The position numbers and the translations under genes are program-made. A stretch of 64,000 nucleotides of DNA from Cupriavidus taiwanensis LMG 19424 (GTDB lineage: Bacteria > Pseudomonadota > Gammaproteobacteria > Burkholderiales > Burkholderiaceae). Positions 1 to 64,000 of the stretch are shown piece by piece; position 1 is the first letter of the stretch, and each line of letters begins with the position of its first letter. The notes under the pieces were generated by a model, which was not told where the DNA came from, searched no databases, and saw nothing but the letters and a program-made list of their open reading frames with translations. The DNA lies in NCBI RefSeq assembly GCF_000069785.1, contig NC_010528.1, forward strand, positions 930,001 to 994,000, in the 5' to 3' direction.

Positions 1-600
1 CATCCTGAGTTCGTTGCATGACGCTCTACCCAGTTGTCCACCGACGTGATAATGCTCTCTTGAGGGTGACGGCGCTGGTGGCCTCACCCTAGCGATTGCT
101 TGGCGACATTGGTGCAGGCTCGGCTTTCATCTGGTTCGCGGGATATAGCGGTATGACGCGGCGAGCAACCTCCGGCTCCCGGCAAATCGGCCAGTTGTCC
201 CACTGCGGCCGCGGAATAGCGCTCCCTTACGGCTCCCCATGGAAAAAGCGAATTGTCGTCGAGGCACTGCGCAGGCGCACGTGGCCGTCAAGTGCTGCTG
301 GCACTTGCTGAGCCTGGATCGCTTGCCGACCGATCAGCAATTCGGGCGCGTGCCGGCGGCCTCGACCGGCTGCAACGGCCAATGATGGGATATTCATCGC
401 TGGCTCATCGAGAGTCTGTTAGCTTGGTGGGAGCCGACGTTCGAACGACCGAGGGATCGCGGGGGCAACGACGCTTCATGGCCAACAACGGTCCTACGTC
501 GTCGCTTCCAGATAAGGCGTTGCAATGATGCCTCGCACGCCCGTGAAGCACCTCAGCCTGGTGTTATTCGGCTCACCTCGACAACGAGGCGGCGTTCCCT
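1..600. other. Left-edge stretch with no convincing gene
   Basis: Downstream of gene D, where P2 carries the ogr activator gene. No reading frame shows a Cys-X2-Cys zinc-finger protein or any recognisable domain. The short frames present have atypical composition. No copy of the tRNA-Ser 3' end and no clear terminator were seen. It may be prophage remnant or prophage-host junction DNA. Confidence 0.5.
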
Positions 601-1725
601 CTATCCCTGATCTGCCTCGGCGAGCGACGACGGCTTGATTTCCAATTCCAACGCAGACGTGTATCCCCGGTCTGTGAGCTGATGCGTGACCTTGGTGATG
701 ACCCATCTGGTGTTATCAATCTGCGGCTTCCAACCGCGCACGGCAGCGGGCAGCTCGGGAAACAGATCCGGCCGCCCGCGTGCGAGTGTGATCGTGAAGG
801 TCGCCATGCCCCGCTGAATCCGCTGCCATTCCGCGCGCGCCGCCCGTTCTGCATTGGTTTTCGACGCGTAGGTATGCCGCAGCACCTTCACGTTGTCAGG
901 GTTGGGCGCCGTGGCAACTGACTGGTTCCTTTTCCCTTTGGCCGGCTTTTCATTGACCGCTGCGGCATTCGACGCGTCGATGACCACCTCGCCCTTCTTC
1001 GCGCCGCGCGTGTCCTGGTAGAACGCCTTGACGCCGTTGTAGTTCTCGCGGTCGGCAATACCAAACGAATGGGTGTCCCCCGACGATCGCGTGATGGTCA
1101 CCAGCGGCAGGGCAATACCCGACGCGCTCAATGCCTCGCCGGCCTTCATGAAGAGCAGCTTTCCCTGCTTCACCGTCGCGATCGCGTCGTAGTCCTTCGC
1201 CAGCCGGGACAGCAGGTTGGCATCCGACTCGCCAGTCTGATCCAGGTGTTCGATGACCTGGTCGGCCAGCTGCTGCGCAACCACTGCCGCGAGCTGGTTG
1301 CGGCTGGCGATGGCGCGCACCACGGCACTGATGGTCTTGTTGCGGAAGCTGCGCTCCTTGCGCGTCGTCAGGTCGCTGCCCAGGTCGGCGCTGCGTGCGC
1401 GAATGGTGAGCCGGTCGGGCGGGCCGCTGTGCTCGATCTCGTCCACCTTGAAGATGCCCTTTTCCACTACGCCCGCGTCGCTCCAGCCGAGCGCCAGCGA
1501 CAGCCTCACACCCTTCTCTGGCAGGTCCAGCATGCCGTCGTGGTCGTCCAGCTCGATGTCGAGCTGGTCAGCCTCGAAGCCGCGGTTGTCCGTCAGGGTG
1601 AGGGACATCAGGCGCCCCTGGAAACGGGAGGTGATGTTCGTCCCGTTGTGGATCAGCTGGTAGACAGGACGCGGCTCCCGACCGCTGGCGGTGCGCGGCT
1701 CGGCTCGGACGGCTGAGAAAGTCAT
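601..1725 (-). CDS. D: Phage late control protein D (tail hub)
   Basis: 374 residues, close to P2 gpD. It matches the phage late control D / gp27-like family. The N-terminal region holds the beta-rich hub fold, and residues around 95-130 carry an IRARSADLG-type segment that precedes the LysM-like middle. gpD forms the baseplate hub on which the gpV spike sits. It is the last gene of the tail operon FI-FII-E-T-U-D. Its ATG overlaps the stop of gpU by four bases. The C-terminus ends in a charged tail. Confidence 0.93.
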   Translation of the reverse strand: MTFSAVRAEPRTASGREPRPVYQLIHNGTNITSRFQGRLMSLTLTDNRGFEADQLDIELDDHDGMLDLPEKGVRLSLALGWSDAGVVEKGIFKVDEIEHSGPPDRLTIRARSADLGSDLTTRKERSFRNKTISAVVRAIASRNQLAAVVAQQLADQVIEHLDQTGESDANLLSRLAKDYDAIATVKQGKLLFMKAGEALSASGIALPLVTITRSSGDTHSFGIADRENYNGVKAFYQDTRGAKKGEVVIDASNAAAVNEKPAKGKRNQSVATAPNPDNVKVLRHTYASKTNAERAARAEWQRIQRGMATFTITLARGRPDLFPELPAAVRGWKPQIDNTRWVITKVTHQLTDRGYTSALELEIKPSSLAEADQG

Positions 1726-2144
1726 TTCGCGTCGTCCGCCAGGCCGCTGCCGATCAGCGCTTCGGCCTCGTCGTCCACCCGGGCCAGCTTAAGAGTAAAC
1801 TCGATGCGTCGGGCCTTGCCGTCCTGGAAGAAGTAGGTACGGGTGACCTGCATGGTCTCCACCACGAAAAGGCCGTAGTACCGCCCGGTGCCCTCGATGA
1901 GCACGTGGGCCTCGCCGCTGTCGCCGAGCTTGCGCAGGTCCTCGATCGAGTCGTCGCCGCCGGTCACCTCCGGCGCCAGCACGCCGGCTAGGGTGATCGT
2001 CTCGTCGTCCGGACCGAGGAACTGGCGGGCCGGCCGGCGGCCGGTGCGGCTGTTTGCCGGATGCCGCCAGCCGATCTGCTGCTGGAAGTCCTGGTAGGGC
2101 GCCGTGTCCAGGCTGAACACGAATTGCCCGAGGGCCATCATCAT
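1722..2144 (-). CDS. U: Phage tail protein U (tail terminator)
   Basis: 140 residues beginning MMMALGQFVFSLDTAPYQ, the typical gpU opening. gpU caps the tail tube and joins it to the head connector. The first of three consecutive ATG codons, four bases after the gpT stop, is chosen as start, because longer upstream extensions overlap gpT and have unnatural composition. The protein is soluble, with no signal peptide, and overlaps gpD by four bases. Confidence 0.92.
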   Translation of the reverse strand: MMMALGQFVFSLDTAPYQDFQQQIGWRHPANSRTGRRPARQFLGPDDETITLAGVLAPEVTGGDDSIEDLRKLGDSGEAHVLIEGTGRYYGLFVVETMQVTRTYFFQDGKARRIEFTLKLARVDDEAEALIGSGLADDAK

Positions 2145-2148
2145 GGTG

Positions 2149-5046
2149 TCAATCCCTGTCGGTAAGTCGGGAGCGGTCCCGGGCGGCGCGCTGGGTCTCG
2201 GCTTGCCGCAGCTTCTCATCCACCAGGCGCGCAATCTCCCGTTCGTCCATGCCTGGCGCCGCGTAGACGTTGATGGTGATGGGCGCGGCCTGCTGCACTG
2301 GGGCAGGCGCCGCGGCGCTTGCAGTTGCCGACACGGGCGGCCGCGTATCGAACTTCACGGCGGCCACCGCGGGTGTGGTGCCCACAGCCACGCCAGCGCC
2401 GACGCTGGCCAGTGCCTGCGTGATCCGTGCCATGGCGCCCATGGGCCCGCCCTGGCCTTGGTTGATCCCGCGCTCGAGCCCTGCCATGGTGAAGCCGCCC
2501 AGCTCAGCGAAGACGCGGCTGGGGGAGTGGATACCCAGCTTCTCCTTGAACCAGGTCACCGCCGCGCCGGCTGCACCGGATACGGCGTCGCGCACCCGGG
2601 CGAGCCCGCTGGTGATGCCATTGGCAAAGCCAGCCATGACTTGCGCGCCGGCGTCATAGAAGGCCGTCGCCAGACGCAGCGGCATGCCGAGCACCGTGCC
2701 GATGGCCTGGCCGATCCTTTGTCCCATGGACTGTGCGGCGCCGCCAATGTCTTGCACCGGCGCGATGAGGCGCGTCAGCCAGCCCCACAGGTTGGAGAGC
2801 AGCGGCCCTACGACCTGCCGCACCAAGCCGAACGCAGCGCTGACGCCCGGAATGGCCATGACCACGCTTCCAATCGCGGTCACCAGACGCCACGCCGCCG
2901 CCACCGAGCGCATGAACGCGTCAGCGAAGCCGGCGGCCGTCGGGCCCAAGGCGCTGGCGATGCCGCTGCCCAGGCCGGTGAAGAAGGCGCGAATGGGTGC
3001 CCAATACCTGTAGACCAGCGCTGCGCCGGCGGCCAATGCCGCCACAGCCGCGAGGATGGGCCATGCGAACGGCAGCAACACCAGGCCACGCAGGACATTG
3101 AAGAGCGCCCCGGCTCGGCTCGTTGCGCCGGTCAGAAGGGCGCCGAAGCGACCGGCTGCACTGGTGGCGATGCTGAACACCGGCGCCAGTCGGCTGCCCG
3201 CAATGCCAAGCACTTGTGCGCCACGGGCCAGCAGGGTGGAGGCGGCCGAGGCGCGCGAAAGCGATGGCACCAGCGTGGAGAGCCGAATACCCAGCATCTG
3301 CAACCCATAGCGCGTCATCACAAGCGGCCCCAGTGCTGCAGCCATCGCAAGCGTCAGTGCACCCATGGCGGACAGCAGCACGCCTGCCGCCGCGGCGCCC
3401 TTCATCAGCCACCCGACCAGCGCCGGATTTGCCTGGGCGAACGCGTTGAAGCGGCTGACCAGCTCTCCCACGGTATCCATCAGCCCGACAATGGTCGAGC
3501 GCATCACCTCTCCGGCAGCGCTGCTGCCGTTGAACAACTGGTTCTGCAGCCGCTGCCAGCGGGCTGAGATGGTCTCCTGGCGCGCGGCGAACTCGCGCGA
3601 CATCGACCCTTCGGCGCCGCGGCCGTTGGCCAGCTCCAGCTGGCGGCGAAACTCGTCCGGCTTGTCGACCAGCTTGGCCAGCGTATCGGAATGCTCCATG
3701 CCGACCAGCTCAACCATCACGCCGATGCGCTTGTCCTTGGGCAGCTTCTGCACCGCCTGGATCACCTCGAAGAGGGTGCCGGTGGCATCGGTGGCCATGC
3801 CCTGCTGGATGGCGGCGCTGGACAGCCCGATTTCCTTCATCGCCGCCTGGAACTTCTTGGTGCCCTTCTCGGCCGCGGCGAACTTCTGGACGATGGCGTT
3901 GACGGCGGTGGCGGCGGTCTCCGGGCGTTCGCCCAGCGTGAGCAGCGTCGAGGCCAGCGCGGCGGCGTCCGACGAGGACATCCGAACCGTCGAGACCACA
4001 CCGGAGATCCGGTTCAGCACGTCGATGATGTCCCCGCCCTTGCTGATGGCGTTGTCGTCCAGGTAGTTGATCGAATCGGCGAGCGCCTGGATCTGGTTGA
4101 TCGGGATGCGGAAGTTCTTCGCCACCTTTCCCATGCTTTCGGCAATCTCGTCCGGCACCGCGTCGAAGGCGGTGGCCATCATGGCGACGGTGCGGGTGTA
4201 GGCGACCAGCTCCTCGCGAGGCACTTCCATGCGCGCGCCGGCGGTCACCATCTCGGCGATGGCCGTGGTAGGAATCGGCAGCTCCTCGCCGAGCCGCTTG
4301 ATCTGCCTGGCCATGTCGTAATAGACGGCCGTCAGCTTGCCACCTTCGTCTCGCGCGCCCTGGACCTGCCGGGCAATGCCGAGCATGGCGTCCTCGAAGG
4401 ACACATAGTCCTTCACCGCCTTGGCAATTGGTGTCAGGGCCACGCCGCCTGCCGCGGACGCTGAAACGCCGGCACCCAGCATGGCATTGCGGGTAGCCAT
4501 TCCCTTCGTATATCCAGCCTGGGCGGCGGCTAGGCGGCGCTGGTGCTCCCCGGCTGCCTTCAGCCGCGCTTCCTGCTGCGTCAGCGCCTCGGTGGCCAGG
4601 GCGATCTGGCTGCGCAGGTCGCCCTGGGCCTGCCGCAGCGAGGTGGTGCTGATGCCGGCGGCCTGCAGCCGGCCGCGCACCCCTTCCAGGCTCTGCTGCA
4701 GGTCGGCGCCACGCTGCTTCAGCATCTGGGCCTCGCGGACTGCCGCGTTGAAGTTGCGCGTCATGGCGGCCGAGGGTCGCTCCGCGCCGTCCATTTCCTG
4801 TGCCAGCGCTTTGACGCGGGCCTGCGCGGCACGCAGCTGGTTGCCCGCGATCGCAGCGTCCTTGGACAGCTTGCGGAAGCTGTCAATGTTGGCCTGAGTC
4901 CGGTTCAGCTCCTTCAGCTGGTCGCGCGCAGCGCGTACCGTGCGGGCCAGCTCGGTGCTGCTGCCCATGGCATTGCGGAAAGGTCGGGTGAGGCGGTCCA
5001 CCGCCTGCAGGACGACCTCCAGTCTCAGGTTACGTGGCACGCTCAT
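2149..5046 (-). CDS. T: Phage tail tape measure protein T
   Basis: 965 residues starting MSVPRNLRLEVVLQAVDRL. The N-terminal third is coiled-coil and rich in Ala/Gln/Arg. The centre carries a TP901-type tape-measure core, with hydrophobic segments such as GVLLSAMGALTLAMAAAL (about residue 550) and further Ala/Leu-rich helices. The C-terminal region has the KLGIHSPSRVF motif common in tape-measure proteins. It sets tail length and is ejected with DNA. The start ATG (5046-5044) overlaps the E' stop, which places it 13 codons inside the longest open frame. Confidence 0.95.
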   Translation of the reverse strand: MSVPRNLRLEVVLQAVDRLTRPFRNAMGSSTELARTVRAARDQLKELNRTQANIDSFRKLSKDAAIAGNQLRAAQARVKALAQEMDGAERPSAAMTRNFNAAVREAQMLKQRGADLQQSLEGVRGRLQAAGISTTSLRQAQGDLRSQIALATEALTQQEARLKAAGEHQRRLAAAQAGYTKGMATRNAMLGAGVSASAAGGVALTPIAKAVKDYVSFEDAMLGIARQVQGARDEGGKLTAVYYDMARQIKRLGEELPIPTTAIAEMVTAGARMEVPREELVAYTRTVAMMATAFDAVPDEIAESMGKVAKNFRIPINQIQALADSINYLDDNAISKGGDIIDVLNRISGVVSTVRMSSSDAAALASTLLTLGERPETAATAVNAIVQKFAAAEKGTKKFQAAMKEIGLSSAAIQQGMATDATGTLFEVIQAVQKLPKDKRIGVMVELVGMEHSDTLAKLVDKPDEFRRQLELANGRGAEGSMSREFAARQETISARWQRLQNQLFNGSSAAGEVMRSTIVGLMDTVGELVSRFNAFAQANPALVGWLMKGAAAAGVLLSAMGALTLAMAAALGPLVMTRYGLQMLGIRLSTLVPSLSRASAASTLLARGAQVLGIAGSRLAPVFSIATSAAGRFGALLTGATSRAGALFNVLRGLVLLPFAWPILAAVAALAAGAALVYRYWAPIRAFFTGLGSGIASALGPTAAGFADAFMRSVAAAWRLVTAIGSVVMAIPGVSAAFGLVRQVVGPLLSNLWGWLTRLIAPVQDIGGAAQSMGQRIGQAIGTVLGMPLRLATAFYDAGAQVMAGFANGITSGLARVRDAVSGAAGAAVTWFKEKLGIHSPSRVFAELGGFTMAGLERGINQGQGGPMGAMARITQALASVGAGVAVGTTPAVAAVKFDTRPPVSATASAAAPAPVQQAAPITINVYAAPGMDEREIARLVDEKLRQAETQRAARDRSRLTDRD

Positions 5047-5470
5047 TCGTCGGATCCGCTTCGTTGCCTGGCGCGCTCGCGCCACTCCATCAGTTCGGCC
5101 ACCCCCATCTCAAACAGACGGTCAGGCGGCCAATGAAAAATCACTGCAACGTCGGCGATGGCGTCTTCGACTCGGGCGGGTAGGCCTCGGCCTTCGCCGC
5201 CTTCGGCAGCAAAAAACCGCTCACCGCCGTGGCCAGCTGCGTCATGTCCGCCGGATCCAGCTGGCTCACGTCATGGGCGGTCAGGGTCGGCGTGGTAATG
5301 CGGGGCAGCACCGTATGCAGCGCGGTGACTTCCATGCGCATGAGGTCGACCAGGCTGCAGCCGCGCAGCTCGCCGGCGGCAGGCTTGCGCACGGTAATGG
5401 CGGTGATGACTTCCTTGCCGCGGGTGATCGGGGTATCCAGGGTGATGGTTTCGGACTTCACTTCGTTCAT
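5043..5470 (-). CDS. E': Tail assembly chaperone E+E' made by -1 frameshift
   Basis: After the slip site at 5210-5216 the -1 frame stays open to a TGA at 5045-5043. It encodes a tail containing AVIFHWPPDRLF and MEWRERARQ, the hallmark of GpE'-type tail assembly chaperones. The full product is about 142 residues, with gpE at the N-terminus. The ratio of E to E+E' controls tape-measure and tube assembly in long-tailed phages. Its stop overlaps the gpT start, as expected for a chaperone made just upstream of the tape measure. The join is inferred from the sequence and has not been shown experimentally. Confidence 0.85.
5141..5470 (-). CDS. E: Tail assembly chaperone E (unshifted product)
   Basis: 109 residues starting MNEVKSETITLDTPITRG, a phage tail E / TAC family protein. 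Codons GGT TTT TTG (residues GFL near residue 85) contain the heptamer T TTT TTG, identical to the P2 shift signal. Without shifting, translation ends at 5141, shortly after PSPTLQ. The gene sits between the tube gene FII and the E' frame. Confidence 0.93.
   Translation of the reverse strand: MNEVKSETITLDTPITRGKEVITAITVRKPAAGELRGCSLVDLMRMEVTALHTVLPRITTPTLTAHDVSQLDPADMTQLATAVSGFLLPKAAKAEAYPPESKTPSPTLQ
5210..5216 (-). promoter_or_regulatory. T TTT TTG programmed -1 frameshift site
   Basis: The heptamer TTTTTTG in the minus strand falls in the correct phase (T TTT TTG) inside gpE. A short GC-rich hairpin (GCCG-aagg-CGGC) lies two bases downstream. The -1 frame then reads through the GpE' signature to the gpT start. 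Confidence 0.85.
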
Positions 5471-5536
5471 GATGGCTCTCGGAAAAGGTGGGGGAGCTGG
5501 CCCAAGGCGGGCCAGCGGACTGTCAGCGGTCTGGGG

Positions 5537-6046
5537 TTACAGGCCCATCGCGCGGCGCTGCTCGGCCAGACGATCCACGCCGAACACGACCTCGATGAAG
5601 TTCTCGTGGTCGATCTCGACCCACACTTCCCCGTTGATCGTCAGCTTGTAGTAGGCGAGCGAAGACTTGACCTTGAACTGGCTGCTGTCACCGACCTTGC
5701 CTGTGCCGAAGTCAAGTTCGGTGTGCCGGCCGCGCACGACGACTTCGACCGCGTCCATGTCGCCCGTGTCGTCGCGCTGGTAGGCGCCGGCGAATCGCAC
5801 CATCGCGGCAGAGGCTCGCGTCACCCCGTACTGCTTGAGGATCTCGCGCATGATGCTGCCGTAGGTGGTTTCCAGCTCCAGTTTCTCGTTACCGAAGTCC
5901 AGGTCGATGGGGCCGTTCATGCCCCCCGCGCGGTATTCCTCGAGCTTTCGCGTCAGCTTCGGCAGGGTGATCTCCTCGCATTCGCCGACGTGGCTCACGC
6001 CGTCGGCGAAGACGTTGAAGTTCTTGAGCTTGCGTGGCATTGCCAT
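5537..6046 (-). CDS. FII: Phage major tail tube protein FII
   Basis: 169 residues beginning MAMPRKLKNFNVFADG, nearly the same opening as P2 gpFII. It polymerises into the inner tube of the contractile tail. A soluble beta-rich protein of standard length (P2 about 172). It lies 28 bases downstream of the sheath gene in the same operon, and the start is fixed by the family's conserved MAMPRKLK. Confidence 0.95.
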   Translation of the reverse strand: MAMPRKLKNFNVFADGVSHVGECEEITLPKLTRKLEEYRAGGMNGPIDLDFGNEKLELETTYGSIMREILKQYGVTRASAAMVRFAGAYQRDDTGDMDAVEVVVRGRHTELDFGTGKVGDSSQFKVKSSLAYYKLTINGEVWVEIDHENFIEVVFGVDRLAEQRRAMGL

Positions 6047-6074
6047 GGTGTTTTCCTCTCTTGAATGCCCGCTA

Positions 6075-7247
6075 TCAGCCGTTCACCGACGCGGCGAAGT
6101 CCATCAGGTAGCGGTCGGTGATGCGCTGGCGCAGCTGCAGGTTTTCCAGCGGCGGGACCGGCGTGTAGTCGTAGTCGATCCACAGCTTGCCGTCCTTGAG
6201 CGTGTCCTTGGTGTTGATGCCGCCATCCAGCCAGGCGGTGCCGCCCATCAGGTAGCCAAGACGCGTCCACTCGCGGAACTTGGCATTGAGGCCCTCGACG
6301 ATGTCGCGGGCCAGCGAAGCCGTGAGCGGCAGGTCGATGGCCCAGGCATGCGCCTCGGCCATGGTGTCTGCCAGGATCTGCGCGGTGCGGGTGGCGCTCT
6401 CGAAAGCGAACAGCGGCTCGGAACTGCAGGTGCGCGAGCCCCAGAACCGGAAGCCCTCGAAATTGATCAGCGTGGTGACCTCGTTGCTGTTGAGGTAGCC
6501 GGCATCGGTCGCCGGATCCTGCAGATCCCAGTAGATGTCCTTGGAGACGCCGGTGACACCGTTGACCGGGACGTTGGAGATCGTCTTGTGCCACCCGACC
6601 GTCTCGTCCAGCTTCGCGCGCAAGCCCAGCGCCCGGGCAGTTGCCCACAGGTTGCGCTCGGCGTTGTTGGCCGTGTCCCAGCCCACGAAGTCAGGCCACA
6701 GCAGCATCAGCTCGCGCTGGCCGAAGTTTTCGCGGTAGGCCACCGCCTCTTCCTTGGTGGCGCAGCCATGCGCGCTGACATAGCCGAAGGCTCGGAGCTT
6801 CTGGCAGATCGAAGCGAGCGCCGTGGCGACCTCCAGCTTGTCGAGCCCAGGCACGGCCAGAATGCGCGGCGTCACGCCAAAACGCGTCTTCGCGGCCAGC
6901 AGGGCCTTCATGCCGGTATAGCGGCCGGCGGCGTTGGTGGTACCGATCAGGTTGCTGGTGGTTTCCGCTTCGGTCGCGCCCTCGGCGACACGAACGACCA
7001 CCGTCATCGGGTTGGCCTGGTCGGTGATGGCCTCGAGGCTCGCGCGCAGCGTGCCTTTGGAGCCGGCCTTGCCGATGGCTGCCTGCGGGTTGGTCAGCAA
7101 TACGGGGGTGTCGAGGGGGAACGCCGTGGCATCGGCGTCCTCGGCGACGGTCACCAGGCCCGGAATGGCCGTGGCGATAGTGCGGATTGGGCGGGTGCCA
7201 TCATTGACCTCGATGACGCGTACGCCGTGGTGGTAGTCGGTTGCCAT
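6075..7247 (-). CDS. FI: Phage contractile tail sheath protein FI
   Basis: 390 residues starting MATDYHHGVRVIEVNDGTRP. Family features include the N-terminal ITAIPGLV-type handshake region, an ANPMTVVVRV segment, and the C-terminal WIDYDYTPVPPLENL with ITDRYLMDF. It forms the contracting sheath around the FII tube. The start 20 codons inside the longest frame is the conserved sheath N-terminus. It is the first gene of the FI-D operon, and a likely Ogr-type site (7332-7354) lies 85 bases upstream. Confidence 0.96.
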   Translation of the reverse strand: MATDYHHGVRVIEVNDGTRPIRTIATAIPGLVTVAEDADATAFPLDTPVLLTNPQAAIGKAGSKGTLRASLEAITDQANPMTVVVRVAEGATEAETTSNLIGTTNAAGRYTGMKALLAAKTRFGVTPRILAVPGLDKLEVATALASICQKLRAFGYVSAHGCATKEEAVAYRENFGQRELMLLWPDFVGWDTANNAERNLWATARALGLRAKLDETVGWHKTISNVPVNGVTGVSKDIYWDLQDPATDAGYLNSNEVTTLINFEGFRFWGSRTCSSEPLFAFESATRTAQILADTMAEAHAWAIDLPLTASLARDIVEGLNAKFREWTRLGYLMGGTAWLDGGINTKDTLKDGKLWIDYDYTPVPPLENLQLRQRITDRYLMDFAASVNG

Positions 7248-7331
7248 GCAGTCCTCCGGGAGATTGGCAGACGATGGAAAGCATCGTCCCGGCAGGATGC
7301 TGCGCACGCGCGAGGTTGTCGTGCGGTTCCT

Positions 7332-7354
7332 GTTGTAGGCAGAAGCCGCACAAC
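7332..7354 (-). promoter_or_regulatory. Probable Ogr-type activator site, promoter of FI operon
   Basis: On the minus strand it reads GTTGTGCG-N9-TACAAC, an inverted repeat GTTGT-N13-ACAAC. The same outer octamer and hexamer occur at 20333-20355, and the same dyad with equal spacing at 13897-13919. The position matches the P2 PF late promoter. Confidence 0.6.
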
Positions 7355-7398
7355 GAATAGTTGAGGGCGCTACGCCTTGGCGCCCCGGCGGTCAGTGG

Positions 7399-8274
7399 TT
7401 ACGAGCCCTCGGCGGCACTGGCCGCACCGTCCTTGGCATGAACCCCCGCCTCGATGGCTGCCTCATCTGGTTGCGTGGGCAACGTGACACAGAGGGGGAA
7501 TGTCGGCGCCAACGCGACGTGCTGCAGCTGCAGCAGGAAAGACAGCCAGGCCTCGTAGATCGCCTTCTGCACGGCGTCGAGTTGTCCTGCTGCGTAGGCC
7601 TCCGCTTTGCCTGCCGTCGCTTCGTTTGCCAGGGCCACAAGGGCGTCATACTCGGCGCGGGCTGCGGCCTTTGCCGCTTCCTCTGCCTCAATGGCTGCGG
7701 TGATGGCTTCGACGTTCGGCGCCTCGGGCCAGTCGGCCACAACGGGGAAGTCAGTCGAATTGACAACGCGCACCAGGTCGAGCTGGTACGCAGACCAGGC
7801 TTTGAACAGGGCGGCCCCTACGGCGTCCAGCAAGCCGGCCGCATAGGCGTCTGCCTTGCCGGCGTTCGCTTCCCTGGCGATCGCCATGAGGCGGTCAAAT
7901 TCGGCCATCGCAGCAGCACGGGTGCGCTCGGCGACCAAGGCGGCGTCGAGCGTCCAGCCTTCGGCGGTCCAGCGGTGCAGCTCGGACGGCCGCGGATCCG
8001 GAGTAAGGCCCGCCTCCTGGGGTGTAACGCCTGGGACGCCAAGCTCGGCAGGCTCGCCGCTTTCCGTGCGGTACAGAATGACGCCCCGGTAATCCGGCAG
8101 CATGACCCATGCGTCATCGCGGAAGAATGGCCATTCGTAGCGATTGCGCTCCGGCAGCGGTACGAGCGTGGTAAAGGCCGGCTGCAGCCAGGCGCTCGGG
8201 TTGCGCGGATCCGGGTCAGCCAGCGCGCTACTGATGTACTGGCCGGTATGGCTGTCGTAGTGGTGAATCATCAT
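7399..8274 (-). CDS. G: Tail fibre assembly protein G with duplicated domain
   Basis: 291 residues beginning MMIHHYDSHTGQYISS, a tail-fibre assembly (caudovirales TFA) protein that helps the fibre fold and trimerise. An AAGGAG ribosome site precedes the ATG. It is longer than usual because its C-terminal module is duplicated: residues about 130-200 (FDRLMAIAREANAGKADAYA) and 215-285 (YDALVALANEATAGKAEAYA) are clearly related. It lies directly after the fibre gene, the usual chaperone position. Confidence 0.85.
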   Translation of the reverse strand: MMIHHYDSHTGQYISSALADPDPRNPSAWLQPAFTTLVPLPERNRYEWPFFRDDAWVMLPDYRGVILYRTESGEPAELGVPGVTPQEAGLTPDPRPSELHRWTAEGWTLDAALVAERTRAAAMAEFDRLMAIAREANAGKADAYAAGLLDAVGAALFKAWSAYQLDLVRVVNSTDFPVVADWPEAPNVEAITAAIEAEEAAKAAARAEYDALVALANEATAGKAEAYAAGQLDAVQKAIYEAWLSFLLQLQHVALAPTFPLCVTLPTQPDEAAIEAGVHAKDGAASAAEGS

Positions 8275-8287
8275 TTGGGGAAACTCC

Positions 8288-11200
8288 TTAGAAGGCACGG
8301 ATCATGGCGAGCGCGGAGATATTGCGAACCCGAACTTCCGCGCCGCCGTCTGCATTGACCGTGATTGCGTGGCTGTGATTGCCGGCGTAGCCGACCCCTA
8401 CGTTGTGTGCGTGCGAGCCATCGCCGGCGATCGAGATGCCGGTATATGAGGCGGATGTACCGGCCCACGCGTCGGCGTTCGTTACGTAAGAACCAGAGAC
8501 GCGTCCAGCGCCGGTGGCCCCACCGCCGGTCCAGGTCTGGAAGCTATGGGCATGGCCGGGATCGTTGACGCCATGACCGTGCCAGCCTTGCGCATCGGTC
8601 CAGGCGCCGTGGTTGTGGTCGCCGACTGGTGTAGCGGAGGCGGCGTGCGAGTGCGTCTTGTTCTGGCTGTCCTGGAACACACCGATGCCCCGGCCAGCGT
8701 CCGCGCCGCGTGCGTCGTCCCAAAACCGCAGGTATTCGCCGCGATACTCAGGGATGCGGAACGTCGTGTTGCCATCGCCGTGGGAGAAGCATCCCCAGGA
8801 GCCGGCGAGCCATGCGGCATCCGTCACGATCGCGCCGCTTGCCTGAGCGTAGGCCCACAGCTCGGGGTAGTCCGCACGCTTAAGTAGCGCGCCGTTCAGC
8901 TTCAAGCAGCCTGCGCGCGCGGTGGTGCGCGGCTCGATGATGATTTGCCCAACAGAGGCGGTTAGCAGAGTCGACATGACCCACGCGGTCGTCGCCAGCT
9001 TGCGCGAGCTGTCGCCGGCCGGCGGGGTGTCAGCCGTCGCGTAGCCGGTTACCTGCAGTTTCGCACCGCTTCCATCGGTCGCGGTATTGCCGATTCGCAG
9101 CTCGCCGTTGTCTGCAAGGCGCATCTTCACGGCCCGCGCAGTGGTCCCCGGCGCGGTGGTGCGGAAATCCATATGCGCGCCGCGGGCCGTCGTGGTGTAG
9201 TTCTCGCTCGCGACAACCTCGACTTGCGCAGCGACGTTCATGCCGACGCCATCGGAGCCGCAGAAATTGACATGGCCCAGCGGGTCGCCGGAAAGAACGG
9301 CGCCTTGGGTCGTTACGGTGACACCGCGCGACTTACCAATGTTGATGCCGGCCGGTTGGGTGTCATTCGAAAACCGGGCCGTGTTGATGTAGCTGTCGTT
9401 GCCGGTGGCAGCATTCTGGATTCCTGCAATGGAGGTTGCCCCGACCGCAAGGTCAGCGTCCAGGCCGCGGTATAGGCGGGTAGCGATGCTGGCCGACCCA
9501 GCGACTTGCAGCAGATTGCCGTTGTCGGCAGTAGTGCCGAGCAGCAGCTTGCCTGCGAGGTGGTTCGATGCGGTACCGTCCCCATACAGGTTCCACTTGT
9601 CAGGACCTGCGCCCATGCGAAGCCGCGCGCCGATCTTGCGCAGAATGTTCGGCAGCGTCACGTCATTTGCCATAAGACCGGCGTACTCTGTCACGGTCGC
9701 ACTGGCGCCAACCACTGGCGTGGGTGCGAAGAAGCCGACAAGGCTTGCCATCGTGAAGGCGGCGTCCTTGACCCTCGGGATCGACGAATAGGTGGCTCCG
9801 GTGCTCGTGGCCGTTTCGTTGAACTCCACGTTGTTGTAGATGCCATGCTGCGAAACGGCTCCGCCAGGTATCGGCAGCCCCATACGAATGGCTGCAGCGG
9901 ACGAAAGCGGCCCGCCGACTGCCATGTATCCATCGGCGCTGAACAGGAACTGGTACGCGTAGCTGCCAGGCGCGGCAGTGGTGTCGAAGGACACTGACAG
10001 AATGCTGCCGTCCGCCATCAATTGAGCATTGCGAGCGCCTGCGGACCGGTCAATGAGCTGCACGCCAGGCCCGTATGACTCGATAGCCAGGCCGCCACTC
10101 GGCCCGTTCGCAGCTTGCGTATTCCCCCCGTCGATGATTCGAGCGGTCGGCGCGTTGATGGCGGGCCAGCCGGACGTTTGCAGGCCGATCACGCCGCCGG
10201 CCTTGTCGAACTTATTGCCCAGCTGTGTCGTGACGGTGGTCGCAAAATTCGGGTCGTTCCCCAGGGCCTCGGCCAGCTCCTTGAGCGTGTCGAGGGTGCC
10301 CGGAGACGAGGCGACCAGGTCGGCGATAGCCGCCATCACGAATTCAGTGCTCGCGGCTTGCTTGGTGGTTGTGCCCTTGGCTGCAGTCGGGACCAGCGGG
10401 GTACCGACAAAGGTCGGGCTATCGAGAAGGGCGAGTTCCTTCCAGGCCTGCCACGCATTGCTGGTGCGACGGCGAAATACGATGCGGTCGGAGCTATACG
10501 GAGAGAAGAGCTGAAATCCAGCGGTTCCGTACGGGCGATGCAGCGCCACACCTGGCCCGAGGTTCAGCGGGACATTGATTGCTGCGCCGGGAACATAGAG
10601 CAAACCTCCCGGCACGGTGGCGTCGTCCATATCGGTGATGGCGCCTTCGGTGCCGACCCCGCCGAACCCCAGCAGCTTTAGTCGCGCGAGCAGCTTCTTC
10701 GCGGTCACGGCGCGCGCATCATCGGTTCCCTGGTCAACCTCCGTCTGCGTGGCAATTTCCAAGAGCCCGGTGCGCGTTTCTGTCGCGGTGCGCGACGAGA
10801 GGCCGGCCGGCGTGACGGACCGCGTTGCGTCCGTGCCGGTTTGGGTTTCGCTGTTGGTGGCCAGCTCGACCAGGCCGGTGCGCGTATCGGTTGCGGTGCG
10901 CGACGAGAGGCCTGCCGGCGTGACGGACCGCGTTGCGTCCGTGCCGATTTGCGTTTCGGTGTTGTCGGCCAGCTCGACCACACCCTTTACCGTGGTGGTG
11001 GCGGGCGGATTGAGGAACGATGTGTTGCCGAACGTCAGCGCCGCGGTGTCGACCGTGGTCAGCAGGATATCGGTCGCCAGCAGCATCATCGCTGCCGGCG
11101 ACTTCTCCACGATGGGCGTGTCCTGGCCGTAGGTGCCGAGCAGCACCCCGTTGTCCAGGTACAGGCCGAACCCGTACATGGTGTACTGGTCGGCCGAGTT

Positions 11201-11425
11201 GTCCGTCATGGTCACGTGAATCGTGTCGTCCGCGACGGTATCGCCCGCCACGGTGGTCAAGCGCGGCGCGCGCTCGTTGGGCAACGCGGTCAGGCCATCA
11301 TTGTGCGCAAAAGGTGCGGTTGCGATGCCGACCGACACCACCTGGCGCGATACGGTGCCGGTGTTCTCCGGGTTGACCAGGGCGGCGCGGCCAGCGCTGG
11401 TGAGCTTGAAAAGTAGTCCTGGCAT
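8288..11425 (-). CDS. H: Tail fibre / receptor-binding protein H
   Basis: 1045 residues. The N-terminus MPGLLFKLTSAGRAALVNPE is the tail-collar fibre attachment domain that docks to the baseplate. Residues about 145-250 hold tandem fibre repeats (GLVELATNSETQTGTDATRS). The long middle is glycine- and threonine-rich shaft. The C-terminus has a tail-collar domain (FRIPEYRGEYLRFWDD) followed by several His-X-His motifs (HSH, HNH, HGH, HAH), likely metal-binding in the trimeric tip. It determines host range and is followed by its assembly chaperone. Confidence 0.93.
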   Translation of the reverse strand: MPGLLFKLTSAGRAALVNPENTGTVSRQVVSVGIATAPFAHNDGLTALPNERAPRLTTVAGDTVADDTIHVTMTDNSADQYTMYGFGLYLDNGVLLGTYGQDTPIVEKSPAAMMLLATDILLTTVDTAALTFGNTSFLNPPATTTVKGVVELADNTETQIGTDATRSVTPAGLSSRTATDTRTGLVELATNSETQTGTDATRSVTPAGLSSRTATETRTGLLEIATQTEVDQGTDDARAVTAKKLLARLKLLGFGGVGTEGAITDMDDATVPGGLLYVPGAAINVPLNLGPGVALHRPYGTAGFQLFSPYSSDRIVFRRRTSNAWQAWKELALLDSPTFVGTPLVPTAAKGTTTKQAASTEFVMAAIADLVASSPGTLDTLKELAEALGNDPNFATTVTTQLGNKFDKAGGVIGLQTSGWPAINAPTARIIDGGNTQAANGPSGGLAIESYGPGVQLIDRSAGARNAQLMADGSILSVSFDTTAAPGSYAYQFLFSADGYMAVGGPLSSAAAIRMGLPIPGGAVSQHGIYNNVEFNETATSTGATYSSIPRVKDAAFTMASLVGFFAPTPVVGASATVTEYAGLMANDVTLPNILRKIGARLRMGAGPDKWNLYGDGTASNHLAGKLLLGTTADNGNLLQVAGSASIATRLYRGLDADLAVGATSIAGIQNAATGNDSYINTARFSNDTQPAGINIGKSRGVTVTTQGAVLSGDPLGHVNFCGSDGVGMNVAAQVEVVASENYTTTARGAHMDFRTTAPGTTARAVKMRLADNGELRIGNTATDGSGAKLQVTGYATADTPPAGDSSRKLATTAWVMSTLLTASVGQIIIEPRTTARAGCLKLNGALLKRADYPELWAYAQASGAIVTDAAWLAGSWGCFSHGDGNTTFRIPEYRGEYLRFWDDARGADAGRGIGVFQDSQNKTHSHAASATPVGDHNHGAWTDAQGWHGHGVNDPGHAHSFQTWTGGGATGAGRVSGSYVTNADAWAGTSASYTGISIAGDGSHAHNVGVGYAGNHSHAITVNADGGAEVRVRNISALAMIRAF
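10785..10990 (-). repeat. 108-bp tandem repeats in the tail fibre gene
   Basis: Near-identical copies begin at 10785 and 10893, a spacing of 108 bases or 36 residues. They encode the TGTDATRSVTPAGLSSRTAT unit. A more diverged unit lies next to them. Such units vary in number among fibres. Confidence 0.85.
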
Positions 11426-11428
11426 GTC

Positions 11429-11971
11429 TCAGGCGTCCGAAAGAGAGAGGCGGGTGTAGATAGCGGCGCGCGCTCCACCGCCGAATGCGAGGCCACCCTG
11501 CGCCTGCAGGCCCTGGGTGACGGTGTAGTGCGCGCGTACAGGCTTGGTGCGGTCGATTTCCGCGATCACGTCAGCGACGAATGCCGCGGTCGCGGCCTGG
11601 CCGTCTCGGCCGCTGATAGTCAGAACCAGCGCGAACGTGCCGGGCGTGCCTTTCGGGGTCTCCTGCCACCACTCGCGCAGAGCGATGTTGGCGCCGAAGG
11701 CAGCAACGACCTCCCGGACGGCCGCGGCAGTGCCGTTCTTGCGTGCGATCGGGATTGCGGCCTTGACGCGGGCGCGCTTGACTTGGTCGGGCCAGTAGGC
11801 TTTCCAGGCGTCCACGCCCATGTGCCAGGCGAGCCAGGGCAGCACGGATGCCGGGATTTCGTCCGGTCGCATCAGGGTGCGCAGGGGAGACGGGACGGCG
11901 CCCAGCCGGGTGTTGGCCGCGGCCAGGTAGCGCTCGAGCGGCGTTGTGTTGGGCGGCAGCAGGTTAGCCAT
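11429..11971 (-). CDS. I: Baseplate wedge / tail protein I
   Basis: 180 residues starting MANLLPPNTTPLERYLAAAN, a phage tail protein I (P2 gpI) family member. The segment WLAWHMGVDAWKAYWPDQVK is characteristic. It acts with gpJ and gpW in the baseplate wedge and helps attach fibre H. An alternative start four codons upstream (11983) is possible. Both overlap the end of gpJ, with stop at 11964-11966. Fibre gene H follows three bases downstream. Confidence 0.92.
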   Translation of the reverse strand: MANLLPPNTTPLERYLAAANTRLGAVPSPLRTLMRPDEIPASVLPWLAWHMGVDAWKAYWPDQVKRARVKAAIPIARKNGTAAAVREVVAAFGANIALREWWQETPKGTPGTFALVLTISGRDGQAATAAFVADVIAEIDRTKPVRAHYTVTQGLQAQGGLAFGGGARAAIYTRLSLSDA

Positions 11972-12872
11972 AGATGCCACCATGCTGGATATCGGTGCCG
12001 CTGCAGTAGGTTGCCTGGGTCTGCGACGCGTTGACATTGGCCAGCGGTTCCAGCAGCTCCACGCGCTCGACACCGTCCACATGCAGGGCTGCGTACAGGC
12101 CCGACAGCGTGACTTCTCGGCCGATGCGGTGCGTCTCCGCGGTATAGGCTGCCAGGCGCACATTGGCCTCGGCCAGTACTACACCCGAATCCGGACCGGG
12201 GAAGGTGTAGATCTTCGCGCGTACCTGGTAGGGCACGATCTGAGCCGACCGAACTGTGACCAGATCGGTGAGCGGCCTGACATCATCCGCGCCAAGCACG
12301 CCGGCCACGGCGTCAATCAAGTCCTGTGGCGCCTGGCCGTTGCCTTCACGCGAAAGGATCGTCACCACGACCTCGCAGGGCGCCGGGCTGGTGGCCAATG
12401 CGTCAAGAACGCGGCCGTCGGCGCCGAGCGCATGCGAGCGGTAGGCGCCGGCCGGGCCGGCTACCGAAAAGCCTTGCGGCGCCAGCTGGATGCGCTTGCG
12501 GAAGTCCGAGTTGCTCTCCATCACCGCAGCGATGCCGTTCTCGGGGTCCGCAGGCGTCAGGGTCAAGCGCCTGACGCCGAACAGCGCGCCAAGGTGGTCC
12601 AGGTCGGCGTCCTCGGCGTAGGCCAGCATGACGGCGCGCGCCGCGTCGTTCACGCGTTGGCGCAGCACCATCTCGCGATAGGCGGATTCCTGCAGCGCCT
12701 TGACGATCGGTTCGGATTCGAGCTTGAGCGTTTCCTCGACCGCCGCACGTTCGGCCACGGGATGCAGCGAAACGAAATGCGCCTTGCGTTCGGCCAGCAG
12801 GGATTCGTAGTCGATCACCTCGACCACGTTCGGCGCAGGCAGGCGGGACAGGTCGATGGGCGTGGTGGTCAT
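11964..12872 (-). CDS. J: Baseplate assembly protein J
   Basis: 302 residues, of the gpJ / Mu gp47-like baseplate family. Family segments include the N-terminal DLSRLPAPNVVEVIDYESLL and PADPENGIA in the middle. It is a structural baseplate wedge component, of the same length as P2 gpJ. ATGA overlaps link it to W upstream, and it overlaps I downstream. Confidence 0.95.
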   Translation of the reverse strand: MTTTPIDLSRLPAPNVVEVIDYESLLAERKAHFVSLHPVAERAAVEETLKLESEPIVKALQESAYREMVLRQRVNDAARAVMLAYAEDADLDHLGALFGVRRLTLTPADPENGIAAVMESNSDFRKRIQLAPQGFSVAGPAGAYRSHALGADGRVLDALATSPAPCEVVVTILSREGNGQAPQDLIDAVAGVLGADDVRPLTDLVTVRSAQIVPYQVRAKIYTFPGPDSGVVLAEANVRLAAYTAETHRIGREVTLSGLYAALHVDGVERVELLEPLANVNASQTQATYCSGTDIQHGGIYG

Positions 12873-13228
12873 GGGGTGCCTCCGCGCAGGGGGATGTGCA
12901 GGCGGGTTGCCTCAGCGCGCGGTCCGTCCACTCGCTCGGCCTCGATGTCGATGGATAGGGCGCCATTCGCCCCGGCGTCGAATGCCACCCGGGTGACACG
13001 CAGTCGGGGTTCCCACCGGACCAAAGCCATGACCGACGCCGACATGGCGCGCAGAAGCGTGGCGCGATGCAGTGGCTGGTCGACCAACTGCGGCAGCAGG
13101 GAGCCGTAGTCGCGCCGCATGACACGCGTGCCGATCGGCGTTGTGAGGATGTCGCGCACCGATTGCGCGATGTGCTCGCAGTCGGTCAGCGTCCGACCGG
13201 TGCCGGCATTCATGCCGCGGTAGCTCAC
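12869..13228 (-). CDS. W: Baseplate wedge protein W (gp25-like)
   Basis: 119 residues with the gp25/gpW signature HIAQSVRDILTTPIGTRVMR and MRRDYGSLLPQLVDQP, the conserved core of the T4 gp25-like baseplate wedge family that connects baseplate to sheath. Standard length, with four-base overlaps to V and J. Confidence 0.95.
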   Translation of the reverse strand: MSYRGMNAGTGRTLTDCEHIAQSVRDILTTPIGTRVMRRDYGSLLPQLVDQPLHRATLLRAMSASVMALVRWEPRLRVTRVAFDAGANGALSIDIEAERVDGPRAEATRLHIPLRGGTP

Positions 13229-13851
13229 TGGATGCCCTCCGTCCAGTCGCCGCCCCGCAGGACGCCGCCGTGGTCGTGACTGTCCAGGACCACGCCGTTG
13301 GACGACAGGCTGCCGCCGGTGTGCGTGATATTGCCGCGGATTTGCGTGCCGGCGCCACCACTGCCACCCTCACCAGACATACCGCCCTGGTAGCTGAACA
13401 GACCTTCGACGGTGACTTTTCCCTTGAAGGTGGTCTGCGGGCACTCCACCACCACCTGCTGCCCGGCCCGGAGCAGCACGGTCTTGACACCGGACACCTC
13501 CAGAGCGCCGGAGGCGTGGTTGTAGCGCGTGATGGCGCCGTCCGGGTAGAGGGCGACAGTTTCGTCGGCGCTGTGGCTGGGCACATCTCGCGCGTCGGAC
13601 GGCAGACCCGCCAGGATGACGCCGTTGCGCGGCTCGCCGCTTGGACACAGCATCACCACCTGTTCGCCTACGGTCGGTGGGTTCCAGGTGCGGGTGGCGC
13701 CAGCGCGCCGCTCGAGCCAAGGCAGCCAATCGGTGGTGATGCCGCCCGTGGCAATGCGCACGCGCGGCGGGGTGCCGGTATCAACCTCGGCAACAGTGCC
13801 GAGGCGGATCAGATTCTCGATCAGGCGGGCGAGTTCGGTGGTGGAGTCCAT
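13225..13851 (-). CDS. V: Baseplate spike protein V
   Basis: 208 residues starting MDSTTELARLIENLIRLG. An OB-fold domain (WLPWLERRAGATRTWNPPTV with GEQVVMLCPSGE) is followed by a beta-helical spike. The C-terminus has the DSHDHGG His-X-His motif that binds iron at the spike tip in P2 and phi92. It punctures the outer membrane. The start at 13851 is chosen because codons further upstream fall in the V/S spacer, which holds a late-activator dyad 46 bases before this ATG. Confidence 0.95.
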   Translation of the reverse strand: MDSTTELARLIENLIRLGTVAEVDTGTPPRVRIATGGITTDWLPWLERRAGATRTWNPPTVGEQVVMLCPSGEPRNGVILAGLPSDARDVPSHSADETVALYPDGAITRYNHASGALEVSGVKTVLLRAGQQVVVECPQTTFKGKVTVEGLFSYQGGMSGEGGSGGAGTQIRGNITHTGGSLSSNGVVLDSHDHGGVLRGGDWTEGIQ

Positions 13852-13896
13852 ACCCGCCAGCGTGCCGTGCGCGCGCGAACCGGTCACGCGGCGGGT

Positions 13897-13919
13897 GTTG
13901 TGAGATCCGGCCGTACAAC
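13897..13919 (-). promoter_or_regulatory. Probable Ogr-type activator site, promoter of V operon
   Basis: An inverted repeat GTTGT-N13-ACAAC in the gap between S and V. Spacing is identical to the dyads upstream of FI and between O and P. The position corresponds to the P2 PV late promoter. Confidence 0.6.
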
Positions 13920-13927
13920 AGCCAGGC

Positions 13928-14374
13928 TCAGGCGGTGAGATGTGCGAGCACGAGATCGGTGATGCGGTCCACGTCGGCGTCGTCAAAGCCGAGCAGCTCG
14001 CGCTGCGGGTACGTGACCTCGAGGCCGGCCCGGTTGACCCGATCACGCAGCCCGAACTGGTGGACTGCGGCGATGCGCTGCGCGCGGCCGACAAAGGTCA
14101 CCACGGCGGCGTCCGGACTCGTCTCCATCTTGAGAAAGCGGGTAGTGCGCAGGCGCGCGAACATCGCGCGGCGCACGCGCCCCGGCCTTAGCCGCAGCTG
14201 CGGCTTGCGCGGCTCATAGGCCGACCCGTCGGGATTGCGCTGCTCGGCGATGCGCGCGCCCTGCCGGCGGCGCATCTCTGTGGCCACGGCCCGTGCCAGC
14301 GCGCGCCGCGCTAGCGCCTCCAGGTTAGAGAGCAGGGCGCCGGCCCATGCCTCCAGGGTGCGCAAGTCGCTCAT
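13928..14374 (-). CDS. S: Phage virion morphogenesis / tail completion protein S
   Basis: 148 residues starting MSDLRTLEAWAGALLSNLEA. It has the family segments RRRQGARIAEQRNPDGSAYE and HQFGLRD of the gpS / Mu gpG-like morphogenesis family. It acts in tail completion with R. The ATG overlaps the R stop by four bases. It is the last gene before the V promoter gap. Confidence 0.93.
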   Translation of the reverse strand: MSDLRTLEAWAGALLSNLEALARRALARAVATEMRRRQGARIAEQRNPDGSAYEPRKPQLRLRPGRVRRAMFARLRTTRFLKMETSPDAAVVTFVGRAQRIAAVHQFGLRDRVNRAGLEVTYPQRELLGFDDADVDRITDLVLAHLTA

Positions 14375-14811
14375 GGCGCTGCCGGCCACCACGTGGCCGG
14401 ATCGTCGTCTTCGTTGACCGGTTCGGGATGGTGCTCTACCTGGTATCCGGTCCCGTTGACACGCACCGTGACGCGCTCGGTCAGCGGCAGCTTCAGGGCC
14501 AGATCCACGGTGGTGTGGTTCAGGATATCGGCCTCGAACTTCACACCGTCCTCGCGCTGTGCCGGGCTGAAGAACAGCTCGGGCTGATTGACGCGCAGCC
14601 AAGCCAGCACCGGCACCATGATCTCGTCGGAACCGGCTGCGAAGTCGGTCACGATCAGCGTGAGCGTGTACCGGTACTCGAAGGACAGCGACCTTGCGCC
14701 GGTAGCCACCAGGCGGCCTTCGTCCACGAACACATGGAGCTTCTCCGGGTGGCGTGCCAGATCGGGCACGGCCGCCGTCAGCGCTTCGCGCAGGCTGTTG
14801 GGCTTCATCAT
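14371..14811 (-). CDS. R: Tail completion protein R
   Basis: 146 residues beginning MMKPNSLREALTAAVPDLAR, a P2 phage tail completion protein R match (P2 gpR 155). The WLRVNQPELFF and VNGTGYQVEHHPEP segments are typical. With S it completes the tail before joining to the head. Four-base overlaps with Rz upstream and S downstream. Confidence 0.93.
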   Translation of the reverse strand: MMKPNSLREALTAAVPDLARHPEKLHVFVDEGRLVATGARSLSFEYRYTLTLIVTDFAAGSDEIMVPVLAWLRVNQPELFFSPAQREDGVKFEADILNHTTVDLALKLPLTERVTVRVNGTGYQVEHHPEPVNEDDDPATWWPAAP

Positions 14812-15320
14812 GGCGCGGGAGCCTCCCCAATGACGGTTGCCCCTTGGTCACGGAGCAGCTGCTGTAGGGCGTTCAACTGCTCGGCGTTGCCGTGGCAGAC
14901 GGTGTAGTTGCCGGCAATGGCGCCGGCGACGGCAGAGAGTGCAATTCCCGAGCTGGCCGCATCAGTATCTCCGGCACCCGGACCGAGCACGGTGCCGGCA
15001 GCGGCGGCGTCATGCACGCGCACAAAGCCAATGGGAATAGTGCAAGCGGCGTCAGCTTGAGCAGGGACATAGCGCGGGATCTCCTTGATGATGGTGTCGC
15101 CCTTGACATAGACCGTATGCACCCGGTCGACATACTCGGTCACCTTGATGACGCCGGCCTCGGTGCTGTCGAGCTGTGACCGGAGACTGGCCGTCATCGC
15201 TTCGGCGTCGCTGGCGCGCTTCTGCGCGGCCTGGTAGCGATCCGTCATCCAGGCGCCGGTGCCGGCGACACCCAGCAGCAGCACGCCGACGGCGAGGAAG
15301 CGGGCCAGGCTGCGATTCAT
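14808..15320 (-). CDS. lysB: Rz-like inner-membrane spanin (LysB)
   Basis: 170 residues with an N-terminal signal-anchor (residues 5-25, FLAVGVLLLGVAGTGAW) and a periplasmic coiled-coil segment (residues 28-70, AQKRASDAEAMTASLRSQLD). As an i-spanin it pairs with the outer-membrane Rz1 lipoprotein to fuse membranes at the last step of lysis. It is longer than lambda Rz, with a C-terminal Ala/Gly-rich part. The Rz1 frame lies inside it. Its ATG overlaps the endolysin stop. Confidence 0.85.
   Translation of the reverse strand: MNRSLARFLAVGVLLLGVAGTGAWMTDRYQAAQKRASDAEAMTASLRSQLDSTEAGVIKVTEYVDRVHTVYVKGDTIIKEIPRYVPAQADAACTIPIGFVRVHDAAAAGTVLGPGAGDTDAASSGIALSAVAGAIAGNYTVCHGNAEQLNALQQLLRDQGATVIGEAPAP
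14873..15070 (-). CDS. lysC: Rz1-like outer-membrane spanin lipoprotein, nested in Rz
   Basis: 65 residues in an alternative frame of the Rz gene, starting MSLLKLTPLALFPLALCACM. It has a lipoprotein signal with a lipobox-like LALC (or LCAC), then a proline-rich mature part (TPPLPAP, PSPAPLPATTP). This is the classical Rz1 arrangement: a short o-spanin lipoprotein embedded in Rz. The nested position between endolysin/Rz and R matches P2 lysC. Confidence 0.8.
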   Translation of the reverse strand: MSLLKLTPLALFPLALCACMTPPLPAPCSVRVPEILMRPARELHSLPSPAPLPATTPSATATPSS

Positions 15321-16123
15321 GCCGGCTCCTTTTCTTCGGCGTCATAGCGCGCGAAGGCGCGTGCCAGCTTCACGTCATAGAGGTTCTCGCGGTATGCCGG
15401 GCCGTTGTAAAGGCTGGCGAACGTTGGCCAGCGGCGAGCCTTGAGCGCCTTGTGCAGTACCGGATCCGCGAGGATGAACCGGACGAACGCGTCGAGCTGG
15501 GCGGCTTCGCTGTCGCGCATGCAAGCTGAAAACGCCTGCACGCTGGGGTAGCCCAGGCGCTCCCAGTGATAGCCCATCACCTGGAACAGTCCCCAGCTTG
15601 CCGCAGCCAGCGCGCAGGCTTCATCGATGTCAGCGGCTCGGGCGAGCCGCATGTGTTCCGCGGCACCGCCTGCATAGCCGCCCCGTGCGGCGTTGACCAG
15701 GTTCGGGTACTGGCGTGCCAGCGCGTCGGCGTCACGGCCAGCCACCTTTAGTTGCCGGAACATGATGTGCCGCTCGAACAGGATCACCGGGCGGCCATCC
15801 GCCAGGAAGCCGGAACCGCGACTCTCCACCTCATTCACCGCCCGCACTGCCGCCAGGGGCACCTCCAGCACGTCGGCGGCACGCTGCAAATCGGCGGCGC
15901 TCAGATGCGCCGGTTGCCGCGTGTCGCGCTGCAGGGCCAGTAACGTTTTCGGCCCGGCGATACCATCGACTACCAGACCGTATCGTGCCTGCGCGGCCCG
16001 CACGGCTGCGAGTGTCGCGGCGTCAAAGTCGCCCGTCATCTCCAGCTGGGCGCCACGCTCGCGCAGCAGGCGCTGCAACTCGCGTACATCCGCGCCAACG
16101 TCACCGAGTCGCAGGATGGTCAT
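15317..16123 (-). CDS. Endolysin: N-acetylmuramidase with peptidoglycan-binding domain
   Basis: 268 residues starting MTILRLGDVGADVRELQRLL. Residues 5-60 are a PG_binding_1 domain. Residues 90-265 are an N-acetylmuramidase (DUF3380) domain with VNEVESRGSGFL (probable catalytic Glu), ILFERHIMFRQL and SWGLFQVMGYHWE. It cuts the glycan strands of the cell wall at lysis. It lacks a signal peptide, so it depends on the adjacent holin genes. It takes the place of P2 gene K. Confidence 0.93.
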   Translation of the reverse strand: MTILRLGDVGADVRELQRLLRERGAQLEMTGDFDAATLAAVRAAQARYGLVVDGIAGPKTLLALQRDTRQPAHLSAADLQRAADVLEVPLAAVRAVNEVESRGSGFLADGRPVILFERHIMFRQLKVAGRDADALARQYPNLVNAARGGYAGGAAEHMRLARAADIDEACALAAASWGLFQVMGYHWERLGYPSVQAFSACMRDSEAAQLDAFVRFILADPVLHKALKARRWPTFASLYNGPAYRENLYDVKLARAFARYDAEEKEPA

Positions 16124-16439
16124 CGCAGGATCTCCGGAGGAAGCGAACGAGCCAAGAGCAGCCGCCATCGGCATCCGCCATGCGGAACAGCTCCACCACA
16201 TTGCCCCGCACGGCATACACGGCGAGGCACAGCACGGCTGTGATGCCGCTCTGGGAGAGCATGGCCCAGTCGTAGCGACCAAACAGCACGCCGATGGTGA
16301 CGGCGCCCGCTAGCACGATCAGCACATAGGCCAGACGCGCGGCCCAAGGCCGGTGCGCGGCGCCGGCGCGCCGGAAGAGCAGGAGGCGGATGGCGATCAG
16401 TGCGCACAGCGTCGCCTGGATGAAGAAATGGATGGTCAC
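16101..16439 (-). CDS. Small three-helix membrane protein, holin family
   Basis: 112 residues with three hydrophobic stretches: FFIQATLCALIAIRLLLF (N-terminus), AYVLIVLAGAVTIGVLF (about 37-55) and ITAVLCLAVYAVRG (about 66-80). Size and topology fit the phage 3-TM holin family found in this position in Burkholderiales P2-like phages. It releases or times endolysin action. Its end overlaps the endolysin start, and its start overlaps the other membrane protein gene by four bases. Which of the two is the true holin cannot be decided from sequence. Confidence 0.75.
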   Translation of the reverse strand: MTIHFFIQATLCALIAIRLLLFRRAGAAHRPWAARLAYVLIVLAGAVTIGVLFGRYDWAMLSQSGITAVLCLAVYAVRGNVVELFRMADADGGCSWLVRFLRRSCDDHPATR

Positions 16440-16825
16440 TTGTTGCCTCCTTGTCCGTTACCGCGGAAGTAGCCGACGAGGCGGTCTCCATTGCTGGCCA
16501 CGCGTATCAGCATCAACAGGAGCTTGACGATCACCGCTGAGGCCACCAGCGCGCCGACGCCGTGGCTCACCTCTGCGTCGGTAGGCAGCGCCTTGGCGAT
16601 CAGCGCCGCGGCCAGCGGTGCGGCGAGGCAGCCCGCCACGATGGACAGCACCAGAAAAGCGAGCTTCTTGGCTGTCGACATGTCGTCGGAATTGAGCGCG
16701 AACACCGCGGCGCCGGCAAAGGCGCCGAGCACCGTCGCCGCGTCCACGCCGGGCAGCAGCGTGATGGCCCCAACGCCGGTGACGGCAATGGCGGTGGTGG
16801 TGCCGGTGGAAATGGGTTCAGCCAT
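16436..16825 (-). CDS. Putative phage holin
   Basis: 129 residues beginning MAEPISTGTTTAIAVTGVGA. It has several hydrophobic segments (GAFAGAAVFAL, LAFLVLSIVAGCLAAPLAAAL, GALVASAVIVKLLLMLI) and a short charged C-terminus (NGQGGNK). This matches the putative holin family next to gene X in Ralstonia and Burkholderia P2-like phages, at the position of P2 gene Y. It is co-expressed with the endolysin. Confidence 0.8.
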   Translation of the reverse strand: MAEPISTGTTTAIAVTGVGAITLLPGVDAATVLGAFAGAAVFALNSDDMSTAKKLAFLVLSIVAGCLAAPLAAALIAKALPTDAEVSHGVGALVASAVIVKLLLMLIRVASNGDRLVGYFRGNGQGGNK

Positions 16826-16840
16826 GGTCGAATCCTTGGG

Positions 16841-17044
16841 TCAGTCCCACAGCTGCACGCGTTGGACGGCAGGCTGTGGAGAGGTGTCGGGCAGGTCGAT
16901 GACCGTGCCGTGGGGTAGGACCGGACCGAGATCGGCCAGGCCGGGATTGGCCTCAAGCACGGCCTCGGTAACGCCGGCGGTGCGGCCGTAGACGCGTTGG
17001 CAGACTGCGTCGACGGTGTCACCCTGGAGGGTTCGCACGCGCAT
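16841..17044 (-). CDS. X: Tail protein X
   Basis: 67 residues starting MRVRTLQGDTVDAVCQRVYG, a LysM-like gpX family protein, with LPHGTVIDLP near the end. P2 gpX is 67 residues. It is needed for tail synthesis and probably binds peptidoglycan or the hub. ATG shares a base with the L stop (TGATG), suggesting translational coupling. Confidence 0.95.
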   Translation of the reverse strand: MRVRTLQGDTVDAVCQRVYGRTAGVTEAVLEANPGLADLGPVLPHGTVIDLPDTSPQPAVQRVQLWD

Positions 17045-17511
17045 CAGATCAGCTCCACGGTGGTGCGCGTGATGCCCAGCAGGTCGCTGATGGCCCACCG
17101 CGCGTCGCGCCGCAGGTCTTCCACCGCTTGCAGCAGCGCCTCGGCGGTCTTGTTTCCGGCCGCCGTGGCGTCGTAGTCGCGGTATCGCTCGATCAGGCCC
17201 GCGCGCGCCTGGCAATACAGCGCGCGCAGGTAGCGGTGCAGATTGGCGGACTTGCCGTCGATTCGCGCTGCCGGTACGGCGTCCAGCGTGGCATGGCCCG
17301 CGGCCTGCTGGGCTGCCTTCCAGCTATCCAATTCCGCGTTGACCGACAACGCCGCCTCGATCAGTGCCGCGCGCAGTCGGTCCGGTGTTACGGTGCCGTC
17401 CTGACGCATGGCGGCTGATGCCTGGTCGACGTCGATGGCCGGGAAGAAGCCATCGTTGGCAATCAGGTTTTGGCCGGGGGTTGCCACAGCGGTGGCGATG
17501 AAAGATGACAT
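17044..17511 (-). CDS. L: Head completion/stabilisation protein L
   Basis: 155 residues starting MSSFIATAVATPGQNLIAND. Family features are NDGFFPAIDV and ISDLLGITRTTVELI at the C-terminus. It completes the capsid after packaging and forms part of the connector to the tail. The start 24 codons inside the longest frame is the conserved N-terminus. About 114 bases separate it from M. Confidence 0.94.
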   Translation of the reverse strand: MSSFIATAVATPGQNLIANDGFFPAIDVDQASAAMRQDGTVTPDRLRAALIEAALSVNAELDSWKAAQQAAGHATLDAVPAARIDGKSANLHRYLRALYCQARAGLIERYRDYDATAAGNKTAEALLQAVEDLRRDARWAISDLLGITRTTVELI

Positions 17512-17625
17512 GGGGTCGCTGGTCGTGGAGGCGGTGGACGGGGCAATCGTCAGGGTTGGCCGGCATGTAGCCGGCGCGTCCATGGGATGCCCCGTGCCGC
17601 CTGATGCGCGGGGTCACGCTCGGTG

Positions 17626-18348
17626 TCAGCTGCGGCCGTCGCCCTCCTTGGCGCCGGCTGCTGCTGCGTTCTTGATCTCGCGCTCGAGGCGCTCGATATC
17701 CTTCTTGACGCCGACCTTGTCGTGCAGCTCCAGTGCACGGCGCAGGTTGCGCAGCGCGAACTCGCGGCGCTCCTGCTGGCGCTCGGCCGGCGTGGTGTCG
17801 ACCAGTGCGGCATGGGCGTAGCCGACCGCCTTGTGCAGCTTGGCGCGCACTTCGTCGGGCATGTCCTGGTCGTGGACCAGCATGCCGACCTCGCCTAGGG
17901 CGTCGACGTCGACCGGCTGTCTGGCTTCCACGGCCTTGATCGTCATGGCCGAATACTCCTCGGCGATCAGACACGCCGTGGTGCGCTGGTACTGGTCAGG
18001 CATCACCAGGCCGTGGCGGATGGCGTAGCTGGCCAGCGGCAGGGCGCCGGCGAAGTCGCCCACGTCGATGTGCCAGACCATCACGTGCATGAAGACCTCG
18101 TCCTGCACGCCGGTGTCGGCGTCCAGCACACCCTGCACCCAGGCCGCATAGGCGGGCAGCATGGCGCGCTTGGCATCGGCCTTGCGCTCGATCGACTGGA
18201 TCTGCTTGAGCTGGCGCTTGTGCTCCGCCAACTGCGCCAGCATCAGCTCATGGCCCGAGGCATGGTGCAGCGGGTTGTCGGCCTCGGCGGCGGCTGCCGC
18301 CCGCTGCGCGCTCACGCGCAGGAAATGATTGCGGGCGGGGCTCGTCAT
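17626..18348 (-). CDS. M: Terminase small subunit (endonuclease) M
   Basis: 240 residues, of the P2 gpM phage terminase family. MLAQLAEHKRQLKQIQSIER and YAAWVQGVLDAD with VFMHVMVWHIDVGDF are characteristic. With gpP it recognises and cuts cos for packaging. The C-terminus is helical and charged. A four-base overlap with N upstream. Confidence 0.95.
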   Translation of the reverse strand: MTSPARNHFLRVSAQRAAAAAEADNPLHHASGHELMLAQLAEHKRQLKQIQSIERKADAKRAMLPAYAAWVQGVLDADTGVQDEVFMHVMVWHIDVGDFAGALPLASYAIRHGLVMPDQYQRTTACLIAEEYSAMTIKAVEARQPVDVDALGEVGMLVHDQDMPDEVRAKLHKAVGYAHAALVDTTPAERQQERREFALRNLRRALELHDKVGVKKDIERLEREIKNAAAAGAKEGDGRS

Positions 18349-19370
18349 TCGGCGGCCACCTCGATGTTCTCGGCCATGGCGGCGCAGGCGAGATCCTCGA
18401 TCACGTACGCGTCGTTGCTGGACTCGTAGTTCTCGATGCGGTCGCGCTTGGCGTTGTCGACGATCGTGCGCCGGCGCGAGCCTTCCTGGTAGTAGATCGA
18501 CAGGTTGTCCAGGCGCGTGACCAGCAGGGCAGCCGGCGGGAAGTAGGGCACCCGCACAGCCGGCAGGTTGCCGATACGCTTCTGGCTCATGATGATGTCA
18601 GTCGCCAGCTTCTGCGTCGGGTCGCGGTCTTTGTTCAGCAGCGGGAAATACTTGTCGGCCAGCAACTGGCGGCCGCACACCACCACCAGATCGGGATCTT
18701 CGGCATACCACGGCGCCACCAGGTGACTGCACATGTCGAACACCAGGGCGTCGAGGCTGGCATAGTCGCGCGCGGCATCGGTGTCGGGACCGCCGACGAT
18801 GATCTTGCCCACCGCCTTGCCATCCTTCATCACGCGCTCCGGTGCTTCCTCGCGCAGGTGCTGCAGCCAGCCCTTGTTGACGTCCTGCAGCATCGGGTTG
18901 GTGACACGGTCGGAGGTGGCGGCGCGGCTCACGCCGTTGAAGCCGATCATGATGCGATCCAGCGCCTGGCGACGCAGGATGGCGTCGCGGATACGGGTCT
19001 GGAAGTCGGGGAACTTGGCCCAGGCATCCAGCATGCGGTAGGTGATGTGGGTGTCCGAGTTGGTCTGCTCGCAGCGGTAGTTGCGGTCGTCCAGCGTCGC
19101 AATGTCGCGGGTCTGCCGGTCCTGCGCCGCGGTGTCGGTGGTGCTGGCCACCGGACCCGACACGCCGAGGCCGATCTTCTCGCCTTCCTGCTCGGTCACG
19201 CCGTAAACGTTGATCTTGCTCAGGAACTCGCTGGATTCCTGCACCTTGGTTTCCAGCTTCTGCTGGACGCTGGGCTGCACGCTGAACTTGCGGTCCACGC
19301 GCTCGACGCCGTTGATCTCGGCGATTTTGGCTTCGTATGCCGCGTACTTGCGGCGGGTGTCGTTGCGCAT
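18345..19370 (-). CDS. N: Major capsid protein N
   Basis: 341 residues beginning MRNDTRRKYAAYEAKIAEIN, with the conserved QQKLETKVQESSEFLSKINV and KGWLQHLREEAPERV of P2 gpN (357 residues). It has an HK97-type fold and forms the icosahedral shell. The N-terminal part is removed by the O protease in P2. Lies between scaffold O and terminase M. Confidence 0.96.
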   Translation of the reverse strand: MRNDTRRKYAAYEAKIAEINGVERVDRKFSVQPSVQQKLETKVQESSEFLSKINVYGVTEQEGEKIGLGVSGPVASTTDTAAQDRQTRDIATLDDRNYRCEQTNSDTHITYRMLDAWAKFPDFQTRIRDAILRRQALDRIMIGFNGVSRAATSDRVTNPMLQDVNKGWLQHLREEAPERVMKDGKAVGKIIVGGPDTDAARDYASLDALVFDMCSHLVAPWYAEDPDLVVVCGRQLLADKYFPLLNKDRDPTQKLATDIIMSQKRIGNLPAVRVPYFPPAALLVTRLDNLSIYYQEGSRRRTIVDNAKRDRIENYESSNDAYVIEDLACAAMAENIEVAAE

Positions 19371-19415
19371 TGAGTTGGCTCCGGTGGGTTGTTGTGTCGC
19401 TGTCCGGGGGCCGGC

Positions 19416-20249
19416 TCAGCAGTCGGTTTCGATGACGCTGCCGTCGCCGCCGGTGGCAGGCGGGCGGCGGCTGAAGTCTTCCTTCTTCTCCAGCGCGCCC
19501 TTGAGCGTGCTGAACGCTTCCTTGTCCTTGGCTTGATCGGCCTGCAGGGCGTCCAGGCGCTCGGTGACGCCATTGATCGCCTTGCTGAAGGTTTCGCCCA
19601 GGCTCTGCACTTCCTTGGCAATGGTTTGCACGGCTTCCTGCATGTCGGCGTGACGCGCGTCGTTCCCGGCGTCCGACTTGTCTTGGCGGGCGAAGAGCTT
19701 CTTGATGCTGGCAGCAAAGCCGGCCGCGGGCGCGGTGGCGGGCGTATCGCTGGGGAAGTCGAGCTCGACCGGCACGGCCTCGGAGAACAGATTGTTCGGA
19801 TCCTGCTTGCGCTCGGCCAGCGGGTTGGTCTTCGCCTTGGCGCTGAACTGCAGCATTTCGCAGCCCAGGCTGGCCGGGTTGTCGGTGACGGCCAGGCCAA
19901 CCAGATAGGCTTCGCCGGTGTCCGCGAAATCCGGGTTCACTTCCATGGAGCAGAACACCTTCTGCCGCGCCTTGTTGAAGGCGATCAGCTCGGCTGTGGG
20001 GTCCAGCTGCGCGTAGAGGCGCATCTTGCCGCCTTCCTCCTCGGTCTTGAGCGCCAGCACGTCACCGTACGCCTTGAACGGGCCATCGGGCACGATGCCG
20101 CGGATGTGCTCCAGGTTGATGCGCGCCCCGTAGGTGTCCGGGTCATAGCTCGCCGCCATCTGCACCAGCATCTCGCGGTCGATCACGCGGCCGTCGCTTG
20201 TCGCGCCTTCGGTGGCAATGCGGAAAAACTTCGGGTTCTTGCCGGCCAT
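19416..20249 (-). CDS. O: Capsid scaffolding protein with serine protease domain O
   Basis: 277 residues. The N-terminal protease domain has Asp19 (SDGRVID), His48 (NLEHIRG) and Ser101 (FCSMEV), matching the P2 gpO triad Asp-His-Ser. The C-terminal half is a helical scaffold (AVQTIAKEVQSLGETFSKAI). It directs shell assembly, cleaves N and itself, then leaves. First gene of the leftward head operon, diverging from P across a shared regulatory gap. Confidence 0.95.
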   Translation of the reverse strand: MAGKNPKFFRIATEGATSDGRVIDREMLVQMAASYDPDTYGARINLEHIRGIVPDGPFKAYGDVLALKTEEEGGKMRLYAQLDPTAELIAFNKARQKVFCSMEVNPDFADTGEAYLVGLAVTDNPASLGCEMLQFSAKAKTNPLAERKQDPNNLFSEAVPVELDFPSDTPATAPAAGFAASIKKLFARQDKSDAGNDARHADMQEAVQTIAKEVQSLGETFSKAINGVTERLDALQADQAKDKEAFSTLKGALEKKEDFSRRPPATGGDGSVIETDC

Positions 20250-20332
20250 GGGTTCCTCTTCGGTCGTGGTTAGGTGTGGTTACGTCGTTCTGCCATGTTG
20301 GGCGGGCTGCCACGCACGGGCAACGCAATCGC

Positions 20333-20355
20333 GTTGTGCGACAGAGCGCTACAAC
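20333..20355. promoter_or_regulatory. Shared Ogr-type activator site between O and P
   Basis: A GTTGTGCG-N9-TACAAC dyad on the plus strand, 45 bases before the P start and 84 bases before the O start. It is the only such dyad in the 150-base divergent gap, so it may serve both promoters. P2 has separate PO and PP promoters in this position. Confidence 0.6.
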
Positions 20356-20399
20356 ACCGCTCACGTGGCACGCGCGCGCGCGACCGGTAGCGTTGCGGC

Positions 20400-22181
20400 A
20401 TGACTACGCTTCCGCCTCTTTCCATCCATTCGTTCGATCCAGAAATGGAGCCGCGGCGCATCGCGCGCGCGCTCTACTGGCAGGGCTATCGTGTCGCGCG
20501 CATTGCGGAAATGCTTCGCGTGAAGCCGGTGACCGTACACAGCTGGAAGCGCCGCGACGCGTGGGACAAGGCGGATGCCGTGGAGCGCATCGGGACCAGC
20601 ATCGAGGCGCGCATGGCGCTGCTGGTGGCCAAGGAGAAGAAGGAAGGGAAGGATTACAAAGAGATCGACCTGCTCGGGCGGCAGATCGAGCGCCTGGCTC
20701 GCGTGCGGAGGTATGAGGACAGCGGAAACGAGGCCGATCTCAACCCGAAGGTGGCCAACCGAAACAAGGGCCCGCGCAAGAAGCCGGAGCGCAATGCGAT
20801 CAGCGACGAGGAGCAGGGCCAGCTGGTCGACGCCTTCATGGATTCGATGTTCGACTATCAGCGCGTCTGGTACGAGGCCGGCCTGGTCGAGCGCATCCGC
20901 AACATCCTGAAGAGCCGGCAGATCGGTGCTACGTGGTACTTCGCCCGCGAAGCCTTTATCGATGCGCTGACCAGGGGCCGCAACCAGATTTTCCTGTCGG
21001 CCAGCAAGGCGCAGGCCCACGTCTTCAAGCACTACATCATCCAGTTTGCCAAGGACGCCGCAGGCGTGGAGTTGAAGGGGGATCCGCTGGTGCTGCCCAA
21101 CGGCGCGACGCTGTATTTCCTCGGCACCAACGCGCGCACGGCCCAGAGCTATCACGGCAATCTGTACCTTGACGAATACTTCTGGATCCAGCGCTTCCAG
21201 GAGCTGCGCAAGGTGGCCTCCGGCATGGCGATCCACGCGAAGTGGCGGCAGACATATTTCTCGACGCCATCGAGCCTGGCGCATGAGGCGTATCCCTTCT
21301 GGTCGGGCGCCTTGTTCAACCGCGGCCGCAGGAAAGACCAGCATGTGCAGGTGGACGTCAGCCACGCGCATCTGCAGGCAGGCCGGCGCTGCGCGGACGG
21401 GCAGTGGCGCCAGGTGGTGACCGTCGAGGATGCGGTGCGCGGCGGCTGCAACCTGTTCGACCTGGAGCAGCTGCGCCGCGAGTACAGCGACGCCGACTTC
21501 GAGAACCTGCTGATGTGCGGCTTCATTGACGACACGGCATCCGTCTTCCCATTGTCGATGCTGATGCGCTGCATGGTAGACAGCTGGGAAGTCTGGGAGG
21601 ACTTCCGCCACTGGTCGCCGCGCCCGCTGGGCAACCGTGAAGTGTGGGTGGGCTACGACCCCAACGGTGGCGGCGGTGACAGCGCCGCGCTGGTGGTGGT
21701 TGCGCCGCCGCTGGTGCCGGGCGGCAAGTTCCGCGTTCTCGAGAAACACCAGTTCCGCGGCATCGACTACGAGGAGCAAGCCGCGGCCGTCCTCAAGGTG
21801 TGCGAGCGCTACAACGTGACCTACATTGGCATCGACCGCACCGGCGTCGGCGATGCCGTCTATAAGGTCGTGCTGAAGACACGCCCCGAGGCGCAGGGCT
21901 TCACTTATTCGGTCGACGTGAAGACCGGGCTGGTGCTCAAAGCTACCGACGTCATCAGCAAGGGACGCCTGGAGTTCGATGCCGGTTGGACTGACTTCGC
22001 CGCGTCGTTCATGTCGATCCGCAAGACCACCACGGCCGCCGGCGGCCGTGTCACCTACCAGGCTGGCCGCTCCGAAGAAACGAGCCACGCCGATCTGGCA
22101 TGGGCGTGCATGCACGCGCTGGCCCATGAGCCGATTGAGGGCGTGACCACCACCAACACCAGCATTCTGGAGTTCTCATGA
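20400..22181 (+). CDS. P: Terminase large subunit (ATPase) P
   Basis: 593 residues. The N-terminus has a helix-turn-helix (YRVARIAEMLRVKPVTVHSW, residues about 27-47). The ATPase domain has a Walker-A-like KSRQIGAT near residue 172 and the YLDEYFWI Walker-B segment near 260. The C-terminal RNase-H-like nuclease region has VGYDPNGGGGDSA. It powers DNA packaging into the prohead. Overlaps Q by four bases. Confidence 0.97.
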   Translation: MTTLPPLSIHSFDPEMEPRRIARALYWQGYRVARIAEMLRVKPVTVHSWKRRDAWDKADAVERIGTSIEARMALLVAKEKKEGKDYKEIDLLGRQIERLARVRRYEDSGNEADLNPKVANRNKGPRKKPERNAISDEEQGQLVDAFMDSMFDYQRVWYEAGLVERIRNILKSRQIGATWYFAREAFIDALTRGRNQIFLSASKAQAHVFKHYIIQFAKDAAGVELKGDPLVLPNGATLYFLGTNARTAQSYHGNLYLDEYFWIQRFQELRKVASGMAIHAKWRQTYFSTPSSLAHEAYPFWSGALFNRGRRKDQHVQVDVSHAHLQAGRRCADGQWRQVVTVEDAVRGGCNLFDLEQLRREYSDADFENLLMCGFIDDTASVFPLSMLMRCMVDSWEVWEDFRHWSPRPLGNREVWVGYDPNGGGGDSAALVVVAPPLVPGGKFRVLEKHQFRGIDYEEQAAAVLKVCERYNVTYIGIDRTGVGDAVYKVVLKTRPEAQGFTYSVDVKTGLVLKATDVISKGRLEFDAGWTDFAASFMSIRKTTTAAGGRVTYQAGRSEETSHADLAWACMHALAHEPIEGVTTTNTSILEFS

Positions 22182-23218
22182 CCCGCAAGAAATACCGCGG
22201 CGCGGCCAACGGCGCCGCACCTGTGCCGGCCGAACCGGCGCGCGATGCCTCTGTGGAGGCCTTCAGCTTCGGCGATCCGGTGGCGGTCCTGGACCGCCGA
22301 GAGCTGCTCGACTACGTGGAGTGCTTGCGCGTCGGCGACTGGTATGAGCCGCCGCTGCCGTGGGATGGCTTGGCGCGCAGCTTCCGCGCGGCCGTCCATA
22401 ACAGCTCGCCGATCTATGTGAAGCGCAACATCCTGGTCTCCACGTTCATTCCCCACAAGCTGCTGTCGCGTTCGGCCTTCGCGCGGTGGGTGCAGGATTT
22501 TCTGGTGTTCGGCAACGGGTATCTGGAGCGGCGGGACAACGTGCTGGGCAAGCCCATCGCGCTGGAACCGGCGATGGCCAAGTATGTTCGCCGGGGCGTG
22601 GATCTGGAGACCTACCACTTCGTGCAGAACTGGCAGGACACGCACACCTTCAAGCGGGGCAGCATCTTTCACCTGCTGGAGCCGGACATTAACCAGGAGG
22701 TGTACGGGCTGCCCGAATACCTTTCGGCGCTCAACGCTACCTGGCTCAATGAATCGGCCACGCTGTTCCGCCGGCGCTACTACAAGAACGGCAGCCACGC
22801 CGGCTTCATCCTGTACATGACCGATGCCGCGCAGAAGCAGGAAGACGTGGATGTCCTGCGCAAGGCGCTCAAGGAGTCCAAAGGGCCGGGCAATTTCCGT
22901 AATCTGTTCATGTACGCGCCAGGAGGAAAGAAGGACGGCATTCAACTGCTGCCGGTCTCCGAGGTGGCTGCCAAGGACGAGTTCTGGAACATCAAAAACG
23001 TGACGCGCGACGACCAACTGGCCGCGCACCGCGTGCCGCCCCAGTTGATGGGGATTATTCCTAACAACACCGGCGGCTTCGGTGACGCTGAGAAGGCCGC
23101 CATGGTCTTTGCCCGCAACGAGGTCAAGCCGCTGCAGGACCGACTGGTGGAAGTGAATGACTGGCTAGGGCAGGAGATCGTGCGCTTCGAGCCTTATGAA
23201 TTGGCCTCTGGCCGTTGA
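22178..23218 (+). CDS. Q: Portal protein Q
   Basis: 346 residues, PBSX/P2 gpQ portal family. Landmarks are EAFSFGDPVAVLDRRELLDY, the GNGYLERRDN segment and RVPPQLMGIIPNNTGGFGD. It forms the 12-subunit vertex through which DNA enters and to which the tail joins. P2 gpQ is 344 residues. The ATG lies within the P stop overlap. Confidence 0.97.
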   Translation: MTRKKYRGAANGAAPVPAEPARDASVEAFSFGDPVAVLDRRELLDYVECLRVGDWYEPPLPWDGLARSFRAAVHNSSPIYVKRNILVSTFIPHKLLSRSAFARWVQDFLVFGNGYLERRDNVLGKPIALEPAMAKYVRRGVDLETYHFVQNWQDTHTFKRGSIFHLLEPDINQEVYGLPEYLSALNATWLNESATLFRRRYYKNGSHAGFILYMTDAAQKQEDVDVLRKALKESKGPGNFRNLFMYAPGGKKDGIQLLPVSEVAAKDEFWNIKNVTRDDQLAAHRVPPQLMGIIPNNTGGFGDAEKAAMVFARNEVKPLQDRLVEVNDWLGQEIVRFEPYELASGR

Positions 23219-23263
23219 TCGAAGGGCGCTACTTATCGTCCGACGATCAATGGAAGGGGCAAA

Positions 23264-23602
23264 TCAGAAGGCCTTTACATCTACGACTTTGGCCGTCGCC
23301 ACTTCGCTGTACGGCGACAGCGCCTGTATTTGCCATGACTGTCCTGGTTCCAACGCAGTGGTGTTGGCCATGGCAATTCCAAGTTGTGTACCAGCGGCGT
23401 CATAAAGAGCAAACGTGACCGAAATCAGGCCGGTCGTGCGCCTTGAGTTGTTGGTCATGATGCCCTTCACCATGGCGAGCCCAGAAGGCGCTCTGATGAG
23501 TTCGAGGCTCGAGATCGGAAGGCTCGTAACTTGAGCCTGTGCTGCGGGTACGCAAATCACTGCAGCCATTGCTGCAAAGGCATACCGGGCGAGATAGGGC
23601 AT
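23264..23602 (-). CDS. Secreted FxLYD-domain protein (prophage cargo)
   Basis: 112 residues starting MPYLARYAFAAMAAVICVPA, with a Sec signal peptide cleaved after AAQA. The mature part is one FxLYD domain: MTNNSRRTTGLISVTFALYD with the FALYD core, then TALEPGQSWQIQA. It is probably periplasmic or secreted. It lies convergent with portal gene Q and belongs to no P2 core function, so it looks like a lysogenic-conversion gene. The target is unknown. Confidence 0.7.
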   Translation of the reverse strand: MPYLARYAFAAMAAVICVPAAQAQVTSLPISSLELIRAPSGLAMVKGIMTNNSRRTTGLISVTFALYDAAGTQLGIAMANTTALEPGQSWQIQALSPYSEVATAKVVDVKAF

Positions 23603-23666
23603 ATGTTGATCCACAAAGCGTTGAGATGGCCCCGGCCTTGATGGATGGAGGCCGGGGCGAGCGGGT

Positions 23667-23912
23667 TCAGCCAAGCACCTTAGCCAGGTGATGTAAGCCA
23701 ATCCACATGAGGAGGAACGGAGGCACGATGTCACCCCAGTCTATGTGCTTCACTCCAGCCGCCACCTGTGTCTGAATGGCCATTACGCATGCGCCAAATG
23801 CGGCTGCTGTAGCGATTCCCGCCGCAATTGCGATGACCTGCCGATTGTCGAATATCAGCACTGCAAAGACTGCGGCGAAAGCGACGAAGCTGAAAAACGG
23901 TCTGAATTTCAT
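23667..23912 (-). CDS. Small inner-membrane protein (prophage cargo)
   Basis: 81 residues starting MKFRPFFSFVAFAAVFAVLI, with a GAGGTG ribosome site five bases upstream. Three hydrophobic segments: residues 5-20, 25-45 (VIAIAAGIATAAAFGACVMA) and about 62-77 (PPFLLMWIGLHHLAKVL). No recognised family. Likely the middle gene of a DUF2188-membrane-FxLYD unit. A GTG start at 23924, overlapping the DUF2188 stop, is an alternative. Confidence 0.65.
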   Translation of the reverse strand: MKFRPFFSFVAFAAVFAVLIFDNRQVIAIAAGIATAAAFGACVMAIQTQVAAGVKHIDWGDIVPPFLLMWIGLHHLAKVLG

Positions 23913-23920
23913 GTCGCACC

Positions 23921-24154
23921 TCACCGCTTCTTATCCCGCGGAGGGAAAGGGTCATTGCCATAGCTATCGCTATCTTGAATGCGCCCATTCCGACCATGCA
24001 CGACAAGCTCAACCTTGTCGCGCCGCGCCTGATCGCGCCCGATGCTAAGCGCATCTGCTTTGGTCGGCGCGACTACGCCAACGCGTGTTGCGCCTTCACG
24101 GCGCGTGGCCCAGCCGTCCTTATGGGGGACAACGTGGATATCCTTCTTTGGCAT
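23921..24154 (-). CDS. DUF2188 domain protein
   Basis: 77 residues starting MPKKDIHVVPHKDGWATRRE and ending with the family signature ELVVHGRNGRI followed by DSYGNDPFPPRDKK. DUF2188 proteins are small, soluble and widespread in bacteria and phages, with no settled function. The start is placed at the conserved MPKK, 14 codons inside the longest frame. First gene of the three-gene leftward unit. Confidence 0.8.
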   Translation of the reverse strand: MPKKDIHVVPHKDGWATRREGATRVGVVAPTKADALSIGRDQARRDKVELVVHGRNGRIQDSDSYGNDPFPPRDKKR

Positions 24155-24396
24155 TTTGAGACTCCTAAGTTCGAGTGTTCCCGCCCCGGTCGGCAACGCC
24201 TACCGGGAGCGGCATAGCTGCAATTGATTTGCTTATCGCTTAGTGCGGAGCGCTGCGCAGGTGGGAACACACAAACTCAGGACGGCCGAACCGAACCCTC
24301 GTGTATGCGCACACACGTACGACTTTGGGACGCTGGTTCAGAATGAACATGACGTAACCCTCCGTAGTGATCTCGCCTCGAGGTGGAACTTAGGCC
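24155..24396. other. Non-coding gap before the sRNA candidate
   Basis: No ORF with natural composition. It contains short dyads such as TGCGCACACACGT but nothing assignable. It should hold the promoter of the DUF2188 unit, on the minus strand. Confidence 0.4.
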
Positions 24397-24425
24397 TTGA
24401 TTGATCCGATATCCCTGCATAGAAT
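24397..24425 (+). promoter_or_regulatory. Strong sigma70-like promoter for a short transcript
   Basis: TTGATT (24397-24402), a 17-base spacer, then TAGAAT (24420-24425). No ORF of note follows before a terminator about 70 bases downstream. Confidence 0.55.
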
Positions 24426-24431
24426 ACCGGT

Positions 24432-24531
24432 CGCACACAATCATATGCTCTAAGAGAAGGTCGGAGGCTCTTGTTCGACTTTCTTTTCCCAGAAGCGCCT
24501 TGCGAGCTGCAACTCACAAGAGCGCTTTTTT
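24432..24531 (+). ncRNA. Candidate prophage small RNA (about 100 nt)
   Basis: Delimited by the promoter at 24397-24425 and an intrinsic terminator at 24493-24531. It contains no plausible coding frame. It lies immediately beyond the ImmA stop codon, convergent with the repressor operon, so its 3' end meets the ImmA mRNA. An immunity-region regulatory RNA is possible. The target is unknown and the start site is inferred. Confidence 0.4.
24493..24531 (+). terminator. Rho-independent terminator
   Basis: AAGCGC (24493-24498) pairs with GCGCTT (24522-24527). Inside are TTG/CAA and GAG/CTC pairings and a six-base loop, followed by a run of six T. Confidence 0.65.
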
Positions 24532-25057
24532 ATTTCCCCTTCGCGTACAGTCCAAGCTGATACACGGCAGCGTCCAAAGAAACGCCACACTGGCGCGCTA
24601 CATCAATTGCGCTCATGCCGTTCACGAGGTGCTTCGGCACAAGCAATTCACCCTGAAAGCACTTGGCCTGCCACTCGGGATCCTCGTAGGACTTCAACTC
24701 CCCACCGAAATGGCGATGTAGCGCCGGGGACCGCGCATGCATGAGGTAGTGGCCTGCTTCATGCGCAACGGTTCCGCGATCTCGGCCCTCATCCTCATAG
24801 GCCCGGTAGTAGATATCCTCCCGGATCTTGATCGCTACATCGTCTCCATCTCTAGTGGTCAGGCCGTGGGAAGATCCCAGCTCCTCGAACTCGACCACCT
24901 CGAAGGTGTAGTTCTTGTCCAGTTGTGGCAATGCATGCTCCACGAACTCGAGGACCGGGAACCAAAGCCTGTGAGCTAAGCCCAGCTCCTTCCTAAGCTC
25001 ATAGGCAGCCTCCCGGATATCACCCCTGCTTAGCGGCGTTGCTTTGAAACTGTGCAT
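24530..25057 (-). CDS. ImmA/IrrE-type metallopeptidase
   Basis: 175 residues with the zinc-protease motif HEAGHYLMH (about residue 98) in an ImmA/IrrE (DUF955) domain. A downstream EWQAKCFQGELLVP segment is typical of the family, and the C-terminal part looks like a helix-turn-helix (MSAIDVARQCGVSLDAAVYQ). Such proteases cleave the neighbouring repressor to allow induction. The start is coupled to the repressor stop through TAATG. Control of prophage induction is therefore likely. Confidence 0.88.
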   Translation of the reverse strand: MHSFKATPLSRGDIREAAYELRKELGLAHRLWFPVLEFVEHALPQLDKNYTFEVVEFEELGSSHGLTTRDGDDVAIKIREDIYYRAYEDEGRDRGTVAHEAGHYLMHARSPALHRHFGGELKSYEDPEWQAKCFQGELLVPKHLVNGMSAIDVARQCGVSLDAAVYQLGLYAKGK

Positions 25058-25431
25058 TATTTGCCGTCTCCTCGCCGCTTGAGCAACAGCATCGCCTGCT
25101 TAAGGCTAGCAAGTTGATCATCTGAGAGGTCTCCGAACTGCCGCGCCAGAGCAACTGCCGCGCTCCGTCGTTCCTCGCTCTGATTTGCCAGGTCGATCGT
25201 GACACTACGTGCAGAGGCATCAATCGCGGACTGCATTTGGCTCACAGCTGCCGGCGGCAGCTTATAGGCGTCGGTGAGAGATTTTGTCCAGGTCGGTGGG
25301 ATGCTTTTCTTGCCGGTTTCAACTGCCGACAGGAACGCAGCGGACACGCCCAGCTTGTCGGCCATGTCCTTCATGAGTTCTGTGTGTTGGTGCCGCAATT
25401 CCCGAAGGAAGCGGCCGAAGCTAGTCAGCAT
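25057..25431 (-). CDS. XRE-family cI-like prophage repressor
   Basis: 124 residues. The N-terminal helix-turn-helix (residues 8-60) contains MKDMADKLGVSAAFLSAVET. There is no LexA-type autoprotease domain, which fits control by the adjacent ImmA peptidase instead of RecA-stimulated self-cleavage. The C-terminal part is helical. It is transcribed from a promoter inside the four-half-site operator at 25459-25499, implying autoregulation. Confidence 0.88.
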   Translation of the reverse strand: MLTSFGRFLRELRHQHTELMKDMADKLGVSAAFLSAVETGKKSIPPTWTKSLTDAYKLPPAAVSQMQSAIDASARSVTIDLANQSEERRSAAVALARQFGDLSDDQLASLKQAMLLLKRRGDGK

Positions 25432-25456
25432 GGGAATCCCCTTGTTTCTGGATGCT

Positions 25457-25485
25457 ATTTAACCACTGCAGGTTGATTTAGTCAA
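25457..25485 (-). promoter_or_regulatory. Repressor promoter
   Basis: On the minus strand TTGACT (25485-25480), a 17-base spacer, then TTAAAT (25462-25457). The -35 lies inside the central operator half-site and the -10 overlaps the outer one. Confidence 0.6.
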
Positions 25486-25499
25486 CCTCTGTTGGTTAA
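25459..25499. promoter_or_regulatory. Symmetric four-half-site immunity operator
   Basis: TTAACC-N6-GGTTGA-N5-TCAACC-N6-GGTTAA, a perfect nested inverted repeat centred at 25479. It lies directly upstream of the repressor gene. Two divergent -35 elements fall inside it: TTGACT leftward and TTGATT (25473-25478) rightward. The rightward -10, TTAAGC, is weak. Confidence 0.7.
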
Positions 25500-25923
25500 G
25501 CATAAGAGAGCCGAGGGGAAATTGCCAGCGGCGTGAAGGCGCTACCTCGCCCGCCCCCGACTAGGCACAGACACACGCCGCAACGTACATAGAACGCATC
25601 GCGCAATGCCTTGGTGGCTCAGAGCCAGCCTGGCATGCCAACCCGAGGCGCGCGGGATGCCACCCCGGCCGTGCCTTAGCCCACGGCGCGCGGTGGAGAC
25701 CCCGCCTCACCCGCCCGCTTCATCGGGTGGTTTTTATGCGGGTGCATAAAGCCTAGCCCCGCGCCTGTGCTGGCATCCTTGGCGGAAGGGCCCCTGCACC
25801 GACTTATGCGGATTTATGCATTTGGCCATTCCAGTGAGCCGCCATCGGGGACTTTCCTGACGCCTCCGTCCGCCTAGCCTTTCACCGGGCCCGGCGCGCG
25901 ATCGGCAAGTTCAGAACCAGGCG
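25500..25923. other. Gap with a hairpin and TTATGC repeats
   Basis: No convincing ORF where cox and early genes should start. It holds a CACCCG/CGGGTG hairpin followed by GTTTTT (25708-25735). Four copies of TTATGC or its complement lie at 25733-25739, 25744-25750, 25803-25810 and 25813-25820, the first two forming a 7-4-7 inverted repeat. Confidence 0.5.
25708..25735 (+). terminator. Possible rho-independent terminator
   Basis: CACCCG (25708-25713) pairs with CGGGTG (25724-25729), followed by GTTTTT. Six-bp stem and ten-base loop, so moderate strength. It would stop rightward transcripts from the immunity operator. Confidence 0.4.
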
Positions 25924-26228
25924 GGGGTAGGGAAAAAGGTAACCTCGGTAACCAATCCCGAAAACCGAAGCTAAATCTTTGATTTTTAAGGGGGAAGATG
26001 GTTACCTCGGAAAGGTAATCTGAGGTAACCATAAAGGTAACCTCCCGATAAGTCATTGATTTCATTGGAAATCGGTCTCCATCGAGGTTACCTTTGGAAA
26101 GGGTAATCTGGTTACCCTAAAGTTACCCCAATGTTACCTTTTGGCTGAACCCCGGAACGCCTTATCCCACAAGGCTTTGCGGGCTGTTTTCGCGCTGAGG
26201 TTACCGAGGTTACCTTTTTCCCGACCCC
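25924..26228. repeat. 305-bp GGTWACC iteron-like element with 30-bp inverted ends
   Basis: The ends at 25924-25953 and 26199-26228 are inverted copies with one mismatch in 30. Nine perfect GGTAACC/GGTTACC palindromes lie at 25938, 25947, 26000, 26024, 26036, 26086, 26110, 26199 and 26208, with four one-mismatch copies at 26014, 26102, 26121 and 26132. A 23-25 bp direct repeat occurs at 26000 and 26086. The interior has AT-rich tracts. It could be a replication origin, a regulator-binding array or a small non-autonomous element. No target duplication was seen. Confidence 0.8.
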
Positions 26229-26257
26229 TCACGAATTTTAGCCCCGCCCTCTAGATA

Positions 26258-26277
26258 TACTGTGTTTTTATACAGTA
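26258..26277. promoter_or_regulatory. LexA (SOS) box
   Basis: TACTGTGTTTTTATACAGTA contains the CTGT-N8-ACAG core (26260-26263 and 26272-26275) with palindromic flanks, very near the consensus. It lies 30 bases after the iteron element and seven bases before an ATG at 26285. Confidence 0.75.
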
Positions 26278-26668
26278 TCGCTCCATGACGGACGAAAGAG
26301 ATCCCGAAGCTCACAGCAGCATTCTTGGGCGCAAGACTTGGCCGAAAGCGACCAGGCAGACTCGCGGCCGCGGCGCATGGCTGGGCACCACTTCCGCCGC
26401 GGTTGACCCCGACATAGATGCGCGCCATGTACCAGCGCAACCGGACCCCCGAGGTTCGGGCGCTGTTGTGGGAGATTGCGTGGCTGCAGCGCACCGTGTA
26501 GCCCAGTTTGCGGCATGCTTTCTGGTATACGACGGCATGATGAACAGAACGGTGCCGGGTGGTGCTCGGCGCGAAGGCGTGCTGTGACATCATCTTCCAC
26601 GTGCCACGGCGCCGACACCACCCATTCAGGTCATAATTCCCTCAGCGCCCTTTGGAAGTAGCGATGTT
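26278..26668. other. Region downstream of the LexA box with no confident gene
   Basis: A 100-codon frame begins at 26285 (MTDERDPEAHSSILGRKTWP) but has poor composition and competes with an opposing frame. A tiny frame at 26418-26501 encodes a natural-looking 27-residue peptide (RNRTPEVRALLWEIAWLQ) that stops abruptly. It may be the start of a decayed phage gene. Confidence 0.35.
26418..26501 (+). CDS. 27-residue ORF, possible gene remnant
   Basis: MRAMYQRNRTPEVRALLWEI and seven more residues, ending WLQRTV. Charged, helical and plausible as the N-terminus of a small phage protein. The downstream sequence has no continuation in frame. No clear ribosome site. Not recognised. Confidence 0.25.
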   Translation: MRAMYQRNRTPEVRALLWEIAWLQRTV

Positions 26669-27052
26669 ATGAATTCACCACGCCGGGTTCCCGCTCCTCA
26701 TCCGCTCCGGACAGAACGGCTTACGAAGTCGCAATACCTTCGTGAAGCGCGTAACGCATGCCTCAGTCTCAGTGTGCCGCCTGGCATCATAGGGCCGTAC
26801 AAGGCTCGATCACTGAACTGGAACGCGAACACGTACTACTACGTCTTTGGCCAGGAGCTTGCCGGGCCCCCTCGGCTCATTGAGGTTTTTCGGGTGAACG
26901 GAAACGGCGAGCTGTACCCCGTGCCCGCCTTTCAATACCCGGAACCATTCAAGGAACTGTTCCCCACTGATTACGCCATCTTGTATAGCGACGATCCGTG
27001 GGACGGTGCTTTTCCCCCAGCCAAGAGAAGCGAAGTATTCGAGGGAGATTGA
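26669..27052 (+). CDS. Hypothetical prophage protein, 127 residues
   Basis: Starts MNSPRRVPAPHPLRTERLTK. A soluble protein rich in Tyr, Pro and aromatic residues (NANTYYYVFGQELAGPPRLI, PTDYAILYSDDPWDGAF), with no signal or membrane segment and no recognised family. Composition is that of a real protein. It lies in the early region between the LexA box and the integrase, the usual place for phage accessory genes. No function can be assigned. Confidence 0.6.
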   Translation: MNSPRRVPAPHPLRTERLTKSQYLREARNACLSLSVPPGIIGPYKARSLNWNANTYYYVFGQELAGPPRLIEVFRVNGNGELYPVPAFQYPEPFKELFPTDYAILYSDDPWDGAFPPAKRSEVFEGD

Positions 27053-27558
27053 GTGGCTTAGCAGGGCAGCGATCGCTACGCCAACTTGACGCGCTCGCCG
27101 CCCGGCCCTAGGTTTTTCCTTTGTCGGACTGCGCCGGATAGCGACAGCCGCTCGGCGGGCGGAGACTAGCCGCATCAACAGACAGGAGACAGCCATGCCA
27201 GGCAAGATCGTCTACGTCTGCCCGCTGGCGATCAAGGCTCATACGCGAACGTCTAGACTGTTCAGGGAGCGCTGTTCCAGCGGCGTGGTTCGCAGGACAT
27301 CGGAACATGATACGACGTTGAAAAGGACTTGCACTCCTGCTGTTGGCGGAGATCTACATCAACAGACCGCCCTTCCTCTACCCTACAAAGGCGGGGCGGC
27401 ATTCTGGGAGCGTGCTTCCTACTATTTGCATCAGATTCGAGGGGCAGTGACTGCGGTAGCCGTACTGGGCCCTGGCCTATGCAGCCAGGGCCTTTTCATT
27501 TGGCGGCTTAGATCCTCCCCGCGTAGGGGCATCCGCCGTTTTCCTGAAGGAGTCTTTA
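27053..27558. other. Gap with a doubtful ORF and a terminator
   Basis: An ATG at 27195 has a good CAGGAGAC ribosome site. Its 136-codon frame, however, runs through the strong terminator at 27468-27496 and has unnatural composition, so it is at best a truncated gene. Nothing else is supported. Confidence 0.4.
27468..27496 (+). terminator. Rho-independent terminator
   Basis: GGCCCTGGC (27468-27476) pairs perfectly with GCCAGGGCC (27484-27492) across a seven-base loop, followed by TTTT. Confidence 0.7.
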
Positions 27559-27807
27559 ATGTCGGAATCAAACACTTTGTCCGAAACGCCCACCTGGTCC
27601 TATGAAGAGGTTACGGCTGTGACGGAGGACTCTATCCGTTTCCTCCTCGAGAAATCGGACAAGGACATCGGGATGGGACGTCGGGACGAGTGGGTTGCAT
27701 ATGGGCTGTATCTCGGCTGGTCAAAGCTGACCGCAGGACGAAGGAAGCCTGAGGATGACAAGCGATTGCACGAACTCACCCGACGCTTCAGGGATGCAGG
27801 CGAGTAG
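27559..27807 (+). CDS. Hypothetical prophage protein, 82 residues
   Basis: Starts MSESNTLSETPTWSYEEVTA, preceded by a GAAGGAG ribosome site. A soluble, acidic then charged helical protein (SIRFLLEKSDKDIGMGRRDE, LHELTRRFRDAGE). No recognised family and no membrane segment. A terminator just upstream separates it from earlier transcripts, so it probably has its own promoter. Confidence 0.65.
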   Translation: MSESNTLSETPTWSYEEVTAVTEDSIRFLLEKSDKDIGMGRRDEWVAYGLYLGWSKLTAGRRKPEDDKRLHELTRRFRDAGE

Positions 27808-27872
27808 CAAACTCTCTGTCCCCCGCAATGCGGCCGTTACGGGGCTCCTTTCATCCAAAGGTTCTCACCCAA

Positions 27873-27907
27873 TTGTGGTATAAAGTTAAGAGCATATATA
27901 TACTCTT
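27873..27907 (+). promoter_or_regulatory. Possible promoter with inverted repeat
   Basis: TTGTGG (27873-27878), a 16-base spacer, then TATATA (27895-27900). The -10 lies inside AAGAG...CTCTT (27888-27907). The terminator at 27944 follows 37 bases later, so any product would be a very short RNA. Confidence 0.3.
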
Positions 27908-27943
27908 GGCGTGCGCAACTCATGATGCTCACATCCCGTTGAA

Positions 27944-27969
27944 CCCTCGGTCCCCCGAGGGTTTTTTTT
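27944..27969 (+). terminator. Strong rho-independent terminator
   Basis: CCCTCGG (27944-27950) pairs with CCGAGGG (27955-27961) across a four-base loop, followed by eight T. Confidence 0.75.
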
Positions 27970-28048
27970 GGGGCGGGCGCGCTGTTGGCAAAGCGAACGA
28001 TGACCGCCTTACCGGCCGAAGTGGTCGTCTGTGAGGCGGTTATTCGAC

Positions 28049-28170
28049 TGCACCTAAATTGCACCTATGGTGGGCTGGATCGGCCTTTGGTGACTTTGTT
28101 CGACCTTGGTTTTGCAGTTTGCGACTTGCGCAAGGCGTTGATTTATAAAGCGTCTTAATTTGTCACCAAA
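28049..28170. repeat. Short repeats downstream of the integrase
   Basis: TGCACCTA occurs twice (28049-28056 and 28060-28067). TTTGGTGAC (28086-28094) is repeated inverted as GTCACCAAA (28162-28170). They could bind a recombination factor, but nothing proves it. Confidence 0.35.
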
Positions 28171-28275
28171 ACTCCGAAGGTTGTGCTCGCTCGACGGTGC
28201 CGGTAGCCCTATCGGTTGATCAGTTTTGAGAATCGGGAAAGGCCCAACCACATCTGTATCCTGTGCCGTCGTCAA
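28054..28275 (-). CDS. Possible small protein downstream of the integrase
   Basis: 73 residues from a TTG codon (MTTAQDTDVVGPFPILKTDQ), ending IGAI. Composition is plausible (KLRRFINQRLAQVANCKTKV). It lies 22 bases after the integrase stop on the same strand and overlaps the inverted repeats at 28086-28170. The weak start and lack of a clear ribosome site keep confidence low. Confidence 0.3.
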   Translation of the reverse strand: MTTAQDTDVVGPFPILKTDQPIGLPAPSSEHNLRSFGDKLRRFINQRLAQVANCKTKVEQSHQRPIQPTIGAI

Positions 28276-28296
28276 GATATTTCACTGGGGCGCTGC

Positions 28297-29553
28297 TCAG
28301 CAACTCCCATCAGTTGCCCACAGAGGCGGCATGGTGCCCAGCGGGATAACAGCTGCTGCTTGGCCGGAGCAGTAGTGCGCCCAGTCCCTCATCATTTTGC
28401 GCCGGCGCTCAAGCATGTCGCCCCGACGGTAGGCCGCTTCGCTTTCGTTCTGGATTGCGTGGGCCAGCGCCATTTCTGCAAGCGAGTCCGCATATTCTGT
28501 GCAGTCGGCCACCCAATCCCGGAAGGTCGAGCGGAAGCCGTGCACGGTGACATGTCCGTAGCCCATTCGCTCAAGCAGCTTAAGCATGGCCATGTTAGAG
28601 AGCGGCTTCCCCTTCTTCCGGCCCGGATAGAGCCAGCCGTCTCGCGCGCCAGGCAATGCTGCCTCAACCAGCTCGACGAGGCGATCGGTCATTGGCACAC
28701 GTAGGGGCAATTCCATCTTCATGCGTTCGCCCGGTACAGTCCAGACGCGATAACGCATGTCGAATTCCTCGGGTCTCGCAAATTGGACCTCCTGCGTGCG
28801 CACAACCGTCAGGATCAGGTGCTCGAGCATGCGAGCGGCAGTCCCGCGCTGCTCGCGTAGTTCCTTCATAAAGCTGGGGATTTCCTGCCACGGTAGCGCT
28901 GGGTGATGCTTGATCTTTTTGCGCCGATTCTGTTTGGGGAGCAGCTTGTCGAGGTGGCCCCGCCAGCGTGCCGGATTCTCGCCCTCGCGGTGTCCAAGCG
29001 CCTTTTCGGCATCGAGTATGCATTCGAGGCGCCCACGCAGTCGGAACGCTGTTTCGCGCTTCTTGATCCAGATCGGCTGCAGCACCTGCACGATCATAGC
29101 CGTGTCGATGTCGCGCACGTCTTGATCACCAAGGATTGGGGCTGCGTAGGTGGCGATCGTGTTTGTCCATTGCTGGGCGTGCTTCTCGTTCTTCCACCCG
29201 GCACGATGCTTGGCGATGTAGTCGGCCGCTGCAGCCTTGAATAGGCGCGGTCCGGACAATTCGAGCATGCGTTGCCGCTGCTTGCACTTCCGCGCCTCAA
29301 TGGGATCGACTCCATCTCGAAGAAGGTCTCGGCATTTTGCGGCTTCTGCGCGCGCTGCAGCCAGCGAGACGGAAGCCAGGGGGCCCAGTCCCATTTCGCG
29401 CGACCGGCCGCGCAGCGTGAACTTAAAGATCCAGGAGCGCGAGCCAGACTCAGAGATCTGGAAATAGAGGTTGCCGCCGTCCGGGTAATGCCCCGGTACA
29501 TCCAGCTTGCCGATCTTCAGCGCCGTGAGCCGATGCAGTTGCCGTGTTGCCAC
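28297..29553 (-). CDS. int: Prophage tyrosine integrase, P4/DUF4102 type
   Basis: 418 residues. The N-terminal arm-binding DUF4102 domain has LTALKIGKLDVPGHYPDGGN and YFQISESGSRSWIFKF (residues 8-45). A core-binding SAM-like domain lies at about 110-210. The catalytic domain has the Arg in VVRTQEVQFARPEEFD, HGFRSTFRDW (His-X2-Arg) and LAHAIQNESEAAYRRGD (His and Tyr nucleophile). It reads away from tRNA-Ser, the usual layout for this family, and should recombine attP with the tRNA 3' end. Confidence 0.95.
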   Translation of the reverse strand: MATRQLHRLTALKIGKLDVPGHYPDGGNLYFQISESGSRSWIFKFTLRGRSREMGLGPLASVSLAAARAEAAKCRDLLRDGVDPIEARKCKQRQRMLELSGPRLFKAAAADYIAKHRAGWKNEKHAQQWTNTIATYAAPILGDQDVRDIDTAMIVQVLQPIWIKKRETAFRLRGRLECILDAEKALGHREGENPARWRGHLDKLLPKQNRRKKIKHHPALPWQEIPSFMKELREQRGTAARMLEHLILTVVRTQEVQFARPEEFDMRYRVWTVPGERMKMELPLRVPMTDRLVELVEAALPGARDGWLYPGRKKGKPLSNMAMLKLLERMGYGHVTVHGFRSTFRDWVADCTEYADSLAEMALAHAIQNESEAAYRRGDMLERRRKMMRDWAHYCSGQAAAVIPLGTMPPLWATDGSC

Positions 29554-29702
29554 TTCCTACCCCCGTTTTCACCCCTATTCAATGGTCGGATTGTGTCGGA
29601 GCGGTGTGGAGGCGGCAAGAAGAAAAATACCCCCAAAATCGCGCCCCTATTGGGTTTCCGGGTGATTCGCTGGAGGGTATCGGAACGCGGTGGAATGAGA
29701 AA

Positions 29703-29740
29703 TGGCGGAAGCGGTGAGATTCGAACTCACGGATGGGTCA
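29703..29740. other. Probable right attachment site in tRNA-Ser 3' end
   Basis: The 3' half of the tRNA-Ser gene faces the integrase, 149 bases from its start codon. P4-type integrases use such tRNA ends. The crossover sequence itself cannot be defined without the left copy. Confidence 0.5.
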
Positions 29741-29792
29741 CCCCATCGGCAGTTTTCAAGACTGCTGCCTTAAACCACTCGGCCACGCTTCC
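29703..29792 (-). tRNA. tRNA-Ser (anticodon UGA)
   Basis: 90 bases on the minus strand. Acceptor GGAAGCG pairs with CGCTTCC, discriminator G and encoded CCA (29705-29703). The anticodon loop CTTGAAA lies in a CAGT/ACTG stem. A long variable arm (GATGGGGTGACCCATC) and a GTTCGAATC T-arm are present. Likely attachment gene of the prophage. Confidence 0.95.
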
Positions 29793-30079
29793 GTAAAAGT
29801 GCGGGCATTGTAGCGCGAAGGGCGGGGCCTCCGGCGCAGTGCCGCATGCAGACGCAACGGTCTGGCCGCGCATTATACAAGGCCCGCGCGTCCTGATGGG
29901 GACTTGCCTCGCGGCATGGGCGCAGCCCGCAAATTTCCGGCCACATCTTGCGCATCGCTGTCGGGCGCTGTCTGACACGGCGGAACCTTCATATCGCGCC
30001 ATCGCTCATATGGTCGTACCGGGCACTGCGGTGTGTGCCGCATCCCCGGCATTCGCCTGGCAACAGAGGAGAACTCAAA

Positions 30080-30598
30080 ATGCGCAAAATACGAACCCCT
30101 AGCAAGACATGGCTGATCGTTCCGGTGGCCGCGGCGGCTGCACTGGCCGGTTGTGCGGCGCCGTACAACAGCGGCTACGACCAGGGCTACAACACCGGCT
30201 ACAACGCGCCGCCGCCGGGTTACCAGACCCCGCACACTTCGCAGGCACCGTCGGGCGCCGTCTACTATGGCCGTGTCGAGTCGATCGAACCGGTCACCAC
30301 CACGCAGGGCAGCTCGGGCCTGCTGGGCACCGTGATCGGCGGCGCCGCGGGCGGCCTGCTGGGCCACCAGATCGGCGGCGGGCGCGGCCAGACCGCGGCG
30401 ACCATCGGCGGTGCCGTGGTCGGTGCCGTGGCCGGCAACCAGATCGAGAAGCGCGCGGGCAGCAATACGCAGACGGTCTATCGCGTGAACGTGCGGCTCG
30501 ATGACGGCCGCCTCGCCACGGTAACGCAGTCCAACGTCGGCAGCCTGCAGGTCGGCATGCGCGCGCGCGTGGCCAACGACATGGCTACGCCGTACTAA
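30080..30598 (+). CDS. Glycine-zipper 2TM lipoprotein (SlyB/Pcp-like)
   Basis: 172 residues starting MRKIRTPSKTWLIVPVAAAA, with a lipoprotein signal and lipobox LAGC. Then a Tyr/Gly/Pro-rich linker (GYDQGYNTGYNA) and a glycine-zipper segment (GLLGTVIGGAAGGLLGHQIG ... GGAVVGAVAGNQIE). The C-terminus is a small beta domain (YRVNVRLDDGR). An outer-membrane lipoprotein of the Rickettsia 17-kDa antigen/SlyB group. An AGAGGAGA ribosome site marks the start. A strong terminator follows. Confidence 0.9.
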   Translation: MRKIRTPSKTWLIVPVAAAAALAGCAAPYNSGYDQGYNTGYNAPPPGYQTPHTSQAPSGAVYYGRVESIEPVTTTQGSSGLLGTVIGGAAGGLLGHQIGGGRGQTAATIGGAVVGAVAGNQIEKRAGSNTQTVYRVNVRLDDGRLATVTQSNVGSLQVGMRARVANDMATPY

Positions 30599-30624
30599 GC
30601 GGCCCGGAACGTTTGCCAGATGCA

Positions 30625-30655
30625 AAAGGCCACGCGCTTGCGTGGCCTTTTTTTT
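30625..30655 (+). terminator. Rho-independent terminator
   Basis: AAAGGCCACGC pairs perfectly with GCGTGGCCTTT across a four-base loop and runs into T residues. It may act on both strands, ending the lipoprotein gene and hemW. Confidence 0.85.
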
Positions 30656-30676
30656 CGTTGCCGGCGCCGCGGCCGC

Positions 30677-31909
30677 TCAGTCCTTCAGGAACATCTCCTG
30701 CAGGTCGTTGAGGAAGCGCCGGCCCAGTTCGGTGGGGCGGATGGTGGTCAGGTCCGCTTCCAGCAAGCCTTTTTTCTCGGCCTCGGCCAGCTGCTTGCTG
30801 ATGGTGTGGAGCGGCAGCCCGGTATAGTCCTGGAAGCTCGAGGCCGGCACCCCGTCGGTCAGGCGCAGCGCGTTGAGCATGAACTCGAACGGCAGCTCGT
30901 CGGCGCCGACGTCGCGCGCTTCCTGTACCGCGTTGCCCGCCATGGCCTGCGCCATGTAGGTGGCCGGATGCTTGTGCCGCATCTGGCGCAGCACGCGCTG
31001 CGGAAACGACAGCTTGCCGTGCGCGCCGGCGCCGATGCCGAGGTAGTCGCCGAAGCGCCAGTAGTTCAGGTTGTGGCGCGCCTCGCGATGGGGCCTGGCA
31101 TACGCCGAGGTCTCATAGTGCCGGTAGCCCGCCGCTGCGGTGCGCGCTTCGATCCAGTCCTGCATCTCGTACGCCGTGTCGTCGTCCGGCAGCGCCGGCG
31201 GGAACTTCGCGAACAGCGTGTTCGGCTCCAGCGTCAGGTGGTACAGCGACAGATGGGTGGTGCCGTAGCCCAGCGCGGTTTCCACGTCGGCCTGGCATTC
31301 CTGCAGCGTCTGGCCGGGCAGGGCGTACATCAGGTCCAGGTTGATGTTGTCGAAGCTGGCCTGGGCGATGTCGATGGCGCGGCGCGCTTCGGTGCCGCCG
31401 TGGATGCGTCCCAGGGCCTGCAGGTGCCGGTCGTTGAAGCTCTGGATGCCGATGGATAGCCGGTTGATGCCGCTGGCGCGGTAGCTGGCGAATTTCTCGG
31501 CTTCAAAGGTGCCGGGATTGGCCTCCATCGTGATCTCGGCATCGGCGTCGAGCGGCAGCAGGGCGCGGATATCCGACAGCAGCCGGTCCATGCCAGCCGC
31601 CGACAGCAGGCTGGGCGTGCCGCCGCCGATAAAGACGGTATGCACGGGGCGGCCCCATACCAGCGGTAGCGATTGCTCCAGGTCGGCGCGCAGCGCGTCC
31701 AGGTAGAGGTCTTCGGGGATCTCGTGGTTGTCGGCGCCGGGCGCGGCGTGCGAGTTGAAATCGCAGTAAGGGCATTTGCGCACGCACCACGGCACATGCA
31801 CGTACAGCGACAGCGGCGGCGAACCGGGCAGGCTGATCTGCCCCGGCTTGAGCCAGAGCTGCTTGCTGTCCACGGGCACGGACGCGGAGGCCGGTACGAT
31901 CGGGATCAT
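30677..31909 (-). CDS. hemW: HemW, radical-SAM haem chaperone
   Basis: 410 residues with VPWCVRKCPYCDFNSH, the CX3CX2C radical-SAM motif with the extra Cys-Asp-Phe typical of HemW. FIGGGTPSLL follows, and the C-terminal HemN_C domain has NALRLTDGVPASSFQDYTGL. HemW handles haem transfer, and despite old annotation is not a coproporphyrinogen oxidase. Last gene of a leftward cluster, with its ATG overlapping the rdgB stop by four bases. Confidence 0.95.
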   Translation of the reverse strand: MIPIVPASASVPVDSKQLWLKPGQISLPGSPPLSLYVHVPWCVRKCPYCDFNSHAAPGADNHEIPEDLYLDALRADLEQSLPLVWGRPVHTVFIGGGTPSLLSAAGMDRLLSDIRALLPLDADAEITMEANPGTFEAEKFASYRASGINRLSIGIQSFNDRHLQALGRIHGGTEARRAIDIAQASFDNINLDLMYALPGQTLQECQADVETALGYGTTHLSLYHLTLEPNTLFAKFPPALPDDDTAYEMQDWIEARTAAAGYRHYETSAYARPHREARHNLNYWRFGDYLGIGAGAHGKLSFPQRVLRQMRHKHPATYMAQAMAGNAVQEARDVGADELPFEFMLNALRLTDGVPASSFQDYTGLPLHTISKQLAEAEKKGLLEADLTTIRPTELGRRFLNDLQEMFLKD

Positions 31910-32523
31910 CGCAGGGGACGCTCCGCGGCCTCGGCCTGCAGCCGGGCCACCAGGGCGCGCAGCGCCTGGGCCCGGTGGCTGACGCGGTTCTTCTCTTCGG
32001 GCGGCAGCTCGGCGGCGGTCTTGCCCAGCGCCGGCAGCAGGAAGTGCGGGTCATAGCCGAAGCCGCCCGCGCCGCGCGGCGCGTCGACGACCTCGCCATG
32101 CCACACGCCCTCGGCGATGATCGGGCACGGGTCTTCGGCGTGGCGCACGAACACCAGCACGCAGTAGTAGTACGCGTGGCGGTTCAGCTTGCCGGCCAGC
32201 TGCGACACCAGGTAGGCGTTGTTGGCGGTGTCGGACCTGGCCTGTCCCGCCATCTGCGCATAGCGCGCGGAATAGACGCCGGGCGCGCCGTCGAGCGCCT
32301 GCACGCAGATGCCGGAGTCGTCGGCCAGCGCGGGCAGGCCAGCGAGGCGGCTGGCATGGCGGGCCTTGGCCAGCGCGTTCTCGACAAAGGTGGCGAAGGG
32401 CTCTTCGGCCTCGGGGATGCCGAGCTCGCCCTGCGTCACCACGTCAAAGCCGAGCGGGGCCAGCAGCGCGCCGAATTCGCGCAGCTTGCCGGGGTTGTTG
32501 GAGGCCAGTACCAGGCGTCGCAT
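31906..32523 (-). CDS. rdgB: XTP/dITP pyrophosphatase (RdgB/HAM1)
   Basis: 205 residues with the N-terminal LASNNPGKLREF, central ADDSGICVQALDGAPGVYSA and C-terminal NRVSHRAQALRAL motifs. It removes non-canonical purine nucleoside triphosphates (XTP, dITP) to protect DNA. It follows rph and precedes hemW, an order common in betaproteobacteria. Confidence 0.97.
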   Translation of the reverse strand: MRRLVLASNNPGKLREFGALLAPLGFDVVTQGELGIPEAEEPFATFVENALAKARHASRLAGLPALADDSGICVQALDGAPGVYSARYAQMAGQARSDTANNAYLVSQLAGKLNRHAYYYCVLVFVRHAEDPCPIIAEGVWHGEVVDAPRGAGGFGYDPHFLLPALGKTAAELPPEEKNRVSHRAQALRALVARLQAEAAERPLR

Positions 32524-32538
32524 GGCGGGCTCCGCGGC

Positions 32539-33276
32539 TCAGGCCAGGCCCAGCGCTTCGCGCTGGTACTGCACCAGGCGGGCGATGCCGGCTTCGGCCA
32601 GACGCGTCATGGCGTCGAGGTCGGCGCGGCTGAAGGGCGCGCCTTCGGCGGTGCCCTGCACTTCGACAAAGCCGCCGCTGCCGGTCATGACCACGTTCAT
32701 GTCGGTGTCGCAGTTGCTGTCCTCGGCGTAGTCCAGGTCCAGCACCGGCACGCCGTCGACCATGCCGACGGAGACCGCCGCGACATGGTCGCGGATCGGG
32801 CTGGCGGCGATCAGGCCGTCGCGCAGCATGGTCGCGACCGCGTCGTGGGCGGCGACAAAGGCGCCGGTGATGGCCGCGGTGCGGGTGCCGCCGTCGGCCT
32901 GCAGCACGTCGCAGTCGAGGTGGAGCGTGTATTCGCCCAGCGCCGCCAGGTCGAACACCGAGCGCATGGCGCGGCCGATCAGGCGCTGGATTTCCTGGGT
33001 GCGGCCGGTCTGCTTGCCGCGCGCGGCCTCGCGGTCGGAACGCGTATGCGTGGCGCGCGGCAGCATGCCGTATTCGGCCGTGACCCAGCCTTCGCCGCTG
33101 CCCTTCTTGTGCGGCGGCACCTTGGCCAGCACGCTGGCGGTGCACAGCACCTTGGTATCGCCAAAGGCGCACAGCACGGAGCCTTCGGCGTGGCGGGTGT
33201 AGTGGCGGGTAAGGCTGATGGAACGCAGCGCATCGGCTGCGCGGCCGCTGGGTCGCATGAGATGGTTTGTCCGCAA
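32539..33276 (-). CDS. rph: Ribonuclease PH
   Basis: 245 residues. N-terminal [20 protein letters not shown] and [14 protein letters not shown], then the phosphate-binding [20 protein letters not shown] and [20 protein letters not shown] are the RNase PH signatures. It trims tRNA 3' ends by phosphorolysis. Full standard length, with no truncation of the kind seen in E. coli K-12. Confidence 0.97.
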
Positions 33277-33361
33277 GGGGTAGAGGGAGAGAGACCGCGA
33301 TTCTACCGCTGCCGGCCCGTGCGCGCTGGCGCGCCGCCGCGGGCCGGACCCCGCGGGGCCA

Positions 33362-34276
33362 TCACCGCATCAGGTTGCTGGTCTTGTCGATGGCGGCGCG
33401 GATCTCGGCGATGGAGCGCTCGATCTCTTCCTCGGACAGCAGGTCGCTGTCGGTGCCGTTGCGCTCCAGGATCGAGGTGGTGAAGGCATTGAGCGGCAGG
33501 GTGTCGGTCATCACCGCATCCTGGCCGGCGGTGCTGGTGTCCAGCTCCCACATCATGGCGATGCCGGTGGTGTTGTCGGCACCCTCGCCGGCCTGCTGCA
33601 GCGCCTGGTCGATCAGCGCCGGCACCGCCTGCACCACCGACAGCCGCGACAGCTTGTCGACCATCGCTGGCTCGTCCAGCGGTCCCCACAGGCCGTCGGA
33701 GCAGAGCAGGGCGACGTCGCCCGGTTCCAGCCGCACCGGCCCGCCCAGGTCGATCAGCGGCAGGTTGGGCGAGCCCAGGCAGTTGTAGAGCTTGTTGCGC
33801 TCCGGATGATTGGCCACGTCCATCGGCAGCACGCGTTCCTGCTGCAGCAGGTTTTCGATCTTGGAGTGGTCGCGCGTGCGCGTCAGCAGCCGGCCCTTGC
33901 GCAGCAGGTAATAGCGCGAATCGCCGGCATGGGCCCAGTGGATCTGGCCGTGCTGCACCAGGCAGCAGACCACCGTGGTGCGGGGCACGTCGGCCATCTG
34001 GTTGGCTTCGGCATGGCGGTGGATTTCGCGGTGCGCCAGCATGATGGTGTCCTGCAGGAATTCGGCCGGGTTGCGCACCGCGGGCCGTGCCTGCAACTGG
34101 AACTGGCGCGCCAGCGTCTGCAGCGCCTGTTGCGCGGCGACTTCGCCGTGGGCATGGCCGCCCAGGCCGTCGGCCAGCACCATCAGCAGTGCATCGCGCG
34201 TGAAGCAATAGCCCATGCGGTCCTGGTTGATGCGGCGGCCGCCTTTCCTGCTTTCCTGGTAGACAGAGAATCGCAT
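33362..34276 (-). CDS. PP2C-family Ser/Thr protein phosphatase
   Basis: 304 residues with PP2C motifs [20 protein letters not shown] (metal Asp), [37 protein letters not shown] and [13 protein letters not shown]. It dephosphorylates Ser/Thr residues using two metal ions. It lies 74 bases downstream of a Ser/Thr kinase gene on the same strand, so the pair probably forms a reversible signalling module. Confidence 0.92.
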
Positions 34277-34350
34277 GTTGGCTGGTTGGGTGTCTTGTGG
34301 TTCGATGGCCCGGCCGCCCGCGGGAAGAAGCAGGGGCCGGGTTTTGTGAT

Positions 34351-35403
34351 TCAGTCGACGCTTGCGCCGGGTGCCGGCTGGTCACGCCGGCGCAGCAGCG
34401 TCAGGAAGCGCGATGTCGCGGGCGTCTTTTCCGGCGCGGCCGGGGCGGCAGCCGGCGCCTGGGTGGGCGGGCACAGTGCCTGCTCGCCCAGCGCGTTGGT
34501 CTGCTCGCGCAGTTCCTTCTGCAGCCGGAACACGCTCTGCGGGCGGCCGGAGGGCTCCAGCCGCAGGCACCACTCGACCAGGTCGACCAGGCCGTTGGTG
34601 TAGCTGCTGCGCAGCCGGATCAGCGCCTCGCCCATGCGGTCGTCCTTCTCGCGCTGGTTGGCTTCCTGCGGCGGCAGCCCGGCCATGCAGGCATAGAGCG
34701 TCGCGCCCAGGCTGTAGATATCGGTCCACGGGCCCAGGTCGGAATGCTTGCCGTACAGTTCCGGCGCGGCGAAGCCGGGCGTGTACATCGGCTGGAAGCG
34801 TGCCGCCTCCATGGTCAGGGTCTGCCGCGCGGCGCCGAAATCCAGCAGGATGGGGGACTCGTCCTCGCGTAGATAGATGTTGCCGGGCTTGATATCCAGG
34901 TGCAGCAGCTTGTGGATATGCACTTCGCGCAGGCCGCTCATCAGGTCGTGGAAGACCTTGCGGATGAAATGCTCGCGCAGCACCTTGGCGCGGCCCTGCT
35001 GCCGGGCCGCCAGCACATGCTCCTGCAGCGTCTTGCCCAGCTCGTAGTTCATCACCATGTAGACGGTGGCGTTCTCGCGGAAGAAGTTCACCACGCGCAC
35101 CACGCTGGGATGGGAAATGCGGGCCAGCGAGCGGCCCTCTTCGAAGAAGTACTTCAGGCCCAGGCGGAACGCGGCGGCGTTTTCCTCGGGCACCACGGGG
35201 ATCAGTTCGCCCGGGTTGCGCCGCGCCAGCGACGACGGCAGGTACTCCTTGATGGCGACCGGCGCGCCGGTTTCGTCGGTGGCCAGGTAGACGAAACTGA
35301 ACCCCCCGCTGGCCAACTTCTTTACAATACGATAGTTGGACAGCAGCGTGCCGACGGGCAGCGGTGCACTCTTCGGTTGTGGCGTGCCCTTTGGCTCTGT
35401 CAT
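34351..35403 (-). CDS. Ser/Thr protein kinase
   Basis: 350 residues starting MTEPKGTPQPKSAPLPVGTL. Kinase motifs: GGFSFVYLATD (P-loop), VAIKEYLP (Lys), HLDIKPGNIYL (catalytic loop) and LLDFGAAR (DFG). APELYGKHSDLGPWTDIYSL ends the activation segment. The C-terminus is short, Ala/Pro-rich, with no membrane segment, so the kinase is cytosolic. The start 66 codons inside the longest frame avoids an unnatural Arg/Ala-rich leader. Paired with the PP2C gene. Confidence 0.92.
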   Translation of the reverse strand: MTEPKGTPQPKSAPLPVGTLLSNYRIVKKLASGGFSFVYLATDETGAPVAIKEYLPSSLARRNPGELIPVVPEENAAAFRLGLKYFFEEGRSLARISHPSVVRVVNFFRENATVYMVMNYELGKTLQEHVLAARQQGRAKVLREHFIRKVFHDLMSGLREVHIHKLLHLDIKPGNIYLREDESPILLDFGAARQTLTMEAARFQPMYTPGFAAPELYGKHSDLGPWTDIYSLGATLYACMAGLPPQEANQREKDDRMGEALIRLRSSYTNGLVDLVEWCLRLEPSGRPQSVFRLQKELREQTNALGEQALCPPTQAPAAAPAAPEKTPATSRFLTLLRRRDQPAPGASVD

Positions 35404-35616
35404 GGGAATAGGACCGGAGTTGTCCCTGCGGATTTGCCTCCGGATTGTCCGGGCTAATCGGTCACTTGTAAAGAACACAAATACGGGCGTTATTGCCCCC
35501 CTTTCAACGTTTTGAGGGCGCCCCCCAAAGGCCTGGCCGCGCGCGGGCCGGGCGGGCGTCCGCTGGCCAGCCGCGGCCCCGCTTGCGGGTAGCGGCGCCA
35601 ATCACGAGAACAACCA

Positions 35617-36552
35617 ATGATCCACAGCATGACAGGCTATGGCCTGGCGACGCGCCAGGCGCCATTGACCAACGCGCAGGGCGAGCCCAGCGGGCGCACC
35701 GCGTCCGTCTCGGTGGAATTCCGCACTGTCAATTCGCGTTTCCTCGACCTGTTGTTCCGGGCGCCGGAGGAGTGCCGCGCGTTCGAGCCGGCATTGCGCG
35801 AGATGCTGATGGCCGCGCTGTCGCGCGGCAAGCTGGAATGCCGCATCAACCTGCAGCGCACCGATGCGGGCGGCGCCACGCTGGCGCTGAACGACGGACT
35901 GCTGGCGCAGATCCGCGCGCTGGAGGCCACCGTGGCCGGCACCTTCAGCAACGCCGGCACCCTGCGCATGGGCGAGATCCTGCGCTGGCCGGGCGTGCTG
36001 GTCGAGCCGGAGCTGTCGCAGGAGGCGCTACGCGACGCCGTGCTCGGCGCCGCGCGCGAGGCGCTGGACCAGTTGCTGGAAGCGCGCCGCCGCGAGGGCG
36101 ATGCGCTCAAGGCCACGCTGACGGAGCGCATCGATGCCATGCTGGCGATCGTCGAGCGCCTGACCCCGACCATCCCGCAACTGATCGCGCATCACCAGGA
36201 AAAGCTGACGGAGCGGCTGCAGGAAGCGTTCAACCTGGCCGCGCCCAACGGCATGCCGTCGATGAGCCGCGACGAGATCGCCGAGCGCATCCGGCAGGAA
36301 GCCACGGTCTACGGCATCCGCATCGATATCGCCGAAGAATTGTCGCGACTGCAGGCGCACCTGAATGAAACGCGCCATATCCTGAAGAAGGGCGGCCAGG
36401 TGGGCAAGCGCCTGGACTTCATGATGCAGGAGCTCAACCGCGAGGCCAACACGCTGGGCTCCAAGGCAGCCGCCAAGGAACTGGCCGATGCCTCGATGGA
36501 GCTCAAGCTGCTGATCGAGCAGATGCGCGAGCAGGTCCAGAACCTCGAATAA
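35617..36552 (+). CDS. yicC: YicC family endoribonuclease-like protein
   Basis: 311 residues beginning [20 protein letters not shown], the invariant YicC opening, and ending with the DUF1732 region [20 protein letters not shown]. YicC proteins are implicated in RNA turnover. Slightly longer than E. coli YicC because of an insert around residues 20-30. Starts the yicC-gmk-rpoZ-spoT row, 31 bases before gmk, and diverges from the kinase gene. Confidence 0.95.
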
Positions 36553-36583
36553 CGACAGTCCCAGGAATCACCAGAGAATCATC

Positions 36584-37246
36584 ATGAGCCCAACGTCTCA
36601 AACTGCGCCTCACACGGCCATCGACACCGTCTACCCCGGCAACCTCTTCATGGTGGTGGCACCCTCGGGCGCGGGCAAGTCGACGCTGGTCAACGCGCTG
36701 CTGGCGCAGGACCCGGCCATCCGCCTGTCGATCTCGCACACCACGCGCGCGCCGCGCCCGGGCGAAGAGGACGGCCGCGAGTACCACTTCGTCACGGTAG
36801 ACGCCTTCCGCGCGGCGCGCGACCGCGGCGACTTCCTGGAATGGGCCGAGGTGCACGGCAACTACTACGCGACCTCGCGCGTGTGGATCGAGCAGCAGAT
36901 GGCGCAGGGCAACGACGTGCTGCTGGAAATCGACTGGCAGGGCGCGCAGCAGGTGCACCAGCGCTTTTCCAACGCGGTGGAGATCTTCATCCTGCCGCCG
37001 TCGCTGACCGCGCTGGAAGAGCGCCTGAAGAAGCGGGGCCAGGACGAGCCTAACGTGATCGTGCGCCGGCTGCTGGCAGCGGGCAGTGAAATGGCGCACG
37101 CGTCGGAGTCGGACTACGTGATCATCAACGAGGTGTTCGACGATGCGCTGGAGCAGTTGCGCAACGTCGTCAACGCTACGCGGCTGCGGTTTTCCTCGCA
37201 GAAGGCGCGGCACGCGGAGCTGTTCATCGAGCTTGGCATCCACTGA
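36584..37246 (+). CDS. gmk: Guanylate kinase
   Basis: 220 residues. P-loop [20 protein letters not shown]-binding [20 protein letters not shown] and [14 protein letters not shown] [14 protein letters not shown] segments identify it. It converts GMP to GDP with ATP. About 18 extra N-terminal residues precede the conserved core. Lies directly upstream of rpoZ. Confidence 0.97.
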
Positions 37247-37351
37247 AACGGCGCCTGCCGATGACAGCCGCGCGGGGCGCCGACGGCGTTTCCCGCCGCG
37301 TGCTGTAAAATAGCTACCCAACACAAGGTTTTGTCCCAAGGTGGATTTGAT

Positions 37352-37555
37352 ATGGCGCGTATTACCGTCGAAGATTGTCTGAAACACATTCCGAATCGTT
37401 TCGAGCTCGCGCTGGCGGCCACGTACCGTGCGCGCCAGCTGGTGCAGGGCCACACGCCCAAGGTCGAAGCGAAGGACAAGCCGACCGTGGTGGCACTGCG
37501 CGAAATCGCGTCGGGCCAGGTCGGCATCGAGATGCTGAAAAAGGTCCCGACCTGA
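37352..37555 (+). CDS. rpoZ: RNA polymerase omega subunit
   Basis: 67 residues starting [20 protein letters not shown]. It stabilises beta' in RNA polymerase and forms part of a ppGpp-binding site. An AAGGTGGA ribosome site precedes the ATG. The upstream CTGTAAAATAGC looks like a -10 region, so rpoZ probably has its own promoter beside read-through from gmk. Confidence 0.97.
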
Positions 37556-37637
37556 TCGACCAGGCGGCCCATGGCTCATCTTCGCATCGTGCCAGCACTG
37601 TTCCAGGCTCCCCAGCCGGATTTCACGGGCCGCCGCC

Positions 37638-40175
37638 ATGCCATCGCCGCATCCGCCCTCCAAGCCTCCATCCCAGCCGTCGCCGACCGCCGTCGTGCCG
37701 GCGCCTGGCGATGCGGCCCTGCCCGCGGCGCGTAAGCGCACCATTCCGGGCCAGTCTTCCGTGAACGCGCGCACCGGCGCTCCCAATCTTCCCGATCCGC
37801 TCGGCGACGATGTCGTCGGCGAGCGCGCCGTCGCGCCCGCGCTGGCGCCCGGCAAGACGCGGGGCGCCACCGTGCAGGACGAACTGGCCGCGGCGCAGCA
37901 AGTGGCGCCGCCGGCAGCCGACAGCCTGTTTATCGATGCAGTGCTGGCGCAGTCATACCGGCACTTCTTCGGCCCGACCTCGCAGCCGGCGGTGCCGCCG
38001 CGCCAGCAGGTCATCTCCATCACCCGGCTGATGGAGAAGCTCGCGTACCTGAAGGCGCCTGACCTGGCGCGCGTGCGCGAGGCCTTCCAGTTTTCCGACG
38101 AGGCCCACCTGGGCCAGTACCGCCAGAGCGGCGAACCCTACATCACCCACCCGGTGGCGGTGGCCGAGCTGTGCGCGGACTGGAAGCTGGACGTGCAGTC
38201 CATCATGGCGGCGCTGCTGCACGACGTGATGGAGGACCAGGGCATTACCAAGAGCGAGCTGGCCGAAAAATTCGGCCCCAAGGTCGCCGAACTGGTCGAT
38301 GGACTGACCAAGCTGGACAAGCTCGAGTTCCAGAGCCGCGAGCAGGCGCAGGCGGAGAGCTTCCGCAAGATGCTGCTGGCGATGGCGCGCGACGTGCGCG
38401 TGATCCTGGTGAAGCTGGCCGACCGTACGCACAACATGCGCACGCTCGACTTCGTGCCGCCGGAGAAGCGCCGCCGCATCGCGCTCGAGACCATGGAGAT
38501 CTATGCGCCGATCGCGCACCGTCTCGGTCTCAATACGATTTACCGCGAGCTGCAGGAACTGTCGTTCAAGGTCGGCTCGCCGTTCCGCTACGCCACGCTC
38601 GAAAAAGCCGTCAAGGCCGCGCGCGGCAACCGGCGCGAGGTGGTCAAGCGCATCCTCGAGGCCGCGCAGAAGGCGCTGGCCGATGCCGGCATCGTCGCCG
38701 AACTGTCGGGCCGCGAGAAGACGCTGTACAGCATCTACCGCAAGATGCACGACAAGCAGCTGTCGTTCTCGCAGGTGCTGGACGTGTACGGTTTCCGCGT
38801 GGTGGTGGAAACGCAGATGCACTGCTACATGGCGATGGGCGCGCTGCACGGCCTGTACAAGCCGATGCCCGGCAAGTTCAAGGACTACATCGCGATCCCC
38901 AAGATCAACGGCTACCAGTCGCTGCATACCACGCTGGTCGGGCCGTTCGGCACGCCGGTGGAGTTCCAGATCCGCACGCGCGACATGCATCAGATCGCCG
39001 AGGCCGGTGTGGCCGCGCACTGGATGTACAAGCACCAGGCCGACCACGCCAACGATATCCAGCAGCAGGCGCACCAGTGGCTGCAGTCGCTGCTCGATAT
39101 CCAAAGCCAGACCGGCGATTCGCAGGAATTTCTCGAGCACGTCAAGATCGACCTGTTCCCCGACGCGGTCTACGTGTTCACGCCCAAGGGCCATATCCGC
39201 GCGCTGCCGCGCGGCGCCACCGCGCTGGACTTTGCCTACGCGGTGCACAGCGACCTGGGCAACCAGTGCGTCGCGGTCAAGATCAACAACGAGATGTTGC
39301 CGCTGCGCACCGAGCTCAAGAGCGGCGATATCGTCGAGGTGGTGACGGCGCCTTACTCCAAGCCGAACCCCGCCTGGCTGTCGTTCGTGCGCACCGGCAA
39401 GGCGCGCGCGGCGATCCGCCACTACCTGAAGACCACCAAGCTGGACGAAGCCATCCAGCTGGGCGAGCGCCTGCTGGAGCAGTCGGCGCGCCAGCTCGGC
39501 ATCGAGCTCAAGGCGGTGCCGCAGTCGGTGTGGGACCGCATGATCCAGTGGACCGGCAACAAGCAGCGCGAGGACATCTTCGCCGACCTGGCGCTGGGCC
39601 GGCGCGTGCCGGCGGTGGTGGCCAAGCGCATGGAGATCCTGCTGCAGGAGCTGTCCGGCGATGTCGACAGCGCGCTGCTCGCGGCGGTGCAGACCTTCGC
39701 CGGCGAGGAAGCGCCCGCGGTGCCGATCACCGGCGACGAGGGCATGTCGATGATCTTCTCGGCCTGCTGCCGCCCGATCCCGGGCGATTCCATCGTCGGC
39801 TACCTCGGCAAGGGCGAGGGGCTGCAGATCCACGTGCAGGATTGCAAGGTGGCCAAGCGCCTGCACAGCAAGGATCCGGAGCACTGGATCGACGTGATGT
39901 GGGCCAAGAAGACCACGCGCGCCTTCGATGTGTCGATCAAGGTGATGGTGCGCAACGTCAAGGGCATCGTCGCGCGCGTGGCGGCGGACCTGACCGCCGC
40001 CGATGCCAACGTCGCCCACGTGGCGATGGAGCAGCAGGACGCCGGCCACCAGGAAGCCACCTACATGCAGTTCATCATCCAGGTGCAGAACCGCCTGCAC
40101 CTGGCCAACGTGATGCGCGGGCTGCGCCGCAACCCCGACGTGATCCGCATCTTCCGCGACCGCAACGACAGCTAG
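37638..40175 (+). CDS. spoT: Bifunctional (p)ppGpp synthetase/hydrolase
   Basis: 845 residues. An unusual Pro/Ala-rich N-terminal extension of about 130 residues precedes the HD hydrolase domain (THPVAVAELCADWKLDVQSI and LLHDVMEDQG). The synthetase domain has YSIYRKMHDKQLSF and NGYQSLHTTLVGPFG. Then come TGS (VYVFTPKGHIRALPRGATAL), a conserved helical part, and ACT at the C-terminus. It makes and destroys the stringent alarmone. Placed after rpoZ as in most proteobacteria. Confidence 0.96.
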   Translation: MPSPHPPSKPPSQPSPTAVVPAPGDAALPAARKRTIPGQSSVNARTGAPNLPDPLGDDVVGERAVAPALAPGKTRGATVQDELAAAQQVAPPAADSLFIDAVLAQSYRHFFGPTSQPAVPPRQQVISITRLMEKLAYLKAPDLARVREAFQFSDEAHLGQYRQSGEPYITHPVAVAELCADWKLDVQSIMAALLHDVMEDQGITKSELAEKFGPKVAELVDGLTKLDKLEFQSREQAQAESFRKMLLAMARDVRVILVKLADRTHNMRTLDFVPPEKRRRIALETMEIYAPIAHRLGLNTIYRELQELSFKVGSPFRYATLEKAVKAARGNRREVVKRILEAAQKALADAGIVAELSGREKTLYSIYRKMHDKQLSFSQVLDVYGFRVVVETQMHCYMAMGALHGLYKPMPGKFKDYIAIPKINGYQSLHTTLVGPFGTPVEFQIRTRDMHQIAEAGVAAHWMYKHQADHANDIQQQAHQWLQSLLDIQSQTGDSQEFLEHVKIDLFPDAVYVFTPKGHIRALPRGATALDFAYAVHSDLGNQCVAVKINNEMLPLRTELKSGDIVEVVTAPYSKPNPAWLSFVRTGKARAAIRHYLKTTKLDEAIQLGERLLEQSARQLGIELKAVPQSVWDRMIQWTGNKQREDIFADLALGRRVPAVVAKRMEILLQELSGDVDSALLAAVQTFAGEEAPAVPITGDEGMSMIFSACCRPIPGDSIVGYLGKGEGLQIHVQDCKVAKRLHSKDPEHWIDVMWAKKTTRAFDVSIKVMVRNVKGIVARVAADLTAADANVAHVAMEQQDAGHQEATYMQFIIQVQNRLHLANVMRGLRRNPDVIRIFRDRNDS

Positions 40176-40261
40176 GCGGTCGCTTCAGCGGCGGCCCCGC
40201 GGCGTGGTGCGGCATTGCCGGGCGAATGCCCCGCCAAGGCCCGCGCCAGAACGCGTGCCCC

Positions 40262-40837
40262 TTATTGCTTCTTCGCGGGGTAGCGCACTTCCAGGATATC
40301 GATCTGCTCGACGCCGGCCGGCGTGCGCAACGCCACGGTATCGCCTTCGCGCGCCTTGAGCAGCGCCTTGGCGATCGGCGAGATCCAGCTGACGTGGTTG
40401 TGGTCGAGATCGACCTCGTCCATGCCGACGATGGTGATGGTGGTCTCTTCGCCCGATGCATGCGCGTAGGTGACGGTGGCGCCAAAGAAGATCTGGTCGT
40501 TGTCGCCCTGCAGGGACGGGTCGACCACTTCGGCCTTGTCCAGGCGGCGCGTCAGGAAGCGGATGCGGCGGTCGATCTCGCGCAGGCGCTTCTTGCCATA
40601 GAGATAGTCGCCGTTCTCGGAGCGGTCGCCGTTCGACGCTGCCCACGACACGATCTGTACCACGTCGGGCCGCTCGACATCGATCAGCTGCATCAGCTCG
40701 TTGCGCAGGCGCGCATAGCCTTCAGCGGTGATGTAGTTCTTGGTGCCGGGAGGCAGCGGCGCTGCGCCTTCGGGGAGATCGTCGTCCTCGTCGCCAGAGG
40801 ACTCTTTGACAAATGCCTTGTTCATGGTCCGGATCAC
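40262..40837 (-). CDS. greB: Transcription elongation factor GreB
   Basis: 191 residues with an acidic N-terminal extension (SSGDEDDDLPEGA). The coiled-coil GreA_GreB_N domain (TAEGYARLRNELMQLIDVER) and C-terminal domain (WISPIAKALLKAREGDTVAL) follow. It rescues backtracked RNA polymerase by stimulating transcript cleavage. An alternative start is MNKAFVKES at 40825. Convergent with spoT. Confidence 0.93.
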   Translation of the reverse strand: MIRTMNKAFVKESSGDEDDDLPEGAAPLPPGTKNYITAEGYARLRNELMQLIDVERPDVVQIVSWAASNGDRSENGDYLYGKKRLREIDRRIRFLTRRLDKAEVVDPSLQGDNDQIFFGATVTYAHASGEETTITIVGMDEVDLDHNHVSWISPIAKALLKAREGDTVALRTPAGVEQIDILEVRYPAKKQ

Positions 40838-40981
40838 TTCTTCAGTCTGTCATTATAGGAAAAGCCGCCTGGCGGACCGTCCCGCGAGCGGGGCGGCATA
40901 GCCCCTCCCAATAAAGATCGCAAAAAAGTTGGAAGGGGGCTTCACAAAAACGAAAACTGAGTTATAATCTTTTTCTCGCGT

Positions 40982-41058
40982 GCGGCTGTAGCTCAGTTGG
41001 ATAGAGTACTTGGCTACGAACCAAGGGGTCGTGGGTTCGAATCCTGCCAGCCGCGCCA
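40982..41058 (+). tRNA. tRNA-Arg (anticodon ACG)
   Basis: 77 bases. Acceptor GCGGCTG pairs with CAGCCGC, discriminator G and encoded CCA. The anticodon stem CTTGG/CCAAG encloses CTACGAA, giving ACG (read as inosine-CG). The T-arm GGGTTCGAATCC is normal. A terminator follows. Confidence 0.95.
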
Positions 41059-41072
41059 CCTATGCAGAAAGA

Positions 41073-41104
41073 AAAGGGCTTCCGGAAACGGAAGCCCTTT
41101 TTTA
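41073..41104 (+). terminator. Rho-independent terminator after tRNA-Arg
   Basis: AAAGGGCTTCC (41073-41083) pairs with GGAAGCCCTTT (41090-41100) across a six-base loop, followed by further T residues. Confidence 0.8.
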
Positions 41105-41236
41105 TTGTCGCTCCGTTTCCAGTCTCGCGTTCTCGTTGCGATCCGGGTCGGCATCCGTGTCGGCGTGTTATGCCTTGCGGTCACGCGTGGCGCCTCCTAG
41201 TCTCGAAGACAGATCACTGAATCGGGAGTCGGGCGC

Positions 41237-41497
41237 ATGGACAACGCAGACTGGCGCGTCGAGGCGTATCGCGGCATGGACGTCTACGTCCTGGTGTCGC
41301 CGCAGGGGCCGGACAGCATCGGCCGCTGGGGTTATGAGGTGCGCGTGTCGCAGGAAGGTGCCGATCCGGCGGACGCGGGCGATACCGAACTGCTCGCGAG
41401 CGGGCCCCAGCAGTTTGCCACGCGCCATGCGGCCGAAGTGGCTGCGTTTGGCGCGGGCTATGCACTGGTCGATCGCCTGCTGGGACCTGCCGAGTAA
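41237..41497 (+). CDS. Hypothetical protein, 86 residues
   Basis: Starts MDNADWRVEAYRGMDVYVLV. A small soluble alpha/beta protein with GYEVRVSQEGADPADAGDTE in the middle and a helical C-terminus (RHAAEVAAFGAGYALVDRLL). Codon use agrees with neighbours. No recognised function. Lies between tRNA-Arg and tRNA-fMet. Confidence 0.75.
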   Translation: MDNADWRVEAYRGMDVYVLVSPQGPDSIGRWGYEVRVSQEGADPADAGDTELLASGPQQFATRHAAEVAAFGAGYALVDRLLGPAE

Positions 41498-41638
41498 GTG
41501 CGGCAGGTTTGCCGCGCGCAGCGGTTTATATCACGCCGTGATGTATAGGCTTGCCGGCAGCAAAGCGCAATCCGATGCCAGGGCGCAAATAGTGCTTGCC
41601 ATGGGTCGCTGAATCACCCATAATCCATCTCCTTCAGA

Positions 41639-41714
41639 CGCGGGGTGGAGCAGTTGGCAGCTCGTCGGGCTCATAACCCGAAGGTCGCAGGTTCAAGTCC
41701 TGCCCCCGCAACCA
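41639..41714 (+). tRNA. Initiator tRNA-fMet (CAU)
   Basis: 76 bases. It starts CGCGGGG and ends CCCCGCA-A-CCA, so the first acceptor pair is the C-A mismatch characteristic of bacterial initiator tRNA. The anticodon stem TCGGG/CCCGA has three consecutive G-C pairs next to the loop CTCATAA. Confidence 0.95.
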
Positions 41715-41831
41715 ACACCTTAGCCGTCGTGGCATTCACGGCGTCTTGCCAAAGGCCGACCGGCCAGACTCCCTTAGCTTTAAACCTCGAAGCCAGTGCG
41801 GGCCCACCCACGCATGGATTGGCGCATCACG

Positions 41832-42113
41832 TCAGGCCGGCAAGCGTTCCGCCGCAAGCCTGAAGGTGTCGCGCACCAGCGGCTGGTCTTCGCGTTCGGC
41901 CGCGGCGGCGCGATCGCGCAAGCGCGTGGCGAGCACCGCCAGCGTTCCCTGTGCCTGCGGCCCGCCCGCGGCCTGGCATCTGGTCACGGCTTCGCGCATC
42001 ACCGCATCGAGCTCGCTGCTGACGTCGGCGCCATCGAAGGCGCTGACCGAAAGGGCCGAGATGCGTTCCAGGTAGAGATTGACCAGCGCTTCGTCGTGTA
42101 GCGGTTCGGACAT
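41832..42113 (-). CDS. Hypothetical protein, 93 residues
   Basis: Starts MSEPLHDEALVNLYLERISA. A helical, soluble protein (MREAVTRCQAAGGPQAQGTL, RDRAAAAEREDQPLVRDTFR) with no signal peptide or recognised domain. The start is placed at the first natural Met; the frame upstream has Arg/Ser-rich unnatural composition. Confidence 0.7.
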   Translation of the reverse strand: MSEPLHDEALVNLYLERISALSVSAFDGADVSSELDAVMREAVTRCQAAGGPQAQGTLAVLATRLRDRAAAAEREDQPLVRDTFRLAAERLPA

Positions 42114-42303
42114 GTCTTCTCCTCGTCGATGACGGCATGCATTAGCCATTGTAGTGAAGGCGCCGCCTGCCCGCGATCCAACGCTGTCGCATCCGCATGG
42201 CGGCGGCGAGCTGGACGCTGAGGTGCGGCGCTGTGCGAACGCCGGGACGCTGCCGGCACCCCCAGGGGGCGCGGCGCTGCATCGGGCAGGATGTGGGGGA
42301 CGA

Positions 42304-42612
42304 CTATTGGTCGCGCCGCCGCTGGTTCTGCAGCAGCTCGATGGGAGAGGGCTGGATGCGCCGTCGCGCCGGACGCAGCGCCCGGTTCGGCCACAGCACA
42401 TAGTTGGTATGCGGGTCCAGCGGCTTGCCGAAGTACGAGACCCAGACCTGTACCCCCTGTTCGGTTTCGGCAACGATGGCCGCGACGGCGCGCGCCGCGG
42501 CGGACGGGGACTTGAGCAGCTCCGCCAGGGCTTCGACGCCCTGCACGACATGGTGCTTCACCCCTGCAAACCATGCGTACTGACGCATGGCGGACAACAA
42601 ACGCTTGGTCAT
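42304..42612 (-). CDS. Hypothetical protein, 102 residues
   Basis: Starts MTKRLLSAMRQYAWFAGVKH. The middle is helical and Ala-rich (LAELLKSPSAAARAVAAIVA). The C-terminal part, VWVSYFGKPLDPHTNYVLWP, is followed by a basic tail (RPARRRIQ). No recognised family. Possibly co-transcribed with the 93-residue protein gene 190 bases downstream. Confidence 0.6.
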   Translation of the reverse strand: MTKRLLSAMRQYAWFAGVKHHVVQGVEALAELLKSPSAAARAVAAIVAETEQGVQVWVSYFGKPLDPHTNYVLWPNRALRPARRRIQPSPIELLQNQRRRDQ

Positions 42613-42767
42613 GAACGCGACTCGGGTTGGTTGGAAGTGCGAATGAGACTTTCGTACATCCGATTTGTTCACAGCAAATTTGCCCGGCAAATCATGACTG
42701 AGGCGTCATGTCGAAGGTGTGTCACCTGCATGCCGTGCGTCGCTGGCGTCCCCCGGTGCCGGGCGCA

Positions 42768-44216
42768 TCACGCAGTGCGCGGCGGGACAGGAGCCAAGGC
42801 ACAGAGTACCATCGCCAGCCGGTCCAGGGCAGGGTCGATATCCAGCAGGTCGATCGCGCCGAAGCCCAGCAGCAGCCCGGCACAGGTGGCAGGCGGAGTG
42901 GCATAGCAGGGGTCCAGCGTGGCCAGCTCCAGGTCCGCCAGCCGCGCCATCGATACCAGTGCCTCGGTGTCCACTGGCACGCGCAAGCGTGCCGCCAGGT
43001 GGAAGCCGGCCACCGCCGGCAGCGGCTCCAGCCACGGCGACAGGTCGCCCTGCAGCCGCGCCAGCAAGCGCGCGCGGCGCTGGGCATGGCGCGCATGCGA
43101 ACGCCGGATATGGCGCAGCAGGTGGCCTTCCGAGAGGAAGCGCGCCAGCGCCTGCTGCAGCAGCGTCGGCGTGTACCAGTCCATCAGGTGCTTGACCTTG
43201 CGCGCCGCCGGCATCAACCACGGCGGCACCACCACGTAGCCGCCGCGCAGGTTGGCCGCCAGGGTCTTGGAGAACGTGCCCACGTAGACCACGCGGCCAT
43301 GCCGGTCCAGCGTCTGCAGCGCATCCAGCGCCTGGCCGCCGTAGCGGAATTCGCTGTCGTAGTCGTCTTCAAGAATCACCGCATGGCGGCGCGCGGCCCA
43401 GTCGAGCAGGGCCTGGCGCCGCGCCAGGCTCATCGGCACACCCAGCGGCGACTGGTGCGAGGGCGTGACGTAGACCAGCGTGGCGTCGTTGGGCAGCGCC
43501 GCCACCACCAGTCCTTCCGCGTCGACGGGTACCGGCACGACCCGTGCGCCAAGGCCCTGGAACAAGGCACGCGCCATCGGATAGCCGGGGTCTTCCATCG
43601 CCACCACCGCGCCCGGCCCCAGCAGCAGCCGTGCCAGCAGGTCGATGCCCTGCTGCGCGCCGCTGGTGACGAGGATGTCGGTCGGCGCGCTCTGCACGCC
43701 GCGGGTAAAGGCGATATGGCGCGCGATCGCCTGGCGCAGCGGCATCTCGCCGGCGGCGTCGGCCGGGCCGGGCGCCCGCGTACGTTCTGCCGCCAGCGCG
43801 GCACGCACGCAGCGCGACCAGGCTTCATGCGGAAAACGGGTGGTATCGGCCTGCCCCGGCTGGAACGCATAGCGCGCCCCGCCGGCCGGGGCCAGGAACG
43901 GCGTGGGCACGGCCAGCCAGCGCTGCACCGCGGGCGGCAGCACCGGCGCCGCGGCGATGCGCACCCCCGGCCGCGCCAGGCCTTGCGCGACATAGGTGCC
44001 GTCGCCGACGCGCGCGTGCAGCCAGCCTTCGGCCACCAGCCGCTCGTAGGCGGTGGTGACGGTCTTGCGCGCCACGCGCAGCTGCGTGCCGAGCAGGCGC
44101 GACGGCGGCATGCGCGCGCCGGCTTCGAGCCGGCCGGCCTGGATCGCGTCGCGGATGTGGTGGACGATCTGCGCGGTCAGGTCGCCGGCGTGGTCCAGAG
44201 CCAGGTGCAGTTCCAT
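42768..44216 (-). CDS. MocR/PdxR-type GntR regulator with aminotransferase fold
   Basis: 482 residues. The N-terminal winged helix (residues 1-75) has IVHHIRDAIQAGRLEAGARM and GTQLRVARKTVTTAYERL. The rest is a class-I aminotransferase-like domain with DPGYPMARALF and GTFSKTLAANLRGGY, whose Lys should bind PLP. Such regulators sense PLP or amines. It diverges from the AhpD-like gene at 44380, the likely target. Confidence 0.93.
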   Translation of the reverse strand: MELHLALDHAGDLTAQIVHHIRDAIQAGRLEAGARMPPSRLLGTQLRVARKTVTTAYERLVAEGWLHARVGDGTYVAQGLARPGVRIAAAPVLPPAVQRWLAVPTPFLAPAGGARYAFQPGQADTTRFPHEAWSRCVRAALAAERTRAPGPADAAGEMPLRQAIARHIAFTRGVQSAPTDILVTSGAQQGIDLLARLLLGPGAVVAMEDPGYPMARALFQGLGARVVPVPVDAEGLVVAALPNDATLVYVTPSHQSPLGVPMSLARRQALLDWAARRHAVILEDDYDSEFRYGGQALDALQTLDRHGRVVYVGTFSKTLAANLRGGYVVVPPWLMPAARKVKHLMDWYTPTLLQQALARFLSEGHLLRHIRRSHARHAQRRARLLARLQGDLSPWLEPLPAVAGFHLAARLRVPVDTEALVSMARLADLELATLDPCYATPPATCAGLLLGFGAIDLLDIDPALDRLAMVLCALAPVPPRTA

Positions 44217-44379
44217 GGCGGGTTGGCGTCGATCTCGATTGGTCTACTGATTCTGCCAAAAATTGGCAGTGTACGGGGCCAATGCGGAGGTCTATCTTTC
44301 ATTCCGTCGGGCGCCGCCCCAGCGCCCGCTGCAATCGAACCTGAATCCAACCTGCTCAACCTGCTTAAGGAGATCGATC

Positions 44380-44823
44380 ATGGAAGAACGGATGAACTGG
44401 CAAGACGTGGCCCCCGACGCCTACAAGGCAATGGTCGGCGTCGAGGTCTACCTGGCGCGCTGCTCGCTGGAAACCACGCTGAAGGAACTGGTCAAGATCC
44501 GCGCCTCGCAGATCAACGGCTGTGCCTTCTGCCTGGACATGCACGTGACCGACGCGCGCAAGCATGGCGAAAGCGAACGCCGCCTGAGCCTGCTGCCGGC
44601 GTGGCGGGAAGTGAGCTGGTTCACGCCGCGCGAGCGCGCCGCGCTGGCGTGGACCGAGGCGCTCACGCTGCTGCCGCAAAGCCAGGCGCCGGATGCGGAC
44701 TACCAGGCGCTGCGCGAGCAGTTCTCGGAAAAAGAGATGGCCGACCTGACGCTGCTGATCTCGGCCATCAACGCGTGGAACCGCTTCGGTGTCGGCTTCC
44801 GCCGCCAGCCGCCGGCGCTTTGA
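44380..44823 (+). CDS. AhpD-like carboxymuconolactone decarboxylase family protein
   Basis: 147 residues starting MEERMNWQDVAPDAYKAMVG, preceded by AAGGAG. The motif INGCAFCLDMHVTDARK contains the redox Cys-X2-Cys and His of AhpD-type peroxidase/thiol proteins. The C-terminus has MADLTLLISAINAWNRFGVG. It is probably an antioxidant alkylhydroperoxidase-like enzyme controlled by the divergent MocR regulator. Confidence 0.92.
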   Translation: MEERMNWQDVAPDAYKAMVGVEVYLARCSLETTLKELVKIRASQINGCAFCLDMHVTDARKHGESERRLSLLPAWREVSWFTPRERAALAWTEALTLLPQSQAPDADYQALREQFSEKEMADLTLLISAINAWNRFGVGFRRQPPAL

Positions 44824-44983
44824 AACCCGTGCGCCGGCTTGTCGATTGACAAGCCGGCGCGCGCTGCATTAGCTTCGGTTGCAGCGACTGCACATCTGGC
44901 AGCGACCGCATGGCCGGCGTGATGATAGGCTATGCCAAGCGCTGTCCGCGTGTAGTGTGACGTCCCCCGCCAGGAGTCTGCCC

Positions 44984-45295
44984 ATGACCGAAGACACCCT
45001 GCTGCAACTGATGACGGAAGTCGAAAAGGAAGATCCGATCGACTACGCCGACTTGCCGTTCGACGACGCCGCGCTGCGCCGGCTGGCCTGCCGGCTGATC
45101 GCCGAACGCTCCAGCGAGCTGGAGGCTTCCGGCCTGCCGGTGGAGGCGCTGCTGGCCACGATGTGGGCCTCGACCGCCAAGCTGGTGCTGGAAAACCTGG
45201 TCCTGAACGCGCGCCTGCTGACGCTGCAGGGCCTGCCCGACGATGCCCGCGCGTTGATCGACCGCATCGCGCGACAGTCCCGCGGCGGCGCCTGA
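44984..45295 (+). CDS. Hypothetical protein, 103 residues
   Basis: Starts MTEDTLLQLMTEVEKEDPID after a CAGGAG ribosome site. An acidic, all-helical soluble protein (RRLACRLIAERSSELEASGL, AKLVLENLVLNARLLTLQGL). No recognised family, no membrane segment. Codon use is like the neighbours, so it is probably real. Confidence 0.75.
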   Translation: MTEDTLLQLMTEVEKEDPIDYADLPFDDAALRRLACRLIAERSSELEASGLPVEALLATMWASTAKLVLENLVLNARLLTLQGLPDDARALIDRIARQSRGGA

Positions 45296-45458
45296 GCCCG
45301 CCGGCAGCGCATTACCTGCCCCGGCGCTCCCGCCGGCCAGCCATGTGCCGCAGCCGGCGCAAGCTGCGGCGCCCCCGCCGTTTCGTTAAAATACGAGTTT
45401 TCGCTCAGCCGGGCCGCGGCCCGCCATGCGCCGGAGGCGGCTGACCAGGAGGATTTCG

Positions 45459-46361
45459 GTGATCAAGTGGATAATCGTCGCGGGCTACCTCGGTGCCATC
45501 CTGTATGTGCACTTCCGCGGCAAGGTGCGCCTGCGCCTGTGGCGCCAGCTGCTGGACCATTCGGCCCTGGTGGCGCCGATCAACTGCTTTATGTACGCGT
45601 TCTCGGGCGTGCCGCGCACCCCGTACATCCCGGTCGACAATTTCCCCGACCTGGAAAAGCTGCGCGCCGCCTGGCCGGAGATCCGCGATGAAGGCCTGGC
45701 CCTGGCGGCGATGCGCAAGATCAAGGCCGCCGACAAGAACGACGACGCCGGCTTCAATTCCTTCTTCAAGTACGGCTGGAAGCGCTTCTACCTGAAGTGG
45801 TACGAGGCCCAGCATCCATCGGCCGAGCAGCTGTGCCCCAAGACCGTGGCGCTGCTGCGCGAGCTGCCTACCGTCAAGGCGGCGATGTTCGCCGAGCTGC
45901 CGCCGGGCGGCAAGCTCAATCCGCACCGCGATCCGTTTGCCGGCTCGTTGCGCTATCACCTGGGGCTGGCCACGCCCAACGACGACCGCTGCTTTATCGA
46001 GGTCGACGGCGAGCGCCACAGCTGGCGCGACGGCGAGGGCGTGGTGTTCGACGAAACCTACCTGCACTGGGCCGAGAACCGCAGCGATGCCAACCGGCTG
46101 ATCCTGTTCTGCGATATCGAGCGCCCGATGCGCTATGGCTGGGCCGCGAAATTCAACCACTGGATGGGCCGCAAGGTCATGACCGCCGCCAGCTCGCCGA
46201 ACGACGAACACGACCAGACCGGCATGATCAACCGGCTGTTCCGCTTTGTCTGGCTGGGCGGCCAGTATCGCCGCCGCTTCAAGGCCTGGAACCGCCAGCT
46301 CTATTACGTGACCAAGTTCGGCCTGATCGTGCTGGGCGTGGGTTTGATCGTCTACCTGTAA
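45459..46361 (+). CDS. LpxO-like aspartyl/asparaginyl beta-hydroxylase
   Basis: 300 residues from a GTG start (VIKWIIVAGYLGAILYVHF) behind an AGGAGG ribosome site. The N-terminal segment and a second C-terminal segment (FGLIVLGVGLIVYL) anchor it in the membrane. The dioxygenase core has GGKLNPHRDPFAGSLRYH and the distal HWAENRSDANR, giving the His-X-Asp...His iron triad. The family 2-hydroxylates lipid A acyl chains (LpxO). A lipid A target is inferred. A terminator follows. Confidence 0.88.
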   Translation: MIKWIIVAGYLGAILYVHFRGKVRLRLWRQLLDHSALVAPINCFMYAFSGVPRTPYIPVDNFPDLEKLRAAWPEIRDEGLALAAMRKIKAADKNDDAGFNSFFKYGWKRFYLKWYEAQHPSAEQLCPKTVALLRELPTVKAAMFAELPPGGKLNPHRDPFAGSLRYHLGLATPNDDRCFIEVDGERHSWRDGEGVVFDETYLHWAENRSDANRLILFCDIERPMRYGWAAKFNHWMGRKVMTAASSPNDEHDQTGMINRLFRFVWLGGQYRRRFKAWNRQLYYVTKFGLIVLGVGLIVYL

Positions 46362-46367
46362 GCAGCA

Positions 46368-46393
46368 AGAGAGCCGGCGCCAGCCGGCTCTTT
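46368..46393 (+). terminator. Rho-independent terminator
   Basis: GAGCCGGC (46371-46378) pairs with GCCGGCTC (46383-46390) across GCCA, followed by TTTCGTTT. Confidence 0.7.
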
Positions 46394-46430
46394 CGTTTAG
46401 CGGACCTGTTCGCTTCTGCCGGAGATGCCA

Positions 46431-46688
46431 ATGCGCTTTGTTCCCGTAGCCCTCGGGCTGGCAGCCAGCCTTGCCGCGGCCGCCTGCACCACCGCGCCCG
46501 CCGAGCGCCCCGCCAGCACTGGTGCTGCCATCGGCATGGCCAATCCGGCATCGGTCAACTGCGCGCAGCGCGGCGGCAAGCTGCAGATCGTGTCGACGCC
46601 GGCAGGCCAGACCGGCATCTGCACATTCCCGTCTGGCAAGCAGTGCGAGGAGTGGGCGCTGATGCGCGGGGAGTGCACGCCGGGCTGA
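46431..46688 (+). CDS. DUF333-domain lipoprotein
   Basis: 85 residues starting MRFVPVALGLAASLAAAACT, with a lipoprotein signal (AAAC). The mature domain NPASVNCAQRGGKLQIVSTP with CTFPSGKQCEEWALMRGEC is the DUF333 pattern. It is exported and membrane-anchored, function unknown. The second ATG is chosen because the GGAG ribosome site touches the first. Confidence 0.85.
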   Translation: MRFVPVALGLAASLAAAACTTAPAERPASTGAAIGMANPASVNCAQRGGKLQIVSTPAGQTGICTFPSGKQCEEWALMRGECTPG

Positions 46689-46711
46689 AGCCTCGCACGG
46701 GGGCGTCCGCC

Positions 46712-48223
46712 TCAGTCGCGGCGGCGTTCGCTGGCGAGCGCGGCGTAGTGGTCGCGCTTGGCCTGGTACATGCGGCTGTCGGCCAGCTTGACGATGTCGC
46801 CCAGGCGCTCGCCTGCCTGGCAGGTGGCGTGGCCGATGGAGAAGCTGAGCCGCGTGCCGGGGTAGAACTGGTTGTTCAGCTCCACCACCTTGCCGATCTG
46901 CTCGACCACGGTGGCGGCGCCGCGCTCGTCGCGCCCGGGCAGCAGCACCATGAACTCGTCGCCGCCGGTGCGCGCGACGCAGGCCTGCTCGCCCACGGCT
47001 TTCTTCAGCACCTCGCCGGTGCGGCGCAGCAGGCTGTCGCCGTCGGCGTGGCCGAACTGGTCGTTGACGACCTTGAGCCCGTTCAGGTCCACCGCCACCA
47101 CGCTGACCGGCCACGGGCCCTTGCGGCCCAGCCGCGCCAGTTCGTCCTCATAGTAGGCCCGGTTGTAGAGCTTGGTCAGCACGTCATGCTTGCCGAGGAA
47201 CTCGACATAGGCCTCGGCCTTCTTGCGCGCGGTGATATCGGTCAGCGACACCAGCACCTGGTCCCAGTCCGCTTCGCGCCCGGGGAACACCGACCATTGC
47301 ATGAACACGTCGACGGCGCGGCCATCGAGCGCGTAGTTGATGACCTCGCGCTGCTGCCACAGCCGGCCATGCCACAGGTCGATCAGCTGCTCGGCAAAAT
47401 GGATGCGCATGTCGTCGCGGAACACGTCGCCGAGCCGCGACAGCAGCGCGGCCTTGCTGTCCGCGCCGAACATCTGCAGGGTCTGCTGGTTGACGTCGAG
47501 CACGCGGATTTCCTGCATGCAGCGCGAGACGAAGTCAGGATGGACGTTGAGGAAGGTGCGGAAGTCGGTGATGCCGGCGGCCCGCACTTCGTCGATCAGC
47601 ACCTTGACCGCGCTGAAGTCCTCCACCCACAGCGACACCGGCGAATGCTCGAACAGGCCCAGCGCATACTGCTCGCTGCGGCGCAGCTCGCGTTCGGTGC
47701 GCAGGCGCGGGGTGATGTCCTTGATCGACAGCAGCACGCGCTCCCAGGTCTGTTCATGCCCCGGCATCACCGTGGCCTCCAGCTGGATGTCGAGCCGCGC
47801 GCCGTCCAGCGCGTAATTGACGGTCTGGCTGGAAAAGCCGTTGGCGCCATCCCACAGCTGGCCGAGTTCTTCGACATGCTGCTCGAACATGTCGTCGCGA
47901 AAGACCGTGTCGAGGTTGGCCACCAGGTCGTCGAGGTCGGCGGCGCGGAACAGTTCCAGCGTGCGCCGGTTCACCGCGATCACGCGGATCAGCGCGGAAC
48001 ATTGCGCCACCCGCCGCGGATCGGCGCGCAGGTGCGCGCGCAGGTCGGTGATGCCCTGCTGCCGCCACTGCGCGAAGCACTCGCGCACGGCGCTGAAGTC
48101 CTCCAGCCACAGCGAGACCGGCGCCAGCTGGAACAGGGTCTGGTAATCGTCCGGCAGGTGGCGGGCAGGGTCGCCGATACCCTGGGCCGCGGACGGTGCC
48201 ACGGATGTACTGGTCAAGGCCAT
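46712..48223 (-). CDS. Diguanylate cyclase with duplicated sensor module
   Basis: 503 residues starting MALTSTSVAPSAAQGIGDPA. Two tandem modules of about 150 residues each begin SLWLEDFSAVR and SLWVEDFSAVK and end in PAS-like ITPRLRTE and ITARKKAE sequences. The GGDEF domain has ARTGGDEFMVLLPG and VAVDLNGLKVVNDQFGHADG, so it should make c-di-GMP. No RxxD product-inhibition site is present five residues before GGDEF. No membrane segments, so it is cytosolic. Confidence 0.9.
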   Translation of the reverse strand: MALTSTSVAPSAAQGIGDPARHLPDDYQTLFQLAPVSLWLEDFSAVRECFAQWRQQGITDLRAHLRADPRRVAQCSALIRVIAVNRRTLELFRAADLDDLVANLDTVFRDDMFEQHVEELGQLWDGANGFSSQTVNYALDGARLDIQLEATVMPGHEQTWERVLLSIKDITPRLRTERELRRSEQYALGLFEHSPVSLWVEDFSAVKVLIDEVRAAGITDFRTFLNVHPDFVSRCMQEIRVLDVNQQTLQMFGADSKAALLSRLGDVFRDDMRIHFAEQLIDLWHGRLWQQREVINYALDGRAVDVFMQWSVFPGREADWDQVLVSLTDITARKKAEAYVEFLGKHDVLTKLYNRAYYEDELARLGRKGPWPVSVVAVDLNGLKVVNDQFGHADGDSLLRRTGEVLKKAVGEQACVARTGGDEFMVLLPGRDERGAATVVEQIGKVVELNNQFYPGTRLSFSIGHATCQAGERLGDIVKLADSRMYQAKRDHYAALASERRRD

Positions 48224-48401
48224 TCTCCTTGTTCTTGTTGTGAAGGCGCGCGGCGGCCATGTGCAACCGATGCGATCGGGGCCGCCGGGGACCAGCCGGG
48301 CAGCCGCCTGCACGCCAGCGCACTAGGATAGGCGAGCCGCCGGCAAAAAGGGAGGGTTGTTGCAAATCGGCGCGAGGGCCGGGGACCGGCCACCGCGGCG
48401 G

Positions 48402-49841
48402 TCAGGCCGCGAGCCGCTGCACGATCGCGGCGAGCGTGCCGAGCGCGCGCTCGATCTGCGCGGAACGCGGGGTGCCGCAGTTGATGCGCAGGCAGTGGTC
48501 GAAGCGCCCGGCGTTGGAAAACATCACGCCCGGCATCACGCGGATGCCGGCCTGCAGCGCCTGGTCGAACACCGCCTCGGACGAGACCTGCGCCGGCAGC
48601 TCGACCCACAGGTGCATGCCGCCGCGCGGCGCGCCCAGCCGCGTGCCGGCGGGAAAGCCGGCGGCGATGGCCTGCGCGAACCATTCGCGCTGCGCGCGCA
48701 GCCGCGTGCGCAGCCGGCGCAGGTGCCGGTCATGCGCGCCCGACGCCAGGAAATCGGCGGCGGCCATCTGCGACAGCATCTCGTTGGGCCGCGACAGCCC
48801 GAACTTCAGCATCTCGACGCGCGCCTGCCACTTGCCGGCGGCGATCCAGCCCAGCCGCATGCCGGGCGCCAGCACCTTGTGCAGCGACGCGCAATGGATC
48901 ACGTTGCCGCTGCCATCCCAGGCCTTGGCCGCGGCTGGCGGCGCGTCGCTGTCGGCGGTGGCCGAGAAGCAGTCGTCCTCGATCAGCGCGATGCCGCGTG
49001 CCTCGCACCATTGCACCAGCCGCGCCTTGTGCGCGTCGGGCATGATGCAGCCGAGCGGGTTCTGCAGATTCGGCACCACCGCCACCGCGCGGATGTTGTC
49101 GTAGTGCTGTGCCGCCAGCTCCAGCGCCTCGAGCGAGATGCCGGTCTGCGGGCTGCACGGGATCTCCAGCGCGCGCATGCCCAGGCTTTCCAGGATCTGC
49201 AGCAGGCCGTAGTAGGTGGGAGACTCCACCGCGATCACATCGCCCGTGCCCGCCACCGCGCGCAATGCCAGGTTCAGCGCCTCGGTGCAGCCGTTGGTGA
49301 TGACGATCTCTTCCGGGGCCAGCTGCACGCGGTTGCGCAGCGCCTGCCGTGCGATCGCGGCGCGCAGCGGCAGGTAGCCGTCGGGCTCGACGCCCTCGCC
49401 GAACAGCTGCGGATGCCGGCGCAGCGCGCGTGCCGCGGCACCGCGCAGGGCCTCGGTCGGGTACAGCGCTGGCGCGCAATAGGCGCCGCCCAGGTTGGTG
49501 TGCACGTGCTCGTGCTGGCCGCGCGCGAGCAGGCCGGAAATGCGCTGGTGGATGCCGACATACTGGGCCGGATCGGGCAGCGCGGCGGCGGGTTCCGACA
49601 GCGCTGCCAGCGCCGCGCGCCGCGGCGCGGCAACGAAGTAGCCGGAGCGCGGCCGCGCTTCGAGCAGGCCGTCGCTTTCGAGATGCCGGCAGGCCTGCAG
49701 CGCCGTCGACAGGCTCACGCCGTGCAGCGCCATCAGCGCGCGCACCGACGGCATGCGGTCGCCGGCGGCGAGCGTGCCGGCGTCGATGGCGCGGCGGTAA
49801 TGGCCGGCAAGCTGGCGATAGAGGGGGGTGGTGGTATCCAT
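48402..49841 (-). CDS. MocR-type GntR regulator with aminotransferase fold (second)
   Basis: 479 residues. The winged helix occupies the N-terminus (YRRAIDAGTLAAGDRMPSVR, HGVSLSTALQACRHLESDGL). The aminotransferase-like part has NGCTEALNLALRAVAGTGDV, NPLGCIM and HCASLHKVLAPGMRLGW, with the PLP Lys. Distinct from the first MocR gene. Its neighbour across a 174-base divergent gap is a DUF2917 protein, the likely target. Confidence 0.92.
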   Translation of the reverse strand: MDTTTPLYRQLAGHYRRAIDAGTLAAGDRMPSVRALMALHGVSLSTALQACRHLESDGLLEARPRSGYFVAAPRRAALAALSEPAAALPDPAQYVGIHQRISGLLARGQHEHVHTNLGGAYCAPALYPTEALRGAAARALRRHPQLFGEGVEPDGYLPLRAAIARQALRNRVQLAPEEIVITNGCTEALNLALRAVAGTGDVIAVESPTYYGLLQILESLGMRALEIPCSPQTGISLEALELAAQHYDNIRAVAVVPNLQNPLGCIMPDAHKARLVQWCEARGIALIEDDCFSATADSDAPPAAAKAWDGSGNVIHCASLHKVLAPGMRLGWIAAGKWQARVEMLKFGLSRPNEMLSQMAAADFLASGAHDRHLRRLRTRLRAQREWFAQAIAAGFPAGTRLGAPRGGMHLWVELPAQVSSEAVFDQALQAGIRVMPGVMFSNAGRFDHCLRINCGTPRSAQIERALGTLAAIVQRLAA

Positions 49842-50015
49842 GGCGGCATCGTGGCGCGGCCGGCCGCATCGGTACAGATACAGAGGCGGGGGCCCTGTAT
49901 CGTAACAGGCGGAAATCGTGGTTGCTGTTCCGGTCGCCGGGGTGCGGCCGTGTGCCTGCCGCGCGCGGCAGCCGGTCGATAGGCTGGAGTCCTGTGCCTG
50001 CTACCGGAGTCTGCC

Positions 50016-50387
50016 ATGCCAAGCGATCTCGACACCACCCCGACCATGATGCCGTTGTCGGCCGGCCAGGCCTTGCGGCTGCACGTGTCGGCCGGGACCG
50101 TGCTGCATGCCCAAACGGGCGAGATGGTGCTGGCCGGGCCGATGCAATGGCTCGCCGGCCACTGCCACATGCCGCAGCGGCGCCTGCGCGCGGGCGACAC
50201 CTGGGTCGTGCCTGCGCGCGGCTGGCTGACGGTGTCGGCGAGCCGCGGCGCGGCATTGTCGGTCACGGCTGCCCCGGGGTGGCTGGCGCGGCTGCGCGCG
50301 CGCCTGGCGCCTCCGTGGCGCCGGCCGCTCTCGGCCGGCGGGCCGGTCTCGCTGCGGATTCCCGACCCGGCGCGCCAAAGGCGATAA
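50016..50387 (+). CDS. DUF2917 domain protein
   Basis: 123 residues. The core LSAGQALRLHVSAGTVLHAQ, GPMQWLAGHCHMPQRRLRAG and LSVTAAP matches DUF2917. It resembles small cupin-like beta domains. A basic Arg-rich C-terminus (RLRARLAPPWRRPL) follows. Cytosolic, function unknown. Divergent from the second MocR regulator. Confidence 0.85.
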   Translation: MPSDLDTTPTMMPLSAGQALRLHVSAGTVLHAQTGEMVLAGPMQWLAGHCHMPQRRLRAGDTWVVPARGWLTVSASRGAALSVTAAPGWLARLRARLAPPWRRPLSAGGPVSLRIPDPARQRR

Positions 50388-50454
50388 AATTGCGCTCCGG
50401 CCGGCCTGGCACATTGGTGTGCCCAACCCCCCGGCCGCAGTTCCCGGGTTCCCC

Positions 50455-52080
50455 ATGCTACGTCTAAGTGAAGTCAAACTCCCGCTCGACCATACCGAAA
50501 GCGACCTCGACGCCGCCGTGCGCGCCTGTGCCGCACAGATCGGCGTCAAGGGAGACGGCCTGATCGGCTATACCGTATTCCGCCGTGCCCACGATGCGCG
50601 CAAGCGCTCGGATATCAAGCTGACCTACATCATCGATATCGAGGTGCGCGACGAGGCCGCGGCCATCCGCCGCATGGCCGGCAAGCCGAACTGGAGCGTG
50701 ACGCCCGACATGGCGTACCACTTCGTCGCGCGCGCGCCGCAGGGCGGCACGCATCCGCGCCCGGTGGTGATCGGCATGGGCCCGTGCGGCCTGCTGGCCG
50801 GCCTGATCCTGGCGCAGTCCGGCTTCCGCCCCATCATCCTGGAGCGCGGCAAGGAAGTGCGCGAGCGCACCAAGGACACCTTCGGCCTGTGGCGCAAGAG
50901 CGTGCTCAATCCCGAGTCGAACGTGCAGTTCGGCGAAGGCGGCGCCGGCACGTTCTCGGACGGCAAGCTGTACAGCCAGATCAAGGACCCCAAGCACTAT
51001 GGCCGCAAGGTGCTCGAAGAGTTCGTGCGCGCCGGCGCGCCGGAAGACATCCTGTTCAAGGCGCGCCCGCATATCGGCACCTTCCGGCTGGTGAGCATGG
51101 TCGAGAAGATGCGCGCCGAGATCATCGAACTGGGCGGCGAAATCCGCTTCGAGACCCGCGTCGACGATATCGATATCGATGGCGGCCGGGTGCGCGGCCT
51201 GAAGCTTTCCAACGGCGAGTATCTCGAGGCCGACCACGTCATCATGGCGGTCGGCCACAGCGCGCGCGACACCTTCCAGATGCTGCATGACCGCGGCGTG
51301 TTCATGGAGGCCAAGCCGTTCTCGCTGGGCTTCCGCATCGAGCATCCGCAGGGGCTGATCAACCGCAGCCGCTTCGGCAAGTTCGCCGGCAACAAGCTGC
51401 TGGGCGCGGCCGACTACAAGGTGGTGCACCACTGCAGCAATGGCCGTTCGGTGTACAGCTTCTGCATGTGCCCGGGCGGCACGGTGGTGGCGGCGGCGTC
51501 GGAGCCGGGGCGCGTGGTGACGAATGGCATGAGCCAGTACAAGCGCGCCGAGCGCAATGCCAACGCCGGCATCGTGGTCGGCATCACGCCGGAAGATTAC
51601 CCGGGCGGCCCGCTGGCCGGCATCGAGTTCCAGCGCAAGTGGGAAGAGCGCGCGTTCGAGCTGGGCGGGCGCAACTACAACGCACCAGGCCAGCTGGTGG
51701 GCGACTTTATCGCCGGCCGCGCCTCGACGTCGCTGGGCTCGGTCGAGCCTTCGTATAAGCCGGGGGTGACCCCGACCGACCTGAGCACGTCGTTGCCCGA
51801 CTACGTGATCGAGGCAATCCGCGAGGGCATTCCCGAAATCGACAAGAAGCTGCCGGGCTTCGCGCTGCATGACGCGGTGCTGACCGGGGTCGAGACTCGC
51901 ACCTCGTCGCCGCTGCGCATCCGCCGCAACAACGATGACTACCAGAGCATCAACGTCAAGGGCCTGTATCCGGCGGGCGAGGGCGCGGGCTATGCCGGCG
52001 GCATTTACTCCGCGGCGATCGATGGCATCGAAGTGGCCGAGGCGGTGGCGCTCAGCATCGTCGGCGGCAGGGCTGCCTAA
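50455..52080 (+). CDS. NAD(P)/FAD-dependent oxidoreductase (COG2509-type)
   Basis: 541 residues starting MLRLSEVKLPLDHTESDLDA. An N-terminal domain of about 90 residues has FRRAHDARKRSDIKLTYIID. The Rossmann motif VVIGMGPCGLLAGLILAQSG follows near residue 105. ERGKEVRERTKDTFGLW and SNVQFGEGGAGTFSDGKLYS are typical of uncharacterised FAD dehydrogenases. The C-terminus has GLYPAGEGAGYAGGIYSAAI. Substrate unknown. Convergent with the HI0933-like gene (stops three bases apart). Confidence 0.9.
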   Translation: MLRLSEVKLPLDHTESDLDAAVRACAAQIGVKGDGLIGYTVFRRAHDARKRSDIKLTYIIDIEVRDEAAAIRRMAGKPNWSVTPDMAYHFVARAPQGGTHPRPVVIGMGPCGLLAGLILAQSGFRPIILERGKEVRERTKDTFGLWRKSVLNPESNVQFGEGGAGTFSDGKLYSQIKDPKHYGRKVLEEFVRAGAPEDILFKARPHIGTFRLVSMVEKMRAEIIELGGEIRFETRVDDIDIDGGRVRGLKLSNGEYLEADHVIMAVGHSARDTFQMLHDRGVFMEAKPFSLGFRIEHPQGLINRSRFGKFAGNKLLGAADYKVVHHCSNGRSVYSFCMCPGGTVVAAASEPGRVVTNGMSQYKRAERNANAGIVVGITPEDYPGGPLAGIEFQRKWEERAFELGGRNYNAPGQLVGDFIAGRASTSLGSVEPSYKPGVTPTDLSTSLPDYVIEAIREGIPEIDKKLPGFALHDAVLTGVETRTSSPLRIRRNNDDYQSINVKGLYPAGEGAGYAGGIYSAAIDGIEVAEAVALSIVGGRAA

Positions 52081-53372
52081 GCCTGTTGCTGCAGATAAGC
52101 CGCGGCCCCCTGCGCCGCGGTGCGGCCGCTGGCGAAGCAGGCCGTCAGCAGGTAGCCGCCGGTGGGTGCTTCCCAGTCCAGCATCTCGCCCGCGCAGAAT
52201 ACGCCGGGCAGGGCGCGCAGCATCAGGCTGTCATCCATCGCTTCGAAGCGCACGCCGCCGGCGCTGCTGATGACCTCGTCGATCGGGCGCGGGCGCAGCA
52301 CGCGCAAGGGCAGTGCCTTCAGCGATACGGCCAGCGTGCCGGGATCGAGCATGGCGTCGCGGGACAGGCATTCGCGCAGCAGGCCGGCCTTGACGCCGGT
52401 GATGCCGAGCCGGCTCTGCAGGTGGCTCGACAGCGAACGCGAGCCGCGCGGATGCTCGACCTGCGCGCTGACCTGTCCGGCGCTGTGCGACGGCAGCAGG
52501 TCGAGGTGGATGATGGCCTCGCCATCGGCCTCGATGCGGTCGCGGATCGGTGCCGACAGCGCGTAGACCAGGCTGCCTTCGATGCCGTCGCGGCTGATGA
52601 CGAATTCGCCCTGGCGGTAGTGCGCGTGTCCGTCACGGTCGTTCAGCGCGATCGCCACCGGCTTGACCGGCGCGCCGGCAAAGCGCGCGGCAAAGTCCGC
52701 GCTCCATGCCACGTCGAACCCGCAGTTTGCCGGGCGCAGCGGCGCGATCTCGATGCCGCGCTCGGCCAGGCGCGGCACCCATGCGCCATCGGAACCCAGC
52801 CGGGCCCAGCTGGCACCCCCCAGCGCCAGCACCACGGCGCGCGCGTGCACGACCGTGTCGCCGTGCGGCGTGGCAAAGCGCAACGCATGCCGGGCGCCGT
52901 CGCTGTCGCCGTCTCCATCGTCCCAGCCCAGCCAGCGATGCCGCATATGGAACTGCACGCCGGACTCGCGCAGACGGTGCAGCCACGCGCGCAGCATCGG
53001 CGCCGCCTTCATGTCGGTGGGAAAGACGCGGCCCGAACTGCCGACGAAGGTCTCGATGCCGAGCCCGTGGACCCAGTCACGCAGCGCCTGCGCGCCGAAG
53101 CCCGCCAGCATCGGCGCCAGCTGCGTCGCGCGCGCGCCGTAGCGGCCCAGGAAGGCCGGCTCCGGCTCGGCATGGGTCAGGTTCATGCCGCCCTTGCCGG
53201 CCATCAGGAACTTGCGCCCGACCGACGGCATGGCGTCATAGACCGCCACGCTGGCGCCCTGCGCCGCCAGCACTTCGGCCGCCATCAGCCCGGCCGGGCC
53301 GCCGCCGACGACGGCAACGTCGGGAGTGGCATGGGTGGCATGGTCACGGGCAGGCGTGGCGGTAGAGGGCAT
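52077..53372 (-). CDS. HI0933-like flavoprotein (TIGR03862 type)
   Basis: 431 residues starting MPSTATPARDHATHATPDVA. FAD-binding VAVVGGGPAGLMAAEVLAAQ, then AGKGGMNLTHAEP and FPTDMKAAPML, mark the HI0933 family. The C-terminus GVFCAGEMLDWEAPTGGYLL closes the FAD fold. The in vivo reaction is unknown. The start is at 53372, just before the Rossmann core; a longer frame overlaps the divergent DUF1415 gene. Confidence 0.92.
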   Translation of the reverse strand: MPSTATPARDHATHATPDVAVVGGGPAGLMAAEVLAAQGASVAVYDAMPSVGRKFLMAGKGGMNLTHAEPEPAFLGRYGARATQLAPMLAGFGAQALRDWVHGLGIETFVGSSGRVFPTDMKAAPMLRAWLHRLRESGVQFHMRHRWLGWDDGDGDSDGARHALRFATPHGDTVVHARAVVLALGGASWARLGSDGAWVPRLAERGIEIAPLRPANCGFDVAWSADFAARFAGAPVKPVAIALNDRDGHAHYRQGEFVISRDGIEGSLVYALSAPIRDRIEADGEAIIHLDLLPSHSAGQVSAQVEHPRGSRSLSSHLQSRLGITGVKAGLLRECLSRDAMLDPGTLAVSLKALPLRVLRPRPIDEVISSAGGVRFEAMDDSLMLRALPGVFCAGEMLDWEAPTGGYLLTACFASGRTAAQGAAAYLQQQA

Positions 53373-53462
53373 CGGCGGGGCTCGGCAGGGCAGGGTGTTT
53401 CCGCCGCGGATTATAGAGCCTGCGGCAGCGCTAGAATGACGCTTTGCCGCACGCTTGCCATC

Positions 53463-54074
53463 ATGTCTTCCGCCACGCACTCCGCCAGCCCGTCCGACGA
53501 TGCCGTCATTGCCGCCACCCGCCACTGGCTCGAGCGCGCGGTAATCGGGCTCAACCTGTGCCCGTTCGCCAAGAGCGTGTACGTGAAGGAGCAGGTGCGC
53601 TACGTGGTCAGCCCCGTCACCGGGGCGCCCGACGTGATGGATGACCTGGAGCGCGAACTGCGCCTGCTGGCCGATGCCGATCCGGCGCAGGTCGATACCA
53701 CCCTGCTGATCCTGCCGCACGCGGTGGCCGATTTCCTCGACTTCAACGACCTGCTGTACTTCGCCGAGCGCCTGCTCGCCAGCCTGGGGCTGGAAGGCAC
53801 GCTGCAGATCGCCAGCTTCCATCCGCGCTACCAGTTTGCCGGCACCGAGCCGGACGATATCGAGAACTACACCAACCGCGCGCCGTACCCCATCCTGCAC
53901 CTGCTGCGCGAGGATTCGATCGCGCGCGCGGCGGCGGCGTTTCCCGATGCGGCGGACATCTACGAGCGCAACCAGGCGGTCATGCGCCGCCTTGGCCACG
54001 ACGGCTGGCAACGCTGGATGGCGGGCGAGGACGAGCCCAAGCCGGATTCCGGATCCGCGGACGGGACGGCGTAG
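53463..54074 (+). CDS. DUF1415 family protein
   Basis: 203 residues starting MSSATHSASPSDDAVIAATR. The motif HWLERAVIGLNLCPFAKSVY and ASFHPRYQFAGTEPDDIENY identify DUF1415. The segment APYPILHLLREDSIARAA is also conserved. Soluble, function unknown. Convergent with the methyltransferase gene: its stop abuts the other stop. Confidence 0.92.
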   Translation: MSSATHSASPSDDAVIAATRHWLERAVIGLNLCPFAKSVYVKEQVRYVVSPVTGAPDVMDDLERELRLLADADPAQVDTTLLILPHAVADFLDFNDLLYFAERLLASLGLEGTLQIASFHPRYQFAGTEPDDIENYTNRAPYPILHLLREDSIARAAAAFPDAADIYERNQAVMRRLGHDGWQRWMAGEDEPKPDSGSADGTA

Positions 54075-54914
54075 TTACGCCGCCACCGGCTCGGTGAAGA
54101 AGCGCTCGCGCAGCTCTTCCAGTCCCAGCCGCCCCAGCACCTCTTCCAGCCGCTCGGCCGGGCGGCGGCGCGGCAGGTCCTTGTACTGCGCGATGATCAG
54201 TTCGTTCTTCATCGAGTGTTCCCAGCCCACCAGCTCGGTCACGCTGACCTGGTAGCCGTGTGCCTCCAGCTGCAGGCAGCGCAGCACGTTGGTCACCTGG
54301 CTGCCGAATTCGCGCGTATGCAGCGGGTGGCGCCAGATCTCGGTCAGCGGATTGCCCGCCAGCAGCTTGCCCTTGTGCTTGCGCAGCACGCTGGCCACTT
54401 CGGCCTGGCAGCACGGCACCAGCACGATGTGCTGCGCGCGCTTGGCCAGCGCGAAGCGGATGGCGTCGTCGGTGGCGGTATTGCACGCATGCAGCGCGGT
54501 GACCACGTCGACGGTAGGCGGCAGCTGCGGCGAGGTGATCGAGTCCGCCACCGACAGGTTCAGGAACGACATCCCGGGAAAACCGAGCCGCGCCGCCAGC
54601 GCCTGCGAGGTCTTCACCAGTTCTTCGCGGGTTTCGATGCCGTAGATGTGCGAGTCGTCCTGCAGGGCCTTGAAGAACAGGTCGTACAGGATGAAGCCCA
54701 GGTAAGACTTGCCGGCGCCGTGGTCCACCAGCGTAACGCGGCCGCGCGCGGCCTTGACCTCCTGCAGCAGCGGTTCGATGAACTGGAACAGGTGGTAGAC
54801 CTGCTTGAGCTTGCGCCGGCTGTCCTGGTTCATCTTGCCGTCGCGCGTCAGGATGTGGAGTTCCTTGAGCAGCTCGACGGACTGGCCGGGGCGGATTTCG
54901 TGGGTATTTGACAT
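54075..54914 (-). CDS. Class I SAM-dependent methyltransferase
   Basis: 279 residues. SAM-binding motif I is VTLVDHGAGKSYLGFILYDL. VTALHACNTATDDAIRFAL and VLVPCCQAEV follow, as in the Methyltransf_32 group that acts on proteins or RNA. The substrate is not predictable. The N-terminal helical part (TRDGKMNQDSRRKLKQVYHL) is conserved. Single-gene unit. Confidence 0.85.
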   Translation of the reverse strand: MSNTHEIRPGQSVELLKELHILTRDGKMNQDSRRKLKQVYHLFQFIEPLLQEVKAARGRVTLVDHGAGKSYLGFILYDLFFKALQDDSHIYGIETREELVKTSQALAARLGFPGMSFLNLSVADSITSPQLPPTVDVVTALHACNTATDDAIRFALAKRAQHIVLVPCCQAEVASVLRKHKGKLLAGNPLTEIWRHPLHTREFGSQVTNVLRCLQLEAHGYQVSVTELVGWEHSMKNELIIAQYKDLPRRRPAERLEEVLGRLGLEELRERFFTEPVAA

Positions 54915-55103
54915 GAAGGGGACTGCACAGGCTGCGGGGCGCGGCGCGCCCCGGAATGGCGACAGTTTACCGAAAAGTCTTCGGGCGGCCCTCGGCGCTG
55001 CCCTTGTGCGCTAAAGTTCCCGGCGCGCCTGCCGTTGGTGATGCATCGATAACAAGCAGAGCGCCGGCACCCGCCGTCGCCCGCCAGACGATTCAGGGGA
55101 CGC

Positions 55104-56717
55104 ATGATGCATGAATCGGGACTGCGCCTGGAGCTCGCCGAGCCGGGCGAACAGGTGCATGCACGCTACACGCCGCAGCCGGGCCGGCTGCCGCCGGACC
55201 CGGCCAGCCTGCAGCAATGCCTGGCCGGCCTGGGCTGGTCCGGCGCGCGGCTGGATGCGCGCGCGGTGGCGCAGTTCCTCGCGCAATGCCAGCGCGCCGA
55301 GCACGAGATCGATGCCACCATCGGCGCGCTGATCGACGGCGCGTTCGAGCTCGACATCACCGGCGATGGCCTGGCGGTGCGGCTGACGCTGATGCCGCCG
55401 GAAGGCGGCCGGCCGGTCAGCGCGGACGAGATCCGCCGCGCCGTCGCGGAGCGCGGCGTGGTGGCACCGATTCAAGCCCTCGCGCTGGACGCGGCGCTGG
55501 CCGAAGGCGGCTGCGAGCTGCGCACCATTGCCGCCGGCATGGCGCCGCGGCAGGGCGAGCCGGCGCGCTTCATCAACCTGCTGGAGCCGCGCAAGCCGGC
55601 GCACAGCGATGACGATGCCGGCAAGGTCGACCTGCGCGAGCTGGGCAACCTGCTGCTGGTCAGTCCCGGCACGCCGCTGATGCGGCGCGTCGCGGCGGTG
55701 CCCGGCCATGCCGGCGTCGACGTGTTCGGCCAGCCGATTGCCGCCGATGCGGTCGACGATCCGCCGTTTGCCGAGGGCCTGACCGGCGCGGCGGTGGATG
55801 CGGATGACCCCGGACTGCTGCGCGCGTTGATTGCCGGGTCGCCGGTGGTCGGCGTCCACGGCATCTCGGTCAGTCCCGTGGTGCAGGTCGAATCGGTGGA
55901 CCTGCACTCCGGCAACGTGGCCTTCGACGGCACGCTGCGCGTGTCGGGCGACATCCGCACCGGCATGTCGGTCAACGTGAGCGGCGACGTGGTGGTCGAA
56001 GGCACCATCGAAGCCGCCAGCGTCGAGGCCGGCGGCAACGTGATCGTCAAGGGCGGCATCATTGGCAAGTCGGAAAGCGCCCATGCCGAAGGCGGCATCA
56101 GCCGCGCCAGCGTGCGCTGCCAGGGCGCGGTGAAGGCGCGTTTCATCGAGAATGCGGTGGTCGAGGCCGGCACCGAAGTCACCGTCGACAGCGGCATCCG
56201 CCAGAGCGATGTCGCCGCCGGGCAGCGCATCCTGGTGGGCGGCAACGGCACCCAGGGCAGCATCAGCGGCGGCCGCAGCCGCGCCTTGCTGGCGGTGCGC
56301 GCCGCGGTGCTGGGGGCGCCGGCCGGCACCGCCACCAGCATCCAGGTCGGCCTCAATCCCTATGCCGACGCGCAGCGCGCCGCGCTCGAGGCCGAGCGCC
56401 GGCGCATGCAGGGCGAGCAGGACAAGGTCAGGCAGCTGGTGGACTTCTTTGCCAAGCACCCGGAGCGCGCCGTTGGCGACTTGCGCGAAAAGGCCCGCGC
56501 GACGCTGTTCAAGCTGTCGCGCGACCTGTTCGAGCTGGACGCGCGCCTGACCGAACTGGGGCAGCAGATGCAGCCGGCCGCCGATGCCGTCATCGATGCC
56601 GCGCGGCGCATCCATGGCGGGGTCACGCTGCAGGTGGGCAGCCGCGTGCTCAAAGTGATGGAAGACAAGCCCGGCGGCCAGATCCGGCTGGTCGACGACC
56701 GCATCACCGTCGGCTGA
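55104..56717 (+). CDS. DUF342 / FapA-like polymer-forming protein
   Basis: 537 residues. The N-terminal domain ends in FINLLEPRKPAHSDDDAGKV. A right-handed beta-helix follows with repeating hydrophobic-Gly steps (GNVAFDGTLRVSGDIRTGMS, GGNVIVKGGIIGKSESA). The C-terminus is a coiled coil (YADAQRAALEAERRRMQGEQ). FapA-type DUF342 proteins act in cell-envelope or morphology functions in Proteobacteria. The exact role is unknown. Flanked by an untranscribed gap and a terminator. Confidence 0.85.
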   Translation: MMHESGLRLELAEPGEQVHARYTPQPGRLPPDPASLQQCLAGLGWSGARLDARAVAQFLAQCQRAEHEIDATIGALIDGAFELDITGDGLAVRLTLMPPEGGRPVSADEIRRAVAERGVVAPIQALALDAALAEGGCELRTIAAGMAPRQGEPARFINLLEPRKPAHSDDDAGKVDLRELGNLLLVSPGTPLMRRVAAVPGHAGVDVFGQPIAADAVDDPPFAEGLTGAAVDADDPGLLRALIAGSPVVGVHGISVSPVVQVESVDLHSGNVAFDGTLRVSGDIRTGMSVNVSGDVVVEGTIEAASVEAGGNVIVKGGIIGKSESAHAEGGISRASVRCQGAVKARFIENAVVEAGTEVTVDSGIRQSDVAAGQRILVGGNGTQGSISGGRSRALLAVRAAVLGAPAGTATSIQVGLNPYADAQRAALEAERRRMQGEQDKVRQLVDFFAKHPERAVGDLREKARATLFKLSRDLFELDARLTELGQQMQPAADAVIDAARRIHGGVTLQVGSRVLKVMEDKPGGQIRLVDDRITVG

Positions 56718-56976
56718 ATCGCACGCTTGCCCGATGCCGCTTTGATCCGCGGGGATTTGTACTATCCTGCAGATATGTCCTGGGGTGCCGCAGGATGGGC
56801 GATCGAGCTAGTGTCGGGCAATGAATGCAGAAGCGGATCAGCACTCTGTGGAAGCGTTACACCGAACCGACACACGTGGCACTTGAATGAACGGGAAGGC
56901 CAGCCATCGCGCTGGCCTTTCTGTTTTCAGGTCGGCCATTACGCAAGTACCGGAATCGTGGCAGGACGGCTTGCGC
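56718..56976. other. Gap with a terminator and a possible peptide
   Basis: An extended -10-like TGTACTAT occurs at 56758-56765, without a good -35. A 21-residue frame (56821-56886, MNAEADQHSVEALHRTDTRG) ends just before the terminator at 56896. Either a small RNA or peptide, or simply the trailer of the DUF342 gene. Confidence 0.35.
56896..56926 (+). terminator. Rho-independent terminator
   Basis: AAGGCCAGC (56896-56904) pairs with GCTGGCCTT (56911-56919) across a six-base loop, followed by TCTGTTTT. Confidence 0.7.
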
Positions 56977-58089
56977 TTACTCCGCCCACAGCCGCAACTC
57001 GTGCATTCCGCTGCGCGCCACGCGCGTGCCAAGTGCGCGGCCCTGTGCTTCGAACATGGCCTGCAGCCATGCCATGTCGACTTCGCGCGCATACGCCAGC
57101 CGGAAATGGCTGCGCCGCAAGGGCACCAGCCGCAGGTCCGCGCAGCCGCCGCCATCGAAGCTGACGAATGCCATCAGCGCCAGGTCCGGGCGATAGGTAT
57201 CGTATCCGCCAATGCCCTCGTAATCGTTGATGAAATCGCCGCAGCCGTAGAGGATCGGCTTGCCGGCATGCAGCTCGATGCCGAGCGGATGGTGCGAGGA
57301 GTGCCCGTGCACGATGTCGATGCCGGCGTGCTCCACCAGCGCGCGGGCGAAGGCGCGTTGTGCCGGATCGATGTGGTAGCCCCAATTTGGGCCCCAGTGG
57401 ACCGACAGCACCATGACATCGCCGGGGCGTCGCAACTGGCGGGCCTGCGCGGCAATGCGCGCTTGCGACGCCGCGGACCAGTCGTCCAGCAGGTTCACCC
57501 CCGAGTGCCCCGCGGTGGCGCGCCACGCTGCCGGTGTGCCGGCGCTGGGCATGGCGAAGGCCATGACCACCACGCGGCCACCGCCAGGCCGCGCCAGTAC
57601 CGCGGCGCGGGCGGCGCTGGCCTCGTCGGGACCGGCGCCGGCGTGTGCGATGTGCGCGCCGTCGAGCGCGTCGAGCGTATCGGCCAGGCCCGCGCGGCCC
57701 CAGTCCAGCACATGGTTGTTGGCGAGGACCGCGCAGTCGATGCCGGCGGCCTGCAGGCAATCCACGTTGCGCGGATGCATGCGGTAGTGCACGGACTTGC
57801 CAGGCCAGGCATCGTCGCTGGTGGTGATGGCGGTTTCCAGGTTGGCGATGCGCGGCCGCGCGGCGCGGCTTGCCAGTTCCGCCAGCGCATCGCCCCACGG
57901 ATAGTCCGGCCCCACGGGGCGCGCGATCGGGCCGGCCTTGCGTTCCGCCAGGCGCACGTAGTCGAGCGCGCAATGCACGTACGATTCATGCAGCAGCGGC
58001 TGGCTGGGATGCGCCAGGATCTGGTCGATGCCGCGGCCCGTCATCACGTCGCCGCACAGGAACAGGGGAGGTTGGCTGGCAGGGTCCAT
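56977..58089 (-). CDS. CapA-family metallophosphatase-like protein
   Basis: 370 residues starting MDPASQPPLFLCGDVMTGRG. Family motifs are FLCGDVMTGRGIDQIL, VLANNHVLDWGRAG, VLSVHWGPNWGYHIDP and VHGHSSHHPLGIEL. CapA proteins act in poly-gamma-glutamate or capsule synthesis, but many members are uncharacterised. No signal peptide, so cytosolic as annotated. An upstream start at 58134 is possible. Confidence 0.88.
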   Translation of the reverse strand: MDPASQPPLFLCGDVMTGRGIDQILAHPSQPLLHESYVHCALDYVRLAERKAGPIARPVGPDYPWGDALAELASRAARPRIANLETAITTSDDAWPGKSVHYRMHPRNVDCLQAAGIDCAVLANNHVLDWGRAGLADTLDALDGAHIAHAGAGPDEASAARAAVLARPGGGRVVVMAFAMPSAGTPAAWRATAGHSGVNLLDDWSAASQARIAAQARQLRRPGDVMVLSVHWGPNWGYHIDPAQRAFARALVEHAGIDIVHGHSSHHPLGIELHAGKPILYGCGDFINDYEGIGGYDTYRPDLALMAFVSFDGGGCADLRLVPLRRSHFRLAYAREVDMAWLQAMFEAQGRALGTRVARSGMHELRLWAE

Positions 58090-58313
58090 CGTGCAGGCGC
58101 ACGGCGCGCGGGCGCCGTGCCGCCATGCCTCCATGATAGGCCCCGCGGCCACGGCAGGATTTGGCCCCACCCGCGGAATGCGCCGGACGCAGCGCGCATT
58201 TACATTCGCGCGGTACCTGCCTTAAATGGTGAAGTCATCGGTCCTCGTGGCCATTTTTTTGCTCCTGACGCCGCGTGTCGTCCGATGTTTCCAACAGCAT
58301 CGGGAGGCAGATC

Positions 58314-59702
58314 ATGGCCCAGCCATCGCAGGAACATATTGAGGCACTCAAGGCGCAGCTGCGCGGACGCTTGCTGCAGCCGGGCGACGAGGGCTATGAC
58401 GACGCGCGCCGGATCTGGAACGCGATGATCGACCGCCACCCGCAGTGGATCGTGCAGGCCGCGGGCGCTGCCGACGTCGCGGCGGCGGTCAACTTTGCGC
58501 GCGAGCACGGCGTGCTGCTGGCGGTACGTGGCGGCGGCCACAACATCGGCGGCCTGGCGATCTGCGAGGGCGGCATGGTGCTGGACCTGTCGGCGATGCG
58601 CTCGGTGCGTGTCGATCCGCATGCGCAGCGCGCGTGGGTCGAGCCGGGCGCGACGCTGCGCGACTTCGACCATGAAGCGCAGGCGCAGGGCCTGGCCACG
58701 CCGCTCGGCATCAATTCCACCACGGGCGTGGCCGGGCTCACCCTCGGCGGCGGTTTCGGCTGGCTCAGCCGCAAGTTCGGCACCACGGTCGACAACCTGG
58801 TGTCGGCGCAGGTCGTCACCGCCGACGGCAAGCTGGTGCGCGCCAGCAGCGACGAGAACGCCGACCTGTTCTGGGCGCTGCGCGGCGGCGGCGGCAACTT
58901 CGGCGTGGTGACGATGTTCGAGTTCCGCCTGCATCCGGTGGGGCCGCAGGTCTATGGCGGACTGATCGTCTATCCGCTGGAGCAGGCCGCCAGCGTGCTG
59001 CCCGCCTATCGCGAACTGTATGAATCGATGCCGGACGAGCTGACCGTGTGGGTGGTGCTGCGGCAAGCGCCGCCGCTGCCATTCCTGCCGCCCGAGGCGC
59101 ACGGCAAGCCGATCGCGGCGCTGGCGATCTGCTACATCGGTCCGCCGGAGCGGGGACCGGAACTGGTCGAGCCCCTGCGCCGGCTCGGCACGCCCTACGG
59201 CGAGCATCTCGGGCCGATGCCGCTCACAGCGTGGCAGCAGGCCTTCGATCCGTTGCTGACACCCGGTGCGCGCAACTACTGGAAGTCGCACAACTTCGCG
59301 GGGCTGGACGACGGACTGATTGCGATGCTGATCGAGCAGATCGGCAAGTTGCCGTCGCCGCAATGCGAGGTCTTTATCGGCGCCATGGGCGGGCAGACCA
59401 ACCGCGTCGCGAAGGATGCCACTGCCTACGCCAGCCGCGATGCCAAGTTCATCATGAACCTGCACGGGCGCTGGGACAGCCCCGCGGACGACGACCGCTG
59501 CATCGGCTGGGCGCGCGAGGTGTTCCGCGCCGCGGCGCCGTACGCGCTCGGCAGCGTCTATGTCAACTTCCTCACGCAGGAGGAGGGCGACCGCATCGGC
59601 GCCGCCTATGGGCCGAACTACGACCGGCTGGTGGCAGTGAAACGTCGCTACGATCCGGACAACCTGTTCCGCCATAACCACAACATCAATCCGGCGGGCT
59701 GA
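58314..59702 (+). CDS. FAD-binding oxidoreductase with BBE domain
   Basis: 462 residues starting MAQPSQEHIEALKAQLRGRL, preceded by GGGAGG. FAD-binding_4 domain: ARRIWNAMIDRHPQWIV, VRGGGHNIGGLAI (flavin-linked His) and GVAGLTLGGGFGWLSRKFG. The C-terminal BBE segment is YGPNYDRLVAVKRRYDPDNL. It probably oxidises sugars or alcohols with oxygen. Specific substrate unknown. Confidence 0.92.
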   Translation: MAQPSQEHIEALKAQLRGRLLQPGDEGYDDARRIWNAMIDRHPQWIVQAAGAADVAAAVNFAREHGVLLAVRGGGHNIGGLAICEGGMVLDLSAMRSVRVDPHAQRAWVEPGATLRDFDHEAQAQGLATPLGINSTTGVAGLTLGGGFGWLSRKFGTTVDNLVSAQVVTADGKLVRASSDENADLFWALRGGGGNFGVVTMFEFRLHPVGPQVYGGLIVYPLEQAASVLPAYRELYESMPDELTVWVVLRQAPPLPFLPPEAHGKPIAALAICYIGPPERGPELVEPLRRLGTPYGEHLGPMPLTAWQQAFDPLLTPGARNYWKSHNFAGLDDGLIAMLIEQIGKLPSPQCEVFIGAMGGQTNRVAKDATAYASRDAKFIMNLHGRWDSPADDDRCIGWAREVFRAAAPYALGSVYVNFLTQEEGDRIGAAYGPNYDRLVAVKRRYDPDNLFRHNHNINPAG

Positions 59703-59816
59703 AGGGCGGCGTCAAGTACGGCGGGCGAGGGCGGGGCAGCCTGCCGCGCCTTCACGCGGCTGCAATACAGGCATGCCAGCATCGCCGCGACCGCGTTGTA
59801 TCCACAGGGAGAGCAG

Positions 59817-60734
59817 ATGAGACCGGGTGAAGCAGAGCTGGTGCGGCGCATCCATAACGAGGTGGCCGACTACTACGACGAAGAGATCGAACTGGAACTG
59901 GACGACCGCGAGGCCAGCGAGGCCTTCGGCGACCCCGTGCACCTGGACGACCAGGCCGGGCAGGACAGCCGCCGGAAATATTTCCGCGAGCTGTTCCGCC
60001 TGCAGGGCGAACTGGTGCGGCTGCAGAGCTGGGTCGCCGCCACCGGGCACAAGGTCGTGATCCTGTTCGAGGGGCGCGACGCCGCCGGCAAGGGCGGCGT
60101 GATCAAGCGCATCACCCAGCGGCTGAACCCGCGCGTCTGCCGCGTCGCCGCACTGCCCGCGCCCAACGACCGCGAACGCACCCAGTGGTATTTCCAGCGC
60201 TACGTCGCGCACCTGCCCGCCGCCGGCGAGATCGTGCTGTTCGACCGCAGCTGGTACAACCGCGCCGGTGTCGAGCGCGTGATGGGCTTCTGTACCGATG
60301 ACCAGTACGAAGAGTTCTTCCGCTCGGTGCCCGAATTCGAAAAGATGCTGGTGCGCTCCGGCATCCAGGTGATCAAGTACTGGTTCTCGATCACGCACGA
60401 CGAGCAGCGCCTGCGTTTCCTCAGCCGCATCCATGATCCGCTCAAACAGTGGAAGCTCAGCCCGATGGACCTGGAATCGCAGCGCCGCTGGGAAGACTAC
60501 ACGCGAGCCAAGGAAATCATGCTCGAGCGCACCCATATCGCCGAGGCGCCGTGGTGGGTGGTGCAGGCCGACGACAAGAAACGCGCGCGGCTGAACTGCA
60601 TCCATCACTTGCTGAGCCTGGTGCCGTATGCCGAAGTGGAGACGCCCGCGGTGGTGCTGCCCGGCCGCGAGCGCCACGAGGATTACGTGCGCCAGCCGGT
60701 GCCGAAGGAGATGATCGTGCCGGAGGTCTACTGA
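59817..60734 (+). CDS. ppk2: Polyphosphate kinase 2 (PPK2)
   Basis: 305 residues. Walker A FEGRDAAGKGGVIKRITQRL, then RVAALPAPNDRERTQWYFQR and FDRSWYNRAGVERVMGF are the PPK2 signatures. It transfers phosphate between polyphosphate and nucleoside diphosphates, favouring nucleotide synthesis. The single PPK2 domain suggests class I. The start at MRPGEAELVRR is preferred over a 7-codon longer form. Confidence 0.93.
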   Translation: MRPGEAELVRRIHNEVADYYDEEIELELDDREASEAFGDPVHLDDQAGQDSRRKYFRELFRLQGELVRLQSWVAATGHKVVILFEGRDAAGKGGVIKRITQRLNPRVCRVAALPAPNDRERTQWYFQRYVAHLPAAGEIVLFDRSWYNRAGVERVMGFCTDDQYEEFFRSVPEFEKMLVRSGIQVIKYWFSITHDEQRLRFLSRIHDPLKQWKLSPMDLESQRRWEDYTRAKEIMLERTHIAEAPWWVVQADDKKRARLNCIHHLLSLVPYAEVETPAVVLPGRERHEDYVRQPVPKEMIVPEVY

Positions 60735-60801
60735 GCGGTGCCGGACGCCTAGGGTATCCACGGGTGCGTCATCGGCCCCACCCCCGGGGCGGCTACCTAT
60801 A

Positions 60802-61068
60802 ATGAAAACGGCCACCCCGACATCCGCAGTGGCCGTGATCGTGGAACTGCTAGCTTTCTGGGCGGCCATGCTTGCCGCCTATCTCCTGATGAAGCGTGCC
60901 GGCTGCTTCAGCCAGCCGGTGCTCTATCCCGATCTGGAACACCCCTTCCGTTACTGGTGGGCGCAACGGCTGGGGCGCCAGCCGGCGCCACTGCCGCCAT
61001 CTGCGCCGCCACCCTCTGCGCCGCCGTCATCGCAGCAACGCGCGCAACAAAATGCCCGGAGAGCGTGA
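60802..61068 (+). CDS. Hypothetical membrane protein, 88 residues
   Basis: Starts MKTATPTSAVAVIVELLAFW. One clear membrane helix (AVIVELLAFWAAMLAAYLLM), then an aromatic stretch (LEHPFRYWWAQRLG) and a Pro/Ala/Gln-rich tail. No recognised family. Between ppk2 and kdp. Function unknown. Confidence 0.6.
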   Translation: MKTATPTSAVAVIVELLAFWAAMLAAYLLMKRAGCFSQPVLYPDLEHPFRYWWAQRLGRQPAPLPPSAPPPSAPPSSQQRAQQNARRA

Positions 61069-61272
61069 CGCTGCCGGGCGCCTCAGCCCATGGCAGTAGT
61101 CTTGCTCGCTGCCGCCTCGACCGGGAACGCATAAAAGTACCGCATCCAGCCCTCGCCCAGCGAGGGAACGGGAATCTTTATGCGTTCTTTATGCGCTCCA
61201 GCCACCTTTCTATCCAGTTTTTACACCCCCATCGATAAGCTCCAAGCCGAAACCACTCAAGGGTGCCTGGTC

Positions 61273-61437
61273 ATGGATGGGATCTTCTTGCTTGTATTGA
61301 TCGGCTTCGCCGTGCTCAGCGCGGCCTTGCTGGGGCTGTGCGCTGTGCTCGTGCCGAAATCCCCGGCAGTGAGCGAGCGCGCCGGACCGCATCAACGGAT
61401 GCCGGCGAAGCACAGCGCATCGGACAGGGGGTTGTGA
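61273..61437 (+). CDS. Small membrane protein upstream of KdpF
   Basis: 54 residues starting [21 protein letters not shown] single hydrophobic helix (residues 4-27) then a short basic, polar tail. The stop TGA overlaps the kdpF ATG by one base, implying coupled translation with the kdp operon. Homology to Kdp components is not evident, but the position suggests a small accessory subunit. Confidence 0.6.
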
Positions 61438-61526
61438 TGAGCTGGACGGACCTGCTGAGCGGCGCGCTGGCCGTTGCCATTTTTGTTTACCTCCTCATTG
61501 CGTTGTTCCGGCCGGAGAAATTCTGA
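61437..61526 (+). CDS. kdpF: KdpF, small subunit of the K+-transporting ATPase
   Basis: 29 residues, [20 protein letters not shown] followed by IALFRPEKF. One transmembrane helix and the conserved C-terminal RPEKF. KdpF stabilises the KdpFABC complex in the inner membrane. Its TGA shares a base with the kdpA ATG at 61526. Confidence 0.95.
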
Positions 61527-63343
61527 TGTCCTCCCAATTCGTGGGCCTGCTGGTCCTCTATCTCGCCATCCTGCTGGCGTGCGCGCCTTTTCTGGGCCGC
61601 TATATACGGCGCGCTGTCGAGGACGGCAACTATGCGCTGACCGCCTGGGGCCGTCCGCTGGAGCGGCTGATCTATCGGCTGGGTGCCGTGCGTGCCGGCG
61701 CCGAGATGGGGTGGAAGCAGTACACCATAGCGGTGGTGGCGTTCAACCTGCTCGGCGTGGTGGCGGTCTATGCGCTGCAGCGCTTGCAAGGCCTGCTGCC
61801 GCTGAACCCCCAGGGCTTCGGCGCGGTCACGCCGGACTCGGCCTTCAACACGGCCATCAGCTTTGTCAGCAATACGAACTGGCAAGGCTATGCCGGCGAG
61901 TCGACCATGGCCTATCTGACGCAGATGCTCGCGCTCACCGTGCAGAACTTCCTGTCCGCGGCAACCGGCATCGCCGTCGTGATCGCGCTGATTCGGGGCT
62001 TCGCGCGCCAGACCGCCGCCACCATCGGCAACTTCTGGGTCGACATGACGCGGGTCACGCTGTACGTGCTGGCGCCGATCGCGACCGTGATCGCGCTGGC
62101 GCTGGTCAGCCAGGGCGTGATCCAGAACTTCGATGCCTACAAGGAAGTGAGCCTGGTCGCGCCGGTCGAATACAGCCAGCCGAAGGTCGACGCGGCGGGG
62201 CAGCCGGTGCTCGATGCGCAGGGCAAGCCGGTGACGGAAGACCTGAAGACCGACAGGCAGACGCTGGCGATGGGGCCGGTGGCCTCGCAGGAAGCCATCA
62301 AGATGCTGGGCACCAACGGCGGCGGCTTCTTCAACGCCAACTCGGCGCATCCGTTCGAGAACCCGAATGCCCTGGCCAACCTCATCGAGATGCTGGCGAT
62401 CTTCCTGATCCCGGCGGCGCTGTGCTTCACCTTCGGCGAGATGGTCGGCGACAGGCGCCAGGGCGTAGCCGTGCTCGGCGCCATGGCGCTCATCTTCGTG
62501 GCGATGGCGTGCGTTGCGGCGGTCTCCGAGCAGACGGCGAACCCCGCGCTGTCGGGCCTGCCGCTCGATCATGCCAGTTCGCTGCTGCAGGCCGGCGGCA
62601 ATATGGAAGGCAAAGAAACGCGCTTCGGCATCGCTGCATCGGCCCTGTTCGCCACCATCACGACCGCGGCTTCGTGCGGCGCGGTCAATGCCATGCATGA
62701 CTCGTTCACCGCCATCGGCGGGCTGGTGCCGATGCTGCTGATGCAGCTGGGCGAAGTCGTGTTTGGCGGCGTGGGCTCCGGCCTGTACGGCATGCTGGTC
62801 TACGCCGTGCTGGCGGTGTTCATCGCCGGACTGATGATCGGCCGCACGCCGGAGTATCTCGGCAAGAAGATCGAAACCTATGAGATGAAGATGGTGGCCG
62901 TGGCGATCCTGGTCACGCCGCTGCTGGTGCTGCTCGGCACCTCGGTGGCGGTGATGACCGGGGCGGGGCGCGCGGGGGTGTTCAATCCCGGCACGCATGG
63001 CTTTTCCGAGATCCTGTACGCGCTCTCGTCGGCGGCCAACAACAACGGCAGCGCCTTTGCGGGCCTGTCCGCCAACACGCCGTTCTACAACACGCTGCTG
63101 GCCGCGGCGATGTGGTTCGGCAGGTTCTGGATCATCATCCCCGTCCTGGCGCTGGCGGGTTCGCTGGCGGCCAAGAAGCGTATCCCGCCCAGCGGCGGCA
63201 CCATGCCCACGCACGGCCCGCTGTTCGTCGTGCTGCTGGTTGGCACGGTGCTGCTGGTCGGCGCGCTGACCTATGTCCCGGCGCTGGCGCTGGGGCCGGT
63301 TGCCGAGCACCTGCAGGGCGCGATGCCGGCGGCGGCAAGGTAA
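61526..63343 (+). CDS. kdpA: KdpA, K+-translocating subunit
   Basis: 605 residues. Ten or so membrane helices and the selectivity-filter-like loops [60 protein letters not shown] and [14 protein letters not shown], each with the Gly/Asn pattern of K+ filters. It binds and passes K+ into the KdpB pump. Family length is normal (about 560-600). Confidence 0.97.
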
Positions 63344-63446
63344 ATCGACCTCTCACGAAGACATATCGAGCATTGCTATACCTTCGGCCCCTGCGCTGCC
63401 TCGCCAGGGCGGGTGCCGTCTGTCTCTAGCGAATTGCGGAGCAACC

Positions 63447-64000
63447 ATGCGACATGAATCAACGGCCCCAGTGGCCAACGGCGGTGCCAACGGGACCGGC
63501 GCGTCGTCCTCCGGCGCGCCTCAGGTGCAGCGCGCACCGGTGCCGGACCGGCAACACGGTTCCCACCACCATCGCCCGCCCGCGCGCAGCATGTTCGCGC
63601 CGGAGCTGGTGAAGCCCGCGCTGGCCGCGGCCTTCCGCAAGCTGTCGCCTCGCGACCAGCTGCGCAACCCTGTGATGTTCGTGGTCTACGCGGGCAGCAT
63701 CCTGACGAGCCTGCTGTTCCTGAAGGCACTGGCCGCGCCGGCAGCAGGCGGCGAATCCGCAGCCTTCATCCTGGCGGTGTCGGCGTGGCTGTGGTTCACG
63801 GTGCTGTTCGCGAACTTTGCCGAGGCCCTTGCCGAGGGCCGCAGCAAGCAGCAGGCGGAATCGCTGCGCGGGCTGAAGACCACGGTGACCGCCCGTGTGC
63901 TGACGGAAGGGACCCGCGCCGGCGCAACCGAGGCGCGTCCGGCGACGGCGCTGCGCCGCGGCGATGTGGTGCTGGTCGAGGCTGGCGAGATGATCCCCGG
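63447..64000 (+). CDS. kdpB: KdpB, P-type ATPase subunit (5' part, cut by window)
   Basis: 184 residues visible, open to the edge. It starts MRHESTAPVANGGANGTGAS, with an unusually long His/Pro-rich N-terminal extension of about 50 residues. The family region MFAPELVKPALAAAFRKLSP and NPVMFVVYAGSILTSLLFLK follow, then the FANFAEALAEGRSKQQAESL motif and ALRRGDVVLVEAGEMIPG (start of the actuator domain). It couples ATP hydrolysis to K+ uptake. The catalytic DKTG is beyond the edge. Confidence 0.95.
   Translation, partial: MRHESTAPVANGGANGTGASSSGAPQVQRAPVPDRQHGSHHHRPPARSMFAPELVKPALAAAFRKLSPRDQLRNPVMFVVYAGSILTSLLFLKALAAPAAGGESAAFILAVSAWLWFTVLFANFAEALAEGRSKQQAESLRGLKTTVTARVLTEGTRAGATEARPATALRRGDVVLVEAGEMIP

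Follow-up and report, generated by a model that had tools for sequence, protein, structure and literature searches.

A 13-iteron array as the proposed replication origin of a P2-like prophage in Cupriavidus taiwanensis

Replication of the P2 type depends on gpA, a nickase whose origin is located inside its own gene. P4 uses an ori/crr arrangement together with alpha, an element-encoded primase-helicase, and its iterons lie apart from the gene. The system described here can be likened to P4 in its element-coded primase and in the location of its iterons away from the gene; here, however, the Rep protein matches TOPRIM models, whereas alpha is another primase type and the P4 origin is two-part, with other iterons. 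P2 and Fels-2 possess capsid, tail, terminase and portal proteins related to those of the present prophage, but Fels-2 has gpA and no array. The nearest published description that we encountered is that of the pri-rep-ori modules of PICI/SaPI elements, in which two iteron sets are arranged around an AT-rich stretch, the primase/initiator is the element's own and the words are element-specific (PMC6092414). Unlike these modules, the locus reported here belongs to a full P2-like phage, combines 13 sites with IHF-consensus sites and is accompanied by a TOPRIM Rep of PHROG 1139. Moreover, the array is not directly 3' of rep as in PICI, but lies across attP from it, at a distance of 3.5 kb plus 1.9 kb (~5.4 kb) on the circular phage. 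The paper on Stenotrophomonas phage Smp131 reports a primase, and its extracts describe no origin array and do not contain the word 'iteron' (PMC3931495). In the corresponding extracts, the iterons of Pseudomonas Pf-5 belong to a plasmid-like island and not to its P2-like prophage (PMC2647930), and a Francisella phage has a lambda-like four-iteron origin within a gene (PMC7924643). In the open-licence literature searched, we found neither a published description of this array nor one of how replication starts in gpA-less P2-like phages.

We analysed a window of 64,000 nucleotides from C. taiwanensis LMG 19424 (contig NC_010528.1, positions 930,001 to 994,000), and coordinates below refer to this window unless the contig is named. 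Based on repeat and homologue comparison, we propose that an array of 13 iterons at 25924..26228, with a 30-nt inverted repeat as its ends, is the replication origin of a P2-like prophage and is read by the prophage-encoded Rep. We give this reading a probability of roughly 0.77.

Sequence and layout of the array

The array is situated within a P2-like prophage, whose tyrosine integrase (28297..29553, minus strand) is followed by a tRNA-Ser gene (29703..29792, minus strand). The last 14 nt of this tRNA gene (29703-29716) form the attachment core, and a second copy of the 14-nt tRNA end is present at contig position 920774. When joined at the core, the prophage flanks match contiguous DNA in relatives: G008 shows 94% identity over 514 nt, G015 shows 89%, and further genomes give long matches; the prophage therefore measures ~38.9 kb and spans contig positions 920774-959716. 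The terminase large subunit (P; 20400..22181) and the portal protein (Q; 22178..23218) are encoded on the plus strand. To the left of the window, the prophage codes for AlpA, an Ogr-like zinc finger, an XRE-like gene and the 903-aa Rep. GC skew, computed over the 64-kb window only, gave no origin signal.

The ends of the array (25924-25953 and 26199-26228) are inverted repeats of 30 nt with 97% complementarity, consistent with the single mismatch of the first-pass annotation. Its counts of nine perfect and four one-mismatch copies of GGTWACC were likewise reproduced: the nine exact copies start at positions from 25938 to 26208 and the imperfect ones at 26014, 26102, 26121 and 26132, which gives 13 sites in all. 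The whole window contains 11 exact copies, against 2.42 expected and a maximum of 6 in 100 shuffles, and just two of these, at 9047 and 30218, fall outside the array. At the shuffled window rate, 0.0115 copies are expected in 305 bp and the Poisson probability of nine or more is ~1e-23. The array is also poorer in GC than its surroundings (0.472 versus 0.60 in 1 kb on each side). An internal direct repeat at 26000 and 26086, noticed earlier, is real, in the form of a diverged block of ~36 nt with small indels (partly read by eye).

The array opens with iterons 1 and 2 (GGTAACC at 25938 and 25947; 25938..25953, plus strand), followed by an IHF-consensus site, AATCAAAGATTTA (25972..25984, minus), iteron 3 (26000..26006, minus) and iterons 4 (GGTAATC, 26014), 5 (26024) and 6 (26036) on the plus strand (26014..26042). 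A central IHF-consensus site, AATCAATGACTTA (26049..26061, minus), aligned across arrays, separates these from iterons 7 (26086, minus), 8 (26102, plus), 9 (26110, minus), 10 (26121, minus) and 11 (26132, minus), which occupy 26086..26138. The interval between iterons 11 and 12 holds an imperfect hairpin segment (26145..26185; pairing by eye), and iterons 12 and 13 (26199..26214, minus) complete the series. The strand order is thus + + - + + + to the left of the centre and - + - - - - - to its right, two iteron sets converging on an AT-rich middle with an IHF-consensus site. The spacing of the 13 iterons is fixed and common to 39 aligned arrays, and even at the weakest site the assigned strand scores better than the opposite one in 37 of 40 arrays, with at most one array departing from it at any other site. 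With the IHF consensus, 45 exact sites were called in 42 arrays, compared with a mean of 1.9 and a maximum of 6 in 100 shuffles, and 34 of the 42 arrays have at least one. Two attributes of iteron origins are accordingly present: one directional word regularly spaced in a short non-coding stretch (42 arrays; spacing in 39), and an AT-rich opening region with sites for bending proteins, as judged by GC and by IHF-consensus counts.

The repeat unit had been described as palindromic. Relatives use GGTAATC, GGTAACA or CCTAACC instead, each of the 13 sites favours one strand, and the palindromic look is best read as an accident of the GGTWACC word in this lineage. The inverted ends might also bring to mind a MITE, that is, a small transposable element with 30-nt terminal inverted repeats, but these ends are the ordinary iterons 1-2 and 12-13. 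The scattered copies with target-site duplications by which such an element was to be recognized were not encountered; the host genome holds one complete copy, and the array keeps a constant place in P2-like prophages. The MITE was rejected on these last two grounds, and we regard it as scarcely credible.

As a separate observation, the hairpin segment resembles, with 84-96% similarity over 25-44 nt, a chromosomal site present in many relatives. In the host this site (G000:C1:799321-799360; L004) lies between ompA-like and gyrA-like genes, and it is also seen in L015-L033.

Association of the array with Rep

Residues 4-898 of Rep match PHROG 1139 'DNA primase' (E=0), and Pfam TOPRIM models match the protein as well; no Pfam helicase model did so, and a structure-database search returned no match. 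The protein starts with a cysteine-rich, zinc-ribbon-like segment, and across 48 aligned relatives cysteines 33, 36, 53 and 59 and a P-loop at ~559-565 are invariant. The array had been viewed as replacing the replication operon, in the place of cox, B and A. That view gave way once the PHROG 1139 Rep was located at the far prophage end near attL, outside the window. P2-type gpA (PF05840) was found in none of 11 array genomes, while the same model does match in the E. coli control, and P2-type replication was rejected on this absence.

Does the array travel with Rep? Among 100 relative genomes (own included), 10 carry a full-length array (G010 twice), and G027 carries a partial array. Rep is present in nine, and all nine have a full array; in G010 the two Reps and two arrays lie on the same two contigs, and in G051 Rep is split across two contigs. 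No Rep accompanies the partial array of G027 or the array and terminase of G057. Another 23 genomes of the 100 match the array only via a 25-44-nt piece, which corresponds to the chromosomal site described above. The terminase, found in 12 of the 100 genomes, provides a useful comparison. G080 and G090, with terminases of 68 and 66% identity, lack both an intact Rep and an array behind the portal, whereas G066 and G014, with terminases of 63 and 58% identity, have both Rep and array; the array therefore goes with Rep rather than with the capsid module. On other contigs, G080 has a C-terminal fragment of the Rep family and G090 an orphan array.

Rep relatives are numerous, with at least 526 in 600 candidate IMG/VR stretches and 408 in 572 from species genomes, and 80 records of each kind were carried forward. 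The portal was sought in 75 Rep records and found in 33 of 37 virus and 35 of 38 genome records, the DNA behind it being read in 24 and 29, respectively. In Rep-bearing genomes, all 28 full 10-kb regions read behind the portal contained an array (E<=1e-3), and 17 of these regions had not been used for the model; the remaining genome region, L243, ended after 3 kb and showed no array. In virus contigs the array was present in 19 of 24 regions, and the five misses end 1.7-4.0 kb past the portal. Genome regions were left out for G140 (portal on another contig) and for G159, G160, G162, G171 and G173 (portals 32-41% alike), as were six virus records in which the contig stops at or near the portal and three whose portals are 42-43% alike. 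Some virus contigs duplicate other loci with equal scores (L215 = L034, L217 = L035, L198 = L114).

In 399 genomes of the order, 15 give an array match (R1) at E<=0.001, which is strong (at least 90 bits) in nine, partial in G304 (50 bits) and of 20-27 bits in five; these last we took for chance. Full-length Rep (>1000 bits) occurs in five of the 399, each of them with a strong array, and no close full-length Rep without an array was seen in the genomes examined. PHROG 1139 itself matches 232 of the 399 at E<=0.001, in most cases by a weak match to the TOPRIM part. In 48 genomes (e.g. G270, G193, G308) the match scores 127-408 bits and is to a remote or partial member of the Rep family, and only G268 among these has a strong array; such remote relatives may use other words or other origins. 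Four of the nine strong arrays (G090, G211, G232, G268), together with the partial array of G304, are without a full-length Rep.

These orphan arrays (loci L270-L274) include G090:C32:5611-5917 and G211:C23:56942-57248. By eye, the G232 copy stands beside broken portal and terminase pieces, that of G268 is eroded and that of G304 is apparently cut by an insertion; the G090 and G211 arrays are fairly intact, with little phage context, and a similar small protein gene adjoins both. Orphan arrays could possibly be remnants, or decoy or incompatibility sites.

Named phages show how far the association extends. Nine of 21 Rep-positive phage records were examined and five matched the array model: Stenotrophomonas phage Smp131, Pseudomonas phages Dobby, D14A and Sirocco, and Halomonas phage 4908. 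Their Reps belong to the same family (44-51% identity), and Dobby, D14A and Sirocco differ in the iteron word, AATTACC. The Rep of Smp131, translated from the annotated CDS, runs out of register near its end and served as a search seed only. The other four Rep-positive records (ESSI2, phi3, UFJF_PfPro, ZY1) were unmatched. In three of them, which are more distant Rep phages (32-46% identity), another word is repeated near int or rep: CGTCCAC after int in ESSI2, CCGGAAC just after rep in phi3, and TGTCAG, in a similar layout by eye, in UFJF_PfPro. The ZY1 record (Rep 50% identity) contained no array or repeated word. The model matched none of three phages without a PHROG 1139 Rep (KS5, AP3, Fels-2), even at E<=1. 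KS5 (L325:2142-4937) and AP3 (L326:31291-34083) encode another CHC2/TOPRIM primase, missed by the Rep search, and have no such array. BLASTN searches of phages and plasmids with the array as query gave no match at 1e-5, because the iteron word diverges; the arrays were found by the Rep-guided route. A scan for repeated words within 10 kb around Rep in 160 loci was mostly negative, as expected for an array and a Rep gene at the two far ends of the integrated prophage.

Iteron words, neighbouring genes and other readings

The consensus words of 42 arrays are GGTAATC (8), GGTAACC (7), GGTAACA (5), GGTAATT, GGTAATG and GGTAATA (3 each), CCTAACC (3) and rarer others. Change of the word is coordinated within an array: iteron identity is 0.783, compared with 0.644 (sd 0.0023) once sites are exchanged between arrays at random, and in L230 all 13 sites have CC for GG. 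Against three close relatives (L215-L217), the iterons of the present array are 98% identical and the spacers 65-74%. Mantel tests were run on 42 of 48 trios, the other six being dropped for a stop in the Rep reading frame. Iteron and Rep distances are correlated (r=0.285, p=0.0002) and remain so after control for portal distance (r=0.183, p=0.015); once Rep is controlled for, portal distance adds nothing (r=0.062, p=0.26). The iteron word thus appears to follow Rep more than the portal, with the qualification that the correlations are modest and that shared phage ancestry explains part of the linkage. When the iteron-Rep correlation was slid along Rep in 30 windows, weak peaks appeared at residues 31-180 and 841-903; the best partial correlation, at residues 871-903, was r=0.211 (p=0.008, uncorrected), and we claim no binding domain from it.

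Could the array be part of the packaging machinery? A cos-like motif (GGTGAGGCGGGG...CGCGCGC; 25686..25711, minus strand), which resembles P2 cos, lies ~200 bp from the array. A packaging element, in which the array would be part of cos and be bound by terminase or a helper when the DNA is cut, would agree with the presence of such a motif ~100-280 bp away in 48 of 71 loci, among which neither its side nor its orientation varies. Yet the distance grows to 1.0-1.45 kb in L039, L218, L219, L235 and L241, the motif was not found in 18 of the 71 loci, and the array is absent from KS5, AP3 and Fels-2 and from behind the G080 and G090 portals despite related portal and terminase proteins. AP3, whose annotated cos ends we compared by eye, has neighbouring TGCATAA repeats (also by eye) and no array. 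With the cos distance variable and a cos without array in AP3, nearness to cos is therefore common but not fixed. The array goes with Rep, not with the packaging genes, and the iterons track Rep, not the portal; a packaging role is in our estimate quite unlikely.

The genes around Rep and the array bear on the question of what binds the iterons. Across 118 loci, and depending on the query locus, the recurring genes are Rep (118), Ogr (84-109), an HTH gene (79-86) and tail genes U and D (80-84), so that Rep is the sole recurrent replication gene among these neighbours. A phage repressor or activator could in principle use the array as a regulatory site controlling the LexA-flanked transcript or the integrase. 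The recurrence of the HTH repressor-like and Ogr genes near Rep favours such a role, as does a LexA-box-like sequence, CTGTGTTTTTATACAG (26260..26275), adjoining the array. This box, which resembles the LexA consensus, had been pointed out earlier and is real, with a counterpart beside eight of 12 Cupriavidus-type arrays examined, the window included. A small ORF (MRAMYQRNRTPEVRALLWEIAWLQRTV; 26418..26501, plus strand) comes after it and is recognisable beside six of the 12. Against a regulatory array, HTH and Ogr genes are general in P2-like phages and are also annotated in the array-less KS5 and AP3, the genes to the right of the array vary, and an operator made up of 13 separate sites across 280 bp, together with IHF sites, would be unusual. 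We consider regulation an unlikely main function. Since HTH and Ogr also occur in array-less KS5 and AP3, Rep remains the best candidate for binding the iterons, the HTH repressor-like product being the alternative binder. Of the three options offered initially, comparison thus lends good support to an iteron-like origin, while a regulator array fits less well and a small transposable element is set aside.

Iteron-type arrays can also serve partition. A centromere-like partition or incompatibility site, bound by a ParB-like protein of the phage, would draw on the ParB-domain gene of D14A; the prophage is, however, integrated, and no partition gene is among the identified recurrent neighbours of Rep, which makes this reading very unlikely.

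Several features of the surroundings deserve mention in their own right. The small ORF, containing ...YRRNRSPEVRALLWEIARLH..., is present beside the array in the window (26418-26501) and in L034, L035, L037, L038 and L044, and possibly encodes an SOS-induced small protein. An ImmA/IrrE peptidase and HTH pair (24530..25431, minus strand) had been assigned to the immunity region. Located in the variable stretch that separates portal from cos, this pair has no match in 11 relatives and is probably cargo. The phage repressor is more likely the product of the XRE-like gene near Rep (L045:15308-15889), and HTH genes occupy the corresponding place near Rep in relatives. In the compared relatives, cos and array sit between two variable cargo stretches (23218-25700 and 26500-28300 in the window); those of relatives carry restriction-modification, TIR-like, DprA-like and DUF4062-like genes (by eye) and resemble the P2 defence hotspot.

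A model for initiation of replication

How might such an array start replication? Iteron origins are read by an initiator of the same element, and the PHROG 1139 Rep encoded in this prophage is, we infer, the cognate one. In our model, the prophage excises and circularizes, and Rep would then bind the 13 directional, AAAGGTAACC-like iterons, presented as two sets that converge on a central AT-rich region bent by IHF. Rep, possibly in the capacity of a helicase, would open the duplex in this central region, and replication would begin at the array through the protein's ATPase and primase parts, as in iteron origins with an element-coded primase/helicase. The fixed layout, the linkage with Rep, the conservation of iterons above spacers, the IHF-consensus sites and the coordinated change of the word, all drawn from sequence comparison, are compatible with this scheme.

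What are the implications for P2-like phages? As a tentative extension, which we think doubtful as a whole, the array might represent a distinct class of origin that defines a large P2-like branch: 13 iterons, IHF-containing, usually beside cos and served by a TOPRIM-type Rep. Words that switch together would then delimit replication-specificity groups, and near-intact copies without Rep, such as that of G211, might act as incompatibility or decoy sites against phages with the same word. The analysis provides a candidate origin, a likely initiator and a detection model for a family with at least 526 relatives on virus contigs and 408 on genome contigs. In addition, the matched series of proteins and DNA words would allow the joint change of origin and initiator specificity to be studied.
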